Source of the DNA: Halothiobacillaceae bacterium
GTDB taxonomy: Bacteria; Pseudomonadota; Gammaproteobacteria; Halothiobacillales; Halothiobacillaceae
DNA: 35,770 bases
Direction: 5' to 3'
Assembly (NCBI GenBank): GCA_028696185.1
Contig: JAQVHL010000012.1
Span: forward strand, 19,924-55,693
Under the pieces are notes generated by a model that was not told the DNA's origin, did not search any database, and saw nothing but the letters and a program-made list of their open reading frames with translations. Of this stretch, positions 1 to 35,770 are shown one piece after another (position 1 is the first letter of the stretch; the number at the start of each line of letters is the position of its first letter). The translations under genes and the position numbers were made by a program.

Positions 1-167
1 CTGCGCTGCTTGAAGCGCTTTATGTAGAGCGGCCGATGTTCCGCGAGGAAGCCGAGAAGGGCTTCATCCACCCCCTGCGAGTGGAGTGGGTGAGCGTCGA
101 AGGGATGCACAGCAACCCGCGCACCGGCAAGACACCGCGCGTTCTGGACCGGCGTCACGCGACATGA
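1..167 (+). CDS. C-terminal end of a gene cut by the window edge; possibly an ANL-type (PaaK/F390 synthetase-like) ligase
   Basis: Reading from base 3, an open frame of 54 codons runs to a TGA at 165-167; the start lies outside the window. The stop overlaps the ATG of the next gene as ATGA, the usual arrangement for translationally coupled genes, which argues that this is the true end of a protein. The tail carries the segment NPRTGKTPRVLDRR, which resembles the C-terminal end of adenylate-forming ligases of the phenylacetate-CoA ligase/coenzyme F390 synthetase group. That likeness is from memory and based on about 50 residues, so the function is tentative. It is probably co-transcribed with the HATPase-GNAT gene. 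Confidence 0.5.
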   Translation, partial: ALLEALYVERPMFREEAEKGFIHPLRVEWVSVEGMHSNPRTGKTPRVLDRRHAT

Positions 168-1687
168 GCCTGCCTGCGTCCAGCGGCCGTCATGCGCGCC
201 GGTCCGAGGAAGCGCGATTGGTGGTGCCCGCACGCGTGGGCTCCATCGGTCTGGTGCAACATCTTGCGCGCTGGTTTGCCCAAGCGGCGGGTTTCCCGCC
301 CGAGCGGCGCTATCGCGTTGAGCTGAGCGTCGAGGAGCTCATCACCACCTTGCTGGTCTATGCCTTTGATGGCGGCGTGGAGGAGGGGGATCTGATTGTC
401 GATATGCATATCGACGCGGCGGCCCTGCATCTGGTTGTCACCAGTCATGGCCTGCCCTTCGACCTGTCCATGGTGCCAGACTTCGATCCTGCCTTGGCCG
501 GCGTGGCCGAGGACACGATCGAAGCCGCCGGTCTGTCGGCCTTTCTGCTAAAGCATGCTGTCGATCGGTACCGGCTGGTCAATGCCGGCAAGGAAGGCTA
601 TCGCGTTGAACTGGAGTGGTTTCTTCCGCACCGGCATGTCACCGAAATCGACGATGCCGGCGAGTATATCGGTACGGAGCTTGTCCCTCCTCCTGTCGAT
701 ATCTTGCGCGCCATGGACGAGAACGAAGCCTTGCAACTGGCACGGCTACTCTATCGCAGCTATGGCTACAGCTACGTCAACGAGGATTTCTATTACCCCG
801 AACGGATTCGTGCCCGCCTGGGCGACGGGCGTCTGCGCTCCTGGGTGGCGGTGACCGGGGAAGGGCGGCTGGTCGGACATGTGGCGCTGATGCGTGGCCG
901 TGCGGACGATCCGGCTGTCGAATGGGGTGTTGCCGCCGTCGATCCGCTCTGGCGTGGCGGCGGACTGCTCAAACGCCTGCTGGCGGCCGCCCTGGATGAC
1001 GTACAGGTGCGCGAAGCCCAGGTCGTATTTGCTCACGCAGTCACCACCCATCCGTACACCCAGCGCGCTTGCCTGGACTTTGGCTTCAGCGTTACCGCGC
1101 TCCTACTCGGGTTCGCGCCTGCCCTGCAGTTTCGCCAGATCAGCGATGCCTCGGTACGGCGCGAAAGCACATTCATCGCCCTGCGCGCCTGTCGGCCTTT
1201 ACCGGTGCAAGTGGTTTATCTTCCCGCGCGGCATGCCGCGACCTTGCATCGTCTGGCTCAAGCCGCCGGGATGATACTCACCGAAGCGGGCTCCCGACCT
1301 CTGGCGCCGGTTACCGGGCTGACCCGCTTTGCCTCACAGATTATCAGCGCACTCAATGTCGCCACGCTCGATATCCAGAGCATCGGCGCGGATCATGTCG
1401 AGGCGCTGTCGCGCGAATGCCGACGCCTCTGCCGCGAACGGGTGGATGTGATCTACCTGAGCGTGGATCTGGCCGACCCGCAGGCCCCGACGCTGATCGA
1501 GGCAGCAGAAAGCGAAGGCTTCTTTCTGGCCGGCTTTACCCCCTGGATGCCCAAGCCCCATTCGCTGACCCTGCAATACCTGAATAATCTGGAGATTGAT
1601 TTTGCATCGCTGCAGAGCGCCGGTGAGCTCGCCCAATGGCTCAAGCAGCGTGTCATGGATGAATGGTGCCGGGTGGAGCAGGGGTGA
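164..1687 (+). CDS. Fusion of an RsbW-like HATPase domain with a GNAT N-acetyltransferase
   Basis: 507 residues from the ATG at 164. The open frame extends up to 86, but 164 is preferred because it overlaps the previous stop as ATGA. Residues about 20-150 resemble the anti-sigma-factor kinase fold: VELSVEELITTLLVYAF sits at the N-box position and SHGLPFDL at the G1-box position. The Asn of the N-box and the Asp of the G1 box both appear to be replaced, so ATP binding may be lost. Residues about 205-335 look like a GNAT acetyltransferase, with a motif-A-like AVDPLWRGGGLLKRLL (acetyl-CoA pyrophosphate loop) and a later HPYTQRACLDFGF segment typical of GNAT motif B. The last ~170 residues are unassigned. 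The acetyl acceptor is unknown; a partner-switching regulatory role is inference. Confidence 0.72.
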   Translation: MSLPASSGRHARRSEEARLVVPARVGSIGLVQHLARWFAQAAGFPPERRYRVELSVEELITTLLVYAFDGGVEEGDLIVDMHIDAAALHLVVTSHGLPFDLSMVPDFDPALAGVAEDTIEAAGLSAFLLKHAVDRYRLVNAGKEGYRVELEWFLPHRHVTEIDDAGEYIGTELVPPPVDILRAMDENEALQLARLLYRSYGYSYVNEDFYYPERIRARLGDGRLRSWVAVTGEGRLVGHVALMRGRADDPAVEWGVAAVDPLWRGGGLLKRLLAAALDDVQVREAQVVFAHAVTTHPYTQRACLDFGFSVTALLLGFAPALQFRQISDASVRRESTFIALRACRPLPVQVVYLPARHAATLHRLAQAAGMILTEAGSRPLAPVTGLTRFASQIISALNVATLDIQSIGADHVEALSRECRRLCRERVDVIYLSVDLADPQAPTLIEAAESEGFFLAGFTPWMPKPHSLTLQYLNNLEIDFASLQSAGELAQWLKQRVMDEWCRVEQG

Positions 1688-1692
1688 AGAGC

Positions 1693-1759
1693 AAAAAAAC
1701 CCCGGATGAGACCGGGGTGAAAAGCTTTGAGGAGAACTCGCTTGTCAAGCGACGTTCGG
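1693..1759 (-). ncRNA. Candidate small RNA ending in an intrinsic terminator
   Basis: Read on the minus strand, this ~67-nt stretch has a stem-loop CGCTT-GAC-AAGCG (about 1740-1752). It is followed by a single-stranded run containing TTCTCCTC, which is complementary to a Shine-Dalgarno sequence. It ends in a 6-7 bp GC stem (1699-1718) followed by seven T residues (1693-1699). A plausible promoter precedes it: TTGACT at 1788-1793, a 16-nt spacer and CTTAAT at 1766-1771. No minus-strand protein gene lies upstream that would need this terminator. The class of RNA is not recognised; existence as a transcript is inference. Confidence 0.4.
1699..1718 (-). terminator. Intrinsic terminator acting on the minus strand
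   Basis: Stem CCCCGG/CCGGGG with a 6-nt loop, extended by one A-T pair. On the minus strand it is followed by T7 (1693-1699). On the plus strand the downstream bases are TGAAAAG, with no T-tract, so termination of the GNAT transcript would be weak. Confidence 0.6.
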
Positions 1760-1765
1760 TATTTC

Positions 1766-1793
1766 ATTAAGCAAACGGTGGGCCATTAGTCAA
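1766..1793 (-). promoter_or_regulatory. Candidate minus-strand promoter for the small RNA
   Basis: -35 TTGACT (1793-1788, 5 of 6 consensus), 16-nt spacer, -10 CTTAAT (1771-1766, 4 of 6). The -35 hexamer lies inside a dyad at 1789-1818, so the promoter could be regulated. Confidence 0.35.
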
Positions 1794-1818
1794 ATCATTG
1801 AAATGTAATGATTTTGAC
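1789..1818. repeat. Imperfect inverted repeat, possible operator
   Basis: GTCAAATCATT, seven spacer bases, then AATGATTTTGAC. The arms are complementary apart from one extra A. The element is AT-rich within a GC-rich region and covers the -35 box of the candidate minus-strand promoter. An operator role is inference. Confidence 0.45.
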
Positions 1819-1843
1819 TGGGGCTGGCGGGCGGGGTTCGGGC

Positions 1844-1870
1844 CATATGCCTTGAGGGCTGGGGCATATG
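1844..1870. repeat. Inverted repeat upstream of metG
   Basis: CATATGCC (1844-1851) and GGCATATG (1863-1870) form a perfect 8-bp stem with an 11-nt loop. It lies just upstream of the metG promoter and has no T-tract, so it is not a terminator. Confidence 0.4.
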
Positions 1871-1895
1871 ACGCGGATGGATCGTCGACAGGGCA

Positions 1896-1904
1896 TGCTA
1901 TGAT
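1896..1904 (+). promoter_or_regulatory. Extended -10 promoter candidate for metG
   Basis: TGC followed by TATGAT matches the extended -10 pattern TGnTATAAT with one mismatch. No good -35 is visible at 16-18 nt, as expected for extended -10 promoters. The leader to the metG ATG would be about 25 nt. Confidence 0.45.
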
Positions 1905-1936
1905 GCGCGCTTTCCATCGTTACTGACTCGCGCCGC

Positions 1937-4054
1937 ATGAACCGCCGCACCTTGCTTGTTACTTCCGCCCTGCCTTATGCCAACGGCCCGATTCATCTCG
2001 GGCACATGGTCGAATACATCCAGACCGACATCTGGGTGCGCTTCCAGAAGCTGCGCGGGCATGACTGCCGTTATGTCTGCGCCGACGATACCCACGGCAC
2101 GCCGATCATGCTGCGCGCCCAGCAGGAAGGCATCGCGCCGGAAGCACTCATCGCTCGCATCGGCGAGGAACATCGTGCGGATTTTGCCGGCTTTCACATC
2201 GGCTTCGATCACTATCACAGCACGCACAGCGAAGAAAACCGCGAAGCGGCCGAGATGATCTACACCCGCCTGCGCGATGGCGGTTACATCAGCACCCGCA
2301 CCATCACCCAGGCGTATGACCCGGTGAAGGAAATGTTCCTGCCCGACCGCTTCATCAAGGGCAGCTGCCCGAAGTGTGGCGCGGACGACCAGTACGGCGA
2401 CAACTGCGAGAAATGCGGCGCCACCTACGCGCCCACCGAGCTGAAAAACCCGCGTTCGGTCGTCTCCGGGGCCACGCCCGTCGAGCGCGAGTCGGTGCAT
2501 TACTTCTTCCGTCTGCCCGCCTTCGAGCAGGCCCTGCGTGACTGGATGGCCGAAGGCGGCGTACAGGCGGAAATGCGCCACAAGCTGGACGAATGGTTCG
2601 AAGGCGGCTTGCAGGAGTGGGACATCTCCCGCGATGCCCCCTACTGGGGCTTCGAGATTCCCGACGCACCGGGCAAGTATTTCTATGTCTGGCTCGATGC
2701 CCCGATCGGGTACATCGGCAGCTTCAAGGCGCTGGCGCGGCGCGAGCACCTGGACTTCGACCGCTACTGGGCGCCGGGTTCGGACGTGGAGCTTGTGCAT
2801 TTCATCGGCAAGGACATCGCTTATTTCCATACCCTGTTCTGGCCCGCCATGCTGATCGGTGCTGGCCTGCGTGCGCCCACCGCCGTGCATTGCCACGGCT
2901 TTTTGACCATCAACGGCGAAAAAATGAGCAAGTCGCGCGGTACCTTCATCCGTGCACGCACCCTGCTTGAACACGTCAACCCCGAAGCGCTGCGCTATTA
3001 CTTCGCCGCCAAGCTCGGCCCCGGCGTTGACGACATCGACCTGAGCCTGGACGATTTCCGCCTGCGTGTGAACAGCGATCTGGTCGGCAAGGTTGTCAAC
3101 ATCGCCAGCCGCTGTGCCGGTTTCATCGTCAAGCGTTTCGACGGGCGACTGGCCGACAGCCTCGACGAGCCCAGCCTGTATGCCGACGCGGTAGCTGCCG
3201 GCCTGCGCATTGCCGAACACTATGAGGCGCGTGAATACAACCAGGCCATGCGCGAGATCATGGCCATCGCCGACCGTGCCAACCAGTACATCGACGAGAA
3301 AAAACCCTGGGCGCTGGCCAAGGAAACCGGGCGCGAGGCCGAGGTGCAGTCCATCTGCACGATGGGGCTGAACCTGTTCCGCGTGCTGATGAGTTACCTG
3401 AAGCCCGTCCTGCCGGACATGGCCGGGCGCGCGGAAACCTTCCTGGGCGCGGGGCCGCTTGCGTGGAACAGCCCGGAGCTGCCGCTGCTGGGCTGCCGTA
3501 TCAATGCCTTCGAGCCCTTGATGACCCGTGTCGAGGAAGCCCAGCTTGCCGCCATGATGGAGGCTGCCGCCGAAGATGCCCGCGCCCATGCCGTACTGAC
3601 CGGCACCCAAGCCCCCGAGAAGACGCCCGAAAATACTGCCATGACGAGCCCCATCGTGACCGAAACTGCCACTGCAATTCCTGCCGAATCCTCCACACCG
3701 GGCCCGCTTCAGGCCGACCCGCTGCGTCCGGAGATCAGCATCGAGGACTTCGCCAAGCTGGACCTGCGCATCGCGCGGATCGTTGAGGCCCAGCATGTCG
3801 AAGGCGCCGACAAGCTGCTGCAGCTGACCCTGGACATCGGCGGAGAAAAGCGCAATGTCTTTGCCGGCATCAAGTCCGCTTACGCCCCGGAAGACCTGGT
3901 GGGCCGCCTGACCGTCATGGTCGCCAATCTCGCGCCGCGCAAGATGAAATTCGGCCTTTCCGAAGGCATGGTGCTCGCCGCCGGTCCCGGCGGCAAAGAC
4001 CTGTTCATTCTGAACCCCGATACCGGCGCCGCGCCGGGCATGCGGGTGAAGTGA
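1937..4054 (+). CDS. metG: Methionyl-tRNA synthetase
   Basis: 705 residues, full length for the long bacterial dimeric form. It charges tRNA-Met in the cytoplasm. The class I HIGH-type signature is PIHLGHM (residues 18-24) and the KMSKS loop is exact (about 329-333). Four cysteines in two CxxC pairs (C144/C147 and C157/C160) form the zinc knuckle. The last ~110 residues, from [15 protein letters not shown] onward, are the EMAP II/Trbp111-like tRNA-binding and dimerisation domain, joined by a Thr/Pro/Ala-rich linker. The start is the only ATG before the conserved [12 protein letters not shown] block. The next gene overlaps its stop. In many gammaproteobacteria metG lies close to the rsx genes; here other genes intervene. 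Confidence 0.97.
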
Positions 4055-6141
4055 GCCCGGCGGGCGGCATGTCATCCGGGCGCGGCTCCGCCTACGACCT
4101 GGACCGCCTCAACGAACCGCAGCGCGCAGCTGTTCGTCATCTGGACGGGCCGCTTCTGGTGCTGGCTGGCGCGGGGAGCGGCAAGACCCGCGTCATCACC
4201 CACAAGATCGCCTATCTCGTGCGCGAATGCGGCTATGCGCCGCGCAATGTCTGGGCCGTCACCTTCACCAACAAAGCCGCCCGCGAAATGGCCGAACGTG
4301 TCGGTCAGCTCCTGGCGGGACGCGACAGCCGTGGTTTGCACATCTCCACCTTCCATACCCTGGGGCTGGAAATCCTCAAGCGCGAGCATGCCGAACTGGG
4401 ACTGCGCGGGGGATTCACCCTGCTCGATGCCCAGGATCAGCTGGAGCTGATCCGTGCCCTGGCGGAAAAGGAAGGTGGCGGCAACGCGGTGGAAGCCGAT
4501 GCGCTACGTCATCGCATCTCCCTGTGGAAAAACGACTTTCTGCTGCCCAACGCGGCCGCAAGCCAGTCCGAGGACGAAGAGCAGCTGTTTGCCGCGCGCG
4601 TCTACGCACGCTACCAGCGCCAGCTGCAAGCCTGCAATGCCGTCGATTTCGACGACCTCATCATGCGTCCGGTGGAGTTGCTGCGCGATAACGCAAAAGT
4701 GCGCGAACGCTGGCAGAACCGCGTGCGCCACCTGCTGGTGGACGAATATCAGGACACCAATACCGCGCAATACGAACTGGTTCGCCAGCTCATCGGCATC
4801 GAGGCCCGGCTCACCGCCGTGGGCGACGATCACCAATCCGTCTATGCCTGGCGCGGCGCGCGTCCGGAGAACTTAGGCCGGCTCAAGGACGATCTGCCGC
4901 GCCTGACCCTCATCAAGCTCGAACAGAATTACCGTTCGGTCAATTCCGTCCTGAAGGCGGCCAACCATCTCATCAGCCACAATCGCGCGCGTTTTGAAAA
5001 AAACCTGTGGAGTGTGCTGGGCCCCGGCGAGCCGCTGCGTGTCATCGCCTGCGCAACGCCCGAGGAGGAAGCGGGGCGCATCGCCAGCGAGATCATCCAT
5101 CATCGTTTTCGCGAGCGGACGCGCTACAGCGACTATGCCGTGCTGTTTCGCGGCAACCACCAGGCGCGCCTGATCGAGGAAGCCCTGCGTCAGCTCAACA
5201 TCCCCTACACCCTGAGCGGCGGCCAGTCTTTTTTCGAGCGTGCGGAAATCAAGGATGTCATGGCCTATCTGCGCCTGCTTGCCAACCCGGACGACGACAC
5301 GGCCTTCCTGCGCGTCGTCAACACGCCGCGTCGGGAAATCGGCCCCGGAACACTGGAAAAGCTGGGCGACCACGCCCATGAACGTGGCGTCAGCCTGTTG
5401 CGCGCCGCCTCCGAATTTGCCCTGGCCAGCCGACTCTCCGAGCGTGCCCATCAGCGCCTGACCCGCTTCGCCGACTGGATTGCCGCACAGGGGCGCCGTG
5501 CCGATCAGGACGGCGCAGCACCTGACGAGCTCCTGCGCGGCCTCCTGCGTGAAGTCGGCTACGAAAGCTGGCTCAGCGAATCCAGTCCCAATGCCAAGGC
5601 GGCCCAGCGCCGCTGGAAAAACGTCGAGGATTGGCTGGACTGGCTGGGCCGCCTGCGCGAGCAGGGCTACAGCCGCCTTTCCGAAATGGCCTCACGCATG
5701 AGCCTGATGGGCATTCTGGAGCGCCAGGAAGATGAGCAGGAGCGCGATGCCGTGGCCCTCATGACCCTGCATGCCGCCAAGGGGCTGGAGTTCCCCCATG
5801 TCTTTATCGTGGGGCTGGAAGAAGAGCTGCTGCCCCATCGTGAAAGCAGCGACCCCGAGCGCCTTGAAGAGGAGCGCCGCCTGTTTTATGTCGGCATCAC
5901 CCGCGCCCGGCAGACGCTCACCCTCACTCTGGCCAAGCGTCGGCGGCGTTACGGTGAAACGGTGCTCTGCGAGCCCAGCCGCTTCCTGGAGGAACTGCCC
6001 GCCGAATTACTGCGGCGCGAAGGGTTTGATTCGACCGTCGATCCCGAAGAAAGCCGTCAGCGGGGGCGTGCCAGCCTGGAAGGGCTCAAGGCGTTTTTGC
6101 AAGACAAGACCGGCGACGCCAAAGCCCCCGGCAAGGCATGA
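4051..6141 (+). CDS. rep: Rep-type ATP-dependent 3'-5' DNA helicase (UvrD/Rep superfamily 1A)
   Basis: 696 residues if it starts at GTG 4051, which overlaps the metG stop (GTGA); ATG 4069 (690 residues) is an alternative, and neither has a strong ribosome binding site. Superfamily 1 motifs appear in order: Walker [13 protein letters not shown] (about 40-50), [10 protein letters not shown] (Ia), DEYQDTN (II), [13 protein letters not shown] (III), LEQNYRS (IV), [12 protein letters not shown] (V) and [13 protein letters not shown] (VI). The [14 protein letters not shown] stretch and the length favour Rep over UvrD or PcrA, which are usually longer with a Tudor-like tail. Rep helps restart and drive replication forks through protein barriers. 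The tight overlap suggests co-transcription with metG. Confidence 0.88.
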
Positions 6142-6206
6142 TGCGGCCGGTGCGCCTTATGGGCGTCCCGTGCGCGATACCGCTGGTGTGCGGCGGGATA
6201 GGCTCC

Positions 6207-6212
6207 GATAAT
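6207..6212 (+). promoter_or_regulatory. Possible -10 element before the binding-protein gene
   Basis: GATAAT matches 5 of 6 consensus bases, 35 nt upstream of the ATG at 6247. No convincing -35 hexamer is seen at the right distance. The 105-nt gap after the helicase gene leaves room for a separate promoter. Confidence 0.25.
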
Positions 6213-6246
6213 TCCCTGCATAGCCCTACGGATTGAGCCCATCACG

Positions 6247-7503
6247 ATGTCTCCGTCGATCGGGAAGTATTTATGCTCGACAGCTTGTTTGCGGCATGTT
6301 TTCGCGCTGGGCGTGCTTGCCGTCCTGGGGGGCGTCCTGCTTTTTTCTTTGGAAAGCGATCAGTCGCTCGCCCCCGTGCGTATCGGGGTGATCCATTCGC
6401 TCAGCGGCACCATGGCGGGCAGCGAACGCCCCCTGGTCGATGCAGTGCGCCTGGCGGTGGAGGAGGTGAATGCTTCCGGCGGAATCCAGGGGCGCCCCCT
6501 GTCGATGGTGGTGGCGGATTGCCATTCGGATGCGGCATTCTGCGCCAGTGAGGCCGAAAGACTCATTGTGCAGGAGCAGGTTTCGGCCTTGTTCGGTTGC
6601 TGGACGTCGGCCTGCCGCAAGGCCGTCAAGCCCGTGGTGGAGGCGCATCGGCATCTTCTGGTGTATCCGGTGCAGTATGAAGGGCTCGAACAGTCGCCGA
6701 ATATTCTGTACACCGGATCGGTGGCCAATCAGCAGATCATTCCCGGCATCCGCTGGGCGGCGTCGCATTTTGGAGGGCGCCTGTTTCTCCTGGGGTCGGA
6801 TTACATTTTCCCGCGTACGGCGAATCGCCTGATCGGTGATTTACTGGAAGCCACGGGCGGGGAGGTTCTTGCCGAGCATTATCTTCCCTTGGGCGCGCAG
6901 GATATGACGGCGGTGATCGAACAGATCAAGGCGCAAGGCCCGGATGTGCTGGTCAATACACTGAACGGTGACAGCAATGCCGCGTTGTTCATGGCCCTGG
7001 TGGCGAATGGGCTTGCGTCCTTGCCCGTGGTCTCTTTCAGCGTCTCGGAAGCGGAAATGGGCGGCTGGGGCGGAGGGCGGCTGCAGGCGCATTATGTGGT
7101 CTGGAGTTACTTTCAAACGATCAATCAACCGGCCAATCAGGCATTTGTCCGGGCCTGGCAGGCACGTTATGGCGATGCCGGGCGAATCAGCGATCCGGCC
7201 GAAGCGGCCTATGTCGGCGTCTGGTTGTGGGCGCAGGCGGCGCGGGAGGCCGGGGAAATCACACCGGCCCGCCTCGATCACGCTCTGGTGCGGCAGACGC
7301 GCAATGCACCGGGCGGGCTGGTAGCCGTGGATCGTGGCACGCGCCATGTGTGGAAAATGGCGCGCATCGGGCAGGTAGAACCGGAAGGGCGTTTCCGTGA
7401 GGTGTGGACCTCGCACAGGCCGGTGGCGCCGATGCCGTTTCCCAGCTATCGCAGCCGGGAGGACTGGTTGCGCATCAGTCGCGCGCTGGAGGCGGGGTCG
7501 TGA
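6247..7503 (+). CDS. Periplasmic ligand-binding protein of the UrtA/AmiC (urea/short-chain amide) type
   Basis: 418 residues. A hydrophobic segment at residues 17-34 is a signal peptide or anchor; no lipobox is seen. The body is a type I periplasmic-binding fold that begins VRIGVIHSLSGTMAGSE. It contains FGCWTSACRKAVKPV, YPVQYEGLEQSPNI, NQQIIPG, GSDYIFPRTANR and VNTLNGDSNAAL, blocks I know as characteristic of urea-binding UrtA and amide-binding AmiC/FmdD proteins. No ABC permease or ATPase genes follow. Instead the stop overlaps (GTGA) the start of a membrane GGDEF-EAL protein, so the likely role is to present a ligand to that sensor rather than feed a transporter. Urea or a small amide is the best ligand guess, by family only. 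Confidence 0.82.
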   Translation: MSPSIGKYLCSTACLRHVFALGVLAVLGGVLLFSLESDQSLAPVRIGVIHSLSGTMAGSERPLVDAVRLAVEEVNASGGIQGRPLSMVVADCHSDAAFCASEAERLIVQEQVSALFGCWTSACRKAVKPVVEAHRHLLVYPVQYEGLEQSPNILYTGSVANQQIIPGIRWAASHFGGRLFLLGSDYIFPRTANRLIGDLLEATGGEVLAEHYLPLGAQDMTAVIEQIKAQGPDVLVNTLNGDSNAALFMALVANGLASLPVVSFSVSEAEMGGWGGGRLQAHYVVWSYFQTINQPANQAFVRAWQARYGDAGRISDPAEAAYVGVWLWAQAAREAGEITPARLDHALVRQTRNAPGGLVAVDRGTRHVWKMARIGQVEPEGRFREVWTSHRPVAPMPFPSYRSREDWLRISRALEAGS

Positions 7504-10394
7504 AGTCGCCGCGCATCGCCTGGGGGCTGTTCGGGGGGTTTTTGCTGGTGTCTGTGGTGCCCTTGGCCGTTCTGTCGCAGCTGTATCTGCGCGATTTCGA
7601 ACAGCGGCTGACGCAGCAGGCTCTGCATGGGCTGGGTTCGATTGCCGACAAGAAAGTCGATCAGATCGGCGCGTATCTTTTCGAGCGTCGCCTGGATATC
7701 GAGTCACTCGCGCGTAGCCGAGACGTGCAAGGCGCCCTGGCGGCCTTGAGTCTGCCGGATGTCGAACGGCCGGCTGCGCTGCTGTCGCATCTGGACGCAG
7801 GTTTTGCTGCCTACCGTTCGGATTACCGTTACCACGATCTTCTGCTGATCGATACTCAGGGCAATGTGGTTTTTTCGCTGGCCGGAGAGGACGATCTGGG
7901 CACCAACCTCCTAAGCGGCCCGTGGCGCACGACCGGGCTTGCCCAGGGCTACAGCGATGCGCTCTCCCAGTTGGGGGTGACTTTGACGGCCTTTCAGCCC
8001 TACGCACCTTCAGGCGGTTTAGGTTCGGCTTTTCTCGTTGCGCCGGTACTCGATGCCGGGCGCATCGAAGGAGCGGTGGCCTTGCAGATCAAACTTGGCA
8101 ACCTGCTGGAGGTGGCCACCGACGACACGGGGCTGGGGCAAACCGGTGAAACCGTGCTTGCCCAGGACGAGAATGAGCGTGCCCTGTACATCAATCCGCT
8201 CAAGCGGATTCCGGACGCCGCCTTTCGTTACGAGCCGGTCATCGAAACCGTGGCCCAGCCGATGCAGCTTGCGCTTTCCGGAGCGCGTGGAACGGGAGTG
8301 ACCTACGACTATGCTGGCGAGGAGGTTGTAGCCGCCTGGCGCTATATCCCCGACGCCAACTGGGGCATGGTGGTCAAGATCGATACCCGCGAGGCGCTGC
8401 AGGCCGTGCAGGCGATGCGCCAGAAGTGGCTATGGGCGCTGGTTGGCCTGTTGTTGCTGGTAACGGTCATTGCCGCGGCACTGGGGCGCAGCCTGGTCAC
8501 CCCTTTGGAGCGCCTGACGGCCATTAGCCGGCGAATTGCCGCCGGGGAACTCCAACTGCGGGCCATTCCCTGTGGCTGGCGCGAGCTGGGTGAGCTGGCG
8601 CAGCGTTTCAACCGCATGGCCGATGCCCTGCGCGAGGAGCGCGACACGCTGGAGCAGCGTGTTGCGGAGCGAACCGAAGCGCTGCGTCTGGCGGCCAGCG
8701 TGTTCTCCTCCGCCCGGGAGGGGGTCATGATTTGCGATGCGCAAAACCGCATCATCGAGGTCAACCCAGCCTTCAGCCAGATCACCGGTTACACGCGCGA
8801 GGAGGTCATGGGACGCGCGCCTGGCCTGTTGGCTTCGGGGCAGCATCCCCCCGAATTTTTCGCGTTCCTGTGGGAAAAGTTAAGAGAAACAGGTGCATGG
8901 CGGGGGGAGATCATCAATCGTCGCAAGAACGGTGAGCTTTATCCTGAGCAGCTGTCCATAACCATCCTGCGTAATCCGGCCGGTGAACTGACGCATTATG
9001 TCGCTGTGTTTTCGGATATCAGCTACCTGAAAGTCCATGAGGAAGAGCTCGAACGGATGGCCAACTACGATTCCCTGACCGGGCTGCCCAACCGCCGCTT
9101 GCTGGCGGATCGCATCCAGCAGGGGATTGCCCATGCCCGACGTGAGGGTCACCCCTTGGCGCTGGCAGTGCTGGATCTGGACGGCTTCAAGCCTGTCAAC
9201 GACCAATACGGCCATGAGGCGGGAGACCGCGTGCTGCGCGAAATCGCCTCGCGTCTGACGACCGCCTTGCGTCATGGCGATACCGTGGCACGACTGGGCG
9301 GAGACGAGTTCGTTCTGGTCATGCTCAATATCGATACGCTTGCAGAGGTCGAGCTGATTACCACGCGCGTGCTGAATGCCATTGCCCAGCCGATGGTTTT
9401 CGATCAGGAAATCATTCATGTCTCCGCCAGTATTGGCCTGACCTTGTATCCCGATGACCCGGTCGATGCCGATACCCTGTTACGTCACGCGGATCAGGCC
9501 ATGTACCTGTCCAAGCAGCAGGGCAAGAATCGTTTCCATTTCTTCGATGCCGCGCATGATCGTGAAATCCAGGCCCATCATCTGGCGCTCGAACGACTCA
9601 ATGCCGCCTTGCATGACGGAGAGTTCGAGCTTTATTACCAACCCAAGGTCAATATGCAGGCCGGTACGGTCATTGGCGCCGAAGCGCTCATCCGCTGGAA
9701 TCATCCGGAACAGGGGCTGCTCACGCCCGCCCGCTTCCTGCCCACGCTGAATAACACACCACTGGAAGTGGAGCTGGGATACTGGGTGATCGCCAGTGCG
9801 CTTCATCAGGCACAGCGCTGGCGCGAGCAGGGCCTGGATTTACCTGTCGGAGTGAATCTTTCCGTACACCACCTCATGCAGCCCGATTTCGTCGAACGGC
9901 TCGCGATGCTGTTGGCCGCGCATCCCGGCCTGCCGCCTGCAAGCCTGGAGCTGGAGATTCTCGAAAGCGCCGCCGTCGAGGATTGGGGACAGATCGTCGA
10001 TACACTCACGCTTTGCCGCAAGCAGGGCGTCGGCTTCGCGCTGGATGACTTTGGCACCGGATATTCGTCCTTGCTGCAGCTGCGACGGCTCTCTGTGGAC
10101 ACCCTCAAGATCGATCAAGGGTTTGTGCGCGACATGTTGCAGGATCCGGATGACCGCGCCATCGTCGAAAGCGTCATTCGCCTGGCCGATTCGTTTCAGT
10201 GCCGCGCCGTAGCCGAAGGTGTGGAAACCCTCGAACACGCGCAAGCGCTGGTTCGGATGGGCTGTCTGCTCGGTCAGGGTTACGGCATCGCCCATCCCAT
10301 GCCGGCCTGCGAAATGGCGCAATGGATCGAGTGCTGGCAAGCCGGAGCCCCCCTGAGCCCCCCCAGGGATCAGGCGAGTGAAACCATCATGTGA
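7500..10394 (+). CDS. Membrane sensor with Cache-like periplasmic domain, HAMP, PAS, GGDEF and EAL (c-di-GMP turnover)
   Basis: 964 residues from GTG 7500, which overlaps the preceding stop; the open frame extends upstream but only inside the binding-protein gene. Order: TM1 (about 6-26), a ~280-residue periplasmic domain resembling dCache, TM2 (about 309-330), HAMP, a coiled coil (ALREERDTLEQRVAERTEAL), PAS (about 395-505), GGDEF (motif GGDEF at 600-604, with an RHGD inhibitory I-site five residues before) and EAL (about 700-945). The EAL domain keeps EALIRWNH, NLSVHH, LELEILES, DDFGTGYSS, LKIDQGFV and VAEGVET, so both cyclase and phosphodiesterase sites look intact. The net activity cannot be read from sequence. 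Coupling to the binding protein suggests that periplasmic ligand sets c-di-GMP output. Confidence 0.9.
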   Translation: MKSPRIAWGLFGGFLLVSVVPLAVLSQLYLRDFEQRLTQQALHGLGSIADKKVDQIGAYLFERRLDIESLARSRDVQGALAALSLPDVERPAALLSHLDAGFAAYRSDYRYHDLLLIDTQGNVVFSLAGEDDLGTNLLSGPWRTTGLAQGYSDALSQLGVTLTAFQPYAPSGGLGSAFLVAPVLDAGRIEGAVALQIKLGNLLEVATDDTGLGQTGETVLAQDENERALYINPLKRIPDAAFRYEPVIETVAQPMQLALSGARGTGVTYDYAGEEVVAAWRYIPDANWGMVVKIDTREALQAVQAMRQKWLWALVGLLLLVTVIAAALGRSLVTPLERLTAISRRIAAGELQLRAIPCGWRELGELAQRFNRMADALREERDTLEQRVAERTEALRLAASVFSSAREGVMICDAQNRIIEVNPAFSQITGYTREEVMGRAPGLLASGQHPPEFFAFLWEKLRETGAWRGEIINRRKNGELYPEQLSITILRNPAGELTHYVAVFSDISYLKVHEEELERMANYDSLTGLPNRRLLADRIQQGIAHARREGHPLALAVLDLDGFKPVNDQYGHEAGDRVLREIASRLTTALRHGDTVARLGGDEFVLVMLNIDTLAEVELITTRVLNAIAQPMVFDQEIIHVSASIGLTLYPDDPVDADTLLRHADQAMYLSKQQGKNRFHFFDAAHDREIQAHHLALERLNAALHDGEFELYYQPKVNMQAGTVIGAEALIRWNHPEQGLLTPARFLPTLNNTPLEVELGYWVIASALHQAQRWREQGLDLPVGVNLSVHHLMQPDFVERLAMLLAAHPGLPPASLELEILESAAVEDWGQIVDTLTLCRKQGVGFALDDFGTGYSSLLQLRRLSVDTLKIDQGFVRDMLQDPDDRAIVESVIRLADSFQCRAVAEGVETLEHAQALVRMGCLLGQGYGIAHPMPACEMAQWIECWQAGAPLSPPRDQASETIM

Positions 10395-10471
10395 ATATCT
10401 TCACGATTCCGGCACGGGGCTGTCATGTAAGCCGCGTAGCCTGCCTGCTCCCCGACAAAAGGAGCAGCACG

Positions 10472-10756
10472 ATGTCTACCGGCAAGATTCTTCAGATCAT
10501 CCCCGCCCAGGGCTGGTATGGCCTGTTCAGCGATGAGGACAACGGTTACGAATTCGATCCGCTGGTCTGCTTCGCGCTCGTCGAAGGCGAGGAAGGCACG
10601 ACCGAAGTCCGCCCGATGAACTGGCAGGGTATTACAGTCGATTTCTGCGACGAAATGGACAACTTCATCAGCATCGAGCGCATGGACGATCTGGACGATG
10701 AAGACGCAGAAGACGCAGAAGACGAGCAGAGCGAGGAAGCGCCGTCCGCGAGCTGA
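10472..10756 (+). CDS. Small acidic conserved-looking protein of unknown function
   Basis: 94 residues from ATG 10472, chosen over the longer open frame because AAAGGAG (about 10457-10463) lies at good spacing in front of it. The N-terminal ~68 residues form a compact domain rich in aromatic and beta-prone residues (KILQIIPAQGWYGLFSDED, then PLVCFALVEGEEG). The tail is almost only Asp, Glu and Ala (DDLDDEDAEDAEDEQSEE). No signal peptide or membrane segment is present. I do not recognise the family. It is followed by a strong hairpin, so it ends its transcription unit; it may be read from the upstream GGDEF-EAL gene or from its own promoter in the 77-nt gap. Confidence 0.75.
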   Translation: MSTGKILQIIPAQGWYGLFSDEDNGYEFDPLVCFALVEGEEGTTEVRPMNWQGITVDFCDEMDNFISIERMDDLDDEDAEDAEDEQSEEAPSAS

Positions 10757-10771
10757 AAAGCCTGCCCTATC

Positions 10772-10806
10772 CGGCCGGAAAACCCCTACACGGGGCTTTC
10801 CGGCCG
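10772..10806. terminator. Bidirectional terminator-type hairpin between convergent genes
   Basis: Ten paired bases (CGGCCGGAAA with TTTCCGGCCG), one A-C mismatch, then four more G-C pairs around a 5-nt loop. The T-tract is weak on both sides (CATACATTTT on the plus side). It lies between the small acidic protein gene and the minus-strand lipoprotein gene. Confidence 0.65.
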
Positions 10807-10917
10807 CATACATTTTACCGATGAAAAAGCCGGCCGGATGTCGCGCTCATACACCGGTAGTAAAGTGCCGATGAGGGGCAGCGGACCTCCCGTGCCCCGC
10901 CAGTTCCCACGCCTTTT

Positions 10918-11964
10918 TTAGTCTTTCAGCTCGCTGACCCGGCGCTTGAGTTCCTGGGCGCGCAGGCGGTAGCCCTGCGCGGGTTCGAACTGCGGGTCGA
11001 GCGCCAGGGCTTTGTCCCACAGGTCAATGGCCTCGTCGAGTCGCTGGTTGCGGTAGTGAACGATGGCGGCTTCGTGGTAGGCAGTGACCTGTTTGCGCCT
11101 GAGTTCGCCGTACTGGCGACGTGCCGGTTCAAGCTGGGGGTCGAGTTGCAGAGCTCTACCCAGGGCTTCCATGGCGGCTTCGTCGCGCCCCTGATGCAGC
11201 AGGCTCAGTCCCAGTTCCTGTTCACGCCGTGCCTTGAGCAGTCGGTCGAAATTACCAATCCACACATCCCAGCTTCCATCGGCCGGGCGCTGTGCTTTGG
11301 CGGTTTCCAGTGCCCGGCTGGCGGAGTCGAGCCGACCGGCGATGAGGTCGGCCTCGATGCGGGTGCGCGGGTTTTCCCTTCCGCCGTTCGTGCTGGGCGG
11401 CGTGGCCGGTACGATCGGGGTTTGGGGCTTGAGAGGCGCGTCCGTCGCAGGGGCGGCCAGGCTTTCGGCTTCGGTGCTGGTGGGGCGTGCGGATGTCGGG
11501 ATGCGCAGCACCTGTCCCACGTTCAGGGCTTTCGGGCGGGCGATGCCGTTGTAGCGGGCCAGCGCGACAAATTTGATCGGGTCGCCCAGGTAACGTGCCG
11601 CAAGCTCGCCCAGTGAGTCGCCGGGTTGGACGGTGTGGGTGGTATGGGCCTTGCCCAGCAGGACGACGGGGTCGGTATCCAGCTGCTGTAACAGGCTTTT
11701 GGCCGTCGGCTGGTTTGGGTTACGTTCGAGGTATCTCTGAAGGGCCGTGCGTGCGCTACGGTTCTGCCCCTCCTGCAGCTGCTTGACGATCTGTCGCAGA
11801 TCAGGGCTGTCCTGCGTGGTGTCGGTGCGTTTTTCACTGGGGGCGGTTTCTGCCTTGGGGGGCTGTGCAGGCCCGGGTTCAGGTTCGCCCTCGGTGGGGT
11901 TGTTGGCGCAACCGGCCAGTCCCAGCAGCAGGGGGAGGGTGAGCAGGCTCAGGCGTCGGATCAT
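10918..11964 (-). CDS. Outer-membrane-type lipoprotein with LysM and TPR repeats
   Basis: 348 residues from the ATG at 11964, which has GAGGAAAAG just upstream; the open frame extends 16 codons further without a better site. MIRRLSLLTLPLLLGLAGC is a lipoprotein signal with lipobox LAGC and lipidated Cys19. A Pro/Glu/Thr-rich spacer follows, then a helical TPR-like stretch (about 55-95), a LysM domain (about 110-156, beginning HTVQPGDSLGELAARYLGD) that should bind peptidoglycan glycan, a linker, and a C-terminal TPR-like region (about 215-340). It lies 85 nt downstream of the PP2C phosphatase gene in the same direction and is probably co-transcribed. It may be an envelope scaffold; no enzyme domain is seen. 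Confidence 0.82.
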   Translation of the reverse strand: MIRRLSLLTLPLLLGLAGCANNPTEGEPEPGPAQPPKAETAPSEKRTDTTQDSPDLRQIVKQLQEGQNRSARTALQRYLERNPNQPTAKSLLQQLDTDPVVLLGKAHTTHTVQPGDSLGELAARYLGDPIKFVALARYNGIARPKALNVGQVLRIPTSARPTSTEAESLAAPATDAPLKPQTPIVPATPPSTNGGRENPRTRIEADLIAGRLDSASRALETAKAQRPADGSWDVWIGNFDRLLKARREQELGLSLLHQGRDEAAMEALGRALQLDPQLEPARRQYGELRRKQVTAYHEAAIVHYRNQRLDEAIDLWDKALALDPQFEPAQGYRLRAQELKRRVSELKD

Positions 11965-12049
11965 GATCTTTTCCTCGTGTTCACACTGAAAATCCCGATG
12001 GGGGATTTCCAACTTGTTCGGTTCTGGCTTGCATCATTCATGATTCAGC

Positions 12050-12913
12050 TCACTCAAGGTTCAGGCGCCAGAGGAGCATCATGCCGGCCAGCGCTAGGGC
12101 GGCGGCCAGCGGCCAGAGTCGCCAGCGACGCATCGGCAGGGTGCGCAGCAGGGCGACCGAGACGTTGTCTCCATCTTCGCCGCCGCGCCGCGCGGCCAGG
12201 GCGCAGGCGTGTTCGCTGGCTTTCTGCAGATCGGGCTCGCGGAGTATCCCGATCATTTCCTGGGGGGCAATCTGCGACCAGAAACCGTCGGAGCACAGCA
12301 GGAAGCCTGTTTCGCCGCTCAGCTGCAGGCGGCCGTGCGTGGGCTGGACGGGGGTGTCCCCCCCCAGCCCGCGCAGGAGCTTGTGCTGGTCCGGGTGGGT
12401 GTACATGGCGTCCTCATCGAGCTTGCCGGCCCGTACCATGGCTTGTACGGCCGTGTGGTCTTCGGTTCGGAAAATCTGTTGTCCATCCCGGAAGGCATAC
12501 AGCCGGCTGTCGCCCACATGCGCCCAGCAGGCCTGTTCCCCGTCGGTCAGCAGGGCGACCAGCGTGGAGCGGGGGGCCAGCCCCGACGCGCGGCCGCCCT
12601 CGTGTACGGCCCGGTCGGCCTGGGCAACGAATTCGGCCAGAAAGCTCGCCGGGTCGGGCGGCGCGCTGCGGCGTTTCGCCCACAGGCGCCCAGCAATCTC
12701 TATCACGGTCTGCGCCGCCAGTGCGCCGCCACTGTGTCCGCCCATGCCGTCGGCCAGCACGAGAAAATAAGCCTGCCGGTCGCGGCTTGCAAAGCAGGCC
12801 ACGGCGTCTTGCTGTTCCTTGCGCCCGCCTATGACTCGCGCACATCCAGCGGGGGAGGCTTGTTCCTTCATTCCTTGCTCCGTCGTTCGCTGTCCGCCTT
12901 TTCCATCGGTCAT
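12050..12913 (-). CDS. PP2C-family serine/threonine phosphatase with a C-terminal membrane anchor
   Basis: About 287 residues from ATG 12913 (GGGAG upstream). ATG 12979 and ATG 12871 are alternatives. Metal-binding PP2C motifs are clear: RKEQQDA, DGMGGHSGG, GDSRLY, SDGFW and GEDGDNVSVAL, giving the aspartates that hold two Mn/Mg ions. It should remove phosphate from Ser/Thr residues. A final hydrophobic helix (WPLAAALALAGMMLLWRL) anchors it with the catalytic domain in the cytoplasm. Stp1/PrpC relatives usually sit with a Hanks-type kinase, but no kinase gene is in this window. The downstream lipoprotein gene suggests a link to envelope control (inference). Confidence 0.88.
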   Translation of the reverse strand: MTDGKGGQRTTEQGMKEQASPAGCARVIGGRKEQQDAVACFASRDRQAYFLVLADGMGGHSGGALAAQTVIEIAGRLWAKRRSAPPDPASFLAEFVAQADRAVHEGGRASGLAPRSTLVALLTDGEQACWAHVGDSRLYAFRDGQQIFRTEDHTAVQAMVRAGKLDEDAMYTHPDQHKLLRGLGGDTPVQPTHGRLQLSGETGFLLCSDGFWSQIAPQEMIGILREPDLQKASEHACALAARRGGEDGDNVSVALLRTLPMRRWRLWPLAAALALAGMMLLWRLNLE

Positions 12914-13015
12914 TGCTCCCGTCGTGGGGCCTGAGCATGGTAAGGCGGTTTGGGCATTCAGGCAAAATCGGGGGCTCATGCATCACGCAGAACCTGTTAT
13001 CATCATCCTTCGTGC

Positions 13016-13338
13016 GCCCGAGTGGTGAAACAGGTAGACACAAGGGACTTGAATGTAATTTGAGCCCTCGCGGGGTAACCTGCGAGGTGAAGCCCGTCAA
13101 ATTCGGCGAACGCCCTGAAGGGCCGGTGCGATGCCGGCGCTTCGAGCCAACGCCGAGCCAAGCCCGGCAGCGCGTCGGGAAGGTGTAGAGAGCAGACGGC
13201 GGGCACCCCGGCTTGCGGGCCGGGGTGAAGGCGTGCTCCAGACCACGAACGCCGGTACATGACCAGCGGCGGCGAAAGCCGAAGTGGTACGAAAATCCCT
13301 CGACTTCGGTCGTGCCGGTTCGATCCCGGCCTCGGGCA
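13016..13338 (+). tRNA. tRNA-Leu(UAA), split gene with a group I intron
   Basis: Exons are 13016-13050 and 13292-13338. The spliced molecule folds fully. The acceptor stem is GCCCGAG/CTCGGGC with discriminator A at 13338. The D-stem is GTG/CAC. The anticodon stem AGGGA/TCCCT closes a 7-nt loop CTTAAAA with anticodon TAA. The long variable arm is CGAC-TTCG-GTCG, typical of class II leucine tRNA. The T-arm is GCCGG-TTCGATC-CCGGC. The mature length is 82 nt before CCA. The genome has CGA where CCA would be, so the tail must be added by the CCA enzyme. Unspliced, the anticodon loop is wrong, which confirms the intron limits. The next gene starts 57 nt downstream. Confidence 0.95.
13051..13291 (+). 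ncRNA. Group I intron (IC3-like) in the anticodon loop of tRNA-Leu(UAA)
   Basis: 241 nt inserted after U34 of the anticodon. P1 pairs exon CTT (13048-13050) with GAG (13062-13064), leaving a U-G pair at the 5' splice site. The intron ends in G (13291), the expected omega-G. Visible stems: P2 13066-13071/13082-13087; a P4-type pairing TCGGCG/CGCCGA at 13103-13108/13151-13156; P7 GAGCA/TGCTC at 13190-13194/13234-13238; and P8 at 13204-13212/13219-13227, nine perfect pairs. The core blocks TCAAATTCGGCGAA, CGCCGAGCCAAGC and GAAGGTGTAGAGA recall the Azoarcus tRNA-Ile intron. The site is the one used by cyanobacterial and plastid tRNA-Leu introns. It has no ORF, so it should self-splice but not home by its own endonuclease. 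Confidence 0.93.
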
Positions 13339-13395
13339 CGAATTACACAGTATTTCCGCGCCTCTGCGCGGTACGGGGAAGGAACTACCGGGATA

Positions 13396-16344
13396 ATGAC
13401 GACAGCGCCTCACTTCGGTTTGCTTCGCCTGCTGTTCGTCGGCCTGGGGTATTACCTTCTTGGGCTGCTCGGCCTGTCCATTCCTTATCTCGATTCCCAT
13501 CTGACCTTGGTCTGGCCTGCGTCGGGTCTTGCGCTTGCCGCCCTGCTGCGCTGGGGCCCCGGTATGTGGCCGGGGGTGCTGCTGGGATCGCTCGCTGTCA
13601 ACTTCACCATCGGTTCACCGCTTGCCATGGGTATCGGCGTTGCCGTGGGAAATACGCTCGGCCCCTATCTGGCGGCGCGTGTGCTTTTGGATATGAACTG
13701 GGATCCGCGTCTGCAACGGCGGGAGGATTTGCTGCGTTACCTCCTGGTGGGCGTGATCGGCGGCATGCTGGTGACGTCCAGCAACGGGACGCTCAATCTG
13801 ATCCTGGGCGGGGAGCTGGGCTGGGATGACTGGCCGCATGCCTGGCTGGTCTGGTTCCTGGGAGATGCGGTTGGCGCGCTGATCTTTGGTCTGCCCCTGA
13901 TTACCGCGACCCGCGAGGCCCTGCGCCAGGCCCTGCTCGGGCGACACGCCATCGAAACCCTGCTCCTGCTGGCCTTGATCGTCTTCATCGGTGTGCGCCT
14001 GTTCTGGGTCGAAACCGATGCCGAATTCACATTGCCGCTGATTTTCCTGCCCTTCCTGTTGTTAGGCTGGCTGGCCTTGCGGCGCGGATTGTGGGCCGGA
14101 TCGCTGGCCGCCCTGCTTTTGTCCGTGCTGGCGGTTTCCGGTACCGCGCTCGGGACAGGGCCGTTCCAGAACGATTCGCTGTCTGTTGCCTTGATGATGC
14201 TGTGGTCCTATGTGGCCGTACTGACGCTGATTATCGCGTTGATTACGGCCCTGACGGGCGAGTTGGCCACCAGCGAGGAGCGCAAGCGTCTGGCGCTCGA
14301 TGCAGCTGAAGATGGCGTATGGGACTGGGAGCCTCTGGCGGACCGCCTGTACTGGAACGGTCGCTGTTACGCGATGCTCGGGTATCCGGCGCGCTTCGCA
14401 CTGACTCAGGCGCGCTGGCTGGAGCTTGTCTGCCCGGCGGATCGGGAGCAGGCGCTGACCTTGTTCGAGGCCATGCGTACGGCCGAAGGTGGCAGTGCCG
14501 AATTGCGCATACGCGGGGTGGACGGGCTGGGGCGCTGGGTATTGGTCCGCGGTCGGGCGGTGGGCTTTGATGCCCAGGGGCGCGCACTGCGCGTGGTGGG
14601 CACTTTCGCGGACATCGCCCAGCGCAAGAAAATCGAAGAGGAGCTGATTGAAACCGAATCCCGTTTGCGCACGCTCATTGATTCCACGCCCGATATCATC
14701 TGTTTCAAGGATGGCGCCGGGCGCTGGCTGGAGGCCAATCGCGCGGACCTGGAAATCTTCCATCTCACCGACGTGGATTATCGCGGCAAGACCGACAGCG
14801 AGTTGGCGGATTACACCCTGCCGCTGTACCGCGAGCCATTTACCCTGTGCGAGGCTTCCGATGAAATCGCCTGGCAGGCCGGGCGGGCCTCGCGTGCGGA
14901 AGAAGTGATTCCCCTGGCGGAGGGGGGCGCGCGGGTCTTCGATGTCATCAAGGTGCCGGTCTTTGACGACGATGGTTCGCGCAAGGGGCTGGTCGTGCTC
15001 GGGCGCGACATCACCGCGCTGAAGGACGCCGAGAAGCGCATCCAGCATCAGGCCTACTACGATGCGCTGACGGACCTGCCGAACCGTGTCCTGTTGCACG
15101 AGTGGGCCGAAAAAGCCTTGAATCGCGCCAGTGAAGCAGGGGGCTCGCTGGCCGTGCTGTTTCTGGACCTGGACCGCTTCAAGGAAGTGAACGATTCTCT
15201 GGGGCATGCCGAAGGCGACCGCCTGCTTGTGGAAGTGGCGCGACGTCTGGAAGCGGCGATGGGGCCAGGGCACACCCTGAGCCGTCAGGGAGGGGACGAG
15301 TTCGTGGTGCTGATCCCGTCGGGTGGGCGTGCGTGTGTGGAAGAGATCATGACGCGCATCCGCGAGGCCCTGCGGGAGCCGATTTTCGTTGCCGGGCACA
15401 GCCTGATGGCCAGTGTGTCCATCGGTGTGGCCCTTTACCCGAACGATGGCGAGAGTTTCGACGAACTGCTCAAGAATGCCGATACCGCCCTGTACCGCGC
15501 CAAGAGCGAAGGGCGTGGCATGCATGTTTTCTACGACCGCGAGATGAACCTGGAAACCTTCGAGCGTCTTCTGCTGGCCTCTGCCTTGCGTAAGGCGATT
15601 GTGGAGGGGCAGCTGGAAGCCTATTTCCAGCCCAAGCTCGATTTGCGCAATGGCCGGGTGGTCGGCGCCGAGGCGCTGGTGCGCTGGAATCACCCCGAAC
15701 AGGGGGTGGTGGCGCCGGGCATGTTCATTCCGGTGGCCGAATCCAGCGCCCTGATCATTGAAATTGGCGATTGGATGCTCGATTGCGTGTTTCGCGAACT
15801 GGCTCGCTGGAGTGAGCAAGGCATCGATCCGCCCCCGGTGGCGATCAACCTGTCCGCGCGGCATTTTCGCTCCCCGGACCTGGCCGGGAGCATTGCGGCT
15901 CTGCTGGCCCGCCACGGTGTGGCGCCTTGCTTGATCGAACTGGAGCTGACCGAAGCCACCCTGCTCGAAGCCGGGACGCGCAGCCTGGATAACCTGACCG
16001 CGTTGCGCGAGCTCGGGGTGATGCTGGCCATTGATGATTTCGGCACCGGTTATTCCAGCCTGAGCTATCTCAAGCGCCTGCCGATCCGCACGCTCAAGAT
16101 CGACCAGAGCTTTGTGCGTGACCTGGAGAGCGATGCCGACGACCGCGTGTTGTCGGCCACCATCGTGGCACTGGGACACAGCCTGGGCATGACTGTGGTG
16201 GCCGAAGGCGTGGAAAGCACGGCCCAGGAACGTATCCTGATCGAACAGGGCTGCGATCAGGCGCAGGGCTATTTGTACACCCACCCCTTGCCGAGCAACG
16301 CGTTCACGCAGTGGCTGCAGGCCCACCGGGTGAGCGCGGTCTGA
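13396..16344 (+). CDS. MASE1-PAS-PAS-GGDEF-EAL membrane c-di-GMP signalling protein
   Basis: 982 residues from ATG 13396; the open frame reaches further upstream but only into the tRNA. Residues 1-300 hold about eight hydrophobic helices with the MASE1-type LVWPASGLALAALLRWGPG and NGTLNLILGG. Two PAS-like segments follow (about 310-420 and 425-545), then GGDEF (motif at 632-636) and EAL (about 730-975). The GGDEF motif is intact, but the I-site RxxD is absent (GPGH at that place), so product inhibition is probably lost. The EAL domain keeps EALVRWNH, NLSARHF, ELELTEA, DDFGTGYSS, LKIDQSFV and VAEGVES and looks catalytic. The membrane signal sensed by MASE1 is unknown. The gene lies 47 nt upstream of a second cyclase gene and may form an operon with it. 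Confidence 0.92.
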   Translation: MTTAPHFGLLRLLFVGLGYYLLGLLGLSIPYLDSHLTLVWPASGLALAALLRWGPGMWPGVLLGSLAVNFTIGSPLAMGIGVAVGNTLGPYLAARVLLDMNWDPRLQRREDLLRYLLVGVIGGMLVTSSNGTLNLILGGELGWDDWPHAWLVWFLGDAVGALIFGLPLITATREALRQALLGRHAIETLLLLALIVFIGVRLFWVETDAEFTLPLIFLPFLLLGWLALRRGLWAGSLAALLLSVLAVSGTALGTGPFQNDSLSVALMMLWSYVAVLTLIIALITALTGELATSEERKRLALDAAEDGVWDWEPLADRLYWNGRCYAMLGYPARFALTQARWLELVCPADREQALTLFEAMRTAEGGSAELRIRGVDGLGRWVLVRGRAVGFDAQGRALRVVGTFADIAQRKKIEEELIETESRLRTLIDSTPDIICFKDGAGRWLEANRADLEIFHLTDVDYRGKTDSELADYTLPLYREPFTLCEASDEIAWQAGRASRAEEVIPLAEGGARVFDVIKVPVFDDDGSRKGLVVLGRDITALKDAEKRIQHQAYYDALTDLPNRVLLHEWAEKALNRASEAGGSLAVLFLDLDRFKEVNDSLGHAEGDRLLVEVARRLEAAMGPGHTLSRQGGDEFVVLIPSGGRACVEEIMTRIREALREPIFVAGHSLMASVSIGVALYPNDGESFDELLKNADTALYRAKSEGRGMHVFYDREMNLETFERLLLASALRKAIVEGQLEAYFQPKLDLRNGRVVGAEALVRWNHPEQGVVAPGMFIPVAESSALIIEIGDWMLDCVFRELARWSEQGIDPPPVAINLSARHFRSPDLAGSIAALLARHGVAPCLIELELTEATLLEAGTRSLDNLTALRELGVMLAIDDFGTGYSSLSYLKRLPIRTLKIDQSFVRDLESDADDRVLSATIVALGHSLGMTVVAEGVESTAQERILIEQGCDQAQGYLYTHPLPSNAFTQWLQAHRVSAV

Positions 16345-16391
16345 CCGCGTGTTGAAAAGCGTTTTCAAACGCGGGGTTGAATCGGAGCATC

Positions 16392-17774
16392 ATGACTATG
16401 TCGAGCAGTACGCAGCAGGACCGCGCCGAATGGCATGCGCGTTTCGAATCCACGCCCGAGCAGGTGCGTCTTGCGGTGCAGCGTGTGCTCGTCGGGCAGA
16501 AGCAGGCGCTTGCGGACCTGTTCTACCAGCGTATGCTGGATGACCCCAATGCGCGGGTCTACCTGACGCACGACGCGGTGCATGCCCGTCTTCACAGTGC
16601 CATGCAGCGCTGGATAGAGACGCTTTTTTCCTGCGGTAACGCCGAGTCCTTTGTAGCCGCCATGGCCATGCAGCGGCACGTCGGTGATGTGCATGCGCGG
16701 GTGGATGTGCCAGTCAATATCGTGGCGCGGGGTATGCGCGTTCTCAAGGCACGCATGAGCGAGCTGGTGCTGGGGCCGGACATGGCGCCAGAGCAGGCCA
16801 TTCCCGCCCTGCGTTATGTTTCCGACCTGGTCGATCTGGCTTTCGAGGTGATGAGCGCGGCGTATGTTACCGCGCACGAGCGGGTGGCGCGTGCCGACGA
16901 AGCCTATCGCATGTTTGCCTTCGGACAGAACATGTCGCTTGAGCGCGAGCGGCAGCGGGCAGCCCTCCTGGATTGGGAAAACCAGTTCTTCATCACCTTG
17001 ATGGGCGGCCCGGACACGTCGCCCTTGCCCACCCTCGGTGAATCGGCTTTCGGTCTGTGGCTGTACCACAAGGCCAGTGCGGTGTTCGAAGGCAGTGCGG
17101 AGCTTCCGGCCCTGCGCGAGGGCCTGCAACGCATCGACGAGGTGCTGATTCCCCAATGCCGGGCCTGGCTTGCGGATCTGGCTCATGAAGAAATGCGCCT
17201 GCTCATCAAGCGCATCCAGAACGAATCGCGCCAGATCAAGTTCCTGCTGGCCACCCTGTTCGAGCATTTCGTTGAAATGGAAAGTGGCAAGGACGCGCTG
17301 ACGCAGCTGCTCAACCGGCGCTTTCTGCCGGCTGTGCTCGCGCGCGAAGCCGAGCTATGCCGACGGCAGGGCAAGCATTTCGCGCTGCTCCTGCTCGATG
17401 TGGATCATTTCAAGTTCATCAACGATGAGTTCGGTCACGAAGCGGGTGACCGCATCCTGCAGCAAGTGGCGGGTGTCTTGCTCAACAGCGTGCGTGCGGG
17501 CGATTTCGTGTTCCGGTATGGTGGGGAGGAGTTTCTCCTGCTGCTGGTTGAGGTCGACCCGGATCGGGCCCTGGCCCTGGCAGAGAAAATTCGTAAGCGG
17601 GTGGAAAGCGAGCCCTTCCTGATCCCTAACGGTCGTAGTCATCATGTGACGGTTAGCGTGGGAGGAGCTATTTTCGATGGGCATCCGGACTACCAGCGTT
17701 TGATTAACCATGCGGATGAAGCCCTGTATCGCGCTAAATCAGGCGGGCGGAATCGCAGTGTGATGGCCGCTTAG
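16392..17774 (+). CDS. dosC: Globin-coupled diguanylate cyclase (DosC-like oxygen sensor)
   Basis: 460 residues from ATG 16392 (GGAG just upstream), matching the length of E. coli DosC/YddV. Residues 1-~165 form a globin-coupled sensor domain: H101 in GDVHARVDVP fits the proximal haem ligand and Y45 the distal tyrosine that contacts bound oxygen. A helical middle domain follows (about 170-295). The C-terminal GGDEF domain carries GGEEF at 377-381 with an RAGD I-site five residues before. It should make c-di-GMP from GTP in the cytoplasm in response to oxygen or another haem ligand. E. coli dosC is paired with the phosphodiesterase dosP; here the neighbour is a MASE1 GGDEF-EAL gene instead. 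A perfect terminator hairpin follows. Confidence 0.9.
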   Translation: MTMSSSTQQDRAEWHARFESTPEQVRLAVQRVLVGQKQALADLFYQRMLDDPNARVYLTHDAVHARLHSAMQRWIETLFSCGNAESFVAAMAMQRHVGDVHARVDVPVNIVARGMRVLKARMSELVLGPDMAPEQAIPALRYVSDLVDLAFEVMSAAYVTAHERVARADEAYRMFAFGQNMSLERERQRAALLDWENQFFITLMGGPDTSPLPTLGESAFGLWLYHKASAVFEGSAELPALREGLQRIDEVLIPQCRAWLADLAHEEMRLLIKRIQNESRQIKFLLATLFEHFVEMESGKDALTQLLNRRFLPAVLAREAELCRRQGKHFALLLLDVDHFKFINDEFGHEAGDRILQQVAGVLLNSVRAGDFVFRYGGEEFLLLLVEVDPDRALALAEKIRKRVESEPFLIPNGRSHHVTVSVGGAIFDGHPDYQRLINHADEALYRAKSGGRNRSVMAA

Positions 17775-17807
17775 CTTGCATCCTTCATTTTTGCCAAATC
17801 CGGACAG

Positions 17808-17830
17808 AAAAAGGGCTGGACGCCCTTTTT
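17808..17830. terminator. Intrinsic terminator after the globin cyclase gene
   Basis: AAAAAGGGC, loop TGGAC, GCCCTTTTT: nine perfect pairs with a T-tract on the 3' side and an A-tract on the 5' side, so it can work in both directions. It separates the c-di-GMP genes from the rsx operon. Confidence 0.85.
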
Positions 17831-17845
17831 CAACATCCAGATAAT
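17817..17845 (+). promoter_or_regulatory. Candidate rsx operon promoter
   Basis: TGGACG (17817-17822, 4 of 6 match to the -35 consensus), a 17-nt spacer, and GATAAT (17840-17845, 5 of 6). The -35 lies within the loop and 3' arm of the upstream terminator. The leader to the rsxA ATG would be about 30 nt. Confidence 0.4.
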
Positions 17846-17882
17846 CCATGACGGAATTTTTTCCTCGCAACCGGCGAGCCCA

Positions 17883-18464
17883 ATGGCTGAATACGCGATC
17901 ATTCTTGTCAGTACCGTGCTGGTCAATAACTTCGTTCTGGTGAAGTTTCTCGGGCTGTGCCCGTTCATGGGCGTGTCGAAAAAGCTCGAAACGGCCATTG
18001 GCATGTCCCTGGCCACAACCTTCGTGCTCACCCTGTCTTCCGTGCTCAGCTACCTGACCAACGATCTGCTGCTCGAACCCCTGGGCTTGGGGTATCTGCG
18101 CACCATCGCCTTCATCGTCGTCATCGCCGTGGTGGTCAATTTCACTGAAATGGTGGTCAGGAAGACCAGCCCGTTGCTGCATAACGTACTGGGCATCTAC
18201 CTGCCGCTCATCACCACCAACTGCGCCGTGCTGGGGGTGGCACTGCTGAACGTGCAGACCGGGCACGGCTTTGTCGAGTCCGCCCTGTACGGCTTCGGTG
18301 CGGCGCTCGGGTTTTCACTGGTGCTGGTGCTGTTTTCCGCCTTGCGTGAGCGCCTGGCGAGTGCCGACGTGCCGGCCCCGTTCCAGGGCGTGCCCATTGG
18401 TCTGGTTACCGCAGGCTTGATGGCGCTGGCCTTCATGGGCTTCGCAGGACTGGTGAAGACCTGA
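17883..18464 (+). CDS. rsxA: Rnf/Rsx electron transport complex subunit A
   Basis: 193 residues, the usual length. It is an integral inner-membrane protein with about six helices and the RnfA/NqrE signatures [18 protein letters not shown] and [16 protein letters not shown]; the two half-membrane cysteines in those blocks are thought to hold the membrane Fe-S centre. It belongs to the six-subunit complex that moves electrons between NAD(H) and ferredoxin with ion transport, or in enterics keeps SoxR reduced. First gene of rsxABCDGE; rsxB follows after 5 nt. Confidence 0.97.
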
Positions 18465-18469
18465 CGCCC

Positions 18470-19069
18470 ATGCTGACCGCCATTCTCGTCTTTGCCGTGC
18501 TTGCCCTCGTTTTCGGTGCCCTGCTGGGGTATTCCGCGCAGAAATTCCATGTCGAGGGCGATCCGCTTGCCGACCGCATCGACGCACTCCTGCCGCAGAC
18601 CCAGTGCGGCCAGTGTGGTTTTCCCGGTTGTCGCCCCTATGCCGAAGCCATCGCGCGAGGCGAGGCAGACATCAACCAGTGCCCGCCGGGCGGGCAGGCC
18701 ACGGTCGATGCACTGGCCGATCTGCTGGGTGTCGAATCCAAGCCGCTCAATCCGGAAAACGGCCCGGAAAAACCGAAAATGCTGGCGGTCATCGACGAAA
18801 ACCTGTGCATCGGCTGCACCCTGTGCATCCAGGCCTGCCCGGTGGATGCCATCCTGGGCGCGGCGAAGCAGATGCACACCGTCATTGCCAGCGAATGCAC
18901 GGGCTGTGAGCTGTGTGTCGCGCCCTGTCCGGTGGATTGCATCGCCATGGTGCCCCTGCCGGTGAAACCGGAAACCTGGAAATGGCCCCTGCCGGACGAT
19001 GTCGCGACGGGCACGGCGGCCGATCGGGGGATGCCTCAGGCGGCGAATGGGGCAGGGGAGGCGCATTGA
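18470..19069 (+). CDS. rsxB: Rnf/Rsx electron transport complex subunit B (ferredoxin-type)
   Basis: 199 residues. One N-terminal membrane helix is followed by the four-cysteine [4Fe-4S] segment CGQCGFPGC with a later QCPPGG. Two ferredoxin-type clusters come next, [12 protein letters not shown] and [12 protein letters not shown]. RnfB passes electrons between soluble ferredoxin and the membrane subunits. The tail after about residue 165 is a short variable extension. The stop TGA shares one base with the rsxC ATG, so translation is probably coupled. Confidence 0.97.
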
Positions 19070-20967
19070 TGCTGGGCAAACTCATCCGCTATGCCCGCCG
19101 CGCGGGCGGAACGCCGACGACGCATGCCGAAGAAGCCAACAAACGCCTGACGCGGGAAGCGCCCATCCGCCCGGCGCCCTTGCCTGAGCAATTGATTCTT
19201 CCGCTGGCGATGCACATCGGTCAGCCGGCCCGAGCGCTGGTGAAACCGGGTGATCGCGTGCGCCGGGGGCAGCGCATTGCCCGTGCCGATGGATTCGTCA
19301 GTGCGCCGGTGCATGCGAGCACCTCCGGCGTGGTGCGGGCCATCGAAGCGCGACCGGTGCCGCACCCTTCGGGGCTGTCCTCGCCTTGCATTGTCATTGA
19401 CGTCGATGGTCTGGACGAGCCGGCCGAGGTTCTGGAGCCGTACCCGGATTACCTTGAACGCGACCCGCTGCTGCTGCGCAACCGGGTGCGTGAGGCGGGT
19501 ATCGTCGGCCTGGGCGGCGCCGTCTTCCCTTCCGCCGTCAAGCTGGCCGTGCCCGCCCACGAGCCCATTCACACCGTGATCCTCAACGGCGCCGAATGCG
19601 AGGACTACATCACCTGCGATGACCGCCTGATGCGCGAGCGCGCCCCGGAAGTCATCGAGGGCGCCTTGGTCCTGATGCACATGACCGGGGCGGGGCAGTG
19701 TCTGATCGGCGTCGAGGACAACAAACCCGAGGCCATGGACGCCCTCAATCAGGTCATCCGGCTGTTTGGCGAGACCCGGCGCATCCAGGTTCGCGCCGTA
19801 CCCAGCCAGTACCCCGCCGGTGCGGAAAAGCAGCTCATCCGGACGCTGACGGGCAAGGAAATCCCCCGTGAGCGTCATGCCAGCGAAGAGGGCATCGTGG
19901 GGCAGAACGTTGCCACGGCCGCCGCCATCTGGCGTGCCGTGGTGCGTGGCGAGCCGATGATCTCGCGCGTGGTCACCCTGACCGGGCGTGGCCTGCGCGA
20001 GGCGGGCAACTGGGACGTACGGCTGGGCACGCCCACCGGTGCGCTGATCGAGCGCGTGGCCGGTGGCTATGCTCCGGATGTGGCCCGCTTGCTGATGGGC
20101 GGGCCGATGATGGGCATTGCACTGCACAGCGACGAGGTGCCTGTCGTCAAGGCCAGCAACTGTTTCCTGGCCTTGTGCGAAGACGAAGTCACGCCCACGC
20201 TCGATCCGATGCCCTGTATTCGCTGCGGTGCCTGCGCGGAAGCCTGTCCGGTACGGCTGCTGCCCCAGCAGCTGTACTGGTTCTCCCGTGGGCGTGAGTT
20301 CGACAAGGCCGAAGTGCATCATCTGTTCGATTGCATTGAATGCGGCTGCTGCGCTACCGCCTGCCCGTCGAATATTCCGCTGGTGCAGTACTTCCGCTTT
20401 GCCAAGAACGAAATCTGGGCACAGGAACGTGAGCGTCTCAAGGCGGCCCAGGCGCGCGAGCGGCATGAATTCCGTCTGGCGCGCATCGAGCGCGAAAAGC
20501 GCGAACGCGAGGACGCCATGGCACGCAAACGCGAAGCCCTCGCCGCTGCCCAGAGTGCGGCCCAGAGTGCTGCACAGAATTCGGCCCATAATTCGGACGA
20601 TAACGCTGCTCCAAGCGCAGACGAGGCACGTCAGGCGGCCATTCAGGCGGCAATGGCACGGGCCAGGGCACGTAAGGAAGCGATAGCGTCTGCCGCCGCC
20701 ACCCCGGTTGCGTCCACGCCTGTCGAAGAAAAGCCCGAGGCCACGGCGGCGCTGAGTGAGGAGCAGCTGGCGAAGATCCGCGAAGCCAAGGCCCGTCGCG
20801 ATGCCCGCAAGGTCGGCGAGGCCGCACCAGCCTCCGCCGTCTCCGAACCCGCGCCTGTCGAAGAAAAGCCCGCGGCCACGGCGGCGCTGAACGAGGAGCA
20901 GCTGGCGAAGATCCGCGAAGCGAAGGCGCGACGTGATGCACGACGCGGCTCGCCGCCCGCTTCCTGA
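19069..20967 (+). CDS. rsxC: Rnf/Rsx electron transport complex subunit C
   Basis: 632 residues from ATG 19069; the open frame extends upstream only inside rsxB. The N-terminal half has the RnfC barrel-sandwich and Complex1-51K-like NADH/FMN domain (VREAGIVGLGGAVFPSAVKL, NGAECEDYITCDDRLM). Two [4Fe-4S] motifs follow, CIRCGACAEACP and CIECGCCATACP. After about residue 450 comes a long charged Ala/Arg/Glu helix with a 45-codon repeat near the end (20717-20811 and 20852-20946), each copy carrying EEQLAKIREAKARRDAR. Such extensions are known in gammaproteobacterial RnfC proteins and vary in length. It is the NADH-facing, peripheral subunit. Confidence 0.96.
   Translation: MLGKLIRYARRAGGTPTTHAEEANKRLTREAPIRPAPLPEQLILPLAMHIGQPARALVKPGDRVRRGQRIARADGFVSAPVHASTSGVVRAIEARPVPHPSGLSSPCIVIDVDGLDEPAEVLEPYPDYLERDPLLLRNRVREAGIVGLGGAVFPSAVKLAVPAHEPIHTVILNGAECEDYITCDDRLMRERAPEVIEGALVLMHMTGAGQCLIGVEDNKPEAMDALNQVIRLFGETRRIQVRAVPSQYPAGAEKQLIRTLTGKEIPRERHASEEGIVGQNVATAAAIWRAVVRGEPMISRVVTLTGRGLREAGNWDVRLGTPTGALIERVAGGYAPDVARLLMGGPMMGIALHSDEVPVVKASNCFLALCEDEVTPTLDPMPCIRCGACAEACPVRLLPQQLYWFSRGREFDKAEVHHLFDCIECGCCATACPSNIPLVQYFRFAKNEIWAQERERLKAAQARERHEFRLARIEREKREREDAMARKREALAAAQSAAQSAAQNSAHNSDDNAAPSADEARQAAIQAAMARARARKEAIASAAATPVASTPVEEKPEATAALSEEQLAKIREAKARRDARKVGEAAPASAVSEPAPVEEKPAATAALNEEQLAKIREAKARRDARRGSPPAS
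20717..20946 (+). repeat. Two-copy 135-bp-period tandem repeat in the rsxC tail
   Basis: Two near-identical ~95-bp blocks (20717-20811 and 20852-20946), offset by 135 bp (45 codons), each encoding EEKP-x-ATAAL-x-EEQLAKIREAKARRDAR. The differences are mostly synonymous or single substitutions. The period is a multiple of three, so unit gain or loss keeps the frame. Confidence 0.85.
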
Positions 20968-20984
20968 GAAGGACCCTTTCGAGC

Positions 20985-22004
20985 ATGCGTTTTAAAGTCG
21001 ATACATCCCCGTTTCCTGGCAGTGGCAAGAGCGTCGGCGGCCTCATGTGGCAGGTCTGCGCGGCGCTGGTGCCGGGCACCCTGGTTGCCCTTTATGTCAT
21101 GGGCTGGGGCGTGCTGTTCAACGTCCTGCTGGCGGTGGCCGCCGGGCTGGCAGCCGAGGCGCTGATGCTTCTCCTGCGTGGCCGGCCGGTGCGTCCGTTC
21201 CTGAGCGATGGCAGCGTGGTGCTCACCGGCTGGCTTCTGGGCCTGTGCCTGCCTGCTCTTGCGCCCTGGTGGATTCCGGTGGTCGGCATGCTGTTCGCGG
21301 TGGTGGTGGCCAAGCAGCTTTACGGCGGGCTGGGCTATAACCTGTTCAACCCGGCCATGGTGGGCTATGTCGTCCTGCTGATTTCCTTCCCGCGCGAGAT
21401 GACGCGCTGGCCTATCCCCCAGGGCGAGCTGCCGGGCTTTGGCGAATCCCTGGGGATCGTGTTCGGCGCCGCACCGCAAGCGGGTTGGGACAGCGTGACC
21501 GGGGCCACGCCGCTGGATGCGCTGCGTACCGTGCTCTCGCATGAGGGGGTGGTGCAGACGGCCCTGCAGGGCCCCGCCTTCGGCTGGCTGGGGGGGCAGG
21601 GCAGCGAATGGGTGGTGCTGGCCTTTCTGGCCGGGGGGCTGTGGCTGCTCTGGCGCGGCGTGATACGCTGGCACATCCCGGTGGCAGTGCTTACCAGCCT
21701 GCTCCTGGTTTCCGGCCTGTTCTGGCTGATTGACCCTGCGCATCATGCCTCGCCCTTGCTGCATCTGTTCGCCGGGGCGGCTGTTTTCGGCGCTTTTTTC
21801 ATTGCCACCGATCCCGTGACGGCCTCGACTACCGTGCTTGGCCGGCTGGTGTTCGGCGCCGGGATAGGGCTGTTGATCTATCTGATCCGCGCCTTCGGCG
21901 GGTATCCCGATGGGGTCGCCTTCGCGGTGTTGCTGATGAATCTGGCCGTGCCGCTGATCGATTACTACACCCGGCCCAGGGTATTCGGGCATGGGCGGGA
22001 CTGA
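20985..22004 (+). CDS. rsxD: Rnf/Rsx electron transport complex subunit D
   Basis: 339 residues with about nine or ten hydrophobic helices. The flavin attachment motif is VTGATPLDAL, with T175 the expected site for covalent FMN through a phosphoester bond. GYNLFNPAMVGY and FIATDPVTASTT are typical RnfD/NqrB blocks. It forms part of the ion-conducting membrane core. It starts 17 nt after rsxC with GAGAAGGA in front of the ATG. Confidence 0.96.
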   Translation: MRFKVDTSPFPGSGKSVGGLMWQVCAALVPGTLVALYVMGWGVLFNVLLAVAAGLAAEALMLLLRGRPVRPFLSDGSVVLTGWLLGLCLPALAPWWIPVVGMLFAVVVAKQLYGGLGYNLFNPAMVGYVVLLISFPREMTRWPIPQGELPGFGESLGIVFGAAPQAGWDSVTGATPLDALRTVLSHEGVVQTALQGPAFGWLGGQGSEWVVLAFLAGGLWLLWRGVIRWHIPVAVLTSLLLVSGLFWLIDPAHHASPLLHLFAGAAVFGAFFIATDPVTASTTVLGRLVFGAGIGLLIYLIRAFGGYPDGVAFAVLLMNLAVPLIDYYTRPRVFGHGRD

Positions 22005-22008
22005 GCCT

Positions 22009-22650
22009 ATGGACTATCGTCAGATTGGCTTGACGGCAGCGCTGCTGACCTTTTTCACCGTGATCGGCATCGGCGTGGTGTCCCTGACCCACGAGAAAAC
22101 CGCCGCCGACATCGCGCGCAACGAGCATCTGTCTCTCGTACAGCGTCTGAGCGCCGTGTTGCCGGTGGGGGAATACGACAACGACCCTTCGGCGGATCGT
22201 CTGAGCCTGCCGCCTGATCCGCGCCTGGGTACGCGCGCCCCGTCTACCGCCTGGCTGGCTCGCCGCGAGGGGCGGGTGGTGGCCGTGGTGCTCGCGCCGG
22301 TGGCCCGGGGGGGCTACAGTGGCGATATTCACTTGCTGGTCGGTGCGCGGCTGGACGGCACCCTGACCGGGGTGCGCGTGACCCAGCACAAGGAAACGCC
22401 GGGTTTGGGCGATCCGATCGAAGAAAGCAAATCCGACTGGATTCATCGCTTCACCGGCAAGTCGCTGGGCAACCCGGCGCCGTCGGGCTGGGCGGTGAAA
22501 AAGGACGGTGGCGCGTTTGACCAGTTTACCGGTGCGACCATCACCCCGCGTGCGGTGGTGGGCGCGGTGCGCAGTGCGCTGGAATATGTACGGGATGAAT
22601 CGCCCCGTCTGATGCAGGAGAAGCCCGATGTCCGCTCCTCGCCTGACTGA
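22009..22650 (+). CDS. rsxG: Rnf/Rsx electron transport complex subunit G
   Basis: 213 residues from ATG 22009. ATG 21991, inside the end of rsxD, would add six residues (MGGTEP) and cannot be excluded. One N-terminal membrane helix is followed by a periplasmic FMN-binding domain. [11 protein letters not shown] (T174-T177) is the covalent FMN motif, with T177 the attachment residue. [19 protein letters not shown] is the other conserved block. The final ~20 residues overlap the start of rsxE by 23 nt. Confidence 0.95.
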
Positions 22651-23320
22651 GCTCGCGGCCGATGGCCTGTGGCGCAACAACCCGGCGCTGGTGCAGGTGC
22701 TGGGCCTGTGTCCCTTGCTGGCGATTTCCAATACCACGGTCAATGCCATCGGCCTGGGCATCGCCACGCTGTTTGTACTGACGGCGTCGAATGTGCTGGT
22801 TTCGCTGATCCGCCATTGGGTGCGCCCGGAAGTACGGCTGCCGGTGTTCGTGATGGTCATCGCTTCGGTGGTCACGGCGGTGGAGCTGGCGATGAATGCC
22901 TGGCTGCACGAGCTGTATCTCATCCTGGGGATTTTCATCCCGCTGATCGTCACCAACTGTATTGTGATTGCGCGCGCGGAAGGCTTTGCTTCGCGCAACC
23001 GCTTGTCTCTGGCGGCCTGGGACGGCTTCATGATGGGGATGGGCTTCGCGCTGGTGCTGGTGGCGCTGGGCGCGGTACGCGAGCTTCTGGGCAGCGGCAC
23101 GGTGCTGGCGAACGCGCATCTGCTCTTCGGTGACATCGCCCGTTCATGGACGCTGACCCTCATTCCCGAGTATCGTGGTTTCCTGCTGGCCATTCTGCCG
23201 CCGGGCGCCTTCATCGCCCTGGCGTTCCTGATTGCCGCAAAGAATGCCATCGACGCGCGCCGCAAGCGGCTTGCCCGTGTCCTGCCCGTGTCCTCCCCTC
23301 TGCCCGAAGGCGCTCATTGA
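22628..23320 (+). CDS. rsxE: Rnf/Rsx electron transport complex subunit E
   Basis: 230 residues, an integral membrane protein homologous to RsxA in an inverted-topology pair. Typical blocks are [20 protein letters not shown] and [20 protein letters not shown], each with the cysteine proposed to share the membrane Fe-S centre with RsxA. It has six predicted helices. It completes the canonical A-B-C-D-G-E order. The nth gene that often follows in gammaproteobacteria is absent; an efflux adaptor gene starts nine bases downstream. Confidence 0.96.
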
Positions 23321-23329
23321 GGATTACCC

Positions 23330-24400
23330 ATGCCCCGGATCGCTCCCGCCCTTGCTCTGTTCGGTCTTATCGGTACGTCCCTGCCGGTCTTCGCGCAGGG
23401 CATGCCGGCCCTTCCCGTGAACCTGATGACGGTGCAGGAGCAGCCCTGGACCTCCACGCTTGAAGCCATCGGTTTTCTCGAAGCCTGGCAGGGGGTGGAT
23501 GTAAGCGCTGCCGAAGGCGGACTGGTGAAGGACATCCTGTTCGACTCCGGACGGACGGTGAAGGCCGGCGATGTGCTGGTGCGACTGGATACCAGCGTGG
23601 AGGTCGCTCAGCTGCGCGAGGCCGAAGCCCAGTTGCCTACCGAGCTGAAAAACCTCTCCCGAGCAAAAGAGATGGTCAGCAAGGGGGCGTTGCCGCAGTA
23701 CAACCTGGATGAGCAGGTTTCCAAGGTCGACCAGATCAAGGAGCGCATCGCCAGCCTGCAGGCCACCATCGACCGGCGCATCATCACTGCGCCCTTCGGT
23801 GGCGCCCTGGGCCTGCGCCAGATCAACAAGGGGCAGTACCTGCAGCCGGGAACGGCCATTGTCAACTTGCAGGATCTTTCCACGATGCGCATCCGTTTTA
23901 TCGTGCCGCAGCGCGATGTGCCGCGTGTGACGACCGGCCTGCCGGTCACGATCAAGGTCGATGCCTATCCCGAGCGCGAGTTCAGCGGGCGCATCACGGC
24001 GGTCGAGCCGCGTGTTGATGCTGGCAGCGGAGTCTTCCTCGCTCAGGCGGACATCCCCAATGCCGATGGATTGCTGCGTTCGGGCATGTATGCCAGCCTG
24101 TCGGTGATCCTGCCGGGAACCCAGCAGGTGCTGGTCGTGCCGTCCACGGCCATCAGTTTCAGTCTGTACGGTGATTTTCTTTATGTTGCCGTGCCGGCGA
24201 AGGAGGGCTCAGGTCAGGTGGCACAGCGCCGGGAAATCACGCTGGGTGACCGGCGCGGTGATGACGTGGTGGTGCTCTCCGGCATCAAGGCCGGCGAACA
24301 GGTCATTACCGTCGGCGGCTTCAAGCTGTCAAATGGCGCGGCCGTGCAGCCTTCCGAGGTTCCCGCACCGGCCAAGCCGGCCACGCCGCCGCGTCAGTAA
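23330..24400 (+). CDS. RND efflux periplasmic adaptor (membrane fusion protein)
   Basis: 356 residues. A Sec signal peptide (about 1-23, ending VFA) carries it to the periplasm; no lipobox is seen. The order is lipoyl half-motif (GVDVSAAEGGLVKDILFDSGRTVKAGDVLVRLD in part), a short alpha-hairpin, the second lipoyl half (ITAPFGGALGLRQINKGQYL), a beta-barrel domain and a membrane-proximal domain. It should link the inner-membrane pump to an outer-membrane channel. GAGGATTACCC precedes the ATG, and the gene follows rsxE by nine bases, so read-through from the rsx operon is likely. The substrate is unknown. Confidence 0.9.
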   Translation: MPRIAPALALFGLIGTSLPVFAQGMPALPVNLMTVQEQPWTSTLEAIGFLEAWQGVDVSAAEGGLVKDILFDSGRTVKAGDVLVRLDTSVEVAQLREAEAQLPTELKNLSRAKEMVSKGALPQYNLDEQVSKVDQIKERIASLQATIDRRIITAPFGGALGLRQINKGQYLQPGTAIVNLQDLSTMRIRFIVPQRDVPRVTTGLPVTIKVDAYPEREFSGRITAVEPRVDAGSGVFLAQADIPNADGLLRSGMYASLSVILPGTQQVLVVPSTAISFSLYGDFLYVAVPAKEGSGQVAQRREITLGDRRGDDVVVLSGIKAGEQVITVGGFKLSNGAAVQPSEVPAPAKPATPPRQ

Positions 24401-24460
24401 GCGATTCGTCGCCCGTCTGTCGCCCCCCTGTCCGAGCCCGCGTCCACGTGAGGAATACCC

Positions 24461-27400
24461 ATGCGTTTTACGGATATCTTCATCAAGCGGCCGGTACTGG
24501 CCATGTCGCTGTCCCTGCTTATCCTGGTGCTGGGCGCCTATTCGCTGACCAAACTCCAGCTGCGTCAGTACCCGGAAATGCAGAACACGGTGATTACCAT
24601 CACCACGATGTATCCCGGTGCGTCCTCCGATCTGGTGCAGGGATTCGTCACCCAGCCCATCCAGCAGGCGGTCGCTTCGGCCAACGGCGTGGAATACATC
24701 GAATCGCAGAGTCAGACGGGGCAGAGTGTCATTACCGTCAACGTGCGTCTGAATTTCGACCCGAATGCCGCCTTGTCCGAAGTGCTCTCCAAGGTGCAGA
24801 GCGTGCGCTACCAGTTGCCGAAGGAGGTCTACGACCCGGCCATCGTCAAGTCGACCGGTGATCAGACCTCGGCCATGTATCTTGCGTTTTATTCCGACAA
24901 GCTGAGCGCGGAGCAGATTTCCGATTACCTGAACCGCGCAGTGCGCCCCAAGCTTTCCACCGTGGCCGGGGTGGCCGACCCGAAGATTCTGGGCGAGCAG
25001 GCGTTTTCCATGCGCATCTGGCTTGATCCGCGACGCATGGCAGCACTGAGCGTGACGGCGGAGGACGTGAGCAACGCGCTGTTGTCCAACAACGTGCAAG
25101 CCTCGCCCGGCACCATCCAGGGTTACTTCGATATCTACAAGATTGACGCGAAGACCGATCTGAACAAGGCGGAGGACTTCGCCGCCATCATCGTGCGGGC
25201 GCAACAGGACGCGGTGGTGCGTCTGGGCGATGTCGCTCAGGTCATCATGGAATCCAAATCACGCGATGTGCGCGTGCAGCTCTCCGGCCAGCCGGCCGTG
25301 TTCATCGGTGTGGACCTGACGCCGGATGCCAACCCGCTGACGGTGGTCGATGACCTGCGCAAGATCCTGCCGGAGGTCGAGTCCAACCTGCCCAGTGGGC
25401 TGAAGATGCAGATTGCCTACGATTCCACCGTGTTCATCCGCGCGTCCATCGACGGCGTGGTGGAGACGCTCTGGGAGGCGGTCATCATTGTCATGGTGGT
25501 GGTGACCCTGTTCCTGGGCAGCCTGCGCGCCACGGTCATTCCGCTGGTCGCCATCCCCTTGTCGCTGGTCGGTGTGGCCATCGTCATGTCGGCGCTGGGC
25601 TTCTCGCTGAACCTGCTGACCCTCCTGGCCATGGTGCTGGCGATTGGTCTGGTCGTGGACGATGCCATTGTGGTGGTGGAGAACGTGCATCGCCATATCG
25701 AGGAAGGGCGTCAGCCCATCGAAGCGGCGCTGGTCGGCATGCGCGAAATTGCCGTGCCGATCATCACCATGACCCTGACCCTCGCGGCGGTGTACACGCC
25801 GATCGCCCTGGTCTCCGGGCTCACCGGTGCGTTATTCCGTGAGTTCGCCCTGGCCCTGGCCGGGTCGGTGATTGTCTCGGGCATTATCGCACTCACCCTT
25901 TCGCCCATGATGGCTTCGCGCATTCTCAAACACCGCGAGCGTCCGGGCGCCTTCGAGCGTGGTGTTGAAATTGTGCTGGGCGGGCTCACCCGTGCCTATT
26001 CCGCCGTGCTCGGGCGCATCATCCGCTGGCGTGTGATGGTGGTTGGTTTTGCTCTCGCGGTGCTTGCGATCATCGTCTGGCTGGTGCCGAAGATCCCTTC
26101 CGAGCTTTCCCCGGTCGAGGATCAGGGCTTCCTGATGGTGATGCAGACCGGCCCCTCGAATGCCAATGCCGATTATCTGGCCCACTACGGACGCCTGGTC
26201 AGCGACATCATGCAGGGCTACCCGGAAACGGCGCTGCAGTTCACCATCGCCGGTTATCCGCAGGCCAATACCAGCTTTGGCATCGATGCGCTGAAACCCT
26301 GGGACGAGCGTAGCGCGTCGGCTTCGGAAATCTCCAACCGCCTGACCATGCAGTTGTTCAGTCTGCCGGGCCTCAAATCCGCCGCTTTTGTGCCGCCGGC
26401 CCTGCCGGGCTCGGGTAGTGGTTTTCCGGTGCAGTACGTCATCAGCACCACCGACGGCTACCCGGCACTGGCATCGATCATGGATCGCTTCGTGGCCAGC
26501 GCCGCGCAGTCCGGCGTGTTTTCCTACATCGACAGCGACCTCAAGTACGAGGCGCCGACCGTCACGGTCACGCCCAACCGCGACAAGGCCGGTGCGTATG
26601 GCGTCAGCATGCTGGCCATTGCCAATGTCCTGTCCACGCTGGTCAACAATGCCTACGTCAACCGCATGAACATCGACGGGCGCAGCTACGAGGTCATCCC
26701 GCAGGTCATGCGCATCGACCGCCTGCAGCCGGACAGCCTCAATCATTACTATGTGCGTACCACCAACGGCGTGTCCGTTCCGCTGTCCAATCTGGTCGAT
26801 ATTGGCGATGCGGTGGAGCCGGTGTCACGCAATCAGTTCAACCAGCTCAATTCCGCGACCTTCCAGGCCGCGCTCATGCCGGGCGTCACCCAGGGGCAGG
26901 CCCTGGCCAAGCTCGACGAAATCGCCCGTGAGGTGTTGCCGCAGGGCTACGGCACCGATCACAAGGGGGAATCGCGCCAGTATGTGCAGGAAGGCTCTTC
27001 CATTGTTCTGATTTTCGCCCTGGCCATTGTCATCATTTACCTGGTACTGGCGATGCAGTTCGAGAGCTTCCGCGACCCGCTGGTGATTCTCATCAGCGTG
27101 CCGCTGGCCACCCTGGGGGCCATCCTGCCCCTGGCGCTTGGGCATGCCACGCTCAATATCTACACGGAAATCGGCCTGGTGACCCTGATCGGTCTGATCT
27201 CCAAGCACGGGATTCTTATCTGCGAAGTGGCCAAGGAGCGGCAAATGGCCGGATACAGCCGTTTCGACGCGGTCATGGAAGCAGCGCGCCTGCGCTTGCG
27301 ACCGATCCTGATGACCACCGCCGCCATGATCGCCGGTCTGATCCCCCTGCTGCACGCGAGCGGCGCGGGTTCGGAAAGCCGTCAGGCCATCGGCATGGTC

Positions 27401-27523
27401 ATCGTCTTTGGTCTTGCCGTGGGCACGCTGTTCACGCTGTTCGTGCTGCCGACCCTCTACACCTTCCTTGCGAGCGATCACCGCGCCCGCGCCAAGCGGG
27501 AGGAGGCGATGGCGGGGTTCTGA
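24461..27523 (+). CDS. RND multidrug efflux pump, HAE1 family (AcrB/MexB-like permease)
   Basis: 1020 residues, normal for the family. MRFTDIFIKRPVLAMSLSL is the typical cytoplasmic start and TM1. Two large periplasmic loops separate twelve membrane helices. The proton-relay motif in TM4, LAIGLVVDDAIVVVENVHRH, has both aspartates, and TM10 carries GLISKHGILI with the relay lysine, so it should be an active proton antiporter. It lies 60 nt after its adaptor, with GAGGAAT before the ATG. No outer-membrane channel gene is nearby, so it probably uses a TolC-type protein encoded elsewhere. HAE1 rather than heavy-metal type by motif; the substrate cannot be told. Confidence 0.94.
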   Translation: MRFTDIFIKRPVLAMSLSLLILVLGAYSLTKLQLRQYPEMQNTVITITTMYPGASSDLVQGFVTQPIQQAVASANGVEYIESQSQTGQSVITVNVRLNFDPNAALSEVLSKVQSVRYQLPKEVYDPAIVKSTGDQTSAMYLAFYSDKLSAEQISDYLNRAVRPKLSTVAGVADPKILGEQAFSMRIWLDPRRMAALSVTAEDVSNALLSNNVQASPGTIQGYFDIYKIDAKTDLNKAEDFAAIIVRAQQDAVVRLGDVAQVIMESKSRDVRVQLSGQPAVFIGVDLTPDANPLTVVDDLRKILPEVESNLPSGLKMQIAYDSTVFIRASIDGVVETLWEAVIIVMVVVTLFLGSLRATVIPLVAIPLSLVGVAIVMSALGFSLNLLTLLAMVLAIGLVVDDAIVVVENVHRHIEEGRQPIEAALVGMREIAVPIITMTLTLAAVYTPIALVSGLTGALFREFALALAGSVIVSGIIALTLSPMMASRILKHRERPGAFERGVEIVLGGLTRAYSAVLGRIIRWRVMVVGFALAVLAIIVWLVPKIPSELSPVEDQGFLMVMQTGPSNANADYLAHYGRLVSDIMQGYPETALQFTIAGYPQANTSFGIDALKPWDERSASASEISNRLTMQLFSLPGLKSAAFVPPALPGSGSGFPVQYVISTTDGYPALASIMDRFVASAAQSGVFSYIDSDLKYEAPTVTVTPNRDKAGAYGVSMLAIANVLSTLVNNAYVNRMNIDGRSYEVIPQVMRIDRLQPDSLNHYYVRTTNGVSVPLSNLVDIGDAVEPVSRNQFNQLNSATFQAALMPGVTQGQALAKLDEIAREVLPQGYGTDHKGESRQYVQEGSSIVLIFALAIVIIYLVLAMQFESFRDPLVILISVPLATLGAILPLALGHATLNIYTEIGLVTLIGLISKHGILICEVAKERQMAGYSRFDAVMEAARLRLRPILMTTAAMIAGLIPLLHASGAGSESRQAIGMVIVFGLAVGTLFTLFVLPTLYTFLASDHRARAKREEAMAGF

Positions 27524-27604
27524 GCCTCATCCCACCGGATGGGCGTGAACTCGACGCTTGAAACGTGTTTGTTCCGATGGGATCGGTAGATACAGGAGTC
27601 ACGG

Positions 27605-29458
27605 ATGAATCGGGAGGACAACTCCTCGCTGAAGGTTTCCGGCAGGGCGCCGCTGGGGCGTAACGAGCGCGCGTTCATTGTCTTGCTGGCCTTGCTGCAG
27701 GGCTTGTTGCTCTATCTGGCCGAATACGGGCATGCCCATGCGATCTGGCCCTTGTCCGAGCTTTACGGTCAGGTCTGCTGGTACACCCTGGTGTTGACCG
27801 TGCCCACGCTGATGATGTTTTCCCTGCAGTCGCTGGGGCAGGGGCGTTTCTGGTGGCAGTCGGTCCTGCTGATCGTGGCTTATGTCGCTCTGGCGATTTG
27901 GGCGGCGCGCAATGCCACGGGGGCGCCCGGCCTTGAGGCGCACGCCGTATTGTTCCCCTTCGGGGCCAGCCTGGGGCTGGGCAGCTTTGTGTTGCTGCCT
28001 TATCTGCAGTGGCGGATGAGCGTTGAGGATGCCGGTGGGGGATGGCCGTGGAGGGCGTCTTATCCGGCGCTCTTCGACCATGCCTGGCAGAACACGCTCG
28101 CCCTGGCTTTCGCCGGAGTGACGGTGGGCCTGGGTTGGGCGGTTCTGATCCTGTGGGGAGAACTGTTCAAGCTGATCGACATCCGCTTTTTTCACGACCT
28201 GTTTCGTGAAAAGCCCTTTGTGTATCTGGCGACCGGCCTGTTCTTCGGGCTGGGTGTGCTGATCGGGCGTACCCAGGAAAAGCCGGTACGCATCGCGCGG
28301 CAGATTCTTTTTGCACTGTTTGCCGGTGTGTTGCCGGTTCTGTCCTTCATTGCCCTGCTGTTCATCGTCGCGCTGCCTTTTACCGGTCTGGCACCTCTGT
28401 GGCGTACCGGCCACGCCACGTTCATTCTGGCCAGCCTGCTGGTTTTCCAGATCGTGTTTCTCAATGCCGTGGTGCAGGACGGGCAGGGGCCTTCGCCCTA
28501 TCCGTCGCTTGTGCGGCGTATGGTGAGTGCGGCCATCCTGGTCAGCCCGCTGTATGCGGTTCTGGCCTTGTATGCCCTGGGACTGCGCATTGGTCAGTAT
28601 GGATGGACACCGGAGCGTTTGTGGGGCGTGCTGGCCATTCTGGGGCTGGGGGTACATGCGTTGGGCTATGCACTGGCCATCGTGCGGCGCTGGCGCGTGG
28701 CGTTCTGGACGGGCGAGGGCGCGTGGTTGCCGGGCCTGGCGCGGGTCAATGTATGGGCTTCCCTGGGGTTGGTCGGGCTGATTTTCCTGTTCGATTCACC
28801 GGTACTGGACCCGCATCGCATCAGTATCCAGAGCCAGCTGGCGCGCTTTGAAGCGGCACCGGCCGGGGAGCGGGAGAAGGCGCTTGATCTGGCCTATCTG
28901 CGGTTTTCGGCGGGGCGGCAGGGATACGAGGCCCTGCAGGCGTTGGCGGGGATGCCCCTGGTGCAGGAGGAGAGCGAACTGACCTCGCGGGTCAGGATGA
29001 TGCTTGAACGTACCGAGCGCTATCCCTCGCGGCAGGGTGCGGTTTTAACGGCGGAGCCTGCGAACTTGACTCAGGCGCAGGAGAGAATCCGTCTGGCGCC
29101 GGGGGCCGTGACACCGGAGGAGGATTTTTATGCCTTCCTGGTGACGCAAGCGAGCATGACACCGTGCCTGGCGCCCGGCAGCGACTGCCTGCTCTTGAGC
29201 CCGGATGTCGATGCAGACGGCGAGGCGGACATGCTTCTTTGCGATCTGAGCCGTGGCCATTGGGTTCGTTGCGAATTGAGCACGAGGGAGAACGGAGAAT
29301 GGCGCCGGGTCGGGCAGGCCGAGTTCGCGGCGTCTTCCCGTGCAGGCGGCGATGAGCTCCGTGAAGGAAGGCTGAACCTGGAGCCTCCCAGCCGCTGGTG
29401 GCGGCTGCGTTTAGGAGCGGACGAGCCGGTGGTCGAGATCAACGAGGCGCCGCGCTGA
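27605..29458 (+). CDS. DUF4153-type multi-pass membrane protein
   Basis: 617 residues with CAGGAGTCACGG before the ATG. The first ~390 residues contain about ten hydrophobic helices, with ALFDHAWQNTLALAFAGVTVGLGWAVLILW, DIRFFHDLF and FALPFTG-like blocks that I associate with DUF4153 proteins. The last ~220 residues are soluble, with a helical stretch and a C-terminal beta-rich domain that includes PGSDCLLLSPDVDADGEADM. Function unknown. The 3' end of this gene, from 29249, is duplicated at 30590 downstream of the fic insertion. This upstream copy keeps the full reading frame and stop, so it is the functional one. Confidence 0.82.
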   Translation: MNREDNSSLKVSGRAPLGRNERAFIVLLALLQGLLLYLAEYGHAHAIWPLSELYGQVCWYTLVLTVPTLMMFSLQSLGQGRFWWQSVLLIVAYVALAIWAARNATGAPGLEAHAVLFPFGASLGLGSFVLLPYLQWRMSVEDAGGGWPWRASYPALFDHAWQNTLALAFAGVTVGLGWAVLILWGELFKLIDIRFFHDLFREKPFVYLATGLFFGLGVLIGRTQEKPVRIARQILFALFAGVLPVLSFIALLFIVALPFTGLAPLWRTGHATFILASLLVFQIVFLNAVVQDGQGPSPYPSLVRRMVSAAILVSPLYAVLALYALGLRIGQYGWTPERLWGVLAILGLGVHALGYALAIVRRWRVAFWTGEGAWLPGLARVNVWASLGLVGLIFLFDSPVLDPHRISIQSQLARFEAAPAGEREKALDLAYLRFSAGRQGYEALQALAGMPLVQEESELTSRVRMMLERTERYPSRQGAVLTAEPANLTQAQERIRLAPGAVTPEEDFYAFLVTQASMTPCLAPGSDCLLLSPDVDADGEADMLLCDLSRGHWVRCELSTRENGEWRRVGQAEFAASSRAGGDELREGRLNLEPPSRWWRLRLGADEPVVEINEAPR

Positions 29459-29610
29459 TACGAAAAGCTCAGCGCCGCTCCGTCTCCAGGGTTTCCAGCA
29501 GGCTCAGATAGCTGTGCAGGCGGCGCAGGGAAAGCTTTCCCTGTTCGGCGGCGCGGCGTACCGCGCAGCCGGGTTCGTCCCGATGCTTGCAGTTGGCGAA
29601 ACGGCACTGG
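29249..29610. repeat. Direct repeat, copy 1 (DUF4153 3' end plus rsgA 3' end)
   Basis: 362 bp repeated at 30590-30951 with a constant offset of 1341 bp, no indels and only a few substitutions (I saw three). It covers the last ~70 codons of the DUF4153 gene, the 10-bp gap and the last ~47 codons of rsgA. The break at 29610/29611 falls inside rsgA. Confidence 0.95.
29469..29610 (-). pseudogene. rsgA 3' fragment (duplicated remnant)
   Basis: About 142 bp matching the end of rsgA (from the zinc-motif CRFANCKHRDEPGC region to the stop), without the rest of the gene. It abuts foreign sequence at 29611. It is a by-product of the duplication that brackets the fic locus and cannot encode a functional protein. 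Confidence 0.85.
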
Positions 29611-29734
29611 AGGTGGCGACGATTTGGCAGCATGCGCCATCCGGTGTCAGAACACGGTTTCGGGCTTTCTTCGGCGCGTAGTAACGGCGGTCAGCCCATG
29701 TATCCAGCGCAATGCACTTTTCCGCCGTGTTCAT
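29504..29734 (-). pseudogene. Truncated ORF translationally coupled to fic
   Basis: The ATG at 29734 overlaps the fic stop as ATGA and follows AAGGAGAG, an excellent ribosome binding site inside the fic tail. The first 41 codons (29734-29611, MNTAEKCIALDTWADRRYYA and on) are unique to the insert. At 29610 the frame enters the duplicated rsgA fragment out of register and runs on to 29504 by chance. The original gene was therefore cut at the repeat boundary. I do not recognise the remaining residues. It may once have encoded a partner of the Fic protein. Confidence 0.5.
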
Positions 29735-30531
29735 CTCTCCTTCTTGCGGTCGTGGTTTCGATCCCCTACGGGTGGATAAAGAATCGCATCTGCATCCGGG
29801 TGGCATCCCGCGAGGAAGGCCATCATCTCTGTGGCATCTTTCGAGAGATAGAAACGAACCATCTTCTCGTTGAACTCCTGCGCCTTGGCCGCTGGTACGC
29901 TAATAGCGTCAATGCCGTGTGACATGAGGACGCCGTTCATCATGAAACGTGACGTGCGCTTGTTGCCGTCGAAGAAAAACTGCTGCAAGGCGCCGAACAG
30001 AAAAAAGGCGGTCGCTCGCTCGAACGGCTCACATGCTTGCAGGGCTGAAACGCCTTCACTGAACACCCGGTTCAGTTCTGGTGCGCCGGGCAGCGTCGGC
30101 AGTGGGGTATAGCGCCCGTGTTCACCGAGCACCACATCCGGTGTGTAATTCTTCTCCTGACCTTCGCCACGGAACACGCCCCATTCCAGGGCTTCCTTGC
30201 GGGCGACGATGCCATTGAGTTCGATAAACACGCTTTTGGCGAGGGCGAATTGGCCGCTCTTGAGCATCACCAGCAGGCGCTTTGCGCTTTCCGCAAGGTT
30301 CAGAATTTGCTCCTGATCGGAAAGCTTCCGTCCGCCAACGGTCACGCCATCCAGCAGCGTTTTAACTTCGGGGAAGGTAAAGGGGTTGCCTTCCAGCACT
30401 GAGGCATCCCATACGAATTCAGGCAGCATCTTGTGGAGGCGGAAGCAGACCCGCTCAAGCGAGTGCGTTGGAACGGAAGTCGGCATTGCCGACCTGTCCC
30501 ACCGGAATCCAAGCGCATCAAAGAGAGTCAT
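29731..30531 (-). CDS. Fic-family protein with an altered active-site motif
   Basis: 266 residues from ATG 30531; a TTG six codons upstream is less likely. Fic proteins usually transfer AMP or another phosphate-linked group to a target protein. The Fic loop reads QFFFDGNKRTSR (184-195): the phosphate-binding DGNKR is kept, but the catalytic His of HxFx(D/E)GN is Gln184. An N-terminal WDASVLEGN (41-49) resembles the inhibitory (S/T)xxxE(G/N) helix of class II Fic proteins, with Glu47 present and the Ser/Thr position changed to Ala. The gene sits alone between two 362-bp direct repeats and against the direction of DUF4153, signs of acquisition. It may be an inactive or altered enzyme, or a subfamily with natural Gln. 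Confidence 0.85.
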   Translation of the reverse strand: MTLFDALGFRWDRSAMPTSVPTHSLERVCFRLHKMLPEFVWDASVLEGNPFTFPEVKTLLDGVTVGGRKLSDQEQILNLAESAKRLLVMLKSGQFALAKSVFIELNGIVARKEALEWGVFRGEGQEKNYTPDVVLGEHGRYTPLPTLPGAPELNRVFSEGVSALQACEPFERATAFFLFGALQQFFFDGNKRTSRFMMNGVLMSHGIDAISVPAAKAQEFNEKMVRFYLSKDATEMMAFLAGCHPDADAILYPPVGDRNHDRKKER

Positions 30532-30589
30532 GTCACAGCACCCAAGCAATTATTGAACACGGTTTTTCGGTATTAGAACATTGCATCCA

Positions 30590-30799
30590 AGCCGTGGCCA
30601 TTGGGTTCGTTGCGAATTGAGCACGAGGGAAAACGGAGAATGGCGCCGGGTCGGGCAGGCCGAGTTCGCGGCGTCTTCCCGTGCAGGCGGCGATGAGCTC
30701 CGTGAAGGAAGGCTGAACCTGGAGCCTCCCAGCCGCTGGTGGCGGCTGCGTTTAGGAGCGGACGAGCCGGTGGTCGAGATCAACGAGGCGCCGCGCTGA
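30590..30799 (+). pseudogene. DUF4153 gene 3' fragment (duplicated remnant)
   Basis: The last ~70 codons of the DUF4153 gene in the same frame and with the same stop. A fortuitous ATG at 30581 opens the frame, giving a possible 72-residue peptide, but the membrane domain is missing. It is a remnant, not a gene. Confidence 0.85.
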
Positions 30800-30951
30800 T
30801 ACGAAAAGCTCAGCGCCGCTCCGTCTCCAGGGTTTCCAGCAGGCTCAGATAGCTGTGCAGGCGGCGCAGGGATAGCTTTCCCTGTTCGGCGGCGTGGCGT
30901 ACCGCGCAGCCGGGTTCGTCCCGATGCTTGCAGTTGGCGAAACGGCACTGG
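30590..30951. repeat. Direct repeat, copy 2
   Basis: Second copy of the 362-bp block at 29249-29610. This copy contains the true end of intact rsgA and a headless 3' fragment of the DUF4153 gene. Confidence 0.95.
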
Positions 30952-31820
30952 TCGGCGTGTTCGCGGATATCGGTAAAGCCGCGAGCGAGATCGTCAGGGC
31001 TGATTTGCCAGAGGCCGAAATCGCGCACGCCGGGGGAGTCGATGAGATCGCCGCCGGCCGGCAGGTGATAGAGCGTGCTGGCACGCGTGGTGTGACGCCC
31101 TTCGCCGCTTTGGTCGGACAAGTCGCCGACGGCGGGCGCTGCCGCGGGAACCAGCTGCCGCACCAGGGAGGACTTGCCGACGCCCGACTGGCCGGCGAGC
31201 AGGCTGATATGCCCGGCCAGGCGTGCGCGCAGGGTGTCCAGGCCGTCATCCATGCTTGGGTCGGGTCTTTCTGCGAGGGCGTGGGTTTCGATACGCTCTA
31301 TGCCCAGCGCGGCAAACTCGTCGAGAAGGCGGCGACAGGCTCCGGTTTCCGGCAGATCGGTCTTGTTCAGCACCAGAATGGGTGTGGCGGGCAGGGCCAG
31401 GGTGGCCACGATGTAGCGGTCGATCAGGGTCGGGTTGGGCTCCGGCCGGGGGGCAACGACAATCAGGACCTGATCGATATTGGCAGCCACGCTTTTCGGC
31501 TTGCCGTAGGGGTCGGGCCGTTGCAGGAGTGAGATACGCGGGCGAACGGCAACGATGGCGCCGTTGCCATGGGCTTCCTCGACCCACAGCACCCGGTCGC
31601 CGGTCACGACAGTGCCCAGGGTTCGGCGCGCGACACAGCGCAGGGTTTCACCGGTCTGGGCATCCTCGACCAGGAGCTCCCGCCCGTGATGGGAAATGAC
31701 CTGCCCGTCGCGCCCGGCCGGTTCGCCGGCGCCGGTTTCACCGGCTTTTTTTTCAAGCAGCTCGTGCTGCCGGTCGCGGAAGCGGCGCTGATGTTGCTCG
31801 GTGTGACGGAAGCGGGCCAT
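30810..31820 (-). CDS. rsgA: Small ribosomal subunit biogenesis GTPase RsgA
   Basis: 336 residues from ATG 31820. The open frame extends 11 codons further into mgtE, but MARFRHTEQHQRRF is a typical RsgA start. An OB-fold domain (about 40-105) is followed by the circularly permuted GTPase with G4 NKTD, G1 GQSGVGKSS and G3 DSPGVRDFG in that order. The C-terminal zinc motif is CRFANCKHRDEPGC. RsgA checks late 30S subunit maturation. The gene starts four bases after the mgtE stop. Its 3' end lies in repeat copy 2 and appears intact despite the duplication. Confidence 0.96.
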   Translation of the reverse strand: MARFRHTEQHQRRFRDRQHELLEKKAGETGAGEPAGRDGQVISHHGRELLVEDAQTGETLRCVARRTLGTVVTGDRVLWVEEAHGNGAIVAVRPRISLLQRPDPYGKPKSVAANIDQVLIVVAPRPEPNPTLIDRYIVATLALPATPILVLNKTDLPETGACRRLLDEFAALGIERIETHALAERPDPSMDDGLDTLRARLAGHISLLAGQSGVGKSSLVRQLVPAAAPAVGDLSDQSGEGRHTTRASTLYHLPAGGDLIDSPGVRDFGLWQISPDDLARGFTDIREHADQCRFANCKHRDEPGCAVRHAAEQGKLSLRRLHSYLSLLETLETERR

Positions 31821-31824
31821 GGGC

Positions 31825-33261
31825 TCAGAGCAGGAACAGGGTGGCGAGCCCAAGGAAGATGAAGAACCCCCCGGAATCGGTGATGGCGGTGATCAGCACC
31901 GACGATCCCAGCGCGGGGTCACGGCCGAAATGGTTACGCAGCACGGGGATGGTGACCCCCATCAGGGCGGCGACCAGGAAGTTGAGCGAGACGGCGAGCA
32001 TCATGACGCCCCCCAGCGGCCAGTCGCCGTACATGAGCACGGTAACCAGCGCGAGTACGCCGCCCCAGACGACACCGTTGATGGCGGCGACCTTCACTTC
32101 CTTGAAGTAGAGATTGCGGATGTCGGCGCGATTCATGCCGTGGGTGGCCAGGGCGCGAACGATCATGGTGATGGTCTGGTTGCCGATGTTGCCGCCCATG
32201 CCGGCGACGATGGGCATGAGCGCGGCGAGTGCGACGAGCTGTTCGATGGTGCCTTCGAACAGGCCGATGACGCGCGAGGCGATGATGGCGGTGACCAGAT
32301 TGACGGCCAGCCAGGGGCCACGGTTTTTCACGCTGGACCAGACCGGCGCGAAGATGTCTTCTTCCTCGCGCAGACCGCCTTGGGAGAGGCGCTCGGTGTC
32401 GCTGGTTTCGCGGATGAAGTCCACCACGGCATCGATGGTGACGCGACCGACGAGTTTGTTCTGCTCGTCGATGACCGGTGCGGAGACGAGGTCATAGCGC
32501 TCGAAGGCATGGGCGGCGTCACGCGCCTTGTCTTCGGGACGGAAGCTGACTACATCGCGGGGCATGAGGTCGCTCACCACCATGGACGGGTCGGAGACGA
32601 TCAGCTTCTTCAGCGGCAGGATGCCCTGGAAACGGCCTTCACGGTCAACCACGAACAGCTTGTCGGTGTGGTCGGGTAGCTCCTTGAGGCGGCGCAGGTA
32701 GCGGTAGACGGCCTCCAGCGTGGTGTCCACGCGCACGCTGACCAGATCGAAATCCATCAGGGCGCCGACCGAATCCTCCGCATAGGACATGGCGAAGCGC
32801 AGTTGTTCGCGCTCTTCCACCGGCAGGGCGCTGAACACATCCTGCATGACCTCGTCGGGCAGATCGGGAGCGAGGTCGGCCAGCTCGTCGGTGTCCAGTT
32901 GCCCGACGGCCGCGACCAGCTCATCGGAATCCATGACGCGGATGAGCGATTCGCGCACCGAGTCGGAGACCTCCAGCAGGACTTCCCCGTCGCGGTCGGA
33001 CTTGACGAGATCCCACACCACCAGACGCTCGTCGAGCGGCAGGGCTTCGAGAATGTGCGCGATGTCGGCGGCGTGAAGGTTATCCAGCCGAGAGGCGAGC
33101 AGGGCGAGATTCTGCCGGTGAACGATATTTTCAACCAAAGCCTGATGCGGCTGATGGGTGCGTTGCACCAGGCCCTCGACCAGGCGGTTGCGCGCCAGCG
33201 TTTCGCGGATTTCCTGCAGCAGCCGCTGTACGTCGTTCTGTCTGGAAGCGTCATCGGCCAT
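31825..33261 (-). CDS. mgtE: Magnesium transporter MgtE
   Basis: 478 residues. A cytoplasmic helical N domain with repeated ALP-type motifs (about 40-145) is followed by two CBS domains (about 150-275) that act as the Mg sensor. A plug helix then leads to five membrane helices (about 310-478), with PIVAGMGGNIGNQ and the final AITDSGGFFIFLGLATLFLL lining the pore. It takes up Mg2+ and closes when internal Mg is high. It sits between rsgA and orn, which are usually direct divergent neighbours in gammaproteobacteria, and is likely co-transcribed with rsgA. The leader is too short to hold a known Mg riboswitch. Confidence 0.95.
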   Translation of the reverse strand: MADDASRQNDVQRLLQEIRETLARNRLVEGLVQRTHQPHQALVENIVHRQNLALLASRLDNLHAADIAHILEALPLDERLVVWDLVKSDRDGEVLLEVSDSVRESLIRVMDSDELVAAVGQLDTDELADLAPDLPDEVMQDVFSALPVEEREQLRFAMSYAEDSVGALMDFDLVSVRVDTTLEAVYRYLRRLKELPDHTDKLFVVDREGRFQGILPLKKLIVSDPSMVVSDLMPRDVVSFRPEDKARDAAHAFERYDLVSAPVIDEQNKLVGRVTIDAVVDFIRETSDTERLSQGGLREEEDIFAPVWSSVKNRGPWLAVNLVTAIIASRVIGLFEGTIEQLVALAALMPIVAGMGGNIGNQTITMIVRALATHGMNRADIRNLYFKEVKVAAINGVVWGGVLALVTVLMYGDWPLGGVMMLAVSLNFLVAALMGVTIPVLRNHFGRDPALGSSVLITAITDSGGFFIFLGLATLFLL

Positions 33262-33313
33262 GGAGGGTTTCCGTTATCGTGAACATCGCGAACTAGGCGC
33301 GGCAAGGCGCGTG

Positions 33314-33319
33314 ATTATA
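33314..33319 (-). promoter_or_regulatory. -10 element for the mgtE-rsgA unit
   Basis: TATAAT on the minus strand, a perfect consensus, about 52 nt upstream of the mgtE ATG. No good -35 hexamer is seen at 16-18 nt. Confidence 0.45.
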
Positions 33320-33414
33320 CCGCGTCTGGCACGGTTATTTCGTGCGCTGACACACAAGAAATTGCCCGACGGGCCTGCTACCCTAGCCGACCATGACGAA
33401 ACCGGAGTGATGAC

Positions 33415-33957
33415 ATGGCCCTCAATGAAGAAAACCTGGTGTGGATCGACCTGGAAATGACCGGGCTGGACCCTGACCGCGACACCATCATCGAAATCGC
33501 CACCCTGGTTACCGACAAGTATCTCAACGTGCTGGCCGAAGGGCCGGTCATCGCCATCCACCAGGCGGAGGATGTTCTTTCCGGCATGGACGAATGGAAC
33601 ACCCGACAGCATGGGCAATCCGGCCTCACCGCGCGGGTACGCGAAAGCCGCATCGATCTGGCCGAGGCCGAGGGCCAGACCCTTGCCTTCATGCGCGAGT
33701 GGGTGCCGGAAGGCAAATCCCCCATGTGCGGCAACAGCATCTGCCAGGATCGCCGTTTTCTGGCCCGACGCATGCCCGTTCTGGAGCGCTATTTCAGCTA
33801 CCGCAACCTGGATGTGACCACGCTCAAGGAACTCGCCCGCCGCTGGTACCCGGATGTGCTCAAGGCCCTCAACAAGCCCTCCACCCATCTGGCCCTGGAC
33901 GATATCCGCGCGTCGGTGGCCGAGCTCAATTACTACCGGGAAAAAATCCTGCGCTGA
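33415..33957 (+). CDS. orn: Oligoribonuclease
   Basis: 180 residues, the standard length. DEDDh exonuclease motifs: [11 protein letters not shown] (D and E of ExoI), [11 protein letters not shown] (ExoII) and [14 protein letters not shown] (ExoIII with the catalytic His and Asp). It degrades 2-5 nt RNAs and, by established knowledge, the linear pGpG made when EAL phosphodiesterases cut c-di-GMP, so it completes the turnover pathway served by the GGDEF-EAL proteins in this window. GGAG lies about 10 nt before the ATG. Transcribed divergently from mgtE-rsgA. Confidence 0.97.
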
Positions 33958-34053
33958 ACCCTGCGGGAGCACCCGCCCCGGCGTGTATTTATCCTGCTGC
34001 CGTGACATGCCAGAATGCGGCTTTGCCGACACAGGTAGCGATGAGGGGGAATC

Positions 34054-34734
34054 ATGCGCGTTCATGTCCTGCAACATGTGCCGTTCGAGGATATCGGTGG
34101 CATGGCCGATTGGCTGGCGGCACGGGGAATTCGCCCGAGCTACACGCGTTTTTACGCGCAGGAGCCCTTGCCTGAACCCACCGGTATTGACCTTCTGATC
34201 GTCATGGGCGGTCCGATGAGCGTACATGACGAGGCGCTGTATCCCTGGCTTGCCGATGAAAAAGCGTTTGTTGGCGCCGTCATGCGGCGCGGAGCGGCCG
34301 TCCTGGGGGTTTGCCTGGGCGCGCAATTGATGGCCGTCGCCCTGGGGGGCGAGGTAACGCGCAATCCGGTCAAGGAAATCGGCTGGTTTGCGGTGGAGGC
34401 GACGCCGGGGGAAGGATTCGCGCTGCCGGCCGTATTTACCGCGTTTCACTGGCATGGGGAAACCTTCAGCCTGCCACCGGGCGCCGTACGTCTGGCACGC
34501 AGCCAGGCGTGTGAAAACCAGGCGTTCCAGTACGGGCGCCGCGCCATTGGTTTGCAGTTCCACCTGGAAACCACGCCGCAAAGCGCGCGCGCTATCGTTG
34601 AAAACTGCCGCGACGAAATGCTCCCCGGCCCCTATGTGCAGGATGAAGCCGCCTTGCTGGCCGAACCTGCCGCCAGGTATGCCGACAATCAGGCGCTCAT
34701 GGGGCGTTTGCTGGACTATTTGCTGGCGGCCTGA
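34054..34734 (+). CDS. Class I glutamine amidotransferase-like protein (GMP synthase-related)
   Basis: 226 residues with GAGGGGGAATC before the ATG. The nucleophile elbow is GVCLGAQL with Cys87, the second catalytic block is LQFHLE with His170 and Glu172, and IVMGGPMSVHDE forms the oxyanion strand. The triad is complete, so glutaminase or a related amidotransfer/peptidase activity is possible. There is no fused synthase domain. Close relatives are often annotated as GMP synthase-like or gamma-glutamyl hydrolases; the acceptor is unknown. It lies between orn and an alkyltransferase gene in the same direction without clear functional linkage. Confidence 0.87.
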   Translation: MRVHVLQHVPFEDIGGMADWLAARGIRPSYTRFYAQEPLPEPTGIDLLIVMGGPMSVHDEALYPWLADEKAFVGAVMRRGAAVLGVCLGAQLMAVALGGEVTRNPVKEIGWFAVEATPGEGFALPAVFTAFHWHGETFSLPPGAVRLARSQACENQAFQYGRRAIGLQFHLETTPQSARAIVENCRDEMLPGPYVQDEAALLAEPAARYADNQALMGRLLDYLLAA

Positions 34735-34837
34735 ACAGAGTTCCCGACAGGCAGGAATGTTCTCTGCCGCAACAGGCTTCGCCCTGTGGTTTTTGTATCG
34801 AATTGGTTTTTCGCTTTTATCTGGCGGGGAGGGCGGC

Positions 34838-35368
34838 ATGTCCATACGCTATAGCTGCGCGCCGAGTGCGCTGGGGATGCTGCTGGCGGCCGCCTCCGGA
34901 CGAGGAATCGTCCATCTGGCGATGGGAGACGATGAGGACGTTCTGGTGCGCGCCTGCCATGCGCGTTATCCGGATGCGGTGAAGGTGACAGGCGCTGCGG
35001 ATTTGACCCAAGCCCTGGACGTGCTGTGCCGTTACATCGAGCAACCCACATCGTTTGCCGGGAATCTGCCGGTGCTTGGCACACTGGATATTCAGGGCAC
35101 GGCTTTCCAGAAGCGGGTATGGGCCGCCCTGCGCGAGATTCCACGCGGTGAAACGCGCAGCTATGCACAGATCGCGCGCCGTATCGGCCAGCCGTCTGCC
35201 TATCGCGCGGTTGCGGGAGCCTGCGCAGCCAATCCCCTGGCCTTGGTCATTCCCTGTCACCGGGTGATCCGTGCCGATGGCGGATTGTCCGGATTCGGCT
35301 GGGGCGTGCAACGCAAGCAGGCGCTCCTGCAGCGTGAAGGCGCGCGCATTCCGGCACTGTCTCAATAA
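34838..35368 (+). CDS. ogt: Methylated-DNA--protein-cysteine methyltransferase (Ogt / Ada C-domain type)
   Basis: 176 residues from ATG 34838, preceded by GGGGAGGG; the open frame extends much further upstream but overlaps the amidotransferase gene. The active site is IPCHRVIRADGGLSGF with acceptor Cys140. The RNase H-like N-terminal part (YSCAPSALGMLLAAASGRGI) and the WGVQRKQALLQREG end resemble the C-terminal half of Ada. The Ada N-terminal zinc and AraC DNA-binding domains are missing, so it is a stand-alone repair protein. It moves a methyl group from O6-methylguanine to its own cysteine in a single-use reaction. The gene end touches the decayed region that follows. Confidence 0.92.
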   Translation: MSIRYSCAPSALGMLLAAASGRGIVHLAMGDDEDVLVRACHARYPDAVKVTGAADLTQALDVLCRYIEQPTSFAGNLPVLGTLDIQGTAFQKRVWAALREIPRGETRSYAQIARRIGQPSAYRAVAGACAANPLALVIPCHRVIRADGGLSGFGWGVQRKQALLQREGARIPALSQ

Positions 35369-35535
35369 AGCAGACGACCGCCCGTTGCATTGGAAAAAGC
35401 AATGCAATCCTTGGCGATTTCCTTCCAGTCTGCCGTCTTGCCAGTCATTGCCCGCAAGGGCTTCCGGTCGAGGCGTTGGCCTTCCAGGCGCACGCGATAC
35501 CTTCCCTCGCTGGATTCATTTTTGTTCGTGCCCGA
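35362..35535 (-). pseudogene. Remnant of an AlbA_2 (Schlafen-type) ATP-binding protein N-terminus
   Basis: An open minus-strand frame of 57 codons ending at 35362. It contains RVRLEGQRLDRKPL, TGKTADWKEIAKDC and AFSNATGGRLL, which I recognise as the start of AlbA_2-domain proteins often labelled RecG-like helicases or transcriptional regulators. It stops within seven bases of the ogt stop, where the rest of the domain (usually GIEDG...) is missing. A proper start is lacking: ATG 35519 is out of frame with the domain, as if one ATGA unit had been lost from a tandem ATGAATGA. Identification rests on memory of the family. Confidence 0.5.
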
Positions 35536-35754
35536 TCAGCGTGTCGTCATCCTTACCGCCAGCGGGCACCCATTCAAGCACGGCGGAGAGCTGAAATTTT
35601 CACAGCCGTCCGATCCTGTGCTGTGGGCAGACCTTTGCACTCGCGCCAGCAGTAAACGAAGTCTTTCACGACGCCCAAGACGTCTGGCGATATCGATGGC
35701 ATCTAGGAGATACAGCCGGATAATGATCCCGTAGAACATCGAAAGTATCGGCAT
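35536..35754 (-). pseudogene. DUF4160-like gene start, frame broken downstream
   Basis: The ATG at 35754 follows AAGGAC. The first residues MPILSMFYGIIIRLYLLD match the conserved start of DUF4160 proteins, small proteins often found with DUF2442 in mobile toxin-antitoxin-like loci. After Asp18 the sequence (AIDIARRLGRRERLRLLL and on) no longer fits and the frame runs to a stop at 35536. Another minus-strand frame contains a plausible protein end, SAVLEWVPAGGKDDDTLIG, finishing at TGA 35516-35518. The stretch therefore looks like several fused, decayed gene pieces. Confidence 0.45.
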
Positions 35755-35770
35755 GTCCTTATCTAACGTT

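Follow-up and report, generated by a model that had tools for sequence, protein, structure and literature searches.

A tRNA-Leu(UAA) gene that is split within its anticodon raises three questions: whether the inserted sequence is a working ribozyme, to which intron lineage it belongs, and how the interrupted gene came to its present genome. We address these questions for a gene at positions 13016-13338 of a 35,770-nucleotide stretch of DNA from a Halothiobacillaceae bacterium (the window); the gene and all of its parts described below lie on the forward strand. It is interrupted after U34 by a 241-nucleotide group I intron (13051-13291). The genome is of gammaproteobacterial type, as the initial annotation of this DNA had proposed. 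Comparison of related sequences leads us to read the insertion in tRNA-Leu(UAA) as a working, self-splicing intron of the Leu lineage, with a probability of about 0.9. Its family is widespread and poorly annotated, and the intron is neither a new nor a hybrid type.

The gene escapes an ordinary tRNA search, as had been anticipated. In default mode, where introns are disallowed, ARAGORN calls no tRNA in the window; with introns permitted, it places tRNA-Leu(taa) at 13016-13339 and assigns it a 241-nucleotide intron. Excision of 13051-13291 yields a regular class II cloverleaf of 82 nucleotides with anticodon UAA, and both the identity and the intron boundaries given in the initial annotation are borne out. 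The 5' exon (13016-13050), delimited by ARAGORN and by the spliced cloverleaf, runs from G1 to U34; the 3' exon (13292-13338), delimited by ARAGORN and by the sequence itself, runs from A35 to the discriminator base A73. CCA is not encoded, and CGAATT comes next. The insertion point is, as noted from the outset, that of the tRNA-Leu introns of cyanobacteria and plastids. No promoter-like or terminator-like match was found near the gene. The three genes adjoining the locus encode PP2C, LysM/TPR, and MASE1-GGDEF-EAL proteins, and a search for mobile elements among the flanking genes gave no clear sign of any. In a separate part of the window, repeated ORF translations (PFRQLQASGRTRLRGTPRRRTGK...; SPTASIGTNPAARYA...) occur at 29128-29806 and 30550-31249, on either side of an ORF (29731-30549) that by eye is Fic-type-like and is flanked by the duplicated end of a neighbouring GTPase gene.

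The intron carries a complete P1-P9 core. P1 (13048-13064) pairs exon bases C32-U33-U34 with the guide triplet GAG (13062-13064) and sets a U-G wobble (U13050-G13062) at the 5' splice site; its assignment draws on structure counts and on the way the guide triplet tracks the exon across hosts. P2 (13067-13086) is closed by a GUAA tetraloop and shows both-side changes in six of its eight pairs. The 5' strand of P3 (13092-13098) meets its 3' strand at 13198-13204, with both-side changes in four of seven pairs. P4 joins 13104-13108 to 13151-13155, is 100% paired in 25 sequences, and encloses the P5 hairpin, the whole spanning 13104-13155. The expected guanosine-binding site is P7, whose 5' strand GAGCA (13190-13194) faces UGCUC (13234-13238); it is 100% paired, and three of five pairs have changed on both sides. 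Structure counts also support P6/P6a (13158-13183), the 3' strands of P3 and P7, and P9 (13242-13288), in which 13242-13246 pair with 13284-13288 around an inner hairpin with a GAAA tetraloop (13271-13280). In the P8 hairpin (13205-13226), the outer three pairs are well supported; its inner pairs, like one end of P1, differ among relatives. The final base at the 3' splice site is G13291, as expected. No homing endonuclease gene lies within the intron, which at 241 nucleotides is too short to hold one.

Compensatory change among 25 related introns supports this fold. The core helices P3-P8, including the P3/P7 pseudoknot, are present and maintained by such changes, which recur across relatives in P3, P4, and P7. 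Chance is excluded because 118 cells have changed on both sides, whereas shuffles give 36.7; the pairs changed on both sides number 27, a figure matched in none of 500 shuffles. Cells are paired in 85.8% of cases, against 76.6% after shuffling and no more than 49% once the structure is shifted along the alignment. Since the fold was worked out on the window sequence, this measure is tilted towards the unshifted position, and the double changes carry more weight. Judged by these alignments, the ribozyme core is under selection, and the intron most likely self-splices. The Rfam Intron_gpI model (RF00028), suggested earlier as a check on the group I assignment, matches 13041-13241 over its full model length with 38.6 bits (E 3.2e-8) and does not reach its gathering score of 50. 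We regard the initial reading as a group I intron as supported. Our own covariance model R1 gives 186 bits, a score to be read in light of the intron's membership of the R1 training set. Three other proteobacterial introns (L271, L278, and L281) likewise score under the RF00028 gathering score; a tRNA-Arg(UCU) intron (L046) scores above it, at 59.1.

These features describe a small, IC3-like group I intron and suggest how it would leave the transcript. The RNA would fold into the P1-P9 ribozyme; a guanosine bound in P7 would attack after U34, held in P1 by GAG as the U-G wobble; and the freed U34 would in turn attack after the terminal G13291, so that U34 and A35 become linked and the intron is set free. 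A CCA-adding enzyme would presumably supply CCA to the spliced tRNA. We infer the splicing itself, the CCA addition, and the whole-locus transfer considered below.

The lineage of the intron is revealed by its near relatives. Trees built on 115 to 127 introns place it with the Leu introns of Stutzerimonas, Achromobacter, Azonexus, and Rhodanobacter, and the last tree adds to this group three Leu(UAA) introns and one Leu(CAA) intron of the same class; with unsettled bootstraps and some long deeper branches, we rely on near placement only. Identity over aligned positions to the Leu introns of the four named genera is 76-78%, with 78% to that of Stutzerimonas nosocomialis (L168). The S. nosocomialis gene and those of Achromobacter sp. 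RTa (L146), Azonexus (L125), and Rhodanobacter (L182) share with the window gene the subfamily, the insertion site, the core words, and a GCCCGAG acceptor stem; they differ in encoding CCA and in having introns of 221-231 nucleotides. By these sequence relationships, the window intron falls in a subfamily of tRNA-Leu(UAA) introns that spans beta- and gammaproteobacteria. The cyanobacterial and plastid tRNA-Leu(UAA) intron agrees with it in gene, insertion after U34, and class of guide triplet, but the sampled cyanobacterial introns, which represent this type here in place of plastid ones, are at most 54% identical and form a separate clade. The initial annotation had likened the core to that of the Azoarcus tRNA-Ile intron. 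The Azoarcus-type tRNA-Ile(CAU) intron is also a small group I intron (IC3) in a tRNA anticodon loop, and the movement of such an intron into tRNA-Leu(UAA) would account for the small size, the GC-rich core, and some core blocks that look similar by eye; moreover, Ile2 introns are common within the same class. Yet this type resides in another tRNA, is inserted after the anticodon CAU, and forms a separate clade. Measured against Ile2 introns of the same type, which stand in for the Azoarcus sequence itself, the best identity of the window intron is 53%, against 78% to Leu introns; a tree that forces it together with Ile2 introns is 99 log-likelihood units worse (p-AU 0.014); and the guide is GTG in 21 of 21 Ile2 introns, whereas the window has GAG, like 79 of 82 Leu introns. 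The likeness to Azoarcus thus gives way to membership of the Leu group, and we find descent from the tRNA-Ile(CAU) lineage barely credible. A hybrid intron, with a Leu-type P1 and an Azoarcus-type core, was also considered and dropped, since the tree and the identity values are against it.

Does the gene serve the cell, and how did it arrive? The window gene is the sole tRNA-Leu(UAA) found: its DNA has one match in the 2.9-Mb genome (G000), and neither a genome-wide DNA match nor the 41 RF00005 matches by which the genome's tRNAs were gathered turned up a second. A second intact gene had been named beforehand as the sign of a pseudogene, and none was found genome-wide in this 112-contig draft. 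The remaining leucine tRNAs are TAG, CAA, CAG, and GAG, all intact, which leaves the window tRNA as the sole reader of UUA found. UUA is in use: 17 window genes contain it 14 times among 8712 codons. As the only such tRNA in a genome that uses the codon, the gene is probably functional, and it is probably essential. Encoded CCA is present in all 38 other credible tRNA genes listed (a tally that leaves aside one doubtful Val prediction) and absent from this one alone. The missing CCA could be a mark of decay, and a native intronless copy could be hidden in a gap of the draft, making the window gene a degenerating pseudogene. Against this stand the regular spliced cloverleaf, the intact ribozyme core with its compensated pairs, the lack of any other UAA gene in an assembly of estimated 100% completeness, and the UUA codons in use; decay is in our view highly unlikely. 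The wider order bears on the question of arrival. No R1 match occurs in 25 of 26 order relatives, and the remaining one (G020, of the same family) has its group I intron in tRNA-Arg(UCU) (L046:381-693) and none in tRNA-Leu(UAA); in genera g3 and g4 of the order, tRNA-Leu(UAA) is intronless. The acceptor strand GCCCGAG is common to the window tRNA and its intron-bearing relatives, and under a strict pattern a GCCCGAG exon with an uninterrupted anticodon loop occurs in 1 of 369 genomes. Because several order relatives carry an intronless tRNA-Leu(UAA), the window tRNA lacks encoded CCA, and its acceptor stem is shared with intron-bearing relatives, we lean towards the joint arrival of exons and intron by horizontal transfer of the whole gene. 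Whole-locus transfer is unproven because the pattern for intronless genes was strict and the exons are 88% identical to a same-order intronless gene. This closeness suits an alternative to the transfer part only, in which the intron was ancestral in the order and lost in sister genera, and CCA was lost independently here: the window exons are about equally near the g3 intronless genes (up to 88% identity) and intron-bearing ones (up to 90%). The distribution among the 26 order relatives speaks against such vertical descent, as does the location of the closest introns in other families, including Betaproteobacteria, and we regard it as rather doubtful.

The initial annotation had also raised the possibility that one intron lineage moved between tRNA genes. 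For the window intron no such move is needed, and this part of the idea falls away; among its relatives, movement from tRNA to tRNA is visible (Ser UGA, Arg UCU). Guide triplets follow the host: GAG is found in 5 of 5 Arg(UCU) introns, as in most Leu introns, and GGG in 2 of 2 Arg(CCU) introns. Beside the window subfamily, with support 100/84, lies a group I intron inserted after U34 of a tRNA-Ser(UGA) gene (L281:1446-1752, reverse strand), whose exon reads CUU ahead of the splice site, as does that of the window. This placement fits movement between tRNAs with a shared triplet; it is one case, in a relative and not in the window gene. The intron closest to the window's in the last tree (L278:550-868, reverse strand) is hosted by tRNA-Leu(CAA), where C34 at the 5' splice site lies opposite the guide G, giving C-G in place of U-G. 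A wider scenario can be put forward tentatively: tRNA-Leu(UAA) genes of this subfamily may pass as whole cassettes from one beta- or gammaproteobacterium to another and displace the resident gene, the incoming gene here now being the sole UAA reader and still without encoded CCA, and the intron may also hop among tRNAs with CUU at 32-34 (Leu UAA, Ser UGA, Arg UCU).

Introns of this kind are spread across bacteria. A degenerate DNA pattern (a GACTT exon followed by the P3-P6 core), scanned over one genome per species in 84,980 species, matched at least 119 stretches. Among the 80 matches listed, nearly all of those with readable junctions are tRNA-Leu(UAA) genes split after U34, and the taxa among the matches listed are Cyanobacteriota, Alpha-, Beta-, and Gammaproteobacteria, Bacteroidota, and Acidobacteriota. 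In the GTDB sense, Gammaproteobacteria include Betaproteobacteria. Within this class, RF00028 matches 55 of 369 genomes; its scan lost the window intron under stricter filters, so we built R1 from Leu introns, which matches 74 of the 369. Matches were assigned to a tRNA only in part, and the host genes range over Leu(UAA), Ile(CAU), Arg(CCU), Arg(UCU), Ser(UGA), and further tRNAs. With that many genomes matching and hosts so varied, tRNA introns are not sparse in Gammaproteobacteria, contrary to what the initial annotation had supposed. The literature partly bears this out and holds precedents. Group I introns in tRNA genes have been described in cyanobacteria and in alpha- and betaproteobacteria (PMC4033280), and in Beggiatoa and Thiomargarita the tRNA-Leu-TAA and tRNA-Arg-TCT genes are split by putative group I introns (PMC4853749). 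These Beggiatoaceae (Beggiatoa BOGUAY and Thiomargarita nelsonii) agree with the window in gene, intron class, and placement in Gammaproteobacteria, and their interrupted tRNA-Arg(UCU) resembles that of the same-family relative G020; Thiotrichaceae Leu introns form a different subgroup from the window intron. The tRNA-Leu(UAA) introns of gammaproteobacteria are therefore known already; the window intron is ordinary in kind, and its distribution is of moderate interest.

Annotation of such loci is error-prone. With introns permitted, ARAGORN often assigns the wrong tRNA: Ile2 is labelled Gln(ctg), and Leu(UAA) comes out as Phe, Ser, Ala, or Stop (L047, L091, L092, L131, L171, L271, and others). 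We corrected labels via splice junctions where possible; automatic tallies of intron hosts would mislead because of these wrong identities. Five tRNA-Leu(UAA) introns (L103, L123, L127, L162, and L174) are about 690 nucleotides long, and their longest stop-free stretches, of 154-198 codons, are on the antisense strand; endonuclease genes or other inserts are possible explanations.

A related intron also occurs on plasmids, and a similar one is called in a phage. Plasmid pCTX-M3 (NC_004464.2, near 61829-62076; L271:2995-3295) carries a tRNA-Leu(UAA) gene that is missing from the annotation and looks complete, with a 213-nucleotide group I intron. It adjoins aac(3)-IId and an AAA ATPase gene, which we take to be tmrB-like. 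Near-identical copies are carried by 1280 PLSDB plasmids, and 635 of 5426 E. coli genomes contain them as well. The plasmid intron groups with that of Rhodovulum steppense (89% identity), and its exons are of alphaproteobacterial type, which together suggest where the aac(3)-IId resistance module may have originated. In Gordonia phage Daredevil (NC_048021.1; L273:1871-2182), ARAGORN calls a tRNA-Lys(ttt) with a 238-nucleotide intron similar to window positions 13153-13290. The phage introns known at the time of one review were all in protein genes (PMC3984707).

A probably essential tRNA gene can thus be invisible to default ARAGORN while its intron stays under the Rfam gathering score. About one-fifth of the sampled Gammaproteobacteria (GTDB sense) have introns matching R1, and such hidden genes should be borne in mind whenever tRNAs are listed as missing from a draft genome. 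Because guide triplet and exon match so closely from host to host, one can ask which tRNA genes are open to an intron. The intron-bearing tRNA beside aac(3)-IId on E. coli resistance plasmids offers a ready system for seeking evidence of splicing and a clue to the origin of the module, and this plasmid-borne relative may be more deserving of study than the window gene. What matters more widely is how broad and how under-annotated this intron family is.
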